Of a DNA stretch of 56,557 nt, positions 1 to 56,557 are shown in pieces. The position numbers and the translations under genes were made by a program. The DNA is from Singulisphaera sp. GP187 (GTDB lineage Bacteria > Planctomycetota > GCA-002687715), in contig CAMDTN010000015.1 in the NCBI GenBank assembly GCA_945907755.1, positions 1 to 56,557 on the forward strand. The letters are read 5' to 3'. A model generated the notes under the pieces. That model worked only from the letters and a program-made list of their open reading frames with translations. It ran no database searches and had not been told where the DNA came from. The stretch's first letter is position 1, and every line of letters starts with the position of its first letter.

Positions 1-2150
1 GCAATGGTCGCGGCACCAGTCGGCAACCATGGCGCCAAGCGTGCACGGATCTCGTCGGCCACAAACGGCGTGATCGGCGCCAACAAACGCAACAGCGCGT
101 GCAGCACTTGCAACAACACCCAACGCACCACTTCGCGGTCGTTCTGCGCTTCCGCAGATTCGTCGGTGAGGCGCGACTTCACCAATTCCAAGTACCAATC
201 GCAGAAATCGGACCACGCAAAGGCGTGCAGCGCGCGCGTCGTCTCGGCGAAGCGCATTTCGATCATGGCGGCATCCACCGTGGCGACAGTTTCCGCGCAA
301 CGCCCGAGGATCCACAGGTCTTCGGCGCGCAAGCCGCTGCGTGCCGGCGTCGCGGGGGCGGCTTCACCCAAGTTCATGGCTGTGAAGCGCGCTGCGTTCC
401 ACAGCTTGTTCACGAAGTTGCGCCCGCCTTCAAAGCGCGACTCCGCCAGCTTGATGTCTTGGCCTTCGGTGGTCAGCGACACCAAAGTCCAGCGCACAGC
501 GTCCATGCCGTACTTGTCGCCCATCGCCAACGGATCGATGCCGTTGCCGAGGCTCTTGGACATGCGCCGCCCAAGCGCATCCAAAATGGTGCCGTTGATG
601 TACACCGTGTGGAATGGAACTTTGTTTTCGAAGTGCAGCCCGCACATGACCATGCGCGCCACCCAGAAATAAATGATGTCGCGTCCCGTGACCAACACAT
701 CGGTGGGATAGAACTGCTTCAAGTCAGCAGTGCGCTCGGGCCAGCCAAAGACCGAGAATGGCCACAACTGCGACGAGAACCAAGTGTCCAGCACATCTTC
801 GTCTTGGCGCAGCAGAGGCTGGCCTGATTGCGGATGCACGCTGCCTGCAGGCGGCGCTTCAACGCTGGCGAAAGCGTTGTCGTCGGCGTCGTACCAAACC
901 GGAATGCGATGCCCCCACCAGATCTGGCGGCTGATGCACCAATCGCGGTACTGCTCCACCCAATCCAAATAGGTGCGCGTGTAGCGTTCCGGAAGGATGC
1001 GCACAGAACCGTCGCGCACGGCAGCGGCAGCGGGTTCCAACAGCGGGCGCATTTTCACGAACCACTGCTTCGACAAGTGTGGTTCCACCACCGTGTCGCA
1101 GCGATAGCAGCGCGGCAAAGGCACCACCTTTTCTTCGGTGAGCTCGATCAGCTCGGCGGCTTCCATGGCGGCTATCACCGCCTTGCGCGCTTCGAAGCGG
1201 TCCATGCCTTCGTATTTGCCGGCGTTGGCATTCAGCACTGCGCGGTCGTCGAAGATGCGCAGCTTGGCCAAGCCATGGCGTTCGCCAACAGCAAAATCGT
1301 TGAAGTCGTGCGCCGGAGTGATTTTCACCGCGCCGCTGCCCTTGGTGGGGTCTGCGTGCGTGTCGGCAATGACCGGAATGGTGCGGCCCGTCAGCGGCAA
1401 CACCACGCTGTGCCCGATCAAGTCTTTCCAGCGCTCGTCGTCAGGGTGCACGGCCACTGCCATGTCGCCCAACAATGTTTCAGGACGCGTGGTGGCCACC
1501 ACCACAAAACGCCCCGGCTGCCCTTCCACGGGGTAGCGCAAATGCCAGAAGCCGCAGGTCTCGTCGCGCGGTTCCGCTTCTTCGTCCGAAAGGGCGGTGC
1601 CGCAGCGTGGGCACCAATTGATCAAGCGCTCGCCACGGAATATCAGCCCTTGCTGCCACAGAGTGACGAAAGCATGGCGCACCGCGTGGCTCAGGCCTTC
1701 GTCCATGGTGAAACGGCAGCGCTCGAAATCGCAACTAGCGCCCATGCGTTCCAACTGTTCCAAGATGCGATTCCCGTACTGCTCTTTCCACTCCCATGTG
1801 CGCGCCAAGAAAGCCTCGCGCCCCATGTCTTGGCGTTTCTTGCCTTCTTTCGCCAGCGCTTTTTCCACCACATTTTGCGTGGCGATACCGGCGTGATCTG
1901 TGCCAGGCACCCACAGCGCTTTGCGCCCGCGCATGCGTTCGAAGCGCACCAGCACATCTTGCAGCGTGTTCACCAACGCGTGCCCCATGTGCAAGATGCC
2001 GGTCACATTGGGAGGCGGAATCACGATCACATAAGGCTCGCCATCACCTTGGACAGCTTCCGGTCGGAAGCAGCGCAATTCGCGCCAACGGGCAATCCAA
2101 CCAGCTTCGACAGCCTGGGGCTCGAACCGAGGGGCAAGAATCTCAGGCAT
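1..2150 (-). CDS. valS: Valyl-tRNA synthetase (C-terminus cut by window edge)
   Basis: Charges tRNA-Val with valine in the cytoplasm. About 716 N-terminal residues are visible; the gene runs off the left edge with no stop. The class I signature is present as NVTGILHMGHAL near residue 45, followed by WVPGTDHAGIAT. The second signature appears as RMSKSLGNG (bases about 546-570). Start chosen at ATG 2150-2148, where GGAGGT sits about 9 bases upstream and the protein begins MPEILAPRFEPQ. Typical ValS is 850-950 residues, so the anticodon-binding and coiled-coil end is outside the window. IleRS and LeuRS are less likely because the LHMGHAL context matches ValS. Confidence 0.95.
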   Translation of the reverse strand, partial: MPEILAPRFEPQAVEAGWIARWRELRCFRPEAVQGDGEPYVIVIPPPNVTGILHMGHALVNTLQDVLVRFERMRGRKALWVPGTDHAGIATQNVVEKALAKEGKKRQDMGREAFLARTWEWKEQYGNRILEQLERMGASCDFERCRFTMDEGLSHAVRHAFVTLWQQGLIFRGERLINWCPRCGTALSDEEAEPRDETCGFWHLRYPVEGQPGRFVVVATTRPETLLGDMAVAVHPDDERWKDLIGHSVVLPLTGRTIPVIADTHADPTKGSGAVKITPAHDFNDFAVGERHGLAKLRIFDDRAVLNANAGKYEGMDRFEARKAVIAAMEAAELIELTEEKVVPLPRCYRCDTVVEPHLSKQWFVKMRPLLEPAAAAVRDGSVRILPERYTRTYLDWVEQYRDWCISRQIWWGHRIPVWYDADDNAFASVEAPPAGSVHPQSGQPLLRQDEDVLDTWFSSQLWPFSVFGWPERTADLKQFYPTDVLVTGRDIIYFWVARMVMCGLHFENKVPFHTVYINGTILDALGRRMSKSLGNGIDPLAMGDKYGMDAVRWTLVSLTTEGQDIKLAESRFEGGRNFVNKLWNAARFTAMNLGEAAPATPARSGLRAEDLWILGRCAETVATVDAAMIEMRFAETTRALHAFAWSDFCDWYLELVKSRLTDESAEAQNDREVVRWVLLQVLHALLRLLAPITPFVADEIRARLAPWLPTGAATI

Positions 2151-2353
2151 CGCGCAGGACCTCCATGCACCGCGATGTTCGCAACTCCGCCCCGCTCCGG
2201 CAACGCCTGCAAGCCACGCACGAGTTTTCCAAAATATGTGGGGACGCTTGAGGCAACGCCTCACTCAGGTGCGTGGAGCCGGAAGGAGCCATGCGCCCAT
2301 GAGCAGCCCAGCAAGAGATGTCGTTCGCCCCATGCCAAACGCAGCCGCGGTGC

Positions 2354-2376
2354 GCTTGCGGATCGCACCCGCAAGC
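2354..2376. repeat. Perfect 8-bp palindrome upstream of the transposase-like gene
   Basis: GCTTGCGG and CCGCAAGC form a perfect 8-bp inverted repeat around a 7-base loop, ending 9 bases before ATG 2386. REP-associated tyrosine transposases are commonly flanked by short palindromes of this sort, so this may be a relic of one, but only one copy was noticed here. Confidence 0.35.
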
Positions 2377-2385
2377 GGATCGAAC

Positions 2386-3012
2386 ATGCCCCCGAGAAAG
2401 TGGGGACGCGGCGGCTGGCGCCCGGGAGCCGGGGCGAAGCCCAAAGGGGCCATTGCCCGTGTGGACCATCGCGCGCGGGAACAGTTCGCGGGGATTGGCA
2501 CGGCCCTTGTCAGCATGCGCTTGAAAGGCAACCTGCCTGCGCTGCGGCGGCAACCCGCGAATGCACTGCTGTTGCTGGCCTGCGCCGAAGGCTTCAAGGC
2601 CGGCACCTTTCGCGTGAAACACTTCGTTCTTCGCGATGACCGCCTGCACTTGTTAGTGGAAGCTGATGGACGCCGCGCCATGACACGCGGGTTGCAAGGG
2701 CTGTTCATTCGCATGGCGAGAGCGCTCAATAAACTCTGGGCGCGGCACGGCAAAGTTTTTGCAGACCGCTACGAAGATCGATTGCTCGAAACGCCCCGCG
2801 AGGAACGCAGTGTGCTGCGTGCGCTGTTCGCGGATTCTGCACCAGCGGCGAAAGGAAGTTGCCCGAGCGCTCGCCGCAGCATCAAGGACCGCGCTGCTAT
2901 GCTCCCGCCCCGTGCGGCGGCTGGCTTTAGTGGTGAATCCTGTGTCTGGACGCGGACGCGCCCCTCAGGCGGCGCTGCGCGCAGCTCGGATTCTGAACGC
3001 GGCGGGGATTGA
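2386..3012 (+). CDS. Degenerate REP-associated (Y1) transposase homologue
   Basis: Resembles single-domain Y1/REP-type transposase proteins: basic Gly/Pro N-terminus (GRGGWRPGAGAKPKG), then RLHLLVEADG, RGLQGLFIRMARALN, KVFADRY and LLETPREER in the family's order. The catalytic HUH pair, usually HLH in NHLHLLVE, reads RLH, and the region where the catalytic tyrosine is expected reads VLRALFADS with no tyrosine. The last 30 or so codons overlap the next gene and look unrelated to the family, suggesting a decayed C-terminus. It is probably an inactive or domesticated remnant. The start (MPPRKWG) was chosen for family fit; the frame is open back to 2236 and no strong ribosome site is seen. Confidence 0.5.
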   Translation: MPPRKWGRGGWRPGAGAKPKGAIARVDHRAREQFAGIGTALVSMRLKGNLPALRRQPANALLLLACAEGFKAGTFRVKHFVLRDDRLHLLVEADGRRAMTRGLQGLFIRMARALNKLWARHGKVFADRYEDRLLETPREERSVLRALFADSAPAAKGSCPSARRSIKDRAAMLPPRAAAGFSGESCVWTRTRPSGGAARSSDSERGGD

Positions 3013-3790
3013 AACGGTGATTCATGAGACGCGCCGCGCCGGTGATGGCCGCGAGCATGTGCGCGAATTGGCCCGCGGCGTGGATGGCGTCATCGCGGTG
3101 GGCGGCGACGGCACTCTCGGCGAAGTCGTCGCGGGCTTGAGCGGCACCCCGGTTCCGGTGGGCATCATCCCCGTCGGCACCGCCAATGTGGTGGCGCGCG
3201 AACTGCGCATCCCACTGTCGCCAGAAAAGGCCGCGCGCGTGTTGCTGTCGGGGAAAACCCGGCAAGTGGATTTAGGCCGCGCTAACGGTCGGCCCTTCTT
3301 GGCCATGGTTGGAGTGGGCTTGGATGGCGCCATCGTGGCGGCGCTTTCGAAAGTGCGCACGGGGCCCATCAGCATGGCTTCTTATGTGCGCCCGAGCCTC
3401 GCGGCTGTGCGCGCCTATGCCTGGCCGGAACTGAAGGTGGAAATCGACGGCCGCGCTTTGGAAGTGCCCTGCTACGGCATCCTCGCCTGCAACACAGCCA
3501 ACTACGGTGGCATTTTTCATTTAGTGCCAGGGGCTTCTTGCTCCGACGGGCTATTGGATTTGCATGTCTGGACAAAGCCGGGCAGCACAGCAGCGCTGCG
3601 GCGCTTCGCGGCAGGGCTTTTCCGCCGCCGTTCCTCTAAGAGCATCACGCATTACGCGCAGGCAAAGCAGGTGCGCATCAGCGCTCTCAACGGCAGCGCA
3701 GTAGACGCACAAATAGACGGCGATATCCTCGGCACCACGCCGGTGGACATCGAACTCCACGCCGGCCAAGCGAGGCTCTTCGCGCCATGA
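2912..3790 (+). CDS. Diacylglycerol kinase-family lipid kinase (YegS/DgkB type)
   Basis: Likely phosphorylates diacylglycerol or a related lipid or sphingoid alcohol at the membrane. The 292-residue protein begins [15 protein letters not shown], the usual N-terminus of the family, and has the nucleotide-binding [10 protein letters not shown] near residue 60 and [13 protein letters not shown] after it. LDGAIVAAL and the C-terminal DAQIDGDIL also fit. GTG 2912 is chosen because the family sequence begins there; no strong ribosome site is visible. It overlaps the degenerate transposase gene and shares ATGA with kdsA, so the two are probably co-translated. The exact lipid substrate cannot be read from sequence. 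Confidence 0.85.
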
Positions 3791-4638
3791 CCATGAAGCT
3801 CCCCGATCCTGTGAGCGACGGCCGCATCGGCATCGGCCCCGGCCATCCGCTGCTGCTCATCGCGGGCCTGTGCATTGTCGAAGGCGAAGAAGCCACGCTG
3901 CGCCAAGCCGCGGCGTTGCAGCGCGACCTTGCGGGGCTGCCGCTGACATTTGTGTTCAAGGCATCGTTCGACAAAGCCAATCGATCATCGATCAGCAGTC
4001 ACCGTGGCCCAGGCATGACCGAAGGCTTGCGCATCTTGGCCAAGGTGAAAAGCGAATTGGGTTTGCCCATCCTGACGGATGTGCACGAACCGCAGCAGTG
4101 CGCCGCCGCGGCCGAAGTGGCCGACATCTTGCAGATCCCCGCGTTCCTTTGCCGCCAAACGGATCTGTTGGTGGCGGCCGCACGCACGGGCCGCATCATC
4201 AATGTGAAGAAGGGCCAATTCTTGGCGCCTTGGGACATTGTGCCGCTGCTGCAAAAAGTGCGCGACGCGGGCAACCCGAAGGTGACCATCACCGAGCGCG
4301 GCGCCAGCTTTGGCTACAACACTTTGGTGAATGATTTTCGCGCGCTGCCGCAAATGCGCGCGCTCGGTGTGCCCGTCGTGTTCGACGCCACGCATTCGGT
4401 GCAACAGCCTGGTGGCCATGGCTCGCATTCCGGTGGCGACCGCAACATGGTTCCTCCGCTGGCACGCGCTGCCGCCGCTGTTGGAGTGGACGGCCTCTTC
4501 TTCGAAGTGCACGAAGACCCATCCCGTGCGCTGAGCGACAAAGACAACGCGCTGCGCCTCGCCGACCTGCGCCCCTTGGTGCAAGACCTCCTCGCCATCC
4601 GCAAAGTGGTGGAGCAATCCAACGCGTCGCGAGCCTGA
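3787..4638 (+). CDS. kdsA: 3-deoxy-8-phosphooctulonate synthase (KDO-8-P synthase)
   Basis: Condenses arabinose-5-phosphate with phosphoenolpyruvate to give KDO-8-phosphate for the lipopolysaccharide core. Its presence implies an outer membrane with KDO. 283 residues, normal length. Family motifs seen: [67 protein letters not shown]. The residue in IAGLCIVE (Cys29) is the position that is Cys in metal-dependent and Asn in metal-independent enzymes, so this should be the metal-dependent class. Starts within the stop of the lipid kinase (ATGA); a second ATG lies at 3793. Confidence 0.95.
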
Positions 4639-4646
4639 ATGGCGGA

Positions 4647-4721
4647 TGACCCCAAGGGGATTTGAACCCCTGTTCCAAGGATGAGAACCTTGTGTCCTAG
4701 ACCGGGCTAGACGATGGGGCC
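4647..4721 (-). tRNA. tRNA-Glu, anticodon CTC
   Basis: A 75-base cloverleaf. Acceptor GGCCCCA pairs with TGGGGTC (one G-U), anticodon stem CAAGG/CCTTG closes loop TTCTCAT (anticodon CTC), and the T arm is AGGGG-TTCAAAT-CCCCT. The discriminator is A and the 3' CCA is not encoded. The D-arm GTCTAG..CTAGGAC matches bacterial tRNA-Glu. It lies 47 bases downstream of gltX, the enzyme that charges it, with its own promoter in the gap. CTC is the second Glu isoacceptor, found in GC-rich genomes beside the universal TTC one. Confidence 0.93.
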
Positions 4722-4735
4722 GAATGGAACGAGCG

Positions 4736-4764
4736 AAGTTACGGGCGCCAAGCGCCGTGTTCAA
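4736..4764 (-). promoter_or_regulatory. Promoter for tRNA-Glu
   Basis: TTGAAC, a 17-base spacer and TAACTT lie between the gltX stop and the tRNA, with the -10 box ending 14 bases before the tRNA 5' end. The same -10 sequence with the same preceding CCCG is used upstream of the HEAT gene (11996-12024), which supports both. Confidence 0.5.
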
Positions 4765-4768
4765 GCAC

Positions 4769-6241
4769 TCAAGCGGGTTCGGATGCGGCCAGATCGGCCC
4801 CGCGCAACAGGCGTTCGCGGCAGCGCACAGCCCCCAAAATGCGGGCGCAATCGAACAGCGGCGGCCCCGCCGTGCGTCCCGTGAGCGCAGCACGCACCGG
4901 ATGCACGAACACACCGAAACCAATGCCGCGAGCGGTGCAGAATTCGCGCGCTGCGGCTTCCATGTCCGCTGTCAGCGGCAATGGATCGGCGAGCGTTGCA
5001 GCCCAATCGCGCAGCATGGCTGCGTTGGCTGCGTCCTTCTTCAAGTTCTTCAGCGCCTTCTCTTCCATCGTCGGCTGCGCCGCGAAAACCCAGCGCGAGA
5101 ATTCGACGATGTCGCCAAAAGCCTTCAAGCGTTCGTGCTCGGCGGCGGCGATGGCGGCCACCTGCGCTTCCGCAGCGGCTGACAATGGCTCTGCAACCAG
5201 CCCAGCTTTCACCAAGTGCTGGCGCACGCGCGGCAACACTTCTGCCAACGGCATGCGCCGAATGTAGTCGCCGCTGATCGAAGCGAGCTTCTCGATGTTC
5301 AAACGCGCACCAGATTTGTTGATGCGCCCGATGCTGAAGCGCTCGACCAATTCCGCGCGCGTCATCAATTCGGTCTTGTCGTCGAACGACCAACCGATGA
5401 GCGCCAGCCAATTGATGAATGCCTCGGGGTGATAATCCCGCGCTTGGTAATGCTCGAGCGCGGCTTCAGGATGCTTGCGCTTGCTGAGCTTGCCTTCGCC
5501 GGCGGGCCCGAGAATGAGCGGCAAATGCCCATAGCGCGGCACCTCCCAACCCATGGCTTTGAAGATGATGATCTGTTTGAAGCAGTTGGTGAGGTGATCT
5601 TCGCCACGCAGCACATGGGTGATGCCCATGCTGTGGTCGTCGATGACCACCGCGAGGTTGTAGATGGGCGTGCCATCGCCGCGCACGAGGATGATGTCCT
5701 CGATGTCAGCGTGCTCCACCGTGATCTCGCCGCGCACCAAGTCGTCCAGCACCGTCTTGCCTTCGGGCACGCGCAAGCGCCAAGCCGGCACTTCCCCTGC
5801 AGCGATGCGGCTCGCTGCGTCAGCGGCACTCACCGCACGGCAAGCGCGGTCGTAACGGAAGGGTTGGCGCGTGGCTTCTTGCGTCGTGCGCAGTGATGCC
5901 AAGCGTTCGCGGGGGCAGAAGCAGGGATAGAGCACGCCTGAAGCCTTCAGCTCAGCGATGGTCGCAGCATAAATCGGCTGGCGTTCGCTTTGGCTGTAGG
6001 GGCCAAAAAGGCCGCCTTGCTCGGGGCCTTCATCAGGATCCAAACCCAGCCAGCGCAGTCCTTCAAAGATGGTCTGGCGTGCGGCATCGGTGTTGCGCGC
6101 GGCATCGGTGTCTTCCATGCGCAGCACAAAGCTGCCGCCTTGCTGCCGCGCATAAAACCAGTTGAACAACGCAGTGCGCGCACCGCCCACATGCAAGTAG
6201 CCCGTGGGAGAAGGAGCAAATCGGACGCGGACGGGCTTCAT
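4769..6241 (-). CDS. gltX: Glutamyl-tRNA synthetase
   Basis: Attaches glutamate to tRNA-Glu. 490 residues, normal length for bacterial GluRS. The N-terminus is MKPVRVRFAPSPTGYLHVGG with the HIGH-type signature; the KMSKS-type loop is GKLSKRKHPEA. ARTALFNWFYARQ and DTDAAR match the Rossmann and Glu-binding region. The frame continues upstream, but that extension runs through tRNA-Cys, so ATG 6241-6239 is the start. tRNA-Cys lies 16 bases upstream and tRNA-Glu downstream on the same strand, suggesting a shared transcript starting at 6342-6370. Whether it discriminates against tRNA-Gln cannot be told by eye. Confidence 0.95.
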   Translation of the reverse strand: MKPVRVRFAPSPTGYLHVGGARTALFNWFYARQQGGSFVLRMEDTDAARNTDAARQTIFEGLRWLGLDPDEGPEQGGLFGPYSQSERQPIYAATIAELKASGVLYPCFCPRERLASLRTTQEATRQPFRYDRACRAVSAADAASRIAAGEVPAWRLRVPEGKTVLDDLVRGEITVEHADIEDIILVRGDGTPIYNLAVVIDDHSMGITHVLRGEDHLTNCFKQIIIFKAMGWEVPRYGHLPLILGPAGEGKLSKRKHPEAALEHYQARDYHPEAFINWLALIGWSFDDKTELMTRAELVERFSIGRINKSGARLNIEKLASISGDYIRRMPLAEVLPRVRQHLVKAGLVAEPLSAAAEAQVAAIAAAEHERLKAFGDIVEFSRWVFAAQPTMEEKALKNLKKDAANAAMLRDWAATLADPLPLTADMEAAAREFCTARGIGFGVFVHPVRAALTGRTAGPPLFDCARILGAVRCRERLLRGADLAASEPA

Positions 6242-6257
6242 TGTGTGGGTCTCAGAG

Positions 6258-6328
6258 AGGCGCCACCCGGAGTCGAACCGGGCTGAACGGATTTGCAATC
6301 CGCTGCCTAACCGCTTGGCTATGGCGCC
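6258..6328 (-). tRNA. tRNA-Cys, anticodon GCA
   Basis: A 71-base cloverleaf: acceptor GGCGCCA/TGGCGCC (perfect), anticodon stem GCGGA/TCCGT (one G-U pair) around TTGCAAA (anticodon GCA), T arm CCCGG-TTCGACT-CCGGG. The discriminator is U, the identity base of tRNA-Cys. CCA is not encoded. It is the first element of a tRNA-Cys / gltX unit. Confidence 0.95.
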
Positions 6329-6341
6329 GGGTAGGGCGCGG

Positions 6342-6370
6342 ATCGTAGCCGCGTCCGGCAGCGCGATCAA
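6342..6370 (-). promoter_or_regulatory. Promoter for tRNA-Cys and gltX
   Basis: TTGATC, a 17-base spacer and TACGAT, with the -10 box ending 13 bases before the tRNA 5' end, the right distance for a short precursor leader. An almost identical element (TTGATG-17-TACGAT) precedes the GspC-like gene. Confidence 0.55.
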
Positions 6371-6415
6371 TCAGGAGGATCGGCTTCGCAACGCCCACTG
6401 CTAAGGTGCAGCGCG

Positions 6416-7612
6416 ATGGAAAATGGGGTCTATCTCGACAACGCAGCCACTTCGTACCCGAAGCCGCCCTGCGTGCGCGCAGCGGTGTTGCACGCGCTGG
6501 ATAGCGTTCATGCCAGCGCTGGCCGCGGCGCGTACCGCGAGGCCAAAGAAGCCGGGCACATCTTGGACAGCACCCGTGCGTCACTGGCGCGCTTGCTGCG
6601 TGTGCAAGCGCCCGAGCGCATCGTGTTCACACTCAATTGCACCGATGCACTGAACCTCGCCATCAAGGGTGTGCTGCGCGCCGGTTGGGGTTCCACGCAA
6701 GGCGCGCAATCCGCATCCCGCGCGCTGCCCCGCGTGGTCACCACGGACATGGACCACAATTCTGTGCTGCGCCCACTGGCGGCGCTGCAACAGCAGCAAG
6801 GCATCGAAGTCGAGCGTGTGCCCGCCGACGCAGATGGTTGCGTGGCTGCGACAAATTTCACTGCAGCGCTGCGCAAACCGACGCGACTGGTGGTGATGCA
6901 GCACGCGTCGAATGTTTCTGGCAGTTTCCAACCCATCGCCGAAGTGGCGCAGGCCGCACACGCAGCAGGAGCGTTGTTCCTCGTGGATGCCGCGCAGACC
7001 ATGGGTTCACTGCCGCTGTATCCGGAAGCCCTCGGCATCGATCTGCTCGCATTCCCAGGGCACAAATCGCTGTTGGGGCCACAGGGCACAGGCGCGTTGT
7101 GGGTGGCTCCGCATGTGGATCTTTCAACTGTGCGCGAAGGAGGCACCGGCAGCCGTTCCGAAGAAGCAACGCAACCTGCATTCTGGCCCGACCGCCACGA
7201 AGCTGGCTCGCACAATTTGATAGGGCTCGCAGGGCTCGGCGCTGCGGTTGAATGGATTCTGAACGAAGGCGTCGAGAACATTGCTGCACGCAAGCACGCG
7301 CTGATCGAACGCATGCTGGCGGGGCTCAGCGACATCCGCGGCGTCACCTTGCACGGACCAAAGCAAGCGGCACGCCGCACGGCAGTGTTCTCACTGACCT
7401 TCGCAGGCCAGGACCCCATGGAAGTTGGGCGGCAATTGGATTTGCGCCACGGCGTGAAAGCGCGTGCGGGGCTGCATTGCGCACCCTTCGCGCACAGGAC
7501 TCTGGGCACCTTGCCCCACGGCGCGGTGCGCTTGTCGGCAGGCACATTCACCAGCATCGAGGATGTGGACCGCGCACTCGCCGCGGTGGCCGACCTCGCG
7601 CGCGGCTGCTGA
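6416..7612 (+). CDS. Class V aminotransferase, cysteine desulfurase-like
   Basis: PLP enzyme likely to remove sulfur or selenium from cysteine or a related substrate. 398 residues. YLDNAATSYPKP opens the fold; MQHASNVSG and LVDAAQTMGS are cofactor contacts; the PLP lysine is in FPGHKSLLGPQG; the candidate catalytic cysteine is in AGLHCAPFAHRTLG near the C-terminus. This arrangement is that of the stand-alone cysteine desulfurase-like subfamily rather than IscS. AAGGTG lies 7 bases before the ATG. No Fe-S scaffold or thiolation gene is adjacent, so the physiological acceptor is unknown. It is transcribed alone, convergent with ETF-QO. Confidence 0.85.
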   Translation: MENGVYLDNAATSYPKPPCVRAAVLHALDSVHASAGRGAYREAKEAGHILDSTRASLARLLRVQAPERIVFTLNCTDALNLAIKGVLRAGWGSTQGAQSASRALPRVVTTDMDHNSVLRPLAALQQQQGIEVERVPADADGCVAATNFTAALRKPTRLVVMQHASNVSGSFQPIAEVAQAAHAAGALFLVDAAQTMGSLPLYPEALGIDLLAFPGHKSLLGPQGTGALWVAPHVDLSTVREGGTGSRSEEATQPAFWPDRHEAGSHNLIGLAGLGAAVEWILNEGVENIAARKHALIERMLAGLSDIRGVTLHGPKQAARRTAVFSLTFAGQDPMEVGRQLDLRHGVKARAGLHCAPFAHRTLGTLPHGAVRLSAGTFTSIEDVDRALAAVADLARGC

Positions 7613-7624
7613 AGCTAGGGCGAA

Positions 7625-7656
7625 GCGCGCGCAGTGCGTCCGCTGCACACGCGCGC
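7625..7656. terminator. GC-rich hairpin between convergent genes
   Basis: GCGCGCG and CGCGCGC form a 7-bp stem with an inner GTGC/GCAC pairing, in the 59-base gap between the aminotransferase and ETF-QO stops. There is no T-run, so it is only a candidate bidirectional terminator. Confidence 0.35.
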
Positions 7657-7671
7657 AACCGCACCGCTGCC

Positions 7672-9327
7672 TTAGAGCCCCAAGTAGCGCGGGCCGCCGT
7701 TGTCTTGCGGCACCGTCCAACGAATCTGCTCGTAAGGATCGGCGATGTCGCAAGTCTTGCAGTGCACGCAATTGCTGGCGTTGATTTGGAGTTTGCGGTC
7801 AGCGCCAACACCGGCCATTTCATAGACCGCCGCGGGGCAGAAGCGCTCACACGGATTGCCGTACTCCTCGGTGCAGCGCGTGCGGCACAGATCGGTATCG
7901 GCCACCAGCAAGTGGCTGGGCTGCTGCTCTTCATGGATAGAGCCGGCATGAAATACGCCCGTCACTTTGTCGAAAGTGAGCTTGCCATCGGCTTTGAATG
8001 CGGCGCGACCAGCTTGCGCGTCGCCCTTCCCCATGGCTTCGTGGTCTGCATGCAGCGGCAAGCGATTGGCGAAGATCTTTCCGCCCAAGACATTGGCGAT
8101 GCCCGCCACGAACTTGCCCACGCGGAATCCGTGGCGCGCAAAAGCCGCACGCCAATTGCGCGTGCGCCAAAGTTCGTCGCGAATCCAAGATGACTGAATG
8201 CGCACTTCGTAGGCCGCGAGCGTGGCTTCGCTCATGCATTCTTCAGGCTCCGCTGCCGCCAGTAATGCGTCGGCAATGGTGTCGCCCGCGCGCATGCCTG
8301 AACCGATCGCCGTGTGCACGCCCTTCAAGCGCGCGATGTTTAGCAAGCTGCCGCTATCGCCCACAATCAAGAAGCCATCCCCGTGGCTCTTGGGTCGCGA
8401 CCACCAACCACCTTCGGGAACCGTCTTTGCACCAGCCTTCAGCAAAGTGCCGCCCGCGAGAATCGACGCGATGCGCGGATGCGTTTTCCAGAGCTGGAAG
8501 TTCTGCCATGGGTCGCTTGCTGGGTCGGGGTTGTCCAACGCCGTCACAAAACCAATGCTCACCTTTGTGTCGCTCAGGCCATAAACCCACGAGCCGCCAT
8601 AGCCGCTGTTATTCAGAGGCCAGCCCGCTGTGTGAATCACTTCGCCTTGGCGCACGCGGCCAGCAGGGATGTCCCAAAGTTCCTTGCAGCCTGTGCCATA
8701 GACCTGCGGGTTGGGCCCATGAAGCCCAAGTGTCTCAACCAAGGTGCGCGTCAGCGAGCCGCGGCTGCCTTCACCCAGCACTGTCACCCGAGCGCGCACT
8801 TCTGAACCCAACTCGAAGGCAGCGCCTTCACTGCCATCGCGTGCGCGCCCGCGGTCGACCAATTGCACGCCGCGAACCTTGCCCTCTTCGATCAACAACT
8901 TCTCAGCGGGCATACCTTCGGCCACTGTGATGCCGAGGGCTTCCACCTGTTCTTTCATCCAGCGCACCGCCTGCGACAACGTGATGATGACCGCGCCGTG
9001 GTTTTTCAGAGTTGGTGGGATGAAGGGCAGCTTGCTTGCGCCGCGCTCCGAAAGGGTCAACACTGTTTCGCCAGTGACATCGGCCTCCACCGGAAAGCCT
9101 TGCGCGCGCCAATCTGCGCCCAGCAGTTCTTCAATCCCGCGTGGGTCCATGATGGCGCCGGAGAGGATGTGGTCCCCTGCTTCGCGACCCTTTTCCAGCA
9201 CCATGATCTCGAAGCGCCCGGCGGCGCCTTGGTCTTTCAGGCGGCGGCCCAAGCGCAGCGCGGCGGCAAGATTCGCCGGGCCTGCACCCACAAACAGGAC
9301 ATCCACCGGCATCACATCGCGGTCCAT
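7672..9327 (-). CDS. Electron transfer flavoprotein-ubiquinone oxidoreductase
   Basis: Membrane-associated flavo-iron-sulfur enzyme that passes electrons from reduced ETF to the quinone pool, linking fatty-acid and amino-acid oxidation to respiration. 551 residues, normal length. N-terminal FAD motif DVLFVGAGPANLAAA, then GREAGDHILSGAIMD; ubiquinone/FAD region GDSGSLLNIARLKG; C-terminal 4Fe-4S domain with CERFCP, NCVHCKTCD and DNGGPRY. Start chosen at ATG 9327, six bases after GGAG; earlier in-frame ATGs overlap the stop of the upstream gene. No ETF subunit genes are in the window. Confidence 0.93.
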   Translation of the reverse strand: MDRDVMPVDVLFVGAGPANLAAALRLGRRLKDQGAAGRFEIMVLEKGREAGDHILSGAIMDPRGIEELLGADWRAQGFPVEADVTGETVLTLSERGASKLPFIPPTLKNHGAVIITLSQAVRWMKEQVEALGITVAEGMPAEKLLIEEGKVRGVQLVDRGRARDGSEGAAFELGSEVRARVTVLGEGSRGSLTRTLVETLGLHGPNPQVYGTGCKELWDIPAGRVRQGEVIHTAGWPLNNSGYGGSWVYGLSDTKVSIGFVTALDNPDPASDPWQNFQLWKTHPRIASILAGGTLLKAGAKTVPEGGWWSRPKSHGDGFLIVGDSGSLLNIARLKGVHTAIGSGMRAGDTIADALLAAAEPEECMSEATLAAYEVRIQSSWIRDELWRTRNWRAAFARHGFRVGKFVAGIANVLGGKIFANRLPLHADHEAMGKGDAQAGRAAFKADGKLTFDKVTGVFHAGSIHEEQQPSHLLVADTDLCRTRCTEEYGNPCERFCPAAVYEMAGVGADRKLQINASNCVHCKTCDIADPYEQIRWTVPQDNGGPRYLGL

Positions 9328-9346
9328 GAGCATCTCCGTTGCGAGT

Positions 9347-10354
9347 CTAACCAGTGCTGCGAAGCTCATGCTCCACTGCGGCTAGCACTGCTGCGAACGC
9401 TGCGCGCAGCGGCCCCGGATGCGATGCTCCTGCAGCCAGCATGTGCCCACCGCCACAGAAGTGCTGCGCCAAGCGCAGCGCGCTCCAAGGCGCACGAGTG
9501 CGGAAACTGAACTTCACACCATCGGGCTCTTCGCGCACAAAGACTGCGATGCCCACGCCTTCGATAGAGCGCAGTTGATTCACAAAATCCTCGCTGTCAG
9601 CCCGTAGCGCTCCAGTGGCACGAAACATTGACTGCGTGACATGGCCCAGCGCACAGCGGCCATCATGCAGCACTTCGATGCTCGCGAGGAATTGACTGAG
9701 CAGTTGTTTGCCCGCCAACGATTCGCGTTGCCCCAATTCTGCGGCCACGCGCTGCGGTTGGGCACCGGCGCGCACCAAACGCTGCGCCGCTGCAAAGGCG
9801 CGTTCGTCGGAATTAGACCAACGGAACCAGCCGGTGTCGTTCACCAAAGCTGTGTACAGCGCGTCCGCAGCTTGCGGCTGTATTGGCCAATTCAGTTCTT
9901 CCAGAATCTCTTGCACCAGGACGCCGGTGGACGCAGCCCCGGTGTCCACCAAATGCAGCTTGGAGAATGCGACCGGCGCTGGGTGATGGTCTACACACAG
10001 CACAGGAAACGATGCGGCCCTCAGCGGCGCTTCCATACGGCCAATGCGCGGCCACGCGTTGTTGTCCAAGACCAAGGCGAGATCAGCATGGGCCACAGCT
10101 TCGCGCGCCGCAGCGTCGTCACTGATGACCCGCACCGGCACACCTTGCACAAGAAACTCAAACAACCTTGGTGCCGGTTCGTCCAAGAGGACCAACGGCA
10201 AACAGCCATGAGCAGTGAATGCAGCGGCCATGGCCACGGCAGCCCCCAAAGCGTCGCCATCAATTTGCACATGACCCAACAACAACGGCCGCTGGCATTC
10301 GCGCAGCGCTTGCAACAGTGCCACGCGCAATTCTGCTGACGTGTGAGTGATCAC
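9347..10354 (-). CDS. DHH-DHHA1 phosphoesterase, NrnA-like nano-RNase/pAp phosphatase
   Basis: Predicted to degrade very short RNAs and/or pAp. 335 residues. DHH-domain motifs: LLLGHVQIDGDALGAAVA, LDNNAWPRIG, CVDHHPAP, NDTGWFRWSN; C-terminal DHHA1 motif CGGGHMLAAGAS. The second motif reads LDNNA where DxA/DTS is usual, so one metal ligand may be altered. GTG 10354 is the start: it overlaps the HEAT gene's stop (GTGA), has GGAGG 9 bases before it, and begins VITHTSAEL. It is translationally coupled to the HEAT gene upstream and followed by ETF-QO. Confidence 0.85.
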   Translation of the reverse strand: MITHTSAELRVALLQALRECQRPLLLGHVQIDGDALGAAVAMAAAFTAHGCLPLVLLDEPAPRLFEFLVQGVPVRVISDDAAAREAVAHADLALVLDNNAWPRIGRMEAPLRAASFPVLCVDHHPAPVAFSKLHLVDTGAASTGVLVQEILEELNWPIQPQAADALYTALVNDTGWFRWSNSDERAFAAAQRLVRAGAQPQRVAAELGQRESLAGKQLLSQFLASIEVLHDGRCALGHVTQSMFRATGALRADSEDFVNQLRSIEGVGIAVFVREEPDGVKFSFRTRAPWSALRLAQHFCGGGHMLAAGASHPGPLRAAFAAVLAAVEHELRSTG

Positions 10355-11988
10355 TGCGGTGCTCCTCCCTTGGGGCCTGCACTCAGCGCCGCTGCGCTCC
10401 GCGTTTGCAACCAGACGCGCTTGCAATCTGCTTCCAGCACGCCGCGCACATCGACAAACCCGTGGTGCAGCAAGGCACAAGCCGCGGCGTTGCGCACAGA
10501 CGCATCGGCATCAGTCAACAATGCGCGCAACGCAGGCACCAAATGCCAATTGTCTTGGCCTGCCAGTGCGAGTGCAGCACACTCGCGCACTAAAGGCACA
10601 ACATCGCGCACAAGGCTCAGCAGCAGCGAGCGATTGCGGTCGCTGCGCCCTCGGCCCAAAGCCAAGGCCGCCGTGGCCCGCGCCAGCGCCGCAGCACCGA
10701 GCGCAGCAGTCTCCACCGCAACGAAATGCTGTTCGTCCCATGCACCGCGCGCTAGCCGCGCCAAGGCAAGCGTGCGCACCAATTCTTCTGGATGCTGCAA
10801 CAAACTTGCGATGTGGTTGCCACGCGGTCCTTGCAGCAGCAGCTCTGCCGCCAACTCCGCCGTTGCAAAACCTTCCGCTGGGTCCAGTGCTTGCAACAAC
10901 AGGGCTTCGAACGCCTCCGGAGTCGCGTTGCGTTCCACCATGTCCAGAAATGTGCTGCTGACATCGGCGGGCACTAAGGACAACACCGTGCCGGCTTCGG
11001 ACGCAGGCAAAGCAGCTTGCAAGGACTCCGCCGCCTCGGCTGCCGCCCAACGCACCTCGTCGCTGCGATCCAGCAAACCTGCAAGCAGCGCTTGAATTGG
11101 CACCTGTGCCCGAGCCTCTACTGCCGCAGCAAACGCAGCCACGCGCTCGGCCGCGGCACCCACCGCCAGCAATTCCGTCAGCATGGCACTACCGGCCGGG
11201 TGCGCTAGCAGCGCCAGTGCGCGCGCCACCGCAACGCGCTGCGTAGCCGCGAGCTTTGGGGCAGTGGCCAGCAGAAAAGGAGCGTGCGCGGGAAGCGGTG
11301 CATCCAAAACTCCGGCGAGCGCAGCAGATTCCAGCAACAGCGTCGCCACAGGCAGTTGCGGCGCGAGGACACTGCCGGATTGGCGCGCGGCTTCTGGCAG
11401 CGCGGCGAACAAGCGTTCATCCGCGTACAGACTGGGCAAGATGTCTTGCAGCGCTGCGCCAGCAGGCAAGCCGGCCAACTCTGCCAAGAGTGCCACACGC
11501 GTTGGCGGGCACGGTCGCGCCAACACTGCTGCCAGCAACACGCGCCGCTGTTCCCCACGCAAGCGCTGCAAAGCATCCAGCGCCGCCGCGCGCCACGGAC
11601 ATGCCACCGCGGCAGCATCCAACAACACCAAAGCGCCCGACAGGCCGGCCTCTTCCAAATGCAGCATCGCCCAAGTCGCAGTTGCTTGGTCTTCGCGCAG
11701 CAACGCGTGGCCGTAATTGCGTAGTCCGCTGGGCCCGCGAGCCGCAGCTTCCAATACCACCAAGCGCACCGTGGCCACCGGATGCGCTGCATGGCGCGTC
11801 GCCAGCGCAACAATCTCGTCCGCTGTTGCCAATGCCATCAGCGCTTGCGCGCTGGATTCCACAAAGGCCCGCTCGACACTGCCAACCGGTGCAATGCCCA
11901 GCAGATAGCGCTCTGCTTGGCTCGCCGGCTGCGCCACCAACGAGACGACGCTGCAGCACAACAGGATCAAACAAAGGAACGGGCGCAT
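10351..11988 (-). CDS. Secreted HEAT-repeat protein
   Basis: 545 residues with a cleavable signal peptide (MRPFLCLILLCCSVVSLVAQ) followed by Ala/Leu-rich helical repeats of about 30-35 residues throughout, of the HEAT/Armadillo type (for example RECAALALAGQDNWHLVPALRALL). Such solenoids bind protein partners; no enzyme motif is seen. A longer in-frame start exists, but ATG 11988 places the signal peptide at the N-terminus and lies 7 bases after a -10 box, so the mRNA may be leaderless. It follows the pilin gene, raising the possibility of a cell-surface or pilus-related role, which is inference only. Confidence 0.75.
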   Translation of the reverse strand: MRPFLCLILLCCSVVSLVAQPASQAERYLLGIAPVGSVERAFVESSAQALMALATADEIVALATRHAAHPVATVRLVVLEAAARGPSGLRNYGHALLREDQATATWAMLHLEEAGLSGALVLLDAAAVACPWRAAALDALQRLRGEQRRVLLAAVLARPCPPTRVALLAELAGLPAGAALQDILPSLYADERLFAALPEAARQSGSVLAPQLPVATLLLESAALAGVLDAPLPAHAPFLLATAPKLAATQRVAVARALALLAHPAGSAMLTELLAVGAAAERVAAFAAAVEARAQVPIQALLAGLLDRSDEVRWAAAEAAESLQAALPASEAGTVLSLVPADVSSTFLDMVERNATPEAFEALLLQALDPAEGFATAELAAELLLQGPRGNHIASLLQHPEELVRTLALARLARGAWDEQHFVAVETAALGAAALARATAALALGRGRSDRNRSLLLSLVRDVVPLVRECAALALAGQDNWHLVPALRALLTDADASVRNAAACALLHHGFVDVRGVLEADCKRVWLQTRSAAALSAGPKGGAPQ

Positions 11989-11995
11989 GAGCCCC

Positions 11996-12024
11996 AAGTT
12001 ACGGGTCTCACCGCGGCTGGTCAA
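11996..12024 (-). promoter_or_regulatory. Promoter for the HEAT-repeat gene
   Basis: TTGACC, a 17-base spacer and TAACTT. The -10 box ends 7 bases before ATG 11988 (bases GGGGCTC), so transcription should begin at or next to the start codon. It lies downstream of the pilin terminator at 12054-12082. Confidence 0.55.
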
Positions 12025-12053
12025 TCAAACAGCGTTCCCGCAAAAGCACAGCG

Positions 12054-12082
12054 ACGGAGCAACCTGCATGAGGCTGCTCCGT
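12054..12082 (-). terminator. Terminator after the pilin gene
   Basis: ACGGAGCA/TGCTCCGT with further G-U and CCT/AGG pairs gives a 12-bp stem with a 5-base loop, 30 bases beyond the pilin stop. A TTTT run follows after 8 bases, so it is a plausible but imperfect intrinsic terminator. Confidence 0.55.
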
Positions 12083-12112
12083 GCGCTTGCAGAAAAGACT
12101 GTGTTCAGCAGG

Positions 12113-12802
12113 TCACTGAACAGGAGTCCAGGTGTTGCCGTCGATGGACACCGCGCCGTTGATGGCAGGAGGGCTGCTCATGTCGCCTGCCACAGTGTAG
12201 GCCGCGTCAAATGCGGGCGGTGCACCTGCGTCGTAGGTAAGCGCATCCATGCGTGTTTGGATGATCTCGCCACGCTGATTCACATGGAAAGTACGGTTGC
12301 CCGTGGTGCTCGCGCCCACCGGCCATCCGTAGCACGACCAGATGTTTTCGCAGTTGTCGTCGCCGTACACGCCAGGCCCACCGTTAGCTACTTCGGCAAC
12401 GCCTGCTGGTGGATTGGCCGCGCTCGGTAGGAAGATGCGGAAGAAGTAGCCAGACTTGCTGACATAACCGTTGGCATCAACGTTTTGGAAAGTCGCAGCC
12501 AAGATGGGCGGATCCAAAGGAACCACTGGGCCGTTGCCGCGCAAATTCAACGCGCTCAGGCCCGACAGCTCGCCGAAGCAGCCGTATTCGCCGGTGCCGT
12601 CGAGGTCGTTGTCAACAGCCCCCATGGACTGGAACTGCGCTTGGGATGTGACCAAGTTGCGCAGCGTGGAAATGGCATTGGACTCGTTGGCCGCAAGGCG
12701 CGACGCGAGCAAGTTTGGCACCGCAATAGCCGCGATGATGGCGATGATCGCTACGACGATCATCAACTCGATCAGAGTAAAACCAGATTGATTGCGCTTC
12801 AT
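12113..12802 (-). CDS. Type IV pilin / pseudopilin
   Basis: 229 residues. Begins MKRNQSGFTLIELMIVVAII, a short basic leader ending in Gly, then Phe+1 and Glu+5 of a prepilin cleavage/methylation signal, followed by the long hydrophobic helix. The globular part carries two or three Cys pairs (CFGEL, CENIWSCYGW) and Gly/Asn-rich segments. It should be cleaved by the prepilin peptidase at 18692-19570. It is the last gene of the pilT-pilC-TPR-pilin group and has a good ribosome site (AGGAG, 7 bases before ATG), preceded by a hairpin. Major pilin or pseudopilin cannot be decided from sequence. Confidence 0.9.
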   Translation of the reverse strand: MKRNQSGFTLIELMIVVAIIAIIAAIAVPNLLASRLAANESNAISTLRNLVTSQAQFQSMGAVDNDLDGTGEYGCFGELSGLSALNLRGNGPVVPLDPPILAATFQNVDANGYVSKSGYFFRIFLPSAANPPAGVAEVANGGPGVYGDDNCENIWSCYGWPVGASTTGNRTFHVNQRGEIIQTRMDALTYDAGAPPAFDAAYTVAGDMSSPPAINGAVSIDGNTWTPVQ

Positions 12803-12820
12803 GAGGGCTCCTATTGAGGA

Positions 12821-12844
12821 CGGTTCGGCTGATTCAGCGAACCG
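12821..12844 (-). promoter_or_regulatory. Intercistronic hairpin before the pilin gene
   Basis: CGGTTCG/CGAACCG plus CTGA/TCAG form a stem of about 11 bp that spans the stop codon of the TPR gene and ends 18 bases before the pilin ATG, just upstream of its ribosome site. There is no T-run. It could protect the pilin part of the message from decay or mark a processing site. Confidence 0.45.
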
Positions 12845-13463
12845 CTCCTACCGGGCTAACGCTCGGACTATCGCCCTGTACTTCAGCAGATGTTCCTCGC
12901 CGTGAACGGCAGGCTGCTTCAGCCAAGGCACAGAGACGGCCCGCCATGGGGCTTCCAGATTCTTCTTCGGCAAGCGCTCGTGCTTCCTTCAGCGCAACCT
13001 CACAAAGCCCCTCATCTAACGCTTGCAGCACGCCAAAGGCACGCACGCGAGCGAGTTTGGGGGCAAGGCTTCTGGCCTGATTCGCAAGCACGGTCGCGTC
13101 AGCGCTGCGTCCATCGCGCCGTGCAAGGTCCGCCAGAGCGATCAGCACTTCCGCGCGCTGCGCCGCATCGGTGCAGCGCTGCAACGCCGTGTCGTACCAA
13201 CGCACGGCTAGGTGAAGGTCGCCAGATTTGTCTGCCAGAAACGCTGCCAAGAGCGCTGGTTTGGCAGTATTCGGAAAGCGTTCGGCCAGAGCTGCAACGC
13301 CCGCCTGCGCGGCTGGCATGTCCGTTCGCGCCAACGCGAACAGCGGCTCCATCAGCGCATCAACGCCTGGGTCGGGAGTGGCAAAACCAACAACCAGCAG
13401 CACCACCGCTACGGCAGCCGCACACCCATACAACGCACACCGCTTGAGCACAGCGCTGCGCAT
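12834..13463 (-). CDS. Membrane-anchored TPR-like protein
   Basis: 209 residues. One N-terminal membrane segment (about 11-28, CALYGCAAAVAVVLLVVGFA), then helical tetratricopeptide-like repeats (AALAERFPNTAKPALLAAFL, LALHAVRWYDTALQRC-like pattern with conserved Ala/Gly/Tyr spacing). The ATG overlaps the pilC stop by one base, so it is co-translated with the pilus platform gene. In that position it may be a pilus assembly accessory protein like the TPR pilotin/PilF class, but it has no lipobox. No specific function is assigned. Confidence 0.65.
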   Translation of the reverse strand: MRSAVLKRCALYGCAAAVAVVLLVVGFATPDPGVDALMEPLFALARTDMPAAQAGVAALAERFPNTAKPALLAAFLADKSGDLHLAVRWYDTALQRCTDAAQRAEVLIALADLARRDGRSADATVLANQARSLAPKLARVRAFGVLQALDEGLCEVALKEARALAEEESGSPMAGRLCALAEAACRSRRGTSAEVQGDSPSVSPVGAVR

Positions 13464-14590
13464 CAGTGAGGCGTCAGTGCTTCTTGAAGTTTCATGATGG
13501 GCAAGAAGATGGCCAGCACGATGCCGCCCACAACGCCACCCATCACAGCGATCAACAGTGGCTCGATGAGCGACGTGAGGCTCTTCACTTCGGCCTCCAC
13601 CTGTTGGTCATAGAACTCGCTGATCTTCTCTAGCAGGACTTCCAGCGAGCCTGAGCGTTCGCCAACACCGATCATGCGCACCACCATGGGTGGGAACACT
13701 TTTTCGCGTGCGAGCGGCGCGGCCAGCGTGTCGCCTTGGCGCACGCTTTCCATGGAACGCATGACTGCCGAGCGCACCACGACATTGCCGGCCGTTTCCG
13801 CCACGATTTCCAGTGCAGCCAAGATGGGCACGCCACTCTTCACCATCGTTGAAAATGTGCGGGCGAAACGCGACAACGCCACCTTGCGGAACAAGGGACC
13901 GAAGACGGGCACCGTGAAACGGAGATGATCCATCGTGCGCTGCCCCGCTGGAGTGCGCTTCCACATGATGAAGCCGAAAACCATGACTCCGATCACTGCG
14001 GCACACACAAGGAAGTTGTCTTTCAGCGCCATACTGATGGCCATCACCGCTTTGGTGACGCCCGGCAATTCCACGCCGAGGCCATCGAAGATCTCTTTGA
14101 AGCGTGGCACGATCACGATTAGCAAGAAGCCCGTGATGGCGAATACCATCGCCAAACTGACCACGGGGTAAGTCATCGCGGACTTGATCTCGCGCCGCAG
14201 CCTCGCACTGGCCTCGAGGTATTCGGCAAGGCGCACCAGAATCTCGTCTAACTGACCGCTGGCTTCGCCTGCCTTCACCATGCTGACATACACCGTAGGA
14301 AACACCTTCGGGTGCCGCGACAGCGCCTTGGATAAATCCAACCCTGAACGGATGTCCGCGATGACCGTCTCGGTGATGGCAGCAAGTTTCTGACTCTCCG
14401 CTTGCTCGGCAAGAATGGAGAGGCATTCGAGCAGCGGCAATCCTGCGCTGATCATGGTTGCCAACTGGCGCGTGAAGAGCTCGATTTCGCCGCGCTTCAT
14501 CGCGCGGCGGCGGCGAGGTGGCGTCTTGGGCGCGTTGCCGCGCAGCATTTCCAATTCGGGGGCCTGAGTGCCGCGGGTTGCCGTGCTCAT
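13463..14590 (-). CDS. pilC: Pilus/type II secretion inner-membrane platform protein
   Basis: PilC/GspF family, the membrane platform on which assembly and retraction ATPases act. 375 residues, slightly short because the N-terminal region is reduced. Two GspF domains: about residues 35-160 (FTRQLATMISAGLPLLECL, MVKAGEASGQLDEIL) and 235-360 (FARTFSTMVKSGVPILAAL, MIGVGERSGSLEVLLEKIS), with membrane helices after each (AMVFAITGFLLIVIV; LLIAVMGGVVGGIVLAIF). It starts at ATG 14590, sharing ATGA with the pilT stop, and is followed without a gap by the TPR gene. Confidence 0.93.
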   Translation of the reverse strand: MSTATRGTQAPELEMLRGNAPKTPPRRRRAMKRGEIELFTRQLATMISAGLPLLECLSILAEQAESQKLAAITETVIADIRSGLDLSKALSRHPKVFPTVYVSMVKAGEASGQLDEILVRLAEYLEASARLRREIKSAMTYPVVSLAMVFAITGFLLIVIVPRFKEIFDGLGVELPGVTKAVMAISMALKDNFLVCAAVIGVMVFGFIMWKRTPAGQRTMDHLRFTVPVFGPLFRKVALSRFARTFSTMVKSGVPILAALEIVAETAGNVVVRSAVMRSMESVRQGDTLAAPLAREKVFPPMVVRMIGVGERSGSLEVLLEKISEFYDQQVEAEVKSLTSLIEPLLIAVMGGVVGGIVLAIFLPIMKLQEALTPH

Positions 14591-15675
14591 GCAGGGGCCC
14601 CAGCCAACGGACGCGGTGATGCCATCATGCGCAGGAGGTCTTCCTTGTCTGTCGAATGCTCCATAGCAGTCTCGCGCGAGATCAAGCGCCGCTGCACCAA
14701 CGAGCTCAGCGACGCGTTCATGGTTTGCATGCCCTCGCGGCCGCCAGTTTGAAGCTGCGAATAAATCTGATGGGCTTTGTCTTCGCGGATCAGCGCACGA
14801 ATGGCTGCGTTGGCCACCATGATCTCGGCTGCCAAGGCGCGCCCTCGCCCAGTCTGATTGGGCAGCAATTGTTGGCAGAACACAGCCTGCAGCACGAAAC
14901 TCAGTTGGGTGCGGATTTGCTGCTGCTGCCACGCAGGGAACACATCGACGATGCGGTTGATCGTTTGCACCGCGTCTGACGTGTGCAAGGTGCCAAAGGT
15001 GAGATGGCCCGTTTCTGCCAGCGTTAGCGCAGCCTCGATGGTCTCGAGATCCCGCATTTCGCCGATGAGCACCACGTCTGGGTCTTGGCGCAACACCGAG
15101 CGCAACGCCTTGCCGAATTGATGCGTGTCCGAGCCCACTTCGCGTTGGTTGATCAGCGCGCGCTTGCCGCGATGCAAGAACTCAATGGGGTCTTCGATGG
15201 TCACCACGTGCACATCGCGCGTGCGATTGATGTGATCGATCATGGATGCCAGCGTGGTGGACTTACCACTGCCCGTGGAGCCAGTTACCAGCACCAGCCC
15301 CTTGGGCGTCGTGCACAGCGATTCGCACAGCTTCACCGGCAGCCCAAGCGCGTTCATTGTCTGAACTTCGAAGGGGATCATGCGGAATACTGCGGCCACG
15401 GCCCCGCGTTGCAAGAACACATTGGCGCGAAAGCGCCCGATACCTTCCACTGCGAAGGACATATCCAATTCCCAGTCTCGCTCGAAGGTCGCAATCTGCT
15501 CGTTGTTCAGAATCGAATAGGCGAGGCGGCGCGTCTCGTCGCCAAGCAGCGCTTCCGATGCGAGATCCAGCAACTTGCCATGCAAGCGGATCTTTGGCGG
15601 CGCTCCGGGGGACAGATGGAAATCTGACCCTCCCCGCGTGACCAGCGTGGAAAGATAATCCTCAAGGTGTGGCAT
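14587..15675 (-). CDS. pilT: Twitching motility ATPase PilT (copy 1)
   Basis: Hexameric ATPase powering pilus retraction. 362 residues. Walker A GSTGSGKST, Asp box IEDPIEF, Walker B DPDVVLIGEMRD, His box LTFGTLHTSDAVQTINRIVD. AIRALIREDKAHQIYSQLQT matches the C-terminal PilT domain; EGMQTMNASLSSLV is the usual PilT ending. ATG 15675 gives the usual N-terminus (MPHLEDYLSTLVTRGGSDFHLS); an upstream GTG at 15690 is possible. Its stop overlaps the pilC start. No partner assembly ATPase (PilB/GspE) is adjacent. Confidence 0.93.
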   Translation of the reverse strand: MPHLEDYLSTLVTRGGSDFHLSPGAPPKIRLHGKLLDLASEALLGDETRRLAYSILNNEQIATFERDWELDMSFAVEGIGRFRANVFLQRGAVAAVFRMIPFEVQTMNALGLPVKLCESLCTTPKGLVLVTGSTGSGKSTTLASMIDHINRTRDVHVVTIEDPIEFLHRGKRALINQREVGSDTHQFGKALRSVLRQDPDVVLIGEMRDLETIEAALTLAETGHLTFGTLHTSDAVQTINRIVDVFPAWQQQQIRTQLSFVLQAVFCQQLLPNQTGRGRALAAEIMVANAAIRALIREDKAHQIYSQLQTGGREGMQTMNASLSSLVQRRLISRETAMEHSTDKEDLLRMMASPRPLAGAPA

Positions 15676-15736
15676 GAGTGCGCCGCGCACAGGGCGCAGG
15701 CACTTCCACTATCGGCAGCAGAGCAATTCAGACAAA

Positions 15737-15754
15737 GCCGCGCATGCGCGCAGC
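15737..15754 (-). terminator. Terminator after the EF-G-like gene
   Basis: GCTGCGC and GCGCGGC pair as a 7-bp stem (one G-U) around a GCAT loop, starting 2 bases after the EF-G-like stop and followed directly by TTTGTCT. Confidence 0.6.
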
Positions 15755-15755
15755 T

Positions 15756-17732
15756 TCAGTCTTCGTCGCCGTGGTGCGGTTTGTAGTCAGCAGCCATCTG
15801 CTTGGCGAGCGAAGCCGGCACCTGCAGGTACGGCCCCGGAGACATGCTGAACGCCCCTTCGCCGCTGGTGAGTGCAGTGAGGGCCCGCGCGTAGTCGTTG
15901 GCTTCTTCAAGCGGCATTTCGGCCTTCAGCACCTGCAATTCACCGTGCTGATCCATGCCAATAATGCGCCCACGCCGTGTGGTGAGGTCGCCGCTGACAT
16001 CGCCCATGAACTGCCCAGGGATAACGATGTCCAAGTGCGCGTACGGTTCCTGTAAACTGGGACGCGCTTTCGACACCGCATCCAAGAAAGCCCTCCCACC
16101 TGCGATCTTGAAAGCCGCTTCGCTGGAATCGACATCGTGAAACTTGCCGTCGCGGACGCTCACTTTCACATCGCGCAAGGGGAATCCTGCCAGCGCGCCA
16201 TGCGCCATCTTCTCGCGCACGCCCTTCTCGATGGCCGGCTCGAAGTTGCGCGGAATTGAACCGCCATAAATGTCCCACGACCACACCAAGCCGGTGCCTG
16301 GAGGCGCCGGTGCAACGGCCAAGAACACTTCAGCGAATTGCCCGCGTCCACCGCTTTGTTTCTTGTGGCGGTAATGCCCTTCTGCCGTGCCGAGGATGCA
16401 CTCGCGGTAGGCGATATGCGGTTTGTGCGCCTCCACTTCCACGCCGAAGCGTTCGCGCATGCGCTTGAGCATTAAGTCGAGATGCAGTTGACTCATGCCG
16501 TTCACCACTTGCTCGTGCGTGGCGCTCTCGCGATGGGGCACGAAGGTGGGGCACTCTTCCGCGATCTTGTGCAACGCCTCAGAGATTTTCGCTTCGTCGC
16601 CGCGAGTCTTGGGCACCACTGCAACGGCGTACATGGGCACGGGACACGGCGCACGGCGCACGATGAGATCGCTGGTGTGATGCCCGATGACATCGCCCAA
16701 GTGCAGTGAATCCAGCTTGGGCAACACGATCAGCTCGCCCGGCCCAGCATCGGTGACTTCGACAGTCTCGCGCCCGTGGGCTTTGAGAATGTGCGAGGCG
16801 CGTTCGCGTTTGTCGGTGCTGAACACCACGAAGTGGTCGCCGGCTTTCAATTGGCCTTGGATCACGCGCACATGCGCGATCTTGCCCACATGGCGGTCGA
16901 TCTGCACGCGCCACACATAGGCAAGGAACGGCGCGTCAGGCAACGCAGCCATGGGTTCGGGCGGGTGCGTCGGGTCGCTCCGCGGAGCGACGATGCGCTT
17001 CGCATCGGCTGGGCTTGGGCCCAACTCAGTAATCAAGCGCAGCACCGTGTCCACGCCTTCGTCCTTTTCGGCGCTGGTGAACACAACAGGAATCACACGA
17101 CCAACAGCCACCGCTGTGCGGGACGCACGGGCCACATCTTCTGCGGCGATGGTCTCGCCTTCGAGGTAGCGCGCCATCAGGTTGTCGTCCACTTCGACCA
17201 CCGCCTCCACCCACTCTTGGCCGCGGTCGCCGAGTGCGGCCGGCGGATTCCACGGAATGCAGCGGTTGCCGAAAGCAACGCGAATGTTTGCGAGCACATC
17301 TGCGAGGGTGCCCGCTGCTTGGTCGCACTTGGTCACGATGATGGCGCGCGCCTTGCCGGCTTCGTGCGCCATCTGAAACACCTTGCGCGTGTTCACCATC
17401 ACGCCTGAGTGCGCGTTCACGCAGACCAGCGCGAAGTCCGCCACATCGATGCCCATAGACGCATCGCCGATGAAGTCCGGGTACCCGGGCGTGTCCACCA
17501 ATTCGATGGACTTCCCCGCATGCGTCATGCGTGCGATGGCCAGCGAGATGGTGTGGTGCCGCTCCTTTTCGTCCGCTTCGTAATCGAGAAAGGTGGTGCG
17601 CTCTTTGATGGTGCCGATGCGCTGGATCGCGCCCGCGCAGGCCAACATGTGCTCAGCTAGCGTGGTCTTGCCAGCGTCACCATGTCCAACGAGAACCACA
17701 TTTCTCAGATCAACAGGCGCCGGGTGGGTCAT
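15756..17732 (-). CDS. EF-G-like translational GTPase
   Basis: 658 residues, about 40 shorter than canonical EF-G. GTPase motifs: G1 GHGDAGKTTL, G3 DTPGYPDF, G4 TKCD. In the switch I region the usual RGIT is replaced by RHHTIS. All EF-G domains II-V can be traced, including GELIVLPKLDSLHLGD, QLHLDLMLKRM, KKQSGGRGQFAEV and RRGRIIGMDQHGELQVLKAEMPL. This pattern fits the EF-G-like paralogue group found in several phyla beside a canonical fusA; no rpsL/rpsG/tuf genes are nearby. AAGGAG lies 6 bases before the ATG. It is likely a specialised factor rather than the main EF-G. Confidence 0.85.
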   Translation of the reverse strand: MTHPAPVDLRNVVLVGHGDAGKTTLAEHMLACAGAIQRIGTIKERTTFLDYEADEKERHHTISLAIARMTHAGKSIELVDTPGYPDFIGDASMGIDVADFALVCVNAHSGVMVNTRKVFQMAHEAGKARAIIVTKCDQAAGTLADVLANIRVAFGNRCIPWNPPAALGDRGQEWVEAVVEVDDNLMARYLEGETIAAEDVARASRTAVAVGRVIPVVFTSAEKDEGVDTVLRLITELGPSPADAKRIVAPRSDPTHPPEPMAALPDAPFLAYVWRVQIDRHVGKIAHVRVIQGQLKAGDHFVVFSTDKRERASHILKAHGRETVEVTDAGPGELIVLPKLDSLHLGDVIGHHTSDLIVRRAPCPVPMYAVAVVPKTRGDEAKISEALHKIAEECPTFVPHRESATHEQVVNGMSQLHLDLMLKRMRERFGVEVEAHKPHIAYRECILGTAEGHYRHKKQSGGRGQFAEVFLAVAPAPPGTGLVWSWDIYGGSIPRNFEPAIEKGVREKMAHGALAGFPLRDVKVSVRDGKFHDVDSSEAAFKIAGGRAFLDAVSKARPSLQEPYAHLDIVIPGQFMGDVSGDLTTRRGRIIGMDQHGELQVLKAEMPLEEANDYARALTALTSGEGAFSMSPGPYLQVPASLAKQMAADYKPHHGDED

Positions 17733-17822
17733 GTCTCGCTCCTTGCACTTTGCTTGCCCCTGAGACTACGGCGAAGCCCCCAACGGCGTCCAGCGCTGCC
17801 GCACGACCAAGATCAACAACAA

Positions 17823-17854
17823 GGGGCGCTCCCTGCCGTTGCAGGAAACACCCC
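17823..17854 (-). terminator. Terminator after the OmpA-like gene
   Basis: In the minus-strand RNA a continuous 14-bp stem forms (GGGGTGTTTCCTGC with GCAGGGAGCGCCCC, three G-U pairs) around a 4-base loop, followed by TTGTTGTTGATCTT. The opposite-strand RNA would have mismatches at these positions, so it acts on the minus strand. A second imperfect hairpin lies at 17885-17910. Confidence 0.65.
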
Positions 17855-17934
17855 TTTATTCAGCGGCAAGGCACTAACAGCGAAGCCGCCGACGCGTATG
17901 CGTCAGCGGCACGCCCCGCCCGATCCTCAAGCAC

Positions 17935-18660
17935 TCAGCGGCTAATGACAATTTCCACGCGGCGGTTACGCGCACGAGCTTCGGCGGTTTTCTGCGCTAC
18001 AAGCGGCTTGGTTTCGCCCAAACCGACGCAGGTGATCTGCTCGCCTTCGAGCTTGCCCTGCTTGACCAAATACGCCTTAACGGCTTCGGCACGAGCCAAG
18101 CTCAAGGCTTCATTGGTTTTCCACTTGCTTGCGGACTTCTTGATGGGCGAGTCATCGGTGTGGCCTTCCACGGTCACCTTGCAGTCGGCGTGCTGGCTCA
18201 AGGCCTTGGCAACCTTGCCCAACAACTTCTGGCCCGCTTCAGTCACATCAGCGCTGCCCGAAGCGAACATGTCTTTCGAGTTCAGACGCAGCAGCGTCCC
18301 GGTGGTGCCGCGCGAGGCCACTTCGATGTTCTTGTCGGCAAGGACAATTTTCGGCGCCTTGAGTTCCGCATGAACTACAGGCTTCTCCGGCTCCACTTCC
18401 GTCCTAGGCGCATCAGTGCTCGCAGGTTTGACAGCGGCTTGCCCACGCAGCTCTTCGATTTCGCCGCGCTGAGCGTCCATCTGCTTCTGCATGACGAGGC
18501 GCGTAGAACCGGCGTCACCGAGCTGACGCTTGAGGCCTTCGTTCTCGGCCGCACGCTCGCTGAGCGCACGGTCCTTTTCTTGCAACAGCTCTTCATTCCC
18601 TGAGCATCCGGCCAGCAGAGCTGTGCCCACCAGTGCTCCAACGATTGAAAACTTCAACAT
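17935..18660 (-). CDS. OmpA-family peptidoglycan-associated lipoprotein
   Basis: 241 residues. Lipoprotein signal MLKFSIVGALVGTALLAGC with lipobox LAGC, so it is lipid-anchored at Cys19. A coiled-coil segment follows (about 25-75, Glu/Leu/Lys-rich), then a C-terminal OmpA peptidoglycan-binding domain: KDMFASGSADVTEAG, VEGHTDDSPIK, ARAEAVKAYLVKQG, GLGETKP, NRRVEIVI. Likely tethers the outer membrane to the wall, in the manner of Pal/YiaD. GGGGAGG lies 9 bases before ATG 18660. It follows the prepilin peptidase by 31 bases and ends at a strong terminator. Confidence 0.9.
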   Translation of the reverse strand: MLKFSIVGALVGTALLAGCSGNEELLQEKDRALSERAAENEGLKRQLGDAGSTRLVMQKQMDAQRGEIEELRGQAAVKPASTDAPRTEVEPEKPVVHAELKAPKIVLADKNIEVASRGTTGTLLRLNSKDMFASGSADVTEAGQKLLGKVAKALSQHADCKVTVEGHTDDSPIKKSASKWKTNEALSLARAEAVKAYLVKQGKLEGEQITCVGLGETKPLVAQKTAEARARNRRVEIVISR

Positions 18661-18691
18661 GATCACAAACCTCCCCTGTATGCGGCGCGCG

Positions 18692-19570
18692 TCACTCAAC
18701 GCGTGCCAGTCCCAGCCACAAATCCAGAATCTGTGGCCCCGCGATCATCACCATCAACATTCCGAGGGCCAGAAAAGGTCCAAAGGGAATCTGATGGTCT
18801 TTGCGAACAGCCATGCGGATCACACCGACAAGCGCGCCGCTAATCGAAGCCACGACGAGTGCGAGGAAAACCCAGAGGCCGAGGACCGCTCCCATGGCTC
18901 CGATCATTTTCACATCACCCAAGCCCATGGCATCGCGTTTCCAAATGCGCGAGCCGATCCAACCCACTAGCCAAAGCACTCCCGCACCCAGCGCCATGCC
19001 CAGCAGGCCGTTGAGCGCAGCGTCCGTGCGCACAGCCCAAACACCGTTACCTGCGACATGCAACAGCATTTTGCCGTGTTGCACTTCAGGAGCGGCGAAG
19101 GCCAGCAACGGACCCACGATCATGCCGCCGATCGTCAGTTGATCTGGCAGGATGCGGTAGTCCCAGTCGATCAGCGCCAACACCAGCAACACGCAGAAGA
19201 TCAGTGTCATCACCGCGAAGTGCAGCCACAGCGCACCTTGCTCAGGAATCCCACGCAGCAGTTGCGCGCCACCAAGGAACCACGCAGCACCTGCAAACCA
19301 AGCTGCTGTCGTGAGTTCCACGAGTGGATAGCGCAGCGAGATTCGGGTTCGACAGTTGCGGCAACGCCCACGCAACAATAGCCATGACAGAAGTGGGAGG
19401 TTGTCCCTCCACGAGATCCACGCGCTGCACTGCGTGCAACGCGAGCGAGGACGCACGATGCTCATGCATTCGCGTGGCAGCCGGTAAGCCACCACATTCA
19501 GGAATGAGCCAACGCACGCTCCCACGATCCCGAGGAATACAAGGATCAGGAACTCCCCTGTCTGCTCCAC
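18692..19570 (-). CDS. pilD: Prepilin peptidase (leader peptidase / N-methyltransferase)
   Basis: Inner-membrane aspartic protease that cleaves and N-methylates type IV prepilins. 292 residues. A24 peptidase motifs: N-terminal GACVGSFLNVVAYRLP, a zinc-type CTQC...CRNC pair in the cytoplasmic loop, catalytic Asp in ALIDWDYRILPD and in GLGDVKMIGAMG. About eight membrane segments. GTG 19570 is chosen because GGAG lies 5 bases before it and the family N-terminus starts there; the frame extends about 50 codons further. Its substrate in this window is the pilin at 12113-12802. Transcription probably starts at the promoter near 19690. Confidence 0.93.
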   Translation of the reverse strand: MEQTGEFLILVFLGIVGACVGSFLNVVAYRLPRECMSIVRPRSRCTQCSAWISWRDNLPLLSWLLLRGRCRNCRTRISLRYPLVELTTAAWFAGAAWFLGGAQLLRGIPEQGALWLHFAVMTLIFCVLLVLALIDWDYRILPDQLTIGGMIVGPLLAFAAPEVQHGKMLLHVAGNGVWAVRTDAALNGLLGMALGAGVLWLVGWIGSRIWKRDAMGLGDVKMIGAMGAVLGLWVFLALVVASISGALVGVIRMAVRKDHQIPFGPFLALGMLMVMIAGPQILDLWLGLARVE

Positions 19571-19683
19571 GGCGACTCCGAAGGCTTCGCAAAAGTCGCC
19601 CGGAATCTCCACCGCCTGGAAACACCGGATGGCACCAGTCTTGCTGAGCAACCAAGAGTGGAACTCAGGGACCGGACGGCGGA

Positions 19684-19712
19684 AGTCTATTCCCAGCGCA
19701 TTCAAGCTGCAA
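19684..19712 (-). promoter_or_regulatory. Promoter for prepilin peptidase and OmpA-like gene
   Basis: TTGCAG, a 17-base spacer and TAGACT, just beyond the lipoprotein terminator. It gives a leader of about 110 bases before GTG 19570. Nothing else is seen in the 240-base gap 19571-19810 besides this and the terminator. Confidence 0.4.
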
Positions 19713-19737
19713 GCGAGCATCCGCTCAGAAACACAGC

Positions 19738-19768
19738 GAGCGAACGCATCCCGAAGATACGCTCGCTC
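19738..19768 (-). terminator. Terminator after the large lipoprotein gene
   Basis: GAGCGAGCGTATC pairs with GATGCGTTCGCTC over 13 bp (two G-U pairs), loop TTCGG, followed by GCTGTGTTTCTG. It lies 43 bases beyond the stop. Confidence 0.6.
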
Positions 19769-19810
19769 GTGGTGCTGCTGCCGCTGCGAGGCGACGGCAA
19801 GTTCAAGCCA

Positions 19811-22225
19811 TCAGAAGGAAACGGCCATGACGAAGTTGTTGTAGCGCTGACGGCCGTTGGTGGCTGCGTCGTTGCGGAAGCTTGCTTGGAAGCGGAAGAA
19901 GCGCCGGTTCCGCAACTGTGGGGCACCGATCTGGGCGGGGTTGTTCAAGACCAGCGGATTGGTGATTCCCGTGGCCGGAGTGCCTGTGAAGTAGGTCAAC
20001 AGGCCGGTGGTTGCACCGATTGCTGTGTTGGGGCTGGCGATGGCCGTGGCGCCTTCCAACTGCCAAAGGGCTGTGGTGCCCGCGGGCTGTTGCGCTGGGC
20101 TCGGCGACAAAGCGAAGTTCTGGTAGACGGGGATTCCCAAGGTCACATTGGTGTCGTAGAAATTCGAGCGCGCGGCCGAATTCAGCGCGACGAAAGTGAA
20201 GCGCATGTCATAGATGTCACAACCAGCGCCCGAAGAAGCGTTGGTTCCGTTGAAGCAGTTGGCTGTGAAGGCCTTGGGGGCGCCGACCAAGCGACGAGCT
20301 GGGGTGTTCGCTGCCGAGCGGTAGCGGTTGAGATTCAGCAGCAGCACGGTGTTTGGGTCGAGGTTCTGCTCGAACACCAGCTGCCCAACACCAGCACCGC
20401 TGCCGATGTAGTCCAGCGGGTTGGTGAACACAGGGAATGGGAAATAACTCGTGAACCCCGGCCCGCAGTTGTAGGGGGTTGGGTTGTTCAGGCGCACCGC
20501 GCCAAGCGTTCCGGCCGCCGGGGTTGCGGTAGACATGGGGCAATTCCCGTTGTTATTCGGCGGGTTCAGGTTCAAAGGATCTGGGATCTGCACCGGCACG
20601 ATGTTGTAGTTGGCCATGTACAACGGTGACAGCCCGTTCACGTTGGCTGGGCAATTGATCGGCGCTGTGGTGCTGGTCATGCCGCCCCACGCCACATAGC
20701 CCGGGTAGGTGACCTGATTCACGAAATTCTGCACGGGGCCCCACTCGATCAATTCCAAAGAGTTGCGTGGTGCACCGAGGTCCACAGCCTCGTACTCGTG
20801 CATGGTGTGGCTGCCGCCCTGCGGATTGATAGTTGGGCCAAGGTTGTTGGCGGGATTGTCGAAGGGCGCCACGAGGCCAGGCGGGTTCACCGTTCCGCCA
20901 ATGGTGCCGAGCGGCCCGGGGAAAGTGATGAGGCGTTGGGTGCGCGTGCCCAAGTTCGCCACGTTGCCTTGGAATGCCGCCAAGGGCGAGCCTGTAATTT
21001 GCACGCCGCCAAGGAAACCTGAATCGAATGCCGCGTTCCACGCGGCAGCGTTGAATAGAGGTGTGAAGGTGGCGTCACGCCCGGAAAGGCTGACGAAGTC
21101 TTCGACGATGGAAACTGCGGCCTGGCAGGTTGGGCATGAGACAGTGTTCAAGATGACCTCGACGGCGTTGCTGACCGCGAGCTGTTGGGGTGGCGTTCCC
21201 TGAGGCAAGCCGAGGATTAGCGCAACGCCCGGCGTACCTGCGGGATTATTCACCGAAACACGGATCTGGTACGGGCCTGGCCCAAACGAAGGCGCTGGAG
21301 TGAATAGCACCACATTGGGCACTGCGAGTTGGATCACAATGTTGCCCGGAATAAGCTGGTTGTTCTGGCTCACATTGCGAATGGTGAAGTTCTGAAGTTG
21401 GTTGATCGTGGCGAGTTCGACCGCCTTAGAGAATGTGACCACGATGGTGTCTGTAGCACTCATGGGGTTCGCGACGGTTCCCGTGGCGCCAGAGAGTGTG
21501 GTGATGCTCAGCACCACTGGCGGAATCGGGTCTGGCCCTGTGGCTGCGCCCACATCAAACACGCGCGAAATCCCAGGCTGCGTGCTGCATGGCGGCGGAA
21601 TGATTGGCAACAGCAGCGGCCCGGTGCCGACGCTCAACGCCGTCACGCCGCCGACCGCAATGCCATTCACTGGCGGAATGAAATAGGTGTACTGCGCGGC
21701 CTGCACGAAGCCGCCATTGAACGGCAGGCCGAGTGGGTTCGAAACCGGAACGCGCGGATCGACCACGATGGTGTCCAGTTTGGTTTTGTGGCGCCCCACG
21801 ATGTAACTCGACAGCAGTGGCGAGTTGTTCTGATTGGTTCTGATCTGCAGCGAGTTCTGCGCCAGACCTTGGTTGGCGAACGGATAGTAAGGAACACCGC
21901 CGGTGCCCACCGTGGGAGACACTCCCACGAGCTCGACCAACTGAGCGCCGGAAGTCAACAGCCCACCGAGCGGGGTCGCATCGATGGTGCCGTCAAAGCG
22001 GAACTCGAGGGCTTCGTCGATAAACACCACCGGCAGCGGCGAGGCTGCGTTGGGGTTGCACGGAACCACCTCATTCCCCGCAAACGATGTGTCGATGAGC
22101 CGCCCGGTCGCTGGCGCAGCACCGCCGCCAGCGCCTCCACCTCCACCGCACCCGCTTGCAAGCGTTGCAGCCAAGATGGCAACCACCACGGGAAGAATGC
22201 CAATACGTAAGTTCAACCGCTGCAT
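19811..22225 (-). CDS. Large secreted lipoprotein with a bacterial Ig-like domain
   Basis: 804 residues. The signal peptide ends in a lipobox (LAATLASGC) followed by a glycine linker, so it is a surface or periplasmic lipoprotein. A bacterial Ig-like segment of the SbsA type is visible at about 250-350 (PPVVLSITTLSGATG, DTIVVTFSKAVE, VVLFTPAPSF, YQIRVSV). The rest is rich in Asn, Gly, Pro and Thr with scattered Cys (SCPTCQ, NCPANV, FNGTNASSGAGC) and no recognisable enzyme motif. Start at ATG 22225 puts the signal at the N-terminus, with GGAG 10 bases upstream. It is monocistronic, with its own strong promoter and terminator, so it may be abundant. Function unknown. Confidence 0.75.
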   Translation of the reverse strand: MQRLNLRIGILPVVVAILAATLASGCGGGGGAGGGAAPATGRLIDTSFAGNEVVPCNPNAASPLPVVFIDEALEFRFDGTIDATPLGGLLTSGAQLVELVGVSPTVGTGGVPYYPFANQGLAQNSLQIRTNQNNSPLLSSYIVGRHKTKLDTIVVDPRVPVSNPLGLPFNGGFVQAAQYTYFIPPVNGIAVGGVTALSVGTGPLLLPIIPPPCSTQPGISRVFDVGAATGPDPIPPVVLSITTLSGATGTVANPMSATDTIVVTFSKAVELATINQLQNFTIRNVSQNNQLIPGNIVIQLAVPNVVLFTPAPSFGPGPYQIRVSVNNPAGTPGVALILGLPQGTPPQQLAVSNAVEVILNTVSCPTCQAAVSIVEDFVSLSGRDATFTPLFNAAAWNAAFDSGFLGGVQITGSPLAAFQGNVANLGTRTQRLITFPGPLGTIGGTVNPPGLVAPFDNPANNLGPTINPQGGSHTMHEYEAVDLGAPRNSLELIEWGPVQNFVNQVTYPGYVAWGGMTSTTAPINCPANVNGLSPLYMANYNIVPVQIPDPLNLNPPNNNGNCPMSTATPAAGTLGAVRLNNPTPYNCGPGFTSYFPFPVFTNPLDYIGSGAGVGQLVFEQNLDPNTVLLLNLNRYRSAANTPARRLVGAPKAFTANCFNGTNASSGAGCDIYDMRFTFVALNSAARSNFYDTNVTLGIPVYQNFALSPSPAQQPAGTTALWQLEGATAIASPNTAIGATTGLLTYFTGTPATGITNPLVLNNPAQIGAPQLRNRRFFRFQASFRNDAATNGRQRYNNFVMAVSF

Positions 22226-22311
22226 GCGGGCACATCTCCTATCAATCCAACCAGTTCGCCACTGCACACCCGGCGGTGGCAGCATGGCGCGCTTCACTTT
22301 GGTCCGCGAGG

Positions 22312-22341
22312 ATCATAAGTAGAAGCCCGAAGAGTCGTCAA
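22312..22341 (-). promoter_or_regulatory. Strong promoter for the large lipoprotein
   Basis: TTGACG, an 18-base spacer and TATGAT, five of six consensus bases in each box and the best promoter match in the window. The leader to ATG 22225 is about 80 bases. The rest of the 256-base gap 22226-22481 shows no gene; a short TCGCA/TGCGA hairpin follows the pyrB stop. Confidence 0.65.
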
Positions 22342-22481
22342 TCGCAGGAGAGTGACGACCGGCCAGATTCATAGCAACCCGCGTGCCGCATATGGGCATT
22401 CGCACGAATTGGCATAACTACTTGCCGCGCAACAGCTTTTGGAGACGTTCAAGATCGCACAATGCGAAATCCGTCAAACAC

Positions 22482-23669
22482 CTAACTGCCTGACGGCTCG
22501 GAGACGCGTTCCTCGCAGAACAAACAGCGCAGGCGCCCGTCGGAATCGCGGCCAACTTCAGCAAAGCCGGGCTCTTCTTTCACCGTGATGCAACCAAGGT
22601 TGGCGCAAGCGCCGCCTGTGCAGGCCTCCAAGCGCGCGGGCGGCGCAGCCTTGGCCCCGAGATCCACCATGCCACAACACCAGAGCAGCAAGGCCATGCG
22701 GATGGGCACGCCTAACGCGGCCTGGCGGAAATACGCGGCGCGCGGGTCTGTGTCGAGCTCCCGAGCAATTTCGCCCACGCGTGGCAATGGGTGCAGCACG
22801 ATGCTGTCGCTGAATGTCGGTGAGCGCAGAAAACGATGATCGAGAATGGGAAGGCTGGTTCCATGCGCCTCGCCGCGCAGGCGCTCCTTCTGCAACCGTG
22901 TCACATAAATCGCGTGCACCTTTTGATCGCGCAGATTCAGTTCCAACGGTGCAGCGCCTACGGCTGGTGGCAGCGTCACCTCGGGAGCGATCAACAGCGC
23001 TTCAACGCCGCGCCGACGGAACACATCTTCCATGTCGTTGATGCGCACTTCGCGAATGCCGCAGCCCGGGCGCCCTGCGAGGTCGTCCACCACAAACTCC
23101 GGCAGCGAGAGCCCACCGTCTGCGATGGCTAGGACGCGCGCGCCGAAGCGCACCAGTGCGCGCGCAAGCGAGTGCACAGTGCGTCCATAGCGCAAATCTC
23201 CGTAAAGGACCACCGTCTGCGCCGCGATGGGCCCACGTTCGCTGCGCAGCGTGTACAGATCGCAAAGAGTTTGGCTGGGATGTTCGTGGCTGCCGTCACC
23301 TGCATTGATCACGGGCCCTCGCGCTAAGCGCGCTGCGAGTCGTGCCGCCCCTGCGCAGGGATGGCGCAACACAGTGACATCTACATAAGAATCAACGATG
23401 CGAATGGTGTCCGCCAACGTTTCGCCCTTCACGGAGGAGGATGTGTCCGGATCGCTGGAAGTGATCACGCGCCCGCCGAGACGCAACATTGAGGCTTCGA
23501 AGCTCAGTCTGGTGCGCGTACTCGGTTCAAGAAACAAACTGCCCATCAAGTAACCGGGCAAGTCCGCAGCATGGCCACGCAGATTGCTGCGGATGCGATC
23601 GGCCAAGTCCATCAAGCTCGCGAGCGCGCTGTCGGAGAGGTCATCGATGGTGACGAAGTCGCGTTTCAT
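22482..23669 (-). CDS. pyrB: Aspartate carbamoyltransferase fused to a PyrI-type zinc domain
   Basis: Catalyses carbamoyl-phosphate + aspartate to carbamoyl-aspartate in pyrimidine synthesis. 395 residues. Catalytic motifs: EPSTRTRLSFEASM, VLRHPCAGAAR, DGSHEHPSQTLCDLYT, HPLPRVGEIA, DTDPRAAYFRQA. After the catalytic chain comes a tail of about 45 residues with Cys355-x4-Cys360 and Cys382-x2-Cys385, the ligand pattern of the PyrI zinc domain (CITVKEEPGF, RCLFCEERV). The PyrI allosteric domain is absent. PyrB-PyrI-type fusions are known in Thermotoga and some spirochaetes. ATG 23669 has GAGGAG 8 bases upstream and shares ATGA with the GTPase upstream. Confidence 0.92.
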   Translation of the reverse strand: MKRDFVTIDDLSDSALASLMDLADRIRSNLRGHAADLPGYLMGSLFLEPSTRTRLSFEASMLRLGGRVITSSDPDTSSSVKGETLADTIRIVDSYVDVTVLRHPCAGAARLAARLARGPVINAGDGSHEHPSQTLCDLYTLRSERGPIAAQTVVLYGDLRYGRTVHSLARALVRFGARVLAIADGGLSLPEFVVDDLAGRPGCGIREVRINDMEDVFRRRGVEALLIAPEVTLPPAVGAAPLELNLRDQKVHAIYVTRLQKERLRGEAHGTSLPILDHRFLRSPTFSDSIVLHPLPRVGEIARELDTDPRAAYFRQAALGVPIRMALLLWCCGMVDLGAKAAPPARLEACTGGACANLGCITVKEEPGFAEVGRDSDGRLRCLFCEERVSEPSGS

Positions 23670-24790
23670 GGAGATAGCTCCTCGACCAGCGCCAACAGCT
23701 GCGTCGGCCCAGCAGCAAGACTCCGCAAAGTGTCGGCCACGGCGCGCAGCAAGCATTGCTGCCGGAGGGTGAAAGGGCAAGCCGCCACAGGCCGCTCTAA
23801 CAGCAGGGGTGCAAGTGCAGATCTTTCCAGCAGCAGGCGGCGCAATTGCGGCAGGCCTTCCCCGGTCTTCGCCGAAACCGCGAGGCTGTTGCAAGTTCGC
23901 GCACCACCTACTCCACCCAAGTCGCACTTATTGCGCACCCGCAGCGTCGGCCGTCCTTCTGCAAGCGCCTCAATTGCCGCGGTCACGGGAGCATCCGCTG
24001 CATCCAGCAGCACGATCAGGTCTGCATGCGCTGCCGCTGCGCGCGTCATCTCCCCCGCCGCATGCTCCAAACCGATGGCATCTGCGCCAAGGCCGGCCGC
24101 GTCCTGAAGTATCAACGGCCAGCCATCCACAGACAGCGCCATCGAGCGCATATCACGAGTGGTGCCGCGTTCCGCACTAATGATGGCGCGGTCTTCACCG
24201 ATCAGCGCATTCCACAGCGAAGACTTCCCCGCGTTCGGCGCGCCTAAGAGCAGTACGCGCGGCCCGTTCACCAAGGCAAGGCCGCACGCTGCACGCAGCA
24301 GAAGTTGATCGACCTGCGCAACGCACGCAGTTCGCTCTGCGGCGCACGGCGCGCCCGTTGCCAAATGGCGTAGTCGCAACACACATGCGACAAGTTCGTC
24401 GAAGGCCGGGCCATAAAGCAATTCCAATGTCTTTGTGCCCACTGCGGCTTGCGCAGCGCGCTCGCGTTCGCCAGACAAACTGATGCGGGGCGCAGCCTTC
24501 TCCTGCACACCCATGCTTCGCAACAACCCTTCAAGCGCGCGCGCCACCGCAACAGATCCATGGAGCGCAAGCTCTACGCGACCATCCCTATGCGGCCCTG
24601 CGATCATGATCTGATCGATGGCACCGTCCGCGCCATGAAGCACGCCAAGCTGCAAAGAACCAGATTCGGAAGGCCCCACGCGCAGTACTTTCGCAAGCAC
24701 TGCTGCGGTCTCGGCGCCGCTCAACGAGTACACCTGCAAGGCCGCAGCGCCGGGCGCGGTCAGGCGACTCCAGCAGCAATCAGGGTTCAT
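23666..24790 (-). CDS. MnmE-like GTPase without the C-terminal Cys motif
   Basis: 374 residues, shorter than MnmE (about 450). The N-terminal part resembles the MnmE folate-binding domain (VELALHGSVAVARALEGLL), followed by helices and a complete G domain: G1 GAPNAGKSS (183-191), G2 GTTRD, G3 DAAGL, G4 NKCD (287-290), then SAKTGEG. The MnmE C-terminal C-I-G-K motif is missing: the protein ends ALVEELSP. A normal mnmE is present at 47432-48751, so this is a paralogue that probably does not modify tRNA. It overlaps coaX by 11 bases and pyrB by 4, so the three are translationally linked. Confidence 0.8.
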   Translation of the reverse strand: MNPDCCWSRLTAPGAAALQVYSLSGAETAAVLAKVLRVGPSESGSLQLGVLHGADGAIDQIMIAGPHRDGRVELALHGSVAVARALEGLLRSMGVQEKAAPRISLSGERERAAQAAVGTKTLELLYGPAFDELVACVLRLRHLATGAPCAAERTACVAQVDQLLLRAACGLALVNGPRVLLLGAPNAGKSSLWNALIGEDRAIISAERGTTRDMRSMALSVDGWPLILQDAAGLGADAIGLEHAAGEMTRAAAAHADLIVLLDAADAPVTAAIEALAEGRPTLRVRNKCDLGGVGGARTCNSLAVSAKTGEGLPQLRRLLLERSALAPLLLERPVAACPFTLRQQCLLRAVADTLRSLAAGPTQLLALVEELSP

Positions 24791-25505
24791 CGCACCGCGC
24801 TAACCCGCGCAACACCAAGTGCTCATCGATGCGCATGGGCCCGCTCGCCTGGTTTGTGGACAGCACGCGCGCAGCAGCCGCTGCATCGCCGCCGCAGATC
24901 CACAAGGGCAATTCCGAGCCGCAGGCTGCGCGAGCGCGCTGCAGCGCTGCGCTGACGACGCCACTGAAAGCAACATCTAAGCCCAGCGCGACGCACTCGG
25001 CGGAAGTACGTGCTGGAAAACTCGCGGCCTCCGTTGGTAGAGGCAGCAGCGGGGCCGCTGTCGCCAAGCCGCGCGCCAACGCCGAGCGCCCTGGCGCGAT
25101 CAAGCCACCGCGGAATACGCCGTGCGCATCCACCCAGTCGAGCGTCAACGCCGTGCCAGCGCTAAGCACTAATGCGCCGCCAGGACTCAGCTGCCACGCT
25201 GCAAACGCTGCGGCTACGCGATCCATCCCTAAGGATTGCGGCGTGGCGTAGTCCAGACGCAGCGGACAAGGAATCTCGGCACCTAAGCAGCGCAACGGCA
25301 CCATGGACGCACGCTGCTGTGCAGCTTGCTTTAAGCGCTCAAGCGCCGCCGGCACCACCGACACAACCACGAGCTCAACCTCATCTTGGGGAAGCTGCGG
25401 TGCGTCGTCGCTGGGCCAAACGCTGATAATTTGCGGCGCCGAGCCGGAACAATCGGCCAGTTTCACACGCGAGTTGCCGATGTCGGCGTAGAGCCGCCGC
25501 GCCAT
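24780..25505 (-). CDS. coaX: Type III pantothenate kinase
   Basis: First step of coenzyme A synthesis, ATP-dependent phosphorylation of pantothenate. 241 residues, normal for the CoaX family. ASKHA-fold motifs: YADIGNSRVKLA (phosphate 1), LGMDRVAAAFAA (pantothenate-binding), VLSAGTALTLDWVD (phosphate 2) and FRGGLIAPGRSAL; WICGGDAAA near the C-terminus is the adenosine motif. It overlaps the start of the MnmE-like GTPase and follows the GspC-like gene by 9 bases. Confidence 0.93.
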   Translation of the reverse strand: MARRLYADIGNSRVKLADCSGSAPQIISVWPSDDAPQLPQDEVELVVVSVVPAALERLKQAAQQRASMVPLRCLGAEIPCPLRLDYATPQSLGMDRVAAAFAAWQLSPGGALVLSAGTALTLDWVDAHGVFRGGLIAPGRSALARGLATAAPLLPLPTEAASFPARTSAECVALGLDVAFSGVVSAALQRARAACGSELPLWICGGDAAAAARVLSTNQASGPMRIDEHLVLRGLARCDEP

Positions 25506-25514
25506 GCAAGCCTC

Positions 25515-26462
25515 TCAGCGCCGCGGAACCACCACGGTACGCGTCATGGTCACGCCCTTGCGGCGAAAACGAGCTTCAAAGCGTGTGGTCTGCGGGTTGT
25601 TTTTTGCATAGGCGATGACATCGGCCTTGGAGGTCATGCGCACGCCGTTGACAGACTCAAGGACATCGCCTTCTTCTGCGCCCCCACGCCGCAGCACATT
25701 GTCTGCTGGGATGGTGTCCATCTTCACCGCCGACTTGCCATCCTCGAGGGTTTCGGATGAGAAGCGCACACCATCCAGCGAAGCCTCGCCCTTTTCAGCG
25801 AGAGCACGCACGCCCATCTCGGTCACAGTGATGGTTGTTGGCTTGGCGACTTGCCATTCGATCCAAGTTCCGGTGTTGGCATCCACGGGCCCGACGACCT
25901 TCGGTGCGGCTGGGCCTCCCGAGGGAGCGGCGATCACCAACGGCTCTGGCTCCAATGCAATCTCGCGGCCATCAGAGTTGAAGATGACGCGACCGGTTTC
26001 GATCTTTTTCACCACCGCACCACTGGCCCACTCCACCACATGACCTTCCATGTATGGGAGTAACGGCTCGGTGACGCTTGCCACCGCCGCGCCCTTGCGC
26101 GCGAAGTAGGCCATCGAAGGCGGGTCGCCCTCGGAGTACTGAATCAGCAGCACCTTCAGCAGAGTTTCCACCGGCGCCTTGGGCGGCGCCACTGGGGTGT
26201 TGTTGGCAGTCGCTGCAACCACTTCCTTCTTGGGCCACAGCACGCCTTCTGTGATGGCACCGCCGTAGTCGATTTTGCGCTTGCCCGTGACGCCTTCCGG
26301 CTTGATCACCGCCAGTTTGCGCATCACTTCAGCGATGTACGCCTGATTCTCACCAGAGCGCGCACTCTTCTCTTCGACGACATTCCAAATCACCAAACCG
26401 ATGGCCAGAACAAGCAGGATATCGCAAGCCATCAGGAGCGTGCGCAGTGAGGAGATTTTCAT
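25515..26462 (-). CDS. GspC-like inner-membrane protein with PDZ domain
   Basis: 315 residues. One membrane anchor (about 9-27, LLMACDILLVLAIGLVIW), a periplasmic homology-region-like segment (about 130-180: SVTEPLLPYMEG, IETGRVIFNSDGREIALE), and a C-terminal PDZ-like domain (about 235-310: MDTIPADNVLRRGGAEEGDV, LESVNGVRM). This is the layout of GspC, which links the inner-membrane platform of a type II secretion system to the secretin. It lies beside pilT2 and, with pilMN, pilOP and the secretin upstream, probably belongs to the same trans-envelope machine. No ribosome site is seen before the ATG. Confidence 0.7.
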   Translation of the reverse strand: MKISSLRTLLMACDILLVLAIGLVIWNVVEEKSARSGENQAYIAEVMRKLAVIKPEGVTGKRKIDYGGAITEGVLWPKKEVVAATANNTPVAPPKAPVETLLKVLLIQYSEGDPPSMAYFARKGAAVASVTEPLLPYMEGHVVEWASGAVVKKIETGRVIFNSDGREIALEPEPLVIAAPSGGPAAPKVVGPVDANTGTWIEWQVAKPTTITVTEMGVRALAEKGEASLDGVRFSSETLEDGKSAVKMDTIPADNVLRRGGAEEGDVLESVNGVRMTSKADVIAYAKNNPQTTRFEARFRRKGVTMTRTVVVPRR

Positions 26463-26477
26463 GGGATTGACGGGCTC

Positions 26478-26506
26478 ATCGTAGTGGCGGAGGCGAAAGG
26501 CATCAA
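26478..26506 (-). promoter_or_regulatory. Promoter for the gspC-like / coaX / GTPase / pyrB group
   Basis: TTGATG, a 17-base spacer and TACGAT, 15 bases before the ATG. Nearly the same as the tRNA-Cys promoter. It would give a leader of only about 8 bases. Confidence 0.45.
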
Positions 26507-26545
26507 CGGGTGAGCCTCGGACGCCGCACTCGCTGATAACTTCCC

Positions 26546-27652
26546 TCAGCGCGCTGGAGCGGAGCGGCGCTCGCTGCCGCGACTGACGCCGCGTAGCAGC
26601 AGGCGCAAGTCGTCAGGGGCATCGGAGGCGCCAATCGCTTCGTCCGCAGTGACCATGCCTTCGTCAACCAGCGTCTTCAGCGCCATGTTGAACGTCTGCG
26701 TCCCGTACTGCACCGCACCGTCTTGCAGGGCGTGTTCGAGGTCTTTGGTGCGGCCAAGACGCAAGATTTCCCGGACGCGCGGGGTGGCCAATAGAACTTC
26801 TGTAGCCGGAACGCGCCGTCCAGTGGACACCGAGGCCACCAGTCGCTGGCTCACCACCCCTTCCAGCACCAGCGACAACTGCAAGCGCACCAGTTCGTGC
26901 TGGTGCGGCGGAAAAAACGTCATGATGCGTTCGACGGTCTGCATCGCATTCACGGTGTGCATGGTCGACAGCACCAAGTGCCCCGTCTCTGCAGCCGCAA
27001 GCGCGGCTTCCATGCTCTCGGAATCGCGGATCTCGCCCAACATCACCACGTCGGGGGCTTCGCGCATGGCCGCGCGCAACCCTTGGCGCCAATCCACCAT
27101 GTCCACACCCACTTCGCGTTGATGCACGATGGCGGGGCCATCGCTGAAACGGAATTCCACCGGATCTTCCAGTGTGATCACGTGCACCGCTCGCGCCGAA
27201 GTAATCGCATTAACCAACGAAGCGAGAGTGGTGGACTTTCCTGAACCCGTCACGCCAGTGATCAGCACCAAACCGCGCTGCAGTTTGGCGAAGGATTCAA
27301 ACTGTCGCTCTGGAAGATGGAGCGTTCGGAACGAGGGCACATGCGCCTTCACTTGGCGCAGCACCAGCCCCACGCCACCACTGTGACGAAACGCATTCAC
27401 GCGGTAGCGCGCCAGGCCCGTGCGTTCGAACGCGAAGTCGCAATCCCCAGTGGTTTTCACGCGTGTGGCTGCATCCTTGGGGCCGAGCGTTTCCACCAAT
27501 TGCAGCAATTCTGCTGCGTTGGGAGGCGCCATTTGCGTGAAGACAACGCGCCCATCCACCTTGAAGGCGGGGCAGACGTCACTCTTCAAGAGAATGTCCG
27601 ATGCGTCCTTGAGTGCCGCGGCGGCAAGGACTGCGTCAAAATCGAAACCCAT
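26546..27652 (-). CDS. PilT/PilU-type retraction ATPase (copy 2)
   Basis: 368 residues. Walker A GVTGSGKSTT, Asp box LEDPVEF, Walker B PDVVMLGEIRDSE, His box LVLSTMHTVNAMQTVERIM. The C-terminal end (GTQTFNMALKTLVDEGMV) is PilT/PilU-like. It differs clearly from copy 1 at 14587 in the N-terminal domain (DASDILLKSDVCPAFKVDGR), so the pair may act as PilT and PilU, or drive two different machines. GGAG lies 8 bases before the ATG. It follows obg by 70 bases and precedes the GspC-like gene by 83. Confidence 0.9.
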   Translation of the reverse strand: MGFDFDAVLAAAALKDASDILLKSDVCPAFKVDGRVVFTQMAPPNAAELLQLVETLGPKDAATRVKTTGDCDFAFERTGLARYRVNAFRHSGGVGLVLRQVKAHVPSFRTLHLPERQFESFAKLQRGLVLITGVTGSGKSTTLASLVNAITSARAVHVITLEDPVEFRFSDGPAIVHQREVGVDMVDWRQGLRAAMREAPDVVMLGEIRDSESMEAALAAAETGHLVLSTMHTVNAMQTVERIMTFFPPHQHELVRLQLSLVLEGVVSQRLVASVSTGRRVPATEVLLATPRVREILRLGRTKDLEHALQDGAVQYGTQTFNMALKTLVDEGMVTADEAIGASDAPDDLRLLLRGVSRGSERRSAPAR

Positions 27653-27722
27653 GGGGCGCGCTCCGTGCCCCTTATCGACCGAGGCGCGAGCGTGGAAAAC
27701 CTTCCCGAGGGCGCGGCTTGGC

Positions 27723-28724
27723 CTAGGCCTCGGGAGGGTGGATCAAAAGCCAGCACGCTTCCAGCAACTCGGAGACACCGCTGCCGCTGAGTGCGCTGAT
27801 CACGTGGCCCTTGCCACCAAGAATGCTGTCCAATTCTGCGGCCAGCGCTTGCGGGTCGACCACTTGGTCGGACTTCGAATAAACCGTCAAGCGTGGCCGG
27901 TCCAGCAGGCCTTGGCCGAAACGCGCCAATTCGCCCAACACTGTGCGCGCCTCTGCGGCCGTGCGTTCGACATTCTCGTCGGCAGGCAGTTCGATCATGT
28001 GCAGCAACACGCGCGTGCGTTCGATATGACGCAAGAAGCGATCGCCCAACCCCACCCCAACACTGGCACCCTCGATGAGGCCAGGAATGTCCATCATGAC
28101 GAAGCGCCGATAGCCCGGCATTTCGACGATGCCCGGGTGCGGGTGCAGCGTGGTAAAGGGGTAGTCCGCAATCTTTGGCGTGGCCGCAGACACCTTGGTG
28201 ATCAGTGTCGACTTGCCCGCGTTGGGCATGCCCACCAGTCCCACGTCGCCGATGAGCTTCAATTCCAAGCGCAAGGTGCAGCTTTCGCCGCGGCGCCCGC
28301 GCTCCGCTTTGCGTGGGGTTTGGTTGGTGGACGATTTGAACGCGGTGTTGCCGCGCCCGCCGCGCCCGCCGCGCGCCACGACCACTTCGTCGCCAGGCAG
28401 TGCGAGGTCCTTCAGCACCACGCCGCTATCCGCATCGATGACGATGGTGCCCACAGGCACGCGCACCACTAGCCCATCCCCGTCCTTGCCAGCGCAATTC
28501 GCACCGCCACCATTTTCGCCGGTGCGCGCGCGTAGGTGCGGCGAGCGCACGAGATCTAACAGAGTGTTTTCCGATTCGTCGGCGTGCAAGACCACATCGC
28601 CGCCGCGACCGCCATCGCCACCAGAGGGTCCGCCCTTGGGAACGTAGATTTCGCGCCGGAACGCAACGGCCCCGTCACCTCCGTTGCCGGCCTGCACGAG
28701 AAGTCTCGCTTCGTCACGGAACAT
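27723..28724 (-). CDS. obg: GTPase Obg (CgtA)
   Basis: Ribosome-associated GTPase needed for 50S subunit maturation and stress control. 333 residues. N-terminal glycine-rich Obg fold (MFRDEARLLVQAGNGGDGAV, KGGPSGGDGGRGGDV), then the G domain: G1 GMPNAGKSTL, G3 DIPGLIEGAS, G4 SKSD. It has no long C-terminal extension. AAAGGAG lies 10 bases before the ATG. The order rplU-rpmA-obg is widely conserved and present here, with a hairpin between rpmA and obg. Confidence 0.95.
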   Translation of the reverse strand: MFRDEARLLVQAGNGGDGAVAFRREIYVPKGGPSGGDGGRGGDVVLHADESENTLLDLVRSPHLRARTGENGGGANCAGKDGDGLVVRVPVGTIVIDADSGVVLKDLALPGDEVVVARGGRGGRGNTAFKSSTNQTPRKAERGRRGESCTLRLELKLIGDVGLVGMPNAGKSTLITKVSAATPKIADYPFTTLHPHPGIVEMPGYRRFVMMDIPGLIEGASVGVGLGDRFLRHIERTRVLLHMIELPADENVERTAAEARTVLGELARFGQGLLDRPRLTVYSKSDQVVDPQALAAELDSILGGKGHVISALSGSGVSELLEACWLLIHPPEA

Positions 28725-28753
28725 TAGGCGGTGGCTCCTTTAAAACGCACAAA

Positions 28754-28786
28754 GGCCGACGCTGACGCAGTGCGCCCCCGTCGGCC
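28754..28786 (-). terminator. Attenuator/terminator between rpmA and obg
   Basis: GGCCGACG and CGTCGGCC pair perfectly over 8 bp around a 17-base loop and are followed by TTTGTGCGTTTT. As obg has no obvious promoter of its own, partial read-through is likely, lowering obg below rplU-rpmA. Confidence 0.55.
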
Positions 28787-28798
28787 CAATAGTGCGAT

Positions 28799-29041
28799 TC
28801 AGTTCGGCAGAACGGAGATGCGGCTGCGCGTCCCGAAAGTCACCTTGCCGTCGCTGAGCGCGTAAAGCGTGAAGTCGCGGCCCATGCCAACGTTGCGGCC
28901 GGGGTGAAACACCGTCCCGCATTGGCGCACGATGATGTTGCCGGCAACGACAGCTTCGCCGCCGAATTTCTTGACCCCGCGGAACTGCGGATTACTATCG
29001 CGACCGTTCCGAGTGGAGCCTTGTCCTTTTTTGTGGGCCAT
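28799..29041 (-). CDS. rpmA: Ribosomal protein bL27
   Basis: Large-subunit protein near the peptidyl transferase centre. 80 residues, starting [20 protein letters not shown], the classic L27 N-terminus with no cleaved extension of the Firmicutes type. [18 protein letters not shown] and [17 protein letters not shown] follow. GAGGGGG lies 5 bases before ATG 29041. It lies 10 bases after rplU. Confidence 0.97.
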
Positions 29042-29051
29042 TGTGTCCCCC

Positions 29052-29366
29052 TCAGCCGGCGATGCCGGTGATCTCAATTTCGGTGTAGTGCTGACGATGC
29101 CCCGTGCGCTTACGGCTGTGCTTCCGCACGCGGTAGAAAGACGGGTTGAGCTTCACACCCTTGACGAGGGGCGAAACCACCTTGGCCTCTACCGTGGCAC
29201 CGGCCACGAACGGGGTGCCGACGCGCGTGGCGCCGTCGCCCGCCACAAGGCAGACTTGGTCAAACGTGACTTGGCTGTTTTCAGCCACCTCACGGAAGTG
29301 GATGCGAAGGCGCTGGCCTTGCTCAACGCGGTATTGATGACCGCCGTCTTTGATAATCGCGTACAT
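29052..29366 (-). CDS. rplU: Ribosomal protein bL21
   Basis: Large-subunit protein binding 23S rRNA. 104 residues beginning [17 protein letters not shown] with the C-terminal signature [21 protein letters not shown] 29366 is used because it matches the family N-terminus; an in-frame ATG 8 codons upstream is unlikely. It is the first gene of the rplU-rpmA-obg operon, with a promoter at 29409-29437 in the 86-base gap after RNase E/G. Confidence 0.97.
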
Positions 29367-29408
29367 AGGTGTCCTCAAGAGCCGGCACATGGCCAGGATG
29401 GGAGAGGC

Positions 29409-29437
29409 AGGTTAGCCAGCCGGATGGTGGCTTTCAA
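29409..29437 (-). promoter_or_regulatory. Promoter for rplU-rpmA-obg
   Basis: TTGAAA (five of six), a 17-base spacer and TAACCT, giving a leader of about 35 bases before rplU. The -10 resembles the TAACTT boxes at 4736 and 11996. Confidence 0.45.
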
Positions 29438-29452
29438 CCGCCAAAAACCAGC

Positions 29453-30943
29453 CTACTTCAGGCGCTGAATCTCGTAGTCCTCGGTGCCGAGGTCGTGGTC
29501 CCCCACCACCAGGATGGGTTTGCCGTAGGCCTCCTCGATTTGCTTGATCTTCTCTGACTTGTTGCGCTTGATGAAATCCGCCACGCGCACGTTGGCCCGC
29601 ACGCGAACGCGCCTAGCCCGATTGCGGAAACAAATATCGATCACCTCGCGCATGATCTTCAACCCGATGGAATCCACCGTGCGCACAAAGCCGCTGCCCT
29701 TGCAGTGGGTGCAGGGCAAGGCGTTGCTGCGGTGCAAACTGGGGCGCACGCGCTGCCGCGTCATTTCCACCATGCCGAAGGGGCTGATGCGCGCGATTTT
29801 CATGCGCTCCTTGTGATCCTTCAACTGCTCCCGAAGAGCGCGCTCGACATCGCGCTTGTGCCCTTCGTCTTGCATGTCGATGAAATCGTTGACGATCACC
29901 CCGCCCAAGTCGCGCAGGCGCAACTGGCGCGCGATCTCTTCAACCGCTTCCATGTTGGTGCGGAAGGCTGTGTCTTCGAGTTCGCCTTCCTCGCGGTTCT
30001 TGCCCGAGTTCACATCGATGGCCACCAGTGCTTCGGTTTGATCGATCACCAGCGAACCGCCGCTCTTCAGCGTGATCTTGCGCGCGAATACCTTCTCAAT
30101 CTTGTCTTCCAACCCCATCGCGTGAAACAGCGGGCGCCCATCTGTGTACAGGCGCACACGATCAACTTGCTCCGCCATCACTGCGCGTAAGAAATCTTGC
30201 GCCTTGTTGAACACTGCTTCGTTGTCCACCACGACTTCTTTGACATCGGCAGTGAACACATCGCGGATGGTGCGCACCACCAAGTCGCTGTCTTGATAGA
30301 CCAGCGTCGGCGCGCGTTCGCTGCGCACTCGCTTGACGATGGTGTTCCACAACTTCATCAAGTACTCGAGATCCTTCTCGAGTTCTGGACGATTGCGACC
30401 AATTCCTGCAGTGCGGATGATCGTGCCCATGCCTTCCGGCGGATCGATCTCTTCCAGAATAAGTTTGAGGCGCTGGCGTTCTACTGGGTCTTCAATTTTC
30501 TTGGACACACCTGAGCGCGTCAGACTGGGCATCAGCACGAGGTAGCGCCCAGGAATGCTCAAGTATGTCGTGAGCGTCGAGCCCTTCTTGCCAATGCCGT
30601 CCTTGGTGATCTGCACCAACACTTCTTGGCCTTTGCTCACATACTCTTGGATATTGCGCTTCTCGCTGCGGCGGATGCGATCTGGCGGCATATCCCGGTT
30701 GTTCTGCCGGTACATGGGCAAGATATCGCTGGCGTGCAAGAAACCGTTACGGTCGCCACCGAAGTCCACGAAGGCGGCACCGATACTAGGCTCGATGTTG
30801 GTGACCACACCTTTGTAGATGTTGCCTAGGAAGGTCGTAGCGGAGGCACGCTCGATGTAGATTTCTTCGAGGCGGCCATCACACACGATGGCAATGCGGA
30901 TCTCTTCGCTGTCTTCCGCGTTGATGTAGATAGTGCGTTCCAT
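29453..30943 (-). CDS. rng: Ribonuclease E/G
   Basis: Endoribonuclease that starts mRNA decay and processes rRNA/tRNA precursors. 496 residues: the catalytic core without the long scaffold arm of RNase E. N-terminal [20 protein letters not shown]1 domain ([31 protein letters not shown]), DNase I-like catalytic region ([21 protein letters not shown]) and the zinc-link CTHCKGSG (C-x2-C) that joins dimers. AAGGAGG lies 4 bases before ATG 30943, which is chosen over upstream starts. A 440-base leader region precedes it. Confidence 0.95.
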
Positions 30944-31341
30944 GGGCCCTCCTTGCGGAGTGACGATGCGAGGCATCGCCGCCGAACGGAACGCACGGAT
31001 CGCTGGCCCGGAGGCGCGAGGTGGAATCAGAGGGTCAGAGACAGACTCTTGGCAGCTCGCTGGAGCGAAGCAACTTCTGGATGCGGGCTGCGGTGATCAT
31101 GGTGCCTACTGGTTTCCTACTGAATCCTGCTGCATGAGCCATAACTGCTGGCCCATGTTGGTCCCCACGCTCCGGTCTGGCGACCCCCGGTGCACTCACG
31201 GGCGCACATGCGCCCGGCACAACCGGAGCCTCCGAACCGGCACTTGTCTGGTCTTGCGCGCGCCTTGAGCGAATGGCTCTTAGCGGCCCTGAGCTGTCTC
31301 AGGAACGAGGACCGAGCTTGCGGGCTCAATCCCCCTTGCCG
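30944..31341 (-). promoter_or_regulatory. Long structured leader of RNase E/G, or a separate small RNA
   Basis: The only gap above 300 bases in the window, with no convincing gene. From the promoter at 31348-31376 the RNA would run about 400 bases to the RNase start. Within it, GGTCC-CGTTCC (31302-31313) can pair with GGAGCG-GGACC (31160-31173) as an 11-bp closing stem around about 130 bases, which contain hairpins CCTGAG/CTCAGG (31288-31303) and GGGCGCA/TGCGCCC (31200-31215). TGAGCC/GGCTCA can extend the stem. E. coli rne has a comparably long autoregulatory leader. No match to SRP RNA, RNase P RNA or tmRNA was recognised. Confidence 0.4.
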
Positions 31342-31347
31342 TCACCA

Positions 31348-31376
31348 TCTATAGCCCGAAACAACTTCCGCGGCAA
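31348..31376 (-). promoter_or_regulatory. Promoter directly after the secretin gene
   Basis: TTGCCG, a 17-base spacer and TATAGA, starting 11 bases past the secretin stop. It reads into the structured region before RNase E/G. Confidence 0.5.
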
Positions 31377-31386
31377 GCGCCGGGGC

Positions 31387-33174
31387 TCAGTTACCGCCGC
31401 CGCTCTCCGCTGGCGCGACAGCGCGCTTAGGTCCAGTTGGGGCCCCCATGACGCGCATCATCTCGGCTTGAATGGCCTCTTCACGAACGCGTTCTTCGGC
31501 GTCCAAGAAGCGGGCCATATCGTTACTGTCGCGCAAGATCCTCGGGGTAATGAAGATCAGCAGGCTTTCTTTCGTGTTGGACTCCTGCTTGCTGCGGAAT
31601 AGGGCGCCGATGATGGGAAGGTCCCCTAGCAGCGGGATACCGCGTTCGAGATCCGTTTGGCTTTCGCCGATCAGCCCACCGATCACAGCGGTCTGGTTCG
31701 ATTCCAGCAGCAGCGTGGTGACCAGCGTGCTGGAAGCCACCTGCGGCAAGGCGATGCTGACCCGATTAGCGCCCTCGCCCGAGCTGAACACTTGGAAGCC
31801 AGGCAGTTCCGCGGAATTGCCCACCAGTTGCTCCGCTTCGGGGATCACGGTCATCATCACTTTGTCCGTGCCCGGAATCACATGGGGCACCAAGTAAAGC
31901 TGGAACCCTGTCTGCACCGGTGAGTTCGCCGCTTCCTTGATGGAGTATGTCAGGCCGCCGTTCTGGTTGGATTCCGCAACGGTCTCAGCGAAGCGCACGG
32001 TGCGTCCGACGAAGATGGTGGCTTCTTGATTGTCCAAGGCCAGTAGCTTGGGCGCTTGCACGATGCGTGTGCCTTGGTCTTCTTTCAGCAAGTTCAAGGT
32101 GACGGCCATTTGGGTGAAGTCCAACGTGCCGTAGCGCATGGCGCCTTCAAGAGCAGCAGCCGACAATCCCGGAGTGCCCGCAGGGTCCGTAGAAGCGAGG
32201 AGGCCACCGTTCCAACCACCAGGGCCCAAGTGGAAGGGCAAGCGTGTGGGCATGGAACCGCCGCCGATGCTGGCGGAAAGCCCGCCGCTTCCGATGTCCA
32301 ACCCATAGCTGAGCGCGTCGGTGTTTGTTGTGGTGATGAATTTCACATCGATGTAGACCTGCGCAGGTTCAACATCCATGCGCGCCAACATGCGTTCGAC
32401 TTCGTCAACCACGGGCGGAATGTCTTTCACTACGATGATGTTGTTCGTGGCGAAGTACTCGAGCTTGCCAGCACTGGTCAACGCGTTGCGCAGCGCACGC
32501 AGCAGCGCGAAATCCTGTTCAGGGTCTCCCCCGACTGAGGCCGCAGCCTTCGCCTTCAGGGCGTATTCGCTCTTGATCTGCGGGGCGTATGTGGGCGGCG
32601 GGCGCAAATAGCGCACCGGCAGCACTCGCGTGGTCAGTTGTGCTTCCAGCGAACTGGGACGTACCACACGCAAAATCCCGTAGGCTTCATCAACCACTAC
32701 AAAACCCAGGGTGCGCGCCACTGTGTCCAGCGCTGTGCGCCAAGGCACATCCTTCAAACGCAGCCACACGGGGCCTTCAACATCGGGTGCCGAAACGATG
32801 CTAGTACCGGAAACTTTTGCGATGGCATCGATGACCGTCTTGATTTCGGCCCCAGCGAATTCGAAGGTGACGCGGGGTGGCCGTTCCACCAATAGCACGC
32901 CGCCGCGCTGCGAGACCACACAGCCGGTTTGCTCCGCCGCCAAGTCCAACACCGTGCGCCAAGGCGCTTCGCGCAGCGACAAAGTCACTTGGGCTTCGAG
33001 GCCTTTAGCCATGAGGATGTTGGCGCCAGAGCGTTCGCGCAAGTAATTCACAAACTCTGCGATGGGCTGGTTCACCGCCTGCACAGTCACCAAGGCCGCC
33101 TCTTGCGGCACCTGAGATTGAACAGACGGAAGCAGGACAACAGCCGCAACCAAGAGGCAGGTCAAGACACGCAT
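31387..33174 (-). CDS. Secretin (PilQ/GspD family)
   Basis: Forms the outer-membrane gate of a type IV pilus or type II secretion machine. 595 residues. Signal peptide (MRVLTCLLVAAVVLLPSVQS), two short N-terminal STN/N0-like domains (about 25-170), an N1-type domain with the VVVDEAYGILRV and NIIVVKDIPPVVDEVE segments, then the beta domain with QVYIDVKFI, VQAPKLLALDNQEATIFVG and the signature TAVIGGLIGESQ / GIPLLGDLPIIGALFRS, ending LLIFITPRIL. The ATG overlaps the pilOP stop by one base. The short tail (about 50 residues) has no clear pilotin-binding motif. Confidence 0.93.
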   Translation of the reverse strand: MRVLTCLLVAAVVLLPSVQSQVPQEAALVTVQAVNQPIAEFVNYLRERSGANILMAKGLEAQVTLSLREAPWRTVLDLAAEQTGCVVSQRGGVLLVERPPRVTFEFAGAEIKTVIDAIAKVSGTSIVSAPDVEGPVWLRLKDVPWRTALDTVARTLGFVVVDEAYGILRVVRPSSLEAQLTTRVLPVRYLRPPPTYAPQIKSEYALKAKAAASVGGDPEQDFALLRALRNALTSAGKLEYFATNNIIVVKDIPPVVDEVERMLARMDVEPAQVYIDVKFITTTNTDALSYGLDIGSGGLSASIGGGSMPTRLPFHLGPGGWNGGLLASTDPAGTPGLSAAALEGAMRYGTLDFTQMAVTLNLLKEDQGTRIVQAPKLLALDNQEATIFVGRTVRFAETVAESNQNGGLTYSIKEAANSPVQTGFQLYLVPHVIPGTDKVMMTVIPEAEQLVGNSAELPGFQVFSSGEGANRVSIALPQVASSTLVTTLLLESNQTAVIGGLIGESQTDLERGIPLLGDLPIIGALFRSKQESNTKESLLIFITPRILRDSNDMARFLDAEERVREEAIQAEMMRVMGAPTGPKRAVAPAESGGGN

Positions 33175-34325
33175 CAGCGAGTTCCCCCAGTTTTGGGGCG
33201 GGCCACGCGGGCGGCCAGCGCCCGACGGAAGACCACACCCTTGAATTCGAATTCGACCGCATCGGCAAGGACTGCCCGCACAGTGGCGCCTTCAACCAAC
33301 TCGCCAGCCACATACCCACGGCCGTTGATGACGACGAGGGACGCAGGCGCGTTCTCGGCGCACAGAATGGCGCCGGTGATTTCCAGTTGCAGCCGCGTGA
33401 TCTCTTCACGCAGAGCCAGCGCTGCCGCCGCAGCAGCAGCCGCTTCTGCAGCCGCCTCCGTGAGCTTCGCAGCATCAGCGGCCGCGGCCGTCGAGGCGCT
33501 TGTATCTGTCGCAGATGCTGCTGCGGTTGCCGAGGCAACCACAACTTCATCCACAACCGCCACTGGCGTCACTTCCGCTGGGTCGCGGAACGGGTCGCGA
33601 CGCCCTGCCGCACCCAAGAATGTGTAGCGCTCGAAGCCAGGCGCGGCCACAGCACTGGGCACGCGCCCTTCGCGGATCAACCGCTCCGTGCGCGCTTCGC
33701 CGTCGGCAATGACCACCGCGCCGTCTTGCTGCGTCTTGGGTTCGTAGACATAGGTTTCCAAGGCGAGTTCCACTGTGTGGGCCTTGGTCCCTTTGGAATT
33801 GTTCGACGATCCGCTTTCCACGCTGAGAGTGGGGAAAGCAACGAAACGCGCGTAGCGGTTTTCGAAGCTGTCCAAGAAACGCAGCAATCCCTCCATGTCG
33901 GCGGCGAGTTTCAAGCGGTAGGTGACACGCGCAAACGCCTCGCGCTGCGTGCCTTTACGCACCTTGCGGTTGCGTGCCAACGAGTCGTCCAATTCTGTGA
34001 TCTGCACGCGTGCCTCAGCGGCGGAGCGCGTCAACTGCTCCACGAAATCATTGATCTCGGCGTCATCCGGCAAGATGCGCGAGTACGCCTCCAAACGGTG
34101 GCGTTGAATAAGCACTTCATCCTCAACCGGTGTGGTGACGGCGAGGTCCCTGTCGGCCTTGGCCACACGCGCACTCAGCGTTGCATTCTCTTCGTCTAAC
34201 GCCATGGTTTCGCTCCACGCTGTCCAAGCCCCGTGGCCGCAGAGAGCAGAGAACAACAAACCGGCGGTGCAATACAGCGCCGATGGGCGGCGCAAGAATG
34301 CCTTGATGTGCTTAGCAGTTTTCAT
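33174..34325 (-). CDS. PilO-PilP-type fusion protein
   Basis: 383 residues. One membrane helix (about 17-38), then a coiled-coil and a PilO-like periplasmic domain (about 80-205, DFVEQLTRSAAEARVQITEL, MEGLLRFLDSFENRYARFV). At about 240 comes FLGAAGRRDPFRDP, the RDPF motif of PilP, followed by an Ala-rich helix and a beta-rich segment (LQLEITGAILC, RGYVAGELVEGATVRAV, VEFEFKGVVF) like the PilP/GspC homology region. It would link the inner-membrane alignment complex to the secretin. It lies 3 bases after pilMN and overlaps the secretin gene. Confidence 0.7.
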   Translation of the reverse strand: MKTAKHIKAFLRRPSALYCTAGLLFSALCGHGAWTAWSETMALDEENATLSARVAKADRDLAVTTPVEDEVLIQRHRLEAYSRILPDDAEINDFVEQLTRSAAEARVQITELDDSLARNRKVRKGTQREAFARVTYRLKLAADMEGLLRFLDSFENRYARFVAFPTLSVESGSSNNSKGTKAHTVELALETYVYEPKTQQDGAVVIADGEARTERLIREGRVPSAVAAPGFERYTFLGAAGRRDPFRDPAEVTPVAVVDEVVVASATAAASATDTSASTAAAADAAKLTEAAAEAAAAAAAALALREEITRLQLEITGAILCAENAPASLVVINGRGYVAGELVEGATVRAVLADAVEFEFKGVVFRRALAARVARPKTGGTR

Positions 34326-34328
34326 AGA

Positions 34329-35873
34329 TCAGCCCCCCGCTTTCGCCACCGTGGGCTTGCTCACCTTTTCTGGCACACGCGAGGCCATCTGCATGTCCAG
34401 CGCCACGATCCACGCGGGCCGACCGTCCGAAAGTTCAACTGCCTTACCCGCCGGGTTGTTGATGTTTTCGAACGAGCCCGTGAAGAACGCCGAAGTCTTG
34501 AGGCGCTCGTGGAAAGTATTGAATCTTTGCAGTGGATCGCCCTTGCGTTCCGCGAGGCACCACCCTTGCAAGCTCACCGTTTCGCCGACCGCCTTGCGCC
34601 CCGCGGCGGCACGCGCTTCAGGCACCTTCACGCTCAGCGAATTCAGCCACATGCTGGCGCCCGACGCATCGGACTCACTGGTGACTTGCCAAAGTTCGTC
34701 CAGTTTGCGGGTCCATGGAACACGCGAAGTTGCGATCTCGCGAATGATGCGCCCGCGATCGTCGATGTCGCTCTTCTCCGCGCGCAGCCCTGCAAGGTGC
34801 AGCAAACGCGTCTCGCGGCTTTTCACAGCAGTCAGCAACTGCTGCCTGCGCGTGGTTGCTGCATCCAACGAACCGAACCCGAATTGGAACCACGCGGCGG
34901 CGCTGGCGGCGAACACCAAGGTCACCAGAGCACACGCTGCGGCCGTCTTCGGCGACCAGCGCCGCACCGCGCGGCGCGATTCAGGCAACAGATCTGGCAC
35001 ACCGGCTACGCGCACCAATGCCAGTTTCGCTACACCCAATGCAGCGGCGAGCGCCGCCCGGTCCTTGGCATCCAAGGCTGCGGAGGTGCCGTCGCAAGCG
35101 AAGCCCGCACAAGGATCCAGCACCTCTACTGGCAGGTTCAAGGTGGCCGCGAGCTGTTCAGCCACACTCGGCACGGTTGCTCCCTCGCCCGCAAGCAACA
35201 CGCGCTCCACCACGCCGGATTCGTCGCTACCCATGGCAGCAAGCATGAGTTCGGCCTCGGCGGCAATTTCTGCGACAACGCCCGCACGGGCCAAGTCATC
35301 CAAACCAATGGAGTGATGCCGATCGCCGCAGACGCGCCCACCTTGCACCACCACGAATTCCGTTCCACTCGCCGTGATCTCTACCACCAACGAGCGCTGT
35401 GGCCCCGCAACGACCGCTGCGAGAGCTTGCGAGCGCGCCACGACAAATGTAGGGCGCAAGCCAGCGGCGTCGACGCATTCGAGGGCGGCATCCAGCGCAG
35501 CGCGCGGCACTACTGCGACGCGATGCTGGCCGTTCGCTTCGAGGCTTACAGCTCCGCAGAGTTCTTCCGCACTGAAAGGCAGATCGCGCGTAGCCAACTC
35601 GATGCCCATGGCAACGGGGTTGCCTGCGTGCACGCCATCAACGCGCTGCACCCATGTTGCGCCCTGCGGCAACACCACAGCGGCCCGGCGCTCCTTGACG
35701 CCGGTGCCCTTTAAGAACCCCTGAAGAACAGCACTCGGGTGCGCCCCCGTAGGAACGGGCCGAACTGTCGCTGCACCCAATGAGAGTTTTCCGCCGTTCT
35801 CGCGCAACTCCAGCGCTTTCACGCAGGAGGCATTCGCATCGACGGCGACCAGTGAGGTAGAGCGCACAAACAT
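34329..35873 (-). CDS. PilM-PilN fusion protein
   Basis: 514 residues. Residues 1-290 form a PilM-like actin-fold domain (STSLVAVDANASCVKALEL, VVEITASGTEFVVVQGG, RVLLAGEGATVPSVAEQL). It then continues into a PilN-like part: DLLPESRRAVRR (the PilN N-terminal sequence that normally docks into PilM), one membrane helix (about 309-332), and a periplasmic domain. GspL of type II systems has the same layout. ATG 35873 has AAGGAG 5 bases upstream. It heads pilMN-pilOP-secretin and lies 104 bases after ptsI; no good promoter was seen in that gap. Confidence 0.78.
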   Translation of the reverse strand: MFVRSTSLVAVDANASCVKALELRENGGKLSLGAATVRPVPTGAHPSAVLQGFLKGTGVKERRAAVVLPQGATWVQRVDGVHAGNPVAMGIELATRDLPFSAEELCGAVSLEANGQHRVAVVPRAALDAALECVDAAGLRPTFVVARSQALAAVVAGPQRSLVVEITASGTEFVVVQGGRVCGDRHHSIGLDDLARAGVVAEIAAEAELMLAAMGSDESGVVERVLLAGEGATVPSVAEQLAATLNLPVEVLDPCAGFACDGTSAALDAKDRAALAAALGVAKLALVRVAGVPDLLPESRRAVRRWSPKTAAACALVTLVFAASAAAWFQFGFGSLDAATTRRQQLLTAVKSRETRLLHLAGLRAEKSDIDDRGRIIREIATSRVPWTRKLDELWQVTSESDASGASMWLNSLSVKVPEARAAAGRKAVGETVSLQGWCLAERKGDPLQRFNTFHERLKTSAFFTGSFENINNPAGKAVELSDGRPAWIVALDMQMASRVPEKVSKPTVAKAGG

Positions 35874-35977
35874 GAACACTCCTTGCGCTGCAGCATTGAG
35901 ATACGCATGCATACGCTGATTGGTACTTCGGTCGGCTTGGTGGCGTGCTTGAGACGCCCGGCCGCGCAACTTCGTGC

Positions 35978-37714
35978 TCAGCCTCTGCGAGTCGAGCGAG
36001 TGGCGCGTATGCCGTGGAAGGCGTCGAGCAAGCGATCTGCTGCAAGCGGCCCTGGGGCCGCCAACACGGCTTCAGTCAATTCACGGCACGCGGCGTCGTG
36101 GCAGTTGCGCACCGCTTCAGCGATTTCGCGCAGTCGGCTAGTAGCCATGGACAAGCTGGTGAACCCGAGGCCCACCAAGAGCGGTGTGAAGCGACTCATG
36201 CCCGCAATCTCACCGCAGACAGTGATTGGTTTTCCGGTGGCCCTTGCTGCCTGCACCGCAAGTTGCATCAATTTCAGCACGCCGGGGTGCTGTGGGACGA
36301 AGAGCGACGCCACTTCCGGATTGGTGCGGTCCACCGCCAAGGAATACTGGATCAGATCGTTGCTGCCGATGCTCACGAAATCCGCCTCTGCGAACAGCGC
36401 AGGTGCAACCAGCGCGGTGACTGGCAGTTCGAGCATGGCCCCGACCGGCAATGATTCACAGAACGCGAGTCCTTCACGGCGGAGTTCCGCCATGGCTTCA
36501 TGCAGCGCGGCCCGGGCACGCAGAAACTCTTCTGCATCAGTCACCATCGGAAACAGGATGCGCGCGTTGCCATGCACACTGGCTCGCAGCACCGCACGAA
36601 GCTGCGTCTTGAAGATGTCGCCGTAGGCAAAACTCAATCGCAGCGAGCGCAGCCCAAGCGCCGGATTGGGTTCGCGCCCTGCCTGGATGCGCGGGTCCCA
36701 TTTGTCGGAACCGAAATCCATGGTGCGAATGACCACAGGCCGCTGGCCCATGGCACGCAACAAGCGCGCGTAGTGCTGCGTTTGGAAATCCTCGTTGGGC
36801 GCATGCTCGCGTCCTAAAAACAAGTACTCCGTGCGGTGCAACCCAATGCCAGCCACGCCTTGTTGTTTCAGCTCACGCGCGCCTAAGTCCGAGTCGATGT
36901 TGCCGTGAAGATCGATCTGCGTGCCGTCACGGGTGCGCGACTCGCCCACTTCACCGCTGGCCTTCTGCTGCAAGCGGCGCATGCGTACTTGAGCATTCCT
37001 GACGGTGGCCGCGTCAGGCTGCACCACCAGATCCTGGTTGAATCCATCCACGATGACGCGCGCTCCAGCCGGCACATTGCCCAATGCCGAGCCAAGGCCC
37101 ACCAGCGCAGGAATCCCGAGGTGTCTGGCGAGAATCGCCGTGTGCGAAGCCGGGCCGCCGTGCACTGTGGCGAAACCGACCACACGCTGACGGTCCAGCG
37201 AAGCGGCTTGCGTCGGTGTGAGATCGTCCGCAATGATCACGCTGTTTTTCGGCAGCTTGTCGGGCAGTGCGCGGCTGCTGACCCCTTGCAGGTGCGACAC
37301 CAAACGGCGTTGGATGTCGAGCAAGTCGGGGATGCGGCTCGGCAACGGTTCTGGAAGCCCGCGCAACTCTTCCATCAGAGTACGGAAGTGTCGCACTACC
37401 GCGGTGGCCGCTTCATCCCGGTCTCCGCTAATCAACCGGCGAATTGGGCGCAGAATTGAAATCTCGTCTTCAAGGAATGCGAGATAAGTGTTGATGATCT
37501 CGCTGACATCCCCTAACGCTGCCCGCGTCGTTTCTTTCAGCTTGCGCAGGTCTTCTGCGACGGCGGCCACTGCTTCGTCGAAGCGTTCCAACTCGCGTGG
37601 CACATGGGCTCGAGTGACTTGCAACTCGGGCACTTCGCGATCGACATTGCCGACTATGACAGCCACGCCTATGGCGATCCCGTCAGAAACCATGATGCCT
37701 TTGAGGCGTTCCAT
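35978..37714 (-). CDS. ptsI: PTS enzyme I (PEP-protein phosphotransferase)
   Basis: Transfers phosphate from phosphoenolpyruvate to HPr. 578 residues, normal length and without the GAF domain of PtsP. N-terminal domain with phospho-acceptor His191 in GGPASHTAILARHLGIPALVG-type context; C-terminal PEP-binding domain with GIGLHRTEYLFLGRE, VIRTMDFGSDKWDP, FVSIGSNDLIQYSLAVDR and the active Cys in TVCGEIAG. It starts 4 bases after the ptsH stop. No sugar-specific EIIBC is in the window, so a regulatory or kinase-feeding role is likely. Confidence 0.93.
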   Translation of the reverse strand: MERLKGIMVSDGIAIGVAVIVGNVDREVPELQVTRAHVPRELERFDEAVAAVAEDLRKLKETTRAALGDVSEIINTYLAFLEDEISILRPIRRLISGDRDEAATAVVRHFRTLMEELRGLPEPLPSRIPDLLDIQRRLVSHLQGVSSRALPDKLPKNSVIIADDLTPTQAASLDRQRVVGFATVHGGPASHTAILARHLGIPALVGLGSALGNVPAGARVIVDGFNQDLVVQPDAATVRNAQVRMRRLQQKASGEVGESRTRDGTQIDLHGNIDSDLGARELKQQGVAGIGLHRTEYLFLGREHAPNEDFQTQHYARLLRAMGQRPVVIRTMDFGSDKWDPRIQAGREPNPALGLRSLRLSFAYGDIFKTQLRAVLRASVHGNARILFPMVTDAEEFLRARAALHEAMAELRREGLAFCESLPVGAMLELPVTALVAPALFAEADFVSIGSNDLIQYSLAVDRTNPEVASLFVPQHPGVLKLMQLAVQAARATGKPITVCGEIAGMSRFTPLLVGLGFTSLSMATSRLREIAEAVRNCHDAACRELTEAVLAAPGPLAADRLLDAFHGIRATRSTRRG

Positions 37715-37718
37715 GGGC

Positions 37719-37994
37719 CTATTCGCCGAAGCCGCGACCCACGAGTTCGGCCAATGCTTGCACAGCAGCACTTGCGTCAGCGCCGCTGGCTTCGAACGCG
37801 AGGATGGTTCCCTGCGGCGAAGCCAGCATCATCACTTCCATAATGCTCTTGCAGTCAGCGCTGCGCTCACCGACACGCATGGTGACCACCGCCTCGAACT
37901 TGTTGGCGGTGCGCACGATCAGTGCGGACGGACGTGCATGCAGCCCCTGCTCGTTGGGCAGCGTCACATTGACGCGCGCGGACGGAGCACTCAT
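37719..37994 (-). CDS. ptsH: PTS phosphocarrier protein HPr
   Basis: 91 residues. EI-dependent phosphorylation site His19 in NEQGLHARPSALIV; regulatory serine Ser50 in CKSIMEVMMLAS, the site that HPr kinase uses. Both are intact, so both kinds of phosphorylation are possible. It shares ATGA with yvcK upstream and is followed directly by ptsI. Confidence 0.93.
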   Translation of the reverse strand: MSAPSARVNVTLPNEQGLHARPSALIVRTANKFEAVVTMRVGERSADCKSIMEVMMLASPQGTILAFEASGADASAAVQALAELVGRGFGE

Positions 37995-38956
37995 GCGCGA
38001 ACCTCCTGAGAAATTGCAAGTACCTCGGCAGCGAGACGCTCACTGTCGTGACGCACCATGCCACCAGGAAGCACGGTGGACAATGCCCTGACCAGCAGCG
38101 GAATGCCCGCGACGCTGCTCGTTGTCGGCGCTGCTTCCATCGGCGCGGCACCGTCGTCGGCGTAATGTGCCAGCACTACTTCAGGCAGTTGCGACGAGGA
38201 CGCCAACACACAGTCAATGCGCTCAAGCCCCGAGATTGCTTGCAGACTCTTCACATGGCGCTCTATGTCGAAACCGTCAGTTTCGCCGGGCTGTGTCATC
38301 AAGTTGGCCACAAGGATGACACGCCCGCGGCAAGCCTGAATGGCATCCACCATGCCTGGCACCAATAAGTTTGGCAGGATGCTGGTGTAGAGGCTGCCAG
38401 GACCGAGCACCACGGCTGCTGCACCGTGAATGCGCGCGGCAAGCGCCGGATCGATGGCAGGTGGCTGCGGGCGCAGTTGCATCTTCACGATGGGTTTGGC
38501 CGAGCGCGAAATGGCTTGCTCGCCTGTGGACTTGCTTCCATCAGCATGCAGCGCTTCCAACACCACACGTGTTTCGGTGCTGGGAACAACTTCGCCCGCG
38601 CATTCCAAAAGTGCCGCTGCGCGCTGCAACGATTCGGTGAAACTACCCGTGAGTTGCGTCAACACGGCCAGCATCAGATTGCCGAAGGCGTGCCCGCGCA
38701 AGACCGAATCTGTGAAGCGATAGCTGAATAGATCCTGCAGCAACGGGTCGCCGGTGGCCAAGGCCACAAGGCAAGAGCGGGCGTCGCCTGGGGCAAGAAT
38801 TTGATAATCCTTGCGCAGCCGCCCGCTGGAGCCGCCGTCATCAGCCACAGTCACGACTGCCGTGATCTCGCGAGTGCGCGTCTTCAGCCCGCGCAAGCAC
38901 GCAGTGATACCGGTGCCGCCGCCAAGAACTACGATGCGTCCGCTGCTGGGCGGCAT
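37991..38956 (-). CDS. YvcK/CofD-like gluconeogenesis factor
   Basis: 321 residues. VVLGGGTGITACLRGLK, VTVADDGGSSGRLRKD, GDARSCLVAL, GHAFGNLMLAVL, and VLGPGSLYTSILPNLLVPG are the YvcK-family motifs; DD and GGG residues bind UDP-sugar or nucleotide. In Bacillus and mycobacteria YvcK binds UDP-GlcNAc and steers carbon to cell-wall precursors. Here it lies between ptsN and ptsH, which tightly links wall/carbon control with the PTS relay. ptsN ends 6 bases upstream. Confidence 0.9.
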   Translation of the reverse strand: MPPSSGRIVVLGGGTGITACLRGLKTRTREITAVVTVADDGGSSGRLRKDYQILAPGDARSCLVALATGDPLLQDLFSYRFTDSVLRGHAFGNLMLAVLTQLTGSFTESLQRAAALLECAGEVVPSTETRVVLEALHADGSKSTGEQAISRSAKPIVKMQLRPQPPAIDPALAARIHGAAAVVLGPGSLYTSILPNLLVPGMVDAIQACRGRVILVANLMTQPGETDGFDIERHVKSLQAISGLERIDCVLASSSQLPEVVLAHYADDGAAPMEAAPTTSSVAGIPLLVRALSTVLPGGMVRHDSERLAAEVLAISQEVRA

Positions 38957-38962
38957 TGCGGC

Positions 38963-39430
38963 TCAGACCTCTGCCGCTGCTTCCGCAAGCACATCGTAGA
39001 TGGTGGCGGTGTTGTTGGCCCCGAGGATGAAACGCCGCCAGCCTTGATTGCGCATGGCCCCCGCAAGGAACGAAAGCGTCTGCAAATACTCACCACGCAG
39101 CGCTTCAGGACCAGCCAAGCAGATCAGCACGCGAGTGCGCTCGCCATCGAGGGCGCCAAAGTCCACCCCCGTCGGGTGACGTGCAACCAGCATGTGGATG
39201 CGTTGGAGGGACGGGTGAAACACATGTGGTAGCGCCACACCGAAACCGAAGGCGGTGGTACCGCGCACTTCGCGTTCCGTATAGGCAGCTGCTATGGCGT
39301 CTGAAATCTGTGCGTCGATGGCGCCGCTGCGCGCCAGTGCGGCGGCCACTTCCCCGAAGACCTGCTCACGGGTGATGCCTGCAAGCCGTTCGATCCCATG
39401 CCGCTCACCGACCATCACTTCCAAATTCAT
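38963..39430 (-). CDS. ptsN: EIIA-Ntr/fructose-type PTS protein
   Basis: 155 residues, single PTS EIIA type-2 domain. Phospho-acceptor His is in FGFGVALPHVFHP; TREQVFGEVAAALARSGAID and VLICLAGPEALRGEYLQTLS are family segments. No EIIB or EIIC domain is attached or adjacent. ATG 39430 is chosen because GAGGTG precedes it by 5 bases. hpf lies just upstream, the same hpf-ptsN order as in the proteobacterial rpoN locus, though rpoN is absent here. Confidence 0.88.
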   Translation of the reverse strand: MNLEVMVGERHGIERLAGITREQVFGEVAAALARSGAIDAQISDAIAAAYTEREVRGTTAFGFGVALPHVFHPSLQRIHMLVARHPTGVDFGALDGERTRVLICLAGPEALRGEYLQTLSFLAGAMRNQGWRRFILGANNTATIYDVLAEAAAEV

Positions 39431-39502
39431 CAGTGCACCTCGCGCTTGGTTTCGCAAAGCGTTGCCCAGCGCAGCAACGCACAGGCACGCTCCAGAGATC
39501 GC

Positions 39503-39531
39503 ACCCTATGCAAAGCGACGCACAGGCTCAA
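39503..39531 (-). promoter_or_regulatory. Possible promoter for ptsN-yvcK-ptsH-ptsI
   Basis: TTGAGC, a 17-base spacer and TAGGGT in the 109-base gap between hpf and ptsN. Weak -10 match. Confidence 0.3.
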
Positions 39532-39539
39532 GCGCCCGC

Positions 39540-39836
39540 CTAAGGCCGGTGGTCCGTCAAGCGATCCTTGAAAGCGCGCACTTGTGCGGCCAGGCGCGCT
39601 TCAAGAACATCAACCGCTGTGCGCAGGTCATGGGCCTCTGCGTGGGCCACGAATCTGTGCCCGTTCGGGCCGTGCATCACAGCTTCTACGCGTTGGCCTG
39701 TCTTGGTGGCGTCCACCACAATTTCCGCCGACTCCAAGCGCTCGGAAAGGTGCAACACCTTTTCCAACTTCGCGCGAACATACTCGCGTACTTCTTCATC
39801 AAGATGCTGGTGTCGTCCAGTGATCGTGAATTGCAT
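39540..39836 (-). CDS. hpf: Ribosome hibernation-promoting factor (short form)
   Basis: 98 residues, with only the HPF/YfiA N-terminal domain, so it is the short form, which in proteobacteria works with RMF. MQFTITGRHQHLDEEVREYV, KLEKVLHLSERLESAEIVVD, and HAEAHDLRTAVDVLEARLAAQ fit the family. It binds the 30S subunit in stationary phase. It lies downstream of truA and upstream of ptsN. Confidence 0.93.
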   Translation of the reverse strand: MQFTITGRHQHLDEEVREYVRAKLEKVLHLSERLESAEIVVDATKTGQRVEAVMHGPNGHRFVAHAEAHDLRTAVDVLEARLAAQVRAFKDRLTDHRP

Positions 39837-39873
39837 GCGCTATCCCCTTGCCGACAACATCGGCCACCAAAGT

Positions 39874-40632
39874 CTAAACCCTAAGGTCTCCTGCATAGTG
39901 CACTTCCACCAAAGCCAAACCGTAGGGTGGAACGGTGAATCCGGCGCAAGTGCGCTGCTTTGACGCAAGAATCTGTGCGATGCAGTCCTCATTCTTGCGC
40001 CCTACGCCAACATCAATGAGTGTGCCTGTGATGATGCGCACCATGTTGTAGAGAAACCCGGTGCCGGTGACATCCACCTGCACCAACGGACCGTGCTTGC
40101 ATACGGATGCGCTTAGCACGGTGCGCACACAAGAGGGCTTTCGTTCCGCCAGTTTTGTGAAGGCTGAAAAATCGTGCTTGCCCACCAACGCTTGCGCCGC
40201 CCGATCCATGGCCGCGACATCCAGTGGCAAGGGCACATGAAACGCCGTGCGCAGCAGCAGAGGGCGCCGCACGCGATCGCTGAGAATCGTGTAACGGTAG
40301 TGCTTCGACTTCGCACTCTTGCGAGCATGAAACCCGTCTGCGACCTCTTCGACTGAAAGTACAGCAACATCATCCGGCAGCAGCGCGTTCAGACTTACGC
40401 GCATTTTGGCCGCCGTGATGGAGTGGTTCAGATGAATGCTCACCACCTGACCTAGTGCGTGCACACCAGCATCGGTGCGCCCTGACGCTTCTGCCCGCAC
40501 GCTTTCACGCGTGATGACTTGAAGCGCATCTTCCAATACGGATTGGACGCTGAGCCCGTTGGACTGCCTCGCCCAGCCAACAAAGCGCGTACCGTCGTAT
40601 TCGACAACCAGTTTCAGAGTGCGCGACGCCAA
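39874..40632 (-). CDS. truA: tRNA pseudouridine synthase A
   Basis: Makes pseudouridine at positions 38-40 of the tRNA anticodon stem. 252 residues. LKLVVEYDGTRFVGWARQ opens the fold; the catalytic Asp lies in ASGRTDAGVHALGQVV; LNALLPDDVAV, KHYRYTIL and FLYNMVRIITGTL follow. There is no ATG near the family N-terminus; TTG 40632-40630 (reading MASRTLKLVVEY) begins just after the pentapeptide gene's stop and is the best start. Confidence 0.9.
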   Translation of the reverse strand: MASRTLKLVVEYDGTRFVGWARQSNGLSVQSVLEDALQVITRESVRAEASGRTDAGVHALGQVVSIHLNHSITAAKMRVSLNALLPDDVAVLSVEEVADGFHARKSAKSKHYRYTILSDRVRRPLLLRTAFHVPLPLDVAAMDRAAQALVGKHDFSAFTKLAERKPSCVRTVLSASVCKHGPLVQVDVTGTGFLYNMVRIITGTLIDVGVGRKNEDCIAQILASKQRTCAGFTVPPYGLALVEVHYAGDLRV

Positions 40633-40634
40633 AG

Positions 40635-41354
40635 TCAGGCACCGCTGTGTCCAGCACGACCAAACTGGGCGCCGCGCGTGATGCAATTCTGCAAACGCCG
40701 CGCTTCCAAACCGGTGCCGCGTAAGTCTGCCTCGGTCAAGTCGCAGTCTGCGAATACCGTGCCCTCGCAAATCGCGCCACCGAAGTTGCAGCGCGGCGCG
40801 TCGGTCTCGCGCAGTTCTGCGCGCGTCAAATCGGCATCAGACAAGTCTGCCCCACCGATGCGGCACCCCAGCAGGCGCGCATCAGAAAGGATCGCTCCTG
40901 CACAGCAAGTGCGCTCCAATTGAGCTTCTTCCAAAATGCAACCGCTGAGGTCGGCACTGGTGAAGTCCGCCCCAGAGGCGATGGCCCCGCGCAACGAACA
41001 TGTCATCAGCGTGGCCCCGCGAAAACTGGCGCCTTCCAAGTGGGCATCCGCCAACAGCGTTTGTTCCAGCAAGGCGTGTGAGAACTGCGCACCGCGTGCG
41101 CGCACACCAGCAAGGTCTACTTCGCGCATGACCACCATCTCCAACAGCGCCTCTTCGAGGTTTGCGTTGCGCAAGCGCGTGCCGGTCATGGTCGCGCGGG
41201 TTAGCAGCGCCCCGTGCAGGTCAGCACCAGACAAGTCCTGCCCTGACAAGTCCAATTGGCGCAAGTCGGCACCAACAAGATCGAGCGAGGCGATGGATTC
41301 CTTCCGCGCGAGGCGGCCTTCGATTTCAGTGCGGATGGCAGGCATGCCCGGCAT
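40635..41354 (-). CDS. Pentapeptide-repeat protein
   Basis: 239 residues made largely of A(D/N)LXX repeats (for example LDLSGQDLSGADLHGALLTR, ADLSDADLTRAELRETDAP), which fold as a right-handed quadrilateral beta-helix of about 8-9 coils. Some pentapeptide proteins mimic DNA and protect gyrase; most have no known role. It lies between smc and truA with a 2-base gap to truA's TTG. A second ATG three codons in is equally possible. Confidence 0.85.
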   Translation of the reverse strand: MPGMPAIRTEIEGRLARKESIASLDLVGADLRQLDLSGQDLSGADLHGALLTRATMTGTRLRNANLEEALLEMVVMREVDLAGVRARGAQFSHALLEQTLLADAHLEGASFRGATLMTCSLRGAIASGADFTSADLSGCILEEAQLERTCCAGAILSDARLLGCRIGGADLSDADLTRAELRETDAPRCNFGGAICEGTVFADCDLTEADLRGTGLEARRLQNCITRGAQFGRAGHSGA

Positions 41355-41375
41355 GGTACCCAGCCTGTGCGTCCT

Positions 41376-44300
41376 TCAGGCGGAAGCTGCTCCGTCGCCC
41401 GCGCCGTCCTCTGCGTCCTTTACTGGACGAGCGCGCCGTGCCGCTTGCGCGGCCTCTAGCGGCGCCACATTCGGCAGCGGTTCATCGCTACGCAGATTGC
41501 CTTGTTCGTCGATCTGCTCAATGCGCACACTGACGCGGCGCGAGACGCCTCGTTCAGGCATGGTGACGCCGAACAATCTGTCGGCGTGCTCCATGGTGCG
41601 CTTCGCGTGGCTGACCACGATGAACTGGCTCTTCTCACGCCACTCGGCCACGAGGCGCACGAAGCGTTCTGTGTTCTCCTCGTCCAGTGCGGCATCCACC
41701 TCATCGAGAAAGGCACAGGGCGCCGGATGGGCGCGGAAGATGGCGAACAGCAATGCCACCGCCGTCAGCGAGCGCTCGCCGCCGGATAGCAAACTGATGC
41801 TCTGCAATTCCTTGCCCGGGGGCTTGGCGCGAATCTCGATGCCGGATTCCAGCGGCGTCTCCGGCGTTTCCAGTGCGATCTCGGCTCGGCCACCACCAAA
41901 GAGGCGGCGGTACACCACGCTGAAATGTTCGCGCACTGCATTGAAAGTGTCCAAAAACAGTTGCGTACTCTGTTCTTCGATGGACTTCAGAACGCGCAGC
42001 AAGTGCTCTTTCGATTTCACGAGGTCGTCACGCTCGCGCACGATGAACTCGAAACGCTGTTCGGCGGATTCCAGTTCTTCCACTGCGGCAAGATTGACAT
42101 TGCCGAGGCGCTGAATGCGCTCCTTCAGCTCGCGCACTTCGGTTTCCAACACTTCGTCGGTGGGCTCTGCTGGCGCGACTTCTTGCAGCGCTTCTGCGCG
42201 TTCCGCTTCGCGGCGCTCGAAATCCGTGAGGTCGATGCCCAAGTCATCGCGGACATGGGAATGCAACGATTCCAACGCAGCCTTGTTGGCTCCTTCAGAC
42301 GCGCGCACTTCCGCAATGCTCTCCGCCAACACCCCGAGGCATTTTTCTGCGGATTCCAATATGGCCGCCGCAGCGCGCATGCGCTCGCGCACCTGATCGG
42401 CACCTTGCTCAGCCGCTGCCAGCCCTTGGGCCACGCCAGCTAATGATGCTTCCACCCCCGCGGCTTCTTGCACTTCTTGTTCGTACGCGGCCCGAGTCCG
42501 TTGAATCGTGCGCGCCAGTTCGGCTTCTTCTTCAGTGGCCGCAGTGCCACGGTCGCGCGTGTCGCGGATCGCCGCAGCCAAAAACACTTGGCGTGCCCGC
42601 GCAGCGTCGAGTTTCTCGGCGAACTTTGCCGCAGCCAAACGCACTTCATGCACTGCCTGCTGCACACGATCGACTTCCAACGACTGTGCTTGTTCGCGTT
42701 CACGCGCAGCTTCCAAGCGGCTCTGTGCGGACAGCCGCCCTTCCAACAAGCGCGCGTGCTCGCTGGCGGTTTGCTCCACCCGCAGCTCTGCAGCTTCGAT
42801 GGCATCCCGCGCCCGCGCCTCTTCAGCCAACAGCAACTCGCGATCCTGCGAGAGCCGCTCCATTTCGTTGACCAAGCGCAGCACTTCTTGATCCAGTCGC
42901 GCGGCGTCGCCTTCGGCCTTCACCAAGGAAACAGAAAGCTCGCGCACCAAGACGCGCGCGCTGTCGCGTTGTGCGAGCACGGCCACGGAACGCTGCTTAG
43001 CGGCATCGCGTTCTTCCACCATCGTGACCAAACGCTTGTCCAAACGCCGCGCTTCGGCCTGCAAAGTGACCAAACCCGCAGACGCGTGCCCGCCCCGCGG
43101 AGTGGACAGCATGCGCCCGGCGCGTAGCACATCGCCGTCAGCGCTGACCAGCATGGCGCCAGAACCAGCACCAGCGCGCAGCTCTTGCTCGAATTCGTCG
43201 CGGCCTAGAACACGCACTCCGTCCAACAATGCGCCCAGCACATTGCCGATCTCGCGTGTGGAAGCACGCACACCAGCGGGCAAGTTGCCCTCACTTTGTT
43301 GAAAACGATCCAGCGGCAAGAAAATGGCCCCGCCCAAGCGCTTCTCGCGCAGGAAGCGCAAACCTTCAACCGCTTCGGCACCATCGGCCACCACCAGCGC
43401 GGCGGCAGCGTCACCCAATGCGGCTTCCACGCCACGCGCATCTTGGAATTCGACTTCGAAGAGGTTCAGCAACAAACCGCGGAACCCCGCGAGGAACTCG
43501 GGCCGCCGGGCGCGCTCCGCGAGAATGGCCAGCGTGCCTTCGTTCAAACCTTCGCCACGCCGCAGCGTGTTCGCCAAGACATCTTTGCGCGCTTGTGCGC
43601 GGCCTAGGTCGCCCTCAATGCGCCGCAAGTCTTCGTGCGCCCGCGAGGATTCGCTTTCGAGGCGTTCCACATCCAATTCGGAATTCGTCAGCCCCGCCCG
43701 GCGCTGCTCCAGCACCGTCGTGTGTTCGCCCTGGGTGCCACTGCGTTCGCCTAACAGGCGTTTGCGATCTTCGACACCGGCCAACACGCGCTGCTGCCGT
43801 TCCGCACAAGCCGCCAGAGTATTGCGCTGACTGCTCAGCTCCACTTCGGCACGCGCTTCGTCGGCGGCTGCGCCAGCAATGCCGCGCTCTACGCCACCAA
43901 GGCCTTTCTCCGCCACGATGCGTTCCTGAGTGCACTCGGCAGATTCCTGACGCGCTTGCTGCAAACGCTGCGATTCGGCGCCAAAAAGCTGCGCCGTTGA
44001 TTGCACATCGCGGGCAAGCACTTCGGCCTCGCGCCGGATCACGATCTCTTCTTCAGTCAGTTCCTCTGCAACGCGATGAGCTTCCGCCGCATCGTTGCGC
44101 CGCGTTTTCAGTCGGGCTTCCGCATCTTCTGCGTAGCGCCGTTGCAGCGCACTCGTCTCACGCAACGAAGACAACCTGCCCGCCAAAGTGGCGTGCTCTT
44201 CGCGCGCTTGGGCGACACTTTCCACGGTCGTGCTCAACTCGCCTTCCACTGTCAGCGATTGTGTCTTTGCGCCTTCGCGTGCTTCTTGGGCGGCGTCGCG

Positions 44301-45065
44301 CTGGGCGTACAGCCCCGACAGCTTCGCAGCGATCTCAGCTTCAGCAGCGGCCAAGGCCTTCATGCGCGCCAGCGCGAAGCGTCCTTGCACTTGACGCAAT
44401 TTTTCCGTCAGCTCGCGATAGCTGCGCGCTTTGCCTGCATGCAGCTTCAGCGAGCGAATCTGGCGCGAGATCTCTTCGACCACATCCGCGAGGCGGGATA
44501 GATTCTCGTCCACCTTCTGCAGCTTCAGTTCGGTTTCGTGACGGCGCGTGCGGAAGCGCGAAATGCCGGCGGCTTCCTCGAACACACGCCGACGATCTTG
44601 CGGATTATTGGCCAGCACCGCATCGATCTTGCCCTGCTCCATGAAGCCGTAGCCACCGTTGCCAAGGCCCGTGCCAGCAAACAGATCGCGCACATCCTTC
44701 AGCCGAACGGCGCGTCCATTCAGCAAGTACTCAGTTTCGCCTGTGCGGAAGACGCGGCGCGTCACTTGCACTTCGTCGCTGTCTTCAGCCAGCACTCGCG
44801 CCTTGTTTTCGAAAACGAGAGTGCCTTCAGCCAAGCCCATGGGAGGACGGCGCACCGTGCCGTTGAAGATGACGTCGGTCATCTCGCGACCGCGCAACGA
44901 AGTGGGGCGCTGTTCGCCCAAGATCCACTTCACCGCGTCGATGACATTGGACTTGCCGCATCCATTCGGCCCGACGATGCAAGTGAGGCCACCGCCTTCG
45001 AAAACGAACTCCGTGCGATCAGCAAAAGACTTGAAGCCATGCACGCTCAACCGCTGCAACCGCAT
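41376..45065 (-). CDS. smc: Chromosome segregation protein SMC
   Basis: Condensin ATPase that organises and segregates the chromosome. 1229 residues. N-terminal ATPase half with MRLQRLSVHGFKSFADRTEF and Walker A GPNGCGKSN at 32-40, Q-loop near 140 (GLGNGGYGFMEQGKID); long coiled coil; hinge about 520-670 (FRGLLLNLFEVEF, GGAIFLPLDRF); second coiled coil; C-terminal signature LLSGGERSLTAVALLFAIF, Walker B CAFLDEVDAALDEEN. ScpA/ScpB are not in the window. A hairpin directly abuts its ATG. Confidence 0.96.
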   Translation of the reverse strand: MRLQRLSVHGFKSFADRTEFVFEGGGLTCIVGPNGCGKSNVIDAVKWILGEQRPTSLRGREMTDVIFNGTVRRPPMGLAEGTLVFENKARVLAEDSDEVQVTRRVFRTGETEYLLNGRAVRLKDVRDLFAGTGLGNGGYGFMEQGKIDAVLANNPQDRRRVFEEAAGISRFRTRRHETELKLQKVDENLSRLADVVEEISRQIRSLKLHAGKARSYRELTEKLRQVQGRFALARMKALAAAEAEIAAKLSGLYAQRDAAQEAREGAKTQSLTVEGELSTTVESVAQAREEHATLAGRLSSLRETSALQRRYAEDAEARLKTRRNDAAEAHRVAEELTEEEIVIRREAEVLARDVQSTAQLFGAESQRLQQARQESAECTQERIVAEKGLGGVERGIAGAAADEARAEVELSSQRNTLAACAERQQRVLAGVEDRKRLLGERSGTQGEHTTVLEQRRAGLTNSELDVERLESESSRAHEDLRRIEGDLGRAQARKDVLANTLRRGEGLNEGTLAILAERARRPEFLAGFRGLLLNLFEVEFQDARGVEAALGDAAAALVVADGAEAVEGLRFLREKRLGGAIFLPLDRFQQSEGNLPAGVRASTREIGNVLGALLDGVRVLGRDEFEQELRAGAGSGAMLVSADGDVLRAGRMLSTPRGGHASAGLVTLQAEARRLDKRLVTMVEERDAAKQRSVAVLAQRDSARVLVRELSVSLVKAEGDAARLDQEVLRLVNEMERLSQDRELLLAEEARARDAIEAAELRVEQTASEHARLLEGRLSAQSRLEAAREREQAQSLEVDRVQQAVHEVRLAAAKFAEKLDAARARQVFLAAAIRDTRDRGTAATEEEAELARTIQRTRAAYEQEVQEAAGVEASLAGVAQGLAAAEQGADQVRERMRAAAAILESAEKCLGVLAESIAEVRASEGANKAALESLHSHVRDDLGIDLTDFERREAERAEALQEVAPAEPTDEVLETEVRELKERIQRLGNVNLAAVEELESAEQRFEFIVRERDDLVKSKEHLLRVLKSIEEQSTQLFLDTFNAVREHFSVVYRRLFGGGRAEIALETPETPLESGIEIRAKPPGKELQSISLLSGGERSLTAVALLFAIFRAHPAPCAFLDEVDAALDEENTERFVRLVAEWREKSQFIVVSHAKRTMEHADRLFGVTMPERGVSRRVSVRIEQIDEQGNLRSDEPLPNVAPLEAAQAARRARPVKDAEDGAGDGAASA

Positions 45066-45087
45066 CGCAACACCCCATCGGGTTGCG
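45066..45087 (-). promoter_or_regulatory. Hairpin abutting the smc start codon
   Basis: CGCAAC/GTTGCG, plus possible extra C-G pairs, enclose ATGGGG and end right at the smc ATG. The G-rich ribosome site (GGGGTG) lies in the hairpin's 3' side, so the structure would mask it. Confidence 0.4.
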
Positions 45088-45120
45088 GGACCTCGCCGAG
45101 GCCACCGCGTTCACCCGCCC

Positions 45121-45138
45121 GGGGGCAGCATAGCCCCC
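45121..45138 (-). terminator. GC-rich hairpin after the NrdD-like gene
   Basis: GGGGGC/GCCCCC, a 6-bp stem with a 6-base loop, 14 bases after the stop and not followed by T residues. It could be a weak terminator or an mRNA 3' cap before smc. Confidence 0.35.
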
Positions 45139-45152
45139 AGTGCTCGGAATTC

Positions 45153-46925
45153 CTATCCAGCGGAGGGAGCGCGGAAGAGGTCGCCTTGCACTTCCAAAAC
45201 AGCAGATTCCTCGCTCGCGAAACGCACCGATTCCAAGCGCGTGCGCGTGCGCAACTGCCGCAGAAATGCGGGGATGCCTTGATCGGGCAGTAGTGCTGCG
45301 GGAAGGGGCACTGGTCCCATGAGGCGCTCGCTCAGACCCGATGCCAACAAATCCAGATTGCCACGCCCGAACAACGGCACCTCTACAGGCAGAACAGCTG
45401 CTCCTGCCGCCGCCTGCGCCGGGCTTGCCGCCGCGAAACGACGACGCAGCGCGGCATCGGTCACGAAACTGAACCGCCGTTGGCGTGGGGCTGCATCACT
45501 GCTCGCGTAGTCCAAATGTCGCAACAAGCGTGCTGCCAAGAGCGGGCGGTCTTGGCTGCGCCCGGCACCAGCAGCCACCAAACGGTCGAGTGCGCCGCCC
45601 AAACCCCACAACGCCACCTGCACTTCTTCTTCCGGATGCGCAACGCATTCCAGCGTTTCCTGCAGCAAGGCTGCGATGCTGCTGCCTTGAACCAAGCGAC
45701 TGCGCTCTGCTTCGGCAGCGTGGATCCAGCCAGCGGCACGGGTCATCGCAACATCCGCTTGATCTGCTCCGGCTACGCCTTCCAACAAGGCTGGAAGGTT
45801 CAGTGCAACCTCCAACAGCGTCACCCGCTGTCGGCTTGCGACAACGCGAAGCCGCACGGCCGCCTCTGTGCTGGCAGCGCGGCAAAGCACTGCGGATTCC
45901 TCTGCGCTGGGCATGCTTTCTGGCAGCGTCCATGCAACATGAATGCCAAGCCCAGCAGCCTGCGCAGCGAGCCAGTCAAGATGATCCTCGCGAGGCAGCA
46001 GGTTCACTTCGAGCGCCGCCACAGCCCCGGCGCGGCGCGCTTCCATCACGCCTTCGTTCAGCGCGACCACTGCCTCGCCGCCGAACTCCGCAAGCAGCGC
46101 TTCGAAGCCAGGCAGCACCAGACGCGAACGCACGCAGGGCAGCAACATGCGCACCATTCGCGACAATGCGGGCAGCGTGTGCGGCGCGTCCTCGTCGCCC
46201 AATACCAACAACGCAGGACGAAACGGATCTCCCACGCCGGGCAAAGCGATCAAATGAGTTGCCGCCGCCGCCGCTACGGGGCCAGCATGAATCTCTTGCA
46301 GCAGCAAGCGCTCCAGAACTTCTGCTGCAATGGCGCGGTCACAGTGCAGCGGGTGCCCACCAGATTCGCTGCACAGTTCGCCCAAACGGCGCGGCGACAA
46401 AGACACCGTGGCCGCAGCCTGTTTGGTGACACTGTCGAATTCCATCAAACCCGTGGCAGCAAGTTCTGTCACCAATCCCGCAGTCACATGCTCAGCGCGC
46501 AATTGAACCAAGCGCCGTTCAACACCAGCCACAAGGTCCAGCAGCAACACTTCGGGCAAACCAGTGCGCTGCCGCAAGCTGTCACACAACCGTTGGCGCG
46601 ACCACGGCGCTTCACCACCGGGTGCGAGTACCACCAAGCGCGCCAAAAGGATTTCGCGATGCTCGCGTTCTTCGACGAAACGCAGGGCTGCATCGTCGTG
46701 ACCCGTGGCCTTCAAGACGCGCACAAGCATGTCATCCAACTCGTGTTCGCGGATGTCGCCTTCGGCGTGGTTCAAATCCAGGTGGTGCAACACGGCGCCA
46801 GCCAATTCGCGGGCCAGCCCACCGTCGCGTTCGCCCGAAGCGCTTAGGACCGTATCGAGATCGAACTCGATACGTTGCAGCAAGAGCGGCTCGGCGCTGC
46901 CATCACGCCTTATGACCTGCCGCAT
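45153..46925 (-). CDS. ATP-cone protein resembling a degenerate class III ribonucleotide reductase (NrdD)
   Basis: 590 residues. Residues 1-90 form an ATP-cone: MRQVIRRDGSAEPLLLQRIE, DIREHELDDMLVRVL. The rest follows NrdD in outline: DRAIAAEVLERLLLQEIHAG resembles the segment before the GDIHIHDL motif, but that motif is absent (ALPGVGDPF instead); VTLLEVALNLPALLEG resembles the NrdD VVTINLP segment. No RVxGY glycyl-radical motif and no C-terminal zinc Cys cluster are present. This looks like a non-catalytic NrdD relative. GGGGAGG lies 6 bases before ATG 46925. It overlaps nrdR by 23 bases. Confidence 0.6.
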   Translation of the reverse strand: MRQVIRRDGSAEPLLLQRIEFDLDTVLSASGERDGGLARELAGAVLHHLDLNHAEGDIREHELDDMLVRVLKATGHDDAALRFVEEREHREILLARLVVLAPGGEAPWSRQRLCDSLRQRTGLPEVLLLDLVAGVERRLVQLRAEHVTAGLVTELAATGLMEFDSVTKQAAATVSLSPRRLGELCSESGGHPLHCDRAIAAEVLERLLLQEIHAGPVAAAAATHLIALPGVGDPFRPALLVLGDEDAPHTLPALSRMVRMLLPCVRSRLVLPGFEALLAEFGGEAVVALNEGVMEARRAGAVAALEVNLLPREDHLDWLAAQAAGLGIHVAWTLPESMPSAEESAVLCRAASTEAAVRLRVVASRQRVTLLEVALNLPALLEGVAGADQADVAMTRAAGWIHAAEAERSRLVQGSSIAALLQETLECVAHPEEEVQVALWGLGGALDRLVAAGAGRSQDRPLLAARLLRHLDYASSDAAPRQRRFSFVTDAALRRRFAAASPAQAAAGAAVLPVEVPLFGRGNLDLLASGLSERLMGPVPLPAALLPDQGIPAFLRQLRTRTRLESVRFASEESAVLEVQGDLFRAPSAG

Positions 46926-47385
46926 CGCCACCCTCCCCGCTCAAAATCTTCCGCAGTTCGGTCACAAATTCGCTCACATCTTTGAATTCGCGGTACACCG
47001 ACGCGAAGCGCACGAAGGCAACTTTGTCCAGTTCGCTCAACTCAGCCATTACGAAGTCGCCGATGATGCGGCTGGAAACTTCGCTGCCGAAGAGTTCACT
47101 CACGCGCGACTCAATGCGGTTGGTGACTTCTTCCAAAGTCTCGGTGGAGACGGGGCGCTTGTGGCACGCCAACAGCAAGCCATTGAGCACCTTCTGGCGT
47201 TCGAAGGGCACGCGCGTGCCGTCCTTCTTCACCACGCGCAACGGCATTTCTTCGATGCGCTCGTAAGTCGTGTAGCGCCTACTGCAGTCGAGGCACTCGC
47301 GGCGGCGACGGATCACCGCTTGGTCGTTGCAAGCACGCGAGTCGATCACTTTGTCTTCGATGGCTTTGCAAAAGGGGCAGCGCAT
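46903..47385 (-). CDS. nrdR: Transcriptional repressor NrdR
   Basis: Zinc-ribbon/ATP-cone repressor of ribonucleotide reductase genes. 160 residues. Zinc ligands Cys3, Cys6, Cys31, Cys34 (MRCPFCKAIEDKVIDSR, CLDCSRRYTTYER), then an ATP-cone at about 46-136 (VVKKDGTRVPFERQKV, ELDKVAFVRFASVYREF). Full-length and normal. Its 3' end overlaps the NrdD-like ATP-cone protein, so the two are translationally coupled. A promoter lies at 47395-47424. No ribosome site precedes the ATG. Confidence 0.96.
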   Translation of the reverse strand: MRCPFCKAIEDKVIDSRACNDQAVIRRRRECLDCSRRYTTYERIEEMPLRVVKKDGTRVPFERQKVLNGLLLACHKRPVSTETLEEVTNRIESRVSELFGSEVSSRIIGDFVMAELSELDKVAFVRFASVYREFKDVSEFVTELRKILSGEGGDAAGHKA

Positions 47386-47394
47386 GGGCGGCTT

Positions 47395-47424
47395 CTCATA
47401 TCACCGCCCAAGGAACGGCGTCAA
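47395..47424 (-). promoter_or_regulatory. Promoter for nrdR and the NrdD-like gene
   Basis: TTGACG, an 18-base spacer and TATGAG, with the -10 box ending 9 bases before the nrdR ATG. It resembles the lipoprotein promoter at 22312. No NrdR box was recognised around it. Confidence 0.55.
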
Positions 47425-47431
47425 GCGTGGC

Positions 47432-48751
47432 TCACTTACCGATGCAGAATCCGCTGAAAATGCGATCCAGCAGAGCACCGGGCGCGTCGCGTCCGCTCAA
47501 CGCCGATGCAGCGCGCAAGGCTGCGTGCAAGTCCGCAGCCACCAACTCGCCAGGTGCGTTGTGCCCAATGCCGCTCGCGGCGCAACGCAACGCGGCCGCT
47601 GCCTCCCTGCACGCTTCAGCCTGACGCAGGTTCAAGACACCGACATCTGCGCAGCTCTGTCGCAGCGCTGCGTGGATGGCCGCCCGCAACGCATCCATGC
47701 CTAAGCCATTCAGTGCGCACACATGCAATCCATCCTGATCACCGCCAAGATCGGCGTGGGTCCACACGCTCAGTGAGCGCGGCCCGCTCATCGGAACATG
47801 CGCCGCAGCTTGAGTGCCAGCTTGCACTTCCAGCAGCAAGTCCGCTTGCGTGGCAACATTCTCGCGCGCTGCTTGCGCCGCCAACTCCACCGCCGTGCAC
47901 CCGACATCAGCACCCGCGCTGTCAACGAATGTCAGCGCCATCCCGAGGCACTCAGCGTCGGCATAGACCAAGTCGCGCGTGGTTCCGGCCTCGCCAGAAA
48001 CCAACGCCCGCTGCGAACCCACCAGTGCGTTGAACAACGTCGACTTGCCCGCGTTGGGCAGACCCCGCAGCAACACCAGCCGGCGCCCACTGGCGGCTTC
48101 CCGCGCGCGGCCTTGCTCGGCCAGTGCTTCCAACGCCTGCGCCGCTTCACCCAACCGGGCGATTCCGTCCTCCGGTAGCGGCACCAGCACATCTTGGTCC
48201 GAAAAATCGAACCCAAGCTCCAAGGGGATTAAGACATGGTGCACCGCCGCTTCCAATTCCAGCAGCCGACGACTGAGCCCGCCCGCGAGCAGCGCCAATG
48301 CCACGCGGCGCTCGGCTTCACCTGCTGCGGCGGTCAGTTGCGCCACCGCTTCGGCTTGGGACAAGTCCAATTTCCCGTGCGCAAAGGCAAGGCGCGTGAA
48401 CTCTCCCGGCGCCGCCCGTTCCGCGCCGAGGTCGCAAAGGTGCTGCACGATTTGAGCAAGCAGCAGTGGCGCCCCAGGCACATGCAATTCGGCGCAGTCT
48501 TCGCCAGTAAAACTGCGCGGGGCTAAACGCAGCCATAAAGTGCAGGGCACGCGCAGGCAACCGAGTTCGATGCTGCCTTCATGCAATCCTGCCGCCGCAG
48601 TCCCGCCGCGCGCAGCGGGCCCCCCGAACGGTGAAGCGGAAAACATGCTGCTCACGAAGGCAACAGATTGCGGGCCGCTCAGTCGAACGATGCCGCGCTG
48701 TGACGGACCGCGGGCGCTCGCCACCGCAACGATGGTGCGCCCCGCGTCCAT
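47432..48751 (-). CDS. mnmE: tRNA modification GTPase MnmE
   Basis: With MnmG it installs the 5-carboxymethylaminomethyl group on wobble uridine. 439 residues. Folate-binding N-domain (IVRLSGPQS, FTGEDCAELHVPG, PGEFTRLAFAHGKLDLSQAE), G domain (G1 GLPNAGKST, G2 GTTRD, G3 DSAG), and the catalytic C-terminus FCIGK with Cys436. G4 reads THAD (331-334) in place of NKxD, and G5 reads CALNG. It lies 3 bases downstream of yidC, the usual neighbour. MnmG is not in the window. Confidence 0.92.
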   Translation of the reverse strand: MDAGRTIVAVASARGPSQRGIVRLSGPQSVAFVSSMFSASPFGGPAARGGTAAAGLHEGSIELGCLRVPCTLWLRLAPRSFTGEDCAELHVPGAPLLLAQIVQHLCDLGAERAAPGEFTRLAFAHGKLDLSQAEAVAQLTAAAGEAERRVALALLAGGLSRRLLELEAAVHHVLIPLELGFDFSDQDVLVPLPEDGIARLGEAAQALEALAEQGRAREAASGRRLVLLRGLPNAGKSTLFNALVGSQRALVSGEAGTTRDLVYADAECLGMALTFVDSAGADVGCTAVELAAQAARENVATQADLLLEVQAGTQAAAHVPMSGPRSLSVWTHADLGGDQDGLHVCALNGLGMDALRAAIHAALRQSCADVGVLNLRQAEACREAAAALRCAASGIGHNAPGELVAADLHAALRAASALSGRDAPGALLDRIFSGFCIGK

Positions 48752-48754
48752 GGA

Positions 48755-50545
48755 TCAGCCTGCCTTCGCGCGCAGTGTGCGAATGATGCGCCCTTCAATG
48801 ATGCCGATGGTGCTGCTGACCAACCAATACAACGAGAGGCCTGCGGCGTAGCCATACATCATGAATCCGAAGAGTATCGGCATGAACAACATCATCTTGC
48901 GTTGTTGTTCCATTTGCGGATCTGAAGTCGCTGGCTTCGGCATCAAGTACGAATTCAAAAACCATGCAATGGTCATCAGAATTGGTAGCAAGTGCAGTCC
49001 GGTGAGCGCCGGCGCACCGCCCACGCACGAACCGCAGCCGGGAATGAGCCCGCACAATGAGAGCGGATTCGACACCGGATCATCAAAGCGAATCATGTGG
49101 TCGGGCTGAGAAAGGTCGGGCACCCAGAGCCACGCCGCTTGGCGCAAGTCGATGGAAGCGCGCAACGCCGCGAAAAGCCCGAAAAAGATGGGAATCTGCA
49201 GCAGCATGGGCAGACACCCACCCAGCGGCACCAACTTCACCTTCTCAGAGCGCATCAATTTCATCTGCTCGGTGGCAAAGGCGCGGCCATCTTTTTCGTG
49301 AAGCTTGCGCAGCGCGTCCAGTTTGGGCTTCAAGCGCGCCATCGCCTCTTGGTGACGCGCCATGGCGTCTTGCGAACGGCGGTTCACTGGGAACAGAATC
49401 AGGCGCACGCACAAAGTCAGCAGAACGATGGCCCAGCCCCAGTTGCCGCAGAGCCCGTAGCAGACATCCAGCATCCACAGCACTGCGTGTCCCACCACGC
49501 GGGCCCACCCGAGTTGATCTGTGTAGATCGAAGTGATGGCCGCAGCGTCTTCGGCTTGGCCGGAACCGAAATCGGCAGCAACGATCTTGGCATCCAACGG
49601 GCCCAAGTAGAGCAGCGCTTCGTAGGCCACTGCTGGCTTGCCGCATTCCACGCGCGCACCAAAGTCAATGCTTGTAGAGGTGCGTTCATCCGCTGCGCCG
49701 CCATCGCCACGGTCTTCCGCAGGCACAGCGCGCACCACAGCCTCTACCGGCCCTTGGAAGTTGTTCAGCAATAAGACCGCGCCGAAGTAGTTGGAAAGAT
49801 CGGCCGCGAGGCGACGCTCGCCGCCCAGAACAATCTTCAGTCCTTGCGTTTCTTCGCGCACTTCTTGGGCAGCGACGATGCGCAGTTCTTTGTCGACATT
49901 GCGGAGCCCGGAGCGCGCTGGCGACATGGCCGAGCCACCCGACTCTTGGAACACACCCCGAGTGACCGTGAGGCTGAGTTCAGGCGCAAACACCGTATTG
50001 GCTTCGCCGCGTCCTTCGATGCTGAAGCGCACGGTCGCGTGGCGACAGTCGCCCACAGGCAAGCTGATTTCCTTGCGCAGCACCATGGTGCCGCCTGGGC
50101 GCGTCACACTGCGTTCCATGCTGACGCTGCGGCCATCGGCGCTGCGGCTCAAGTTCCAATAGGTGCCCGCACCAAGGTCGGCTTGTCGCGCTTCGTTCAG
50201 TTCCAACGCGCCGGTGCCGTCCGTGGGCGCTGCCATCAACAACAGCGACCCATTGGTGGCGCTGGAGCCGGACTTGTAGTCCTTCAGTTCAACGCGCGCC
50301 AACACACCGCCCGCGCTGGAAAAGACCAAGCGCAATCTGTCATTTTCCAAGACCTCTTCACGCAATTGGTCTGGAGGAAGCCGCGGCGCGGAAGGCTTCG
50401 CTGGGGCAGCAACTACCGGCTTCTCCGTCGCGCTTGCCGCGGGTTTTGGCGTTGGAGTTTCACTCGGCTTATCCGCGAATGCCCACTGCCAACCGAAGAG
50501 AACGATGAGGCTCAGGACGAGCGCGATTAGGAATCGTTTTTCCAT
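48755..50545 (-). CDS. yidC: Membrane protein insertase YidC
   Basis: Inserts inner-membrane proteins with or without SecYEG. 596 residues, Gram-negative type: N-terminal anchor (MEKRFLIALVLSLIVLFGWQ), Pro/Ala-rich linker, large periplasmic beta domain (about 65-340), then five membrane helices with NWGWAIVLLTLCVRLILFPV, SQDAMARHQEAMARLKPKLD, and GGCLPMLLQIPIFFGLFAAL. The conserved Arg is in LCVRLILFP. rnpA, rpmH and jag, its usual partners, are missing; mnmE follows directly. Confidence 0.96.
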   Translation of the reverse strand: MEKRFLIALVLSLIVLFGWQWAFADKPSETPTPKPAASATEKPVVAAPAKPSAPRLPPDQLREEVLENDRLRLVFSSAGGVLARVELKDYKSGSSATNGSLLLMAAPTDGTGALELNEARQADLGAGTYWNLSRSADGRSVSMERSVTRPGGTMVLRKEISLPVGDCRHATVRFSIEGRGEANTVFAPELSLTVTRGVFQESGGSAMSPARSGLRNVDKELRIVAAQEVREETQGLKIVLGGERRLAADLSNYFGAVLLLNNFQGPVEAVVRAVPAEDRGDGGAADERTSTSIDFGARVECGKPAVAYEALLYLGPLDAKIVAADFGSGQAEDAAAITSIYTDQLGWARVVGHAVLWMLDVCYGLCGNWGWAIVLLTLCVRLILFPVNRRSQDAMARHQEAMARLKPKLDALRKLHEKDGRAFATEQMKLMRSEKVKLVPLGGCLPMLLQIPIFFGLFAALRASIDLRQAAWLWVPDLSQPDHMIRFDDPVSNPLSLCGLIPGCGSCVGGAPALTGLHLLPILMTIAWFLNSYLMPKPATSDPQMEQQRKMMLFMPILFGFMMYGYAAGLSLYWLVSSTIGIIEGRIIRTLRAKAG

Positions 50546-50547
50546 AA

Positions 50548-51300
50548 CTATTGCCCAACCTGCAGGCGTCGCGCGAGAAACTCATCGAGTTTGCTCACGG
50601 AGCGGATTTTCTTCATGGTGGTCCTGAAGTCATAGACCACGCGGCGGAATTGCATGCGGTCGCCATCGAGCAGCACATAGCACGCTGTGTTTTGACCGTC
50701 GCGAGGCTGACCAACACTGCCGACATTCACGAGCGTCTTTTCCGCCGGCAAGGCAAACCAGCCGTCGAAGTCGCTCTGATGAGCGAAGGTGTACCCCTCG
50801 CGGATGACACCAGGCACATGGGTGTGCCCGCCAAAAGCCACGCGCCCATCGAAGCTGCGAAAGATCGACGCCATCTCTTCCAGATTCAGCGTGTCCTTGG
50901 GCAGGATGTATTCCTCGATGGGGGCACGCGGCGAGGCGTGGACAAACAACAAGTCGCCTTCTTGGCGACTGTGCGGCATGCGCTCGATGCGGTCCCAGAG
51001 GGCGCGGTTGGATTCGCGGGTGTGCGCCTTCGAATTCAGTTCGCTGCGCGTCCATTCCAACGCGTTGCGGGCGCGCTCATTGAACTTCATCGCGCCATCG
51101 TCTTGCAAGCCTTGCTCGTGGTTGCCCATCAAGACAAAGTCGCAGCGGTCGGTGAGTTCCAAAGTCTCGCGCGGGTTGGGCCCGTAGCCGATGACATCGC
51201 CCAAGCACACAGTGCGTTGCACTGTGAACGCAGCACTATCTTCCAACACCGCAGTGAGGGCCTCGAGATTGGAATGCAGGTCGCTAATGATTGCCAGCAT
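50548..51300 (-). CDS. Metallophosphoesterase (YfcE/MJ0936-like)
   Basis: 250 residues with every calcineurin-like motif in order: ISDLHSNLEAL, LGDVIGYGPNP, LMGNHEQGL, LFVHASPR, GGHTHVPGV. These bind two metals. The family includes cyclic-nucleotide or bis-nucleotide phosphodiesterases; the substrate cannot be predicted. It ends 2 bases before yidC, so it is probably co-transcribed with it, and starts 14 bases after ogt. Confidence 0.88.
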   Translation of the reverse strand: MLAIISDLHSNLEALTAVLEDSAAFTVQRTVCLGDVIGYGPNPRETLELTDRCDFVLMGNHEQGLQDDGAMKFNERARNALEWTRSELNSKAHTRESNRALWDRIERMPHSRQEGDLLFVHASPRAPIEEYILPKDTLNLEEMASIFRSFDGRVAFGGHTHVPGVIREGYTFAHQSDFDGWFALPAEKTLVNVGSVGQPRDGQNTACYVLLDGDRMQFRRVVYDFRTTMKKIRSVSKLDEFLARRLQVGQ

Positions 51301-51314
51301 TGGTGAGCGTGGGT

Positions 51315-51809
51315 TTAGCAGGCGCCGGGTGCCTGCACCACCACGCCCTCAATCCCCAGCAACTGCTGTTTGAACTTGGTGCCGCGCGGCCCGCTGTAGC
51401 CCCCTAAGCCGCCGCCCGAGGCCAGCACTCTGTGACAAGGAACGATGAGCGGCCACGGGTTCATGCGCATCACCTGCCCAACGGCGCGCGCGGCCTGCGG
51501 CGATCCAGCGCGCGCGGCGAGTTGCGCATACGTCACCGTCTTGCCGCGCCGCACTTTGCGCAACGCTTGCAGCACACGGCGCTGGAATGGTGTGAGCTCT
51601 GTGTCGGCCAGTTGCAACGGCAACTGCGCAGGATCGACCTCGCCACCGCTGGCGTAGCGTTGCAGCAATTTCGCCGCACTCGCATCGCCGCGCACTGGGT
51701 CGCCCGCTAGGATTTGCCCCGGCAGCCCCACGCGCTGCAAACACGCGCCGTCCCATTCCAAGAAAAAATCACCAATAGCCGTCGTTACTTTTTGGATGCC
51801 GCGTGTCAT
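51315..51809 (-). CDS. ogt: Methylated-DNA-protein cysteine methyltransferase
   Basis: Repairs O6-alkylguanine by transferring the alkyl group to its own cysteine. 164 residues. Active site LIVPCHRVLASGGGLGGYSG with Cys125; DNA-binding helix TPFQRRVLQALRKVRRGKTV, TYAQLAARAGSPQAARAVG. The N-terminal domain is short, as in Ogt. The gene symbol fits Ogt better than the Ada C-domain, as no Ada N-domain is present. radC lies 10 bases upstream. Confidence 0.92.
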   Translation of the reverse strand: MTRGIQKVTTAIGDFFLEWDGACLQRVGLPGQILAGDPVRGDASAAKLLQRYASGGEVDPAQLPLQLADTELTPFQRRVLQALRKVRRGKTVTYAQLAARAGSPQAARAVGQVMRMNPWPLIVPCHRVLASGGGLGGYSGPRGTKFKQQLLGIEGVVVQAPGAC

Positions 51810-51819
51810 GCAATGCCTT

Positions 51820-52437
51820 TCAAAGTGGGTTCAACAGTTGCGCATCGGACTCACGGCAGGATACATGCCTGCCATCGCCGAGAATCACATGATCGAGTAA
51901 GGGAATGCCTAACAAGCGCCCTGCATCGGCGAGACGCCGCGTAACGGCCTTGTCTTCGGGGCTGGGCTCGGGGTCGCCGCTGGGGTGGTTGTGTGCCACC
52001 ACCACAGAAGCAGCGCGCGCCAACAGGGCTGCATGAAACACCTCGCGCGGGTGTACCAAGCTGCTCAGCAGTGTGCCGCGGGTGACTTCGACGACGCTTA
52101 ATACCCGGTTGCGCGCATCAAGGCTGGCGGCGCAAAAGACCTCGACACTGGCGGCGCCGATGAGCGGGCGAAAGAAACGCGCCGCCTTGCCAGGGTCGTC
52201 GAGCTTTGCCCGCTCGTCTTGGCGGCCCCGCTCGCGCCGTCGCGCCAACTCGAAAGCGGCGGCAAGCCGCTCGCAGCACACGGAATCTAATCCGGCCATG
52301 AAGGCCCGGGCGCTCTGCTGCTTGCCCAGTTCCCACAAATCGCAGTGCTGCTGCACCAGCCCTTTCGCAGCCTCAGTCCCGACCAAACACGCCAGCAGCT
52401 CTTCGTTCGAACGTGTCAGCAAGTTGTCTTGCGCCAT
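51820..52437 (-). CDS. radC: RadC-like JAB-domain protein
   Basis: 205 residues. JAMM metal-binding motif in VVVAHNHPSGDPEPSPEDK (H-x-H-x10-D), with VHPREVFHAALLARAAS before it and GIPLLDHVILGDGRHVS after. The N-terminal helix-hairpin-helix is reduced (LLTRSNEELLACLVGTEAAK). Historically linked to DNA repair, but the biochemical role is not established. AGGAG lies 6 bases before ATG 52437. It appears to head the radC-ogt-phosphoesterase-yidC-mnmE unit. Confidence 0.9.
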   Translation of the reverse strand: MAQDNLLTRSNEELLACLVGTEAAKGLVQQHCDLWELGKQQSARAFMAGLDSVCCERLAAAFELARRRERGRQDERAKLDDPGKAARFFRPLIGAASVEVFCAASLDARNRVLSVVEVTRGTLLSSLVHPREVFHAALLARAASVVVAHNHPSGDPEPSPEDKAVTRRLADAGRLLGIPLLDHVILGDGRHVSCRESDAQLLNPL

Positions 52438-52503
52438 GCTTTGCTCCTGCATCCCCAGAGCGCTGCTGCACGCAAATGCACCCAGTCATTTCGGAAGTCC
52501 GCA

Positions 52504-52532
52504 TTGTCCGCTTCTGCGCGCGGGCTTAGGCT
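52504..52532 (+). promoter_or_regulatory. Promoter for the thioesterase-asnB pair
   Basis: TTGTCC, a 17-base spacer and TAGGCT. The -10 box ends 7 bases before ATG 52540, so the mRNA may be leaderless; no ribosome site is seen. Confidence 0.45.
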
Positions 52533-52539
52533 TCACGCC

Positions 52540-52935
52540 ATGAACCTCTCCCAGCCGCGCGAACCTGCCATCCGCGTTTCGCTGATGCCGAAGGACACCA
52601 ACATCCACGGCACCATCTTTGGCGGCGTCATCCTTTCGTACATCGATCAAGCCGGCGCTGTCGCCGCCCGCCCCTATGCGCCCATCCGCATGGTCACTGT
52701 GGCCATGAAAGAAGTGGTGTTCAAAGAACCTGTGCATGTGGGCGACATCATCAGCTTCTATGCCGATGTGACTCACGTGGGACGCACTTCCGTGACGGTG
52801 CATGTGGATGTGGTCGCCGAGCGCTTCCGGCCCTACGGTGTGAAAGTGCATGTGACCGCCGCCGATGTCATCTATGTGGCGGTGAATGACGAAGGCCTGA
52901 AAATCCCCGTGGTGCAAGACGGCAGCGGCGGCTGA
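52540..52935 (+). CDS. Acyl-CoA thioesterase, hotdog fold (YciA-like)
   Basis: 131 residues. NIHGTIFGGVILSYIDQAG is the YciA/Acot signature with the catalytic Asp in YIDQA; VVFKEPVHVGDIISFYADV and GRTSVTVHVDVVAERF complete the hotdog. Such enzymes hydrolyse short- to medium-chain acyl-CoA. The start MNLSQPREPAIRV is preferred to an upstream in-frame start because it matches the family length and lies just after a promoter. Its stop and asnB's ATG overlap by one base. Confidence 0.88.
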   Translation: MNLSQPREPAIRVSLMPKDTNIHGTIFGGVILSYIDQAGAVAARPYAPIRMVTVAMKEVVFKEPVHVGDIISFYADVTHVGRTSVTVHVDVVAERFRPYGVKVHVTAADVIYVAVNDEGLKIPVVQDGSGG

Positions 52936-54803
52936 TGTGCGGCATCGCAGGAGTCCTGCGCGAGGACGGCCTGCCTGCGGGGTCGCGAGAGCACGATGCC
53001 ACAAAACGCATGCTCGCCGCGCTCCAACACCGCGGCCCTGATGGCAGTGGCATCACGTTGCAAGGGGCGCTTGCTCTGGGCCACGCACGCCTCGCGCTCA
53101 CTGACACCAGCGCCATAGGTGCCCAACCGATTGTTGCAGCACACTGCGGGATCATCGCCGCGATCAACGGCACGATCCACAATGCAGCGGAACTGCGCGC
53201 CGAATTGGGCGGTGCTGTCACTGCTGGCTCCGACTGCGCAGTGCTGCCTCCACTGTTTGCCGCAGAGGGCTTGAACGCATTCGCGCGCTTGGAAGGCCCC
53301 TTCGCTGCGGCGCTGTACGCAACGCACGAACAAACGCTGACATTGGCGCGCGATCATCACGGCCGCAAGCCCCTTTTCTATGCACGGCATGAGGGCTGGT
53401 TCTGCTTCGCCTCTGAAATCGCCGCCTTGGCCTGTGTGCTGCCTGCGTTGAGGCCAGATGCAGCGGCCATCGCCGCAACACTGCGTTTCGGCTGGTGTCT
53501 GCCTCCACGCACTTTGTTCGAAGGCATCGCCACCCTTGCCCCGGGCACCGCGCTGCAAGTGCGGCCCGCCGCGCGGAGCGCGGCGCATGAGAGTCCTGCC
53601 TGCATAGTGCAACACACCGTGCTGCCGCGGTGGCGCAGCGCCCCGCACGAAGAATCTGCGAGCAACTTGCTGGACCATTTGCAACGCGCGGTGGACCGGC
53701 GCTATGCGGGCTTGCAGCGCCCGGCGGGCGTGCTGCTCAGCGGCGGGCTGGATTCTGCTGCGGTGCTTCTCTGCGCTGCGCGCCACGGTGCCAGCGCCTA
53801 CTGCTTCGCGCCAACCACAGCCGCGTTGGATGAAAGCGCTGCGGCCCAAACCGTAGCCGACGCCTGCCGCGTGCGCCTGCAAGTGGTGCGCTCGGACTTT
53901 GCACCGCATGAACAGTTGTTGCTCCTCACACGCATGACTGGCGATGCGCATTGCGACCCGAGCACATTGCAACTCGCAGCGCTGTGCGCAGCAGCAGGCA
54001 CAGATGCCACAGTGCTGCTGAGCGGCGATGGCGGCGACGAACTGTTGCTGGGGTATCGCCGTCATGGAATCGCTCGCGCCGCCGACGGCGTTGCACGCTG
54101 CGTTCCTGCGTGGCTCTGGAACGCCGCGGCGTTCCTGGCACCGCGCTCCCGCGACCGCGACGGCCTGCGCGCGCTAGGGCAAGGGCTCCATGCCTTTGCT
54201 GCCCTTGCGTCGTTGGCTCCCTCTCAAGCACTTGCGCAGGTTCTATGCACAGATGCTCCGAGCACGCGCAACGGCGCGACAGACCCGTTCGCAGCGTGGT
54301 TCCCTGCAAGTAGCCGCGAAGATGCCGCTGCACGCGCTGGCGCTGCAGACCTCGCTCTCGGACTCGCTCATGGCTTGATGACCAAAGCCGATCGCGCGGC
54401 CATGAGCAGCGGCCACGAAATCTGGGCCCCATTCCTCGACAACGATGTGGTGCAGTACTGCCAAGCGCTGCCGGGAACGCAGCGCCGCTCTCTGCTGCGC
54501 GGCAAGCTTCCGCTGCGCCGAGAGTTATACGCGCACTTCCCTGCCAGCATCGTCGCCGCCCGCAAGCGCGGTTTCGCGGCGCCACTACAGCAGTGGCTGC
54601 AACGCACCGACACCTACGCATTCGCTGAAGCGATGCTGCACGCAGAGCGCGACGCCTTCGAAGGCGTCTTACAGCAGCCAGCGCCCGCGTTGCTGCGCCA
54701 GCGCAAGGTGCGCCCGCTGCAACCAGTCATCTGGGCTGCGCTGAGTGTGGCGGTGGCACTTCACACTGCGAAAGAAGGTTCGAGAGCGCTGCCTTCGCTG
54801 TAG
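52935..54803 (+). CDS. Asparagine synthase (glutamine-hydrolysing), AsnB family
   Basis: 622 residues. N-terminal class II glutaminase with nucleophile Cys2 (MCGIAGVLREDG), LQHRGPDGSG and SGHARLAL-like GHARLALTD; C-terminal synthetase with PP-loop GVLLSGGLDSAAV near residue 270, LLSGDGGDELLLGY and KADRAAMSSGHEIWAPFLD. Either makes asparagine or amidates a cell-surface sugar or peptide acid, as AsnB-like proteins in polysaccharide loci do; the glycosyltransferase next door favours neither firmly. Its end overlaps the convergent glycosyltransferase by 43 bases. Confidence 0.88.
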   Translation: MCGIAGVLREDGLPAGSREHDATKRMLAALQHRGPDGSGITLQGALALGHARLALTDTSAIGAQPIVAAHCGIIAAINGTIHNAAELRAELGGAVTAGSDCAVLPPLFAAEGLNAFARLEGPFAAALYATHEQTLTLARDHHGRKPLFYARHEGWFCFASEIAALACVLPALRPDAAAIAATLRFGWCLPPRTLFEGIATLAPGTALQVRPAARSAAHESPACIVQHTVLPRWRSAPHEESASNLLDHLQRAVDRRYAGLQRPAGVLLSGGLDSAAVLLCAARHGASAYCFAPTTAALDESAAAQTVADACRVRLQVVRSDFAPHEQLLLLTRMTGDAHCDPSTLQLAALCAAAGTDATVLLSGDGGDELLLGYRRHGIARAADGVARCVPAWLWNAAAFLAPRSRDRDGLRALGQGLHAFAALASLAPSQALAQVLCTDAPSTRNGATDPFAAWFPASSREDAAARAGAADLALGLAHGLMTKADRAAMSSGHEIWAPFLDNDVVQYCQALPGTQRRSLLRGKLPLRRELYAHFPASIVAARKRGFAAPLQQWLQRTDTYAFAEAMLHAERDAFEGVLQQPAPALLRQRKVRPLQPVIWAALSVAVALHTAKEGSRALPSL

Positions 54804-55888
54804 ATCTCGGCCAGCGCCGCCACCGCTGGTGGCGCAGCGCATTCGCGGGCCACGAGTTCTTTGGCGTTCCAACGCAAACTCTCACGCACTTCTCGGTCCA
54901 TGAGGACGCGGTCGATGGCGTCAGCAATCAAGGCTGGGTTACCGCCGGGCACAAGCAGCGCATGAACTCCAGATTCGCCGAAGCCTTCCAACCCTGGCCC
55001 CGCAACGCTCACCACCGGTGTGCCCAACGCCATCGCTTCCAACAACGCCAACGGCGCGTGCTCGGACCGATGCGGGTTTAAAAAAACATCCGCAGCCAGC
55101 AGCACGCCTGCGGGATCGTCGCTGGGCCCCAGCACTTGCAGATGCGCGCCAAGCTCCAACCGCTGCGCCGCGTGCTGCAAGCGCCTGCCAGCAGTGCCCG
55201 TGCCAAACGCGCTGAGAACCAGTGATGGATGCTGGCTGACGAGTAGCTTCAGGCTCTGCGCAATCCAGTCGATGTCGTCGCCATCGCGAAAGCGCCCCAG
55301 CATGACTACGCGCGGTTGCCCCGCGAGCGCGGGGAGTTCGCTGTGCTGCGCGCAACGATGTGGCGCAATGGCCGGCGGCACCACGCGCAAACGCTCTGAG
55401 TGCACGCCTAACAGCGCGCTCAAACGCTGCGCCTCCGCCGCGTTGACGGCAGTAACAACATCAGCGCTGCGCAACGCACCCCCGAGCAACAAACGCAACA
55501 GCGGCGCTGTGCGCGCAGCACCACGAGGCGTGACGACCACTTGCGGGACGCGCGCCAGCCGCGCTGCAGCCGGGCCCACGAAAGACGCAGCAGCGCCTAC
55601 GGCGTGGACACATTCCGGGCGCAGTTGCTGCAAGTACGAATGCAAGCGCAGCAATGCCAGCAGACCACCACGGATCGAACTGGGTGATGCGCTGCAATCC
55701 AACGCGTGCACGGCCGCACCAGCAGACTGAAGTTCGATCCCCATGTCCCCCGCAGGGCCAAGACTGACCACATGGCAGCGCTGCCGCTGGTGCAGTTGAG
55801 TGCTGCCTAACCAAGCGTGCAGCAACATGGTGCTGCCGCAGCGTTCCAAATCATCGATGACAAAGCAGAGTTTGGTGCGTTCCGCCAA
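54761..55888 (-). CDS. Glycosyltransferase family 4-type enzyme
   Basis: 375 residues, GT-B fold. N-terminal Rossmann begins AERTKLCFVIDDLERCGS; the donor-binding C-domain has VVMLGRFRDGDDIDWIAQ, LQVLGPSDDPAGVLLAADVF, and the E-x7-E motif in SEHAPLALLEAMALGTPVV. It likely transfers a sugar from a nucleotide donor in polysaccharide or LPS synthesis. TTG 55888 is the chosen start: GGAGG lies 6 bases before it, and longer starts would run into the promoter and start of the divergent gene. It overlaps asnB tail to tail. Confidence 0.83.
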   Translation of the reverse strand: MAERTKLCFVIDDLERCGSTMLLHAWLGSTQLHQRQRCHVVSLGPAGDMGIELQSAGAAVHALDCSASPSSIRGGLLALLRLHSYLQQLRPECVHAVGAAASFVGPAAARLARVPQVVVTPRGAARTAPLLRLLLGGALRSADVVTAVNAAEAQRLSALLGVHSERLRVVPPAIAPHRCAQHSELPALAGQPRVVMLGRFRDGDDIDWIAQSLKLLVSQHPSLVLSAFGTGTAGRRLQHAAQRLELGAHLQVLGPSDDPAGVLLAADVFLNPHRSEHAPLALLEAMALGTPVVSVAGPGLEGFGESGVHALLVPGGNPALIADAIDRVLMDREVRESLRWNAKELVARECAAPPAVAALAEIYSEGSALEPSFAV

Positions 55889-55951
55889 AGTGTGCCTCCA
55901 CGAGGGGCCGTTGCGATTGTAGGCAGGCCCTTGAAGCCCGTCCAAGGTGCG

Positions 55952-55981
55952 TTGCGCGACGGGGGGCTCTCCCGCTAATCT
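55952..55981 (+). promoter_or_regulatory. Promoter for the secreted protein at the right edge
   Basis: TTGCGC, an 18-base spacer and TAATCT, with the -10 box ending 8 bases before ATG 55990. No ribosome site is present, so the mRNA may be leaderless. Confidence 0.4.
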
Positions 55982-55989
55982 CTTAGGCC

Positions 55990-56557
55990 ATGACACGTTT
56001 GCTGTTGCTATTGGTGCTCTGCGCTGCGGCGCTACCCGCCCAGGTTGGCTACGGCACCCTGCTGCAGTCGCTTTCGCCCGTCCAAGTCACTGGCGTCAGC
56101 TCGGTGGGGTTGCCCGGCAACCCCGGCATTTCCACCAACGAAATCGTGGCCTTCAGCCAAGGCGAACCCAACGGTTCCGGGCGCTCGCTGCTCAACGCTC
56201 AGGCCTTGGGCCTGCTCTTTGGCGACCGCAACGGCAACGGCCTGCCCTTCGATTGGCCAGACATTGATGCCCTCGAAGTCTCGGCACCTCCTGTAGGCAC
56301 CACGCAGCCCTCGCCCTACGACTTCCGCTTCTCGTTTGGCGCCGATGTGTTGGCTGCCAACGGCAGCACGGTGGTGAACACTGGTGACATCATTCGTTTG
56401 ACAGGCATCGGCACTTACACCGTGCACATCCCGCGTGGAGCATTCCAAGCGGCCATCGGCACTAGTGCTTCGCTGAATGTCGACGGCTACGCCGAATTGT
56501 CCGACGGCGCGGTCTTGGTGTCATTCGCTGGCAGCGGCAACGGCAACAACATCATCA
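55990..56557 (+). CDS. Secreted protein of unknown function (C-terminus cut by window edge)
   Basis: At least 189 residues, open at the right edge. It begins with a cleavable signal peptide (MTRLLLLLVLCAAALPAQ). The mature part is rich in Gly, Ser, Asn and Thr, with beta-rich segments (VTGVSSVGLPGNPGISTNE, VVNTGDIIRLTGIG, LNVDGYAELSDGAVLVS) and an acidic calcium-like stretch DRNGNGLPFDWPDIDALE. The gene is divergent from the glycosyltransferase. No family is recognised; it may be a surface or extracellular protein. Confidence 0.7.
   Translation, partial: MTRLLLLLVLCAAALPAQVGYGTLLQSLSPVQVTGVSSVGLPGNPGISTNEIVAFSQGEPNGSGRSLLNAQALGLLFGDRNGNGLPFDWPDIDALEVSAPPVGTTQPSPYDFRFSFGADVLAANGSTVVNTGDIIRLTGIGTYTVHIPRGAFQAAIGTSASLNVDGYAELSDGAVLVSFAGSGNGNNII

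Follow-up and report, generated by a model that had tools for sequence, protein, structure and literature searches.

A long folded leader before the RNase E/G gene in an order of Planctomycetota, with a possible role in feedback control of the enzyme

The RNase E/G gene (rne) of the planctomycete Singulisphaera sp. GP187 is preceded by a long leader. In two genera, selection acts on the sense-strand fold of this leader, and its shape is preserved while its letters change quickly. Within the order, it is kept in position and in foldedness, with details that are genus-specific and quickly renewed. The comparative evidence supports well a transcribed and folded unit with a predicted start. On balance, we lean slightly towards a lineage-specific rne leader that would be used in feedback control of RNase E/G by sensing the activity of the enzyme. 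The window, by which we mean the whole stretch of 56,557 nt that was analyzed, comes from contig C15 of an assembly of 2.68 Mb.

Gene Order and Promoter

On the minus strand of the window, we found in succession a secretin gene, a gap of 443 nt, the RNase E/G gene, rplU, rpmA, and obgE. The gap (30944-31386, minus strand) is present in a single copy in the genome. Its location between the secretin and the RNase E/G gene, given in a preliminary description of this DNA, is confirmed by the sequence. The same description regarded it as the only long noncoding gap in the window, which could be upheld for the region of about 23.7-39 kb, where the other intergenic gaps in the list of open reading frames are below 100 bases. 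The main features are the following.

31387-33174, minus strand: secretin gene, PilQ/GspD-like (PF00263), upstream of the gap
31371-31376, minus strand: -35 element TTGCCG, 10 nt past the secretin stop codon
31348-31353, minus strand: -10 element TATAGA after a 17-nt spacer
30944-31341, minus strand: structured 5' leader, whole unit, 398 nt, with AGGAGG and then the start codon at its 3' end
29453-30943, minus strand: RNase E/G gene, 496 aa (TIGR00757, 498 bits against a cut-off of 326; PF10150, PF20833, PF00575)
29052-29369, minus strand: rplU (ribosomal protein L21; TIGR00061 over cut-off), directly downstream of rne

By its TIGR00757 score, the RNase E/G product is an Rne/Rng-family ribonuclease, and it falls under the equivalog cut-offs of both RNase E and RNase G. 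It has S1, catalytic (RNase_E_G), and thioredoxin-like domains and lacks the C-terminal scaffold. The gene rplU begins about 63 nt after the rne stop codon, and about 380 nt past rne in one relative (G010); the order rne-rplU-rpmA is frequent across the phylum. The junction formed by the secretin gene, the gap, and rne is kept in 10 relatives from the same order, with gaps of 191-734 nt. Those relatives that bear names are metagenome-assembled Planctomycetota, one of them from deep Lake Baikal, and the host group is both freshwater and marine. Other families of the phylum often had a shorter gap before rne, or none (most pairs looked at).

A promoter TTGCCG-17-TATAGA had been proposed beforehand and was borne out by a blind scan in which every sigma-70-like site of ten gaps, the window's gap included, received a simple score: the homologous site was the top-scoring one in 10 out of 10 gaps (one tie). 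Across these ten gaps, the conserved site consists of TTGCCG/TTGCTG or TTGAnT, a spacer of 16-18 nt, and mostly TATnnn; GCGCTTGCCGC at the -35 element is identical in all three species of the window's genus. In a generic promoter scan, the rne promoter was under the reporting threshold. Transcription is predicted to start at about 31341, as deduced from the spacing to the -10 element alone, and the predicted leader measures 398 nt in the window. Its predicted length is 381-598 nt across families f1 and f3, but just 87 and 183 nt in the two f2 genomes.

Two relatives (G003 and G006) have an intrinsic secretin terminator that precedes or overlaps the rne promoter, and hairpins resembling terminators can be read in the gap of three others (G009, G010, and G011), so that rne needs its own promoter in these genomes. 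The secretin terminator of G003 (L005:3573-3601, minus strand) overlaps the rne -35 element and spacer, with TTGCCG inside the hairpin. The generic scan returned no intrinsic terminator in the window's gap; read-through from the secretin operon into rne is therefore possible there. We infer that this dedicated promoter, at 31348-31376, drives transcription of rne.

Selection on the Leader Fold

The strong folding of the minus strand previously pointed out was recovered for the leader of 398 nt, with a minimum free energy of -191.3 kcal/mol and a z of -3.79 (0/100 shuffles as stable). In 10 of 11 leaders, z ranged from -2.6 to -5.7, whereas coding controls from the same loci, run with the one script, averaged -0.86 (sd 1.22). 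The window's genome (G000), G001, and G002 belong to one genus, and their leaders are 48-69% identical.

Pairs of leaders were compared in a base-pair-overlap test in which the conserved columns and gaps were fixed, only the substituted letters were permuted, the sequences were refolded, and the shared pair probability was measured. The overlap beat the permuted controls in 8/8 comparisons covering two genera (0/60 permutations each), the permutation ignoring local differences in base composition. Between G000 and G001, 106 of 133 pairs were shared versus a null of 37 (sd 12), and between G001 and G002, 87 of 144 versus 16 (sd 10). The corresponding figures for G011 and G009 were 64-71 shared pairs versus a null of 14-21, with 71/141 versus 14 (sd 8). 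The coding flanks (secretin and rne) gave z of -2.2 to 2.4 despite their higher identity, and the antisense strand, with z of 1.9 to 5.1 (slips tolerated), was weaker than the sense strand. It is because the overlap lies far above the null, with no comparable effect in the coding flanks and a weaker antisense signal, that we attribute selection to the fold of the sense RNA.

Column-wise covariation was weak on sequence-only alignments, probably because diverged helices were misaligned and the sequences were few (three). RNAalifold compared with column-shuffled controls gave a z of about -5.4 for G000/G001 and for three f3 leaders, and of only -0.95 to -1.87 for the remaining alignments tried. 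As to the conservation of structure in relatives that the preliminary description had considered, the fold of the leader is shared between species, but the 11-bp stem proposed at that time was unsupported.

Architecture of the Leader

When folded separately, the leaders of G000, G001, and G002 exhibited a very similar order of helices: a 5' hairpin, a second hairpin, a bulged hairpin, a long-range arm with an inner hairpin, a pre-ribosome-site hairpin, and a ribosome-site hairpin. In the window, the parts of the predicted fold are as follows.

31307-31334, minus strand: 5'-terminal hairpin, 11 bp, GGGGATTGAGC/GCTCGGTCCTC (P about 1.0)
31288-31303, minus strand: second hairpin, CCTGAG/CTCAGG, with counterparts in G001 and G002
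31242-31257, minus strand: unpaired A-rich segment GCAAGACCAGACAAGT (unpaired probability >0.6)
31187-31226, minus strand: central bulged hairpin CCGGTTGTGCCGGGCGC-ATGT-GCGCCCGTGAGTGCACCGG, the most conserved block of the genus
31163-31186, minus strand: long-range arm, 5' strand GGGTCGC...CCGGAG...GCGTGGGG, pairing with 30997-31021
31133-31157, minus strand: hairpin within the arm, CATGGGCCA/TGGCTCATG, position kept in G001 and G002
30997-31021, minus strand: long-range arm, 3' strand (from folding)
30962-30980, minus strand: pre-ribosome-site hairpin, GGCGATGC/GCATCGTC in G000, with a counterpart in G002
30948-30960, minus strand: CTCC-GCAA-GGAG hairpin, holding the Shine-Dalgarno sequence AGGAGG (30948-30953)

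The hairpin found at the 5' end of G001 and G002 occupies an equal place with another sequence, and the second hairpin reads CCGGGG/CCCCGG in G001 and CCGCGTTGCCG/CGGCGACGCGG (P 0.43) in G002. Both helices of the central bulged hairpin are 95-100% paired, each with one two-sided pair change. An equivalent of the long-range arm is predicted for both G001 and G002; the hairpin within it has changed to TGGGCCCA/TGGGCTCA in the former and to CGCGTGCGGT/GCCGCGCGCG in the latter. Direct reading of the pre-ribosome-site hairpin of G002, GGTGATGG/CCATCACC, revealed two double-sided changes.

The A-rich segment at 31242-31257 is a candidate for RNase E/G entry or cleavage. Short unpaired stretches are also present in relatives, such as GATTGAA in G002 and AAACAACC in G007, and the fraction of A at unpaired leader positions is 0.28-0.40 versus 0.12-0.20 overall. 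This enrichment would suit an RNase E-type enzyme; A enrichment in loops is usual in any case. In the leader of genus g6, ACACCAGTCAACC, as well as CGAAACAA followed by CGTTCCTT, are invariant between helices (L009:1143-1300, plus strand; L037:638-795, minus strand; L008:3218-3380, minus strand) and may mark a site of protein binding or cleavage.

Several observations concern translation. An in-frame ATG at 30976 (minus strand) precedes the likely start by 11 codons and lacks a Shine-Dalgarno sequence; it is located inside the pre-ribosome-site hairpin, and its frame is kept in all three genus members. Special masking of the rne ribosome site was considered and rejected, its mean unpaired value of 0.43 not being distinctive when set against 0.47 for rplU and 0.41 for rpmA. 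At leader position 242 of G000 begins a 21-codon ORF, MITAARIQKLLRSSELPRVCL, starting with MITAA (31035-31100, minus strand); that of G001, MITAATSQKYCPVLDLPSVRT, has an equal start and length at leader position 234, and the G002 counterpart has 25 codons. The G000 and G001 versions disagree at roughly every second residue, and the G000 ORF has a weak ribosome site. The leaders of G007 and G011 lack this short ORF.

The preliminary description had singled out a 154-base element enclosed by an 11-bp closing stem (31160-31313), with a 6S-like small RNA as an alternative to a leader. The pairing of 31160-31170 with 31303-31313 was seen only when 171 nt were folded alone. In the full leader, every pair of this stem had P ≤0.001, its arms were taken by two other helices, and forcing it cost 12.7 kcal/mol; in transcript prefixes, it was at zero or nearly so, with a maximum of 0.15 at 185 nt. 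Since the closing stem is absent from the full leader, the 154-base element is an artefact of the chosen boundaries, and the structural unit, as modeled by folding, is the whole leader. The 6S-like small RNA of 154 nt had in its favor the closing stem of the isolated 171-nt fold, but beyond the failure of this stem to form in the full leader, the locus gave no match to the 6S RNA model (RF00013), and sub-threshold 6S candidates were detected at other loci in five relatives, with one candidate elsewhere in the window's genome. We consequently consider such an RNA at this locus to be most improbable. One 6S-like candidate under the Rfam cut-off is L039 (G001:C6:101859-102041), to which L050 (G000:C16:34984-35077), on contig C16 of the window's genome, is 84% identical. 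Rfam seems to cover the 6S RNAs of these bacteria poorly.

Distribution in the Phylum and Rfam Searches

Two covariance models were used, R2 for the core of the leader in genus g1 and R3 for its 5' half in genus g6. In 294 genomes of the phylum, each recovered its own genus, without cross-detection between genera, and the only addition was a marginal match in G231 (E 0.0046 per genome), as expected by chance. These searches ran with stricter filters, so that weak relatives of the leader could be missed. Aligning both genera jointly, and building the model R1 from that alignment, gave no convincing common structure, and both were discarded.

The search of positions 30900-31450 against Rfam, to which the preliminary description had pointed, returned at E up to 10 a single match, MEG8_2, attributable to chance; no known family thus matches the leader at this level. 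At the gathering cut-off, the ten relatives gave no match to rne5, rne-II, or the L21 leader. The order-wide position and folding, together with the narrow reach of the models, lead us to regard the leader as a feature of this order. Details of the fold differ between families, and any homology of the leaders at that distance would be conjectural.

Discussion

Long rne leaders have been described in other bacteria. In Escherichia coli, a leader of 361 nt mediates rne feedback, and in Synechocystis, RNase E cleavage has been shown in the long rne leader, cyanobacterial leaders measuring 458-622 nt (PMC10989929). The rne-II motif, a structured RNA candidate named for rne, is listed for Pseudomonadales (PMC2864571). 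The planctomycete leader resembles the E. coli rne 5' UTR (rne5, RF00040) in that both are long structured leaders of RNase E-family genes with a dedicated promoter, a predicted one in the planctomycete, but it has no sequence or structure match to it at E up to 10, is GC-rich, belongs to another phylum, and precedes an enzyme without the C-terminal half. It shares with rne-II (RF01756) the association of a structured RNA with rne in one lineage, although the lineage is another one and the covariance model gave no match. Its length also recalls the cyanobacterial rne 5' UTRs, whereas the cleavage in Synechocystis occurs in an AU-rich region absent from the planctomycete leader, and any homology between them would be conjectural. 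As in the case of the L21 and other ribosomal-protein leaders, it is a structured leader before an operon with rplU and rpmA, but it is placed before rne and has no Rfam family match. With an RNase E/G gene directly downstream and a selected leader fold, both found here, the leader is best read as belonging to the functional class of long structured rne leaders, as an analogue of rne5, rne-II, and the cyanobacterial leaders rather than a member of these families. The earlier idea of a long structured RNase E/G leader independent of that of E. coli is supported by the conserved promoter and gene order and by the strong outcome of the conserved-structure test.

Feedback is the best reading because of the identity of the gene (Rne/Rng family) and the analogy with known rne leaders, from which autoregulation by RNase E/G appears likely. 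The promoter of rne would produce an mRNA with an almost fully folded leader of about 400 nt. RNase E/G in excess would bind the folded leader and cut its exposed A-rich stretches, and the cut would bring about earlier decay of the transcript and less enzyme; when RNase E/G is scarce or occupied by other RNA, the message would survive. Against feedback, the enzyme has, with 496 aa, the size of an RNase G, for which we know of no established feedback; the leader is also GC-rich, without the U-rich cleavage region of the Synechocystis type. The differences in fold between families, the short predicted leaders of the f2 genomes, the weak column-wise covariation, and a ribosome site masked no more than those of the neighboring genes likewise speak against it.

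The main rivals of the feedback reading are control of a ribosomal-protein operon and a stabilizing or processed leader without feedback. The leader could be a stabilizing or processing device, or the source of a trans-acting small RNA, as suggested by the hairpin near the predicted 5' end, whose sequence differs in each species of the genus, and by the discrete conserved bulged hairpin. However, the whole leader is conserved up to the ribosome site and no intrinsic terminator was found in the gap by the generic scan, and we deem this explanation unlikely. The regulator could also be a different one, L21 or L27 binding the leader and repressing the rne-rplU-rpmA operon: rplU and rpmA are close behind rne, in an order common in the phylum, and leaders of ribosomal-protein genes are common, with an L21 leader family in Firmicutes. 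The position of the leader before rne rather than rplU, the lack of an Rfam match to ribosomal leaders, and the distance between rne and rplU in G010, which leaves room for separate control of rplU, make such repression distinctly unlikely in our opinion. As for a riboswitch, a thermosensor, or an attenuator, by which a metabolite, temperature, or a short upstream ORF would be sensed, the big compact fold and the MITAA ORF would be in agreement with it. That ORF is nevertheless poorly conserved: it is lacking in G007 and G011, and the G000 version has a poor ribosome site. No Rfam riboswitch matched, and the covariance models miss other loci and families; we therefore give little credence to such sensing.

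Returning to feedback by RNase E/G, the leader may have evolved independently as a sensor of an enzyme devoid of scaffold, with leader feedback convergent in at least three phyla, a tentative proposal that we view with some doubt. If it is true, the arrangement would arise repeatedly, and the scaffold half of the enzyme would not be required. The leader is in addition an RNA of no known family with which to study what RNase E/G recognizes.
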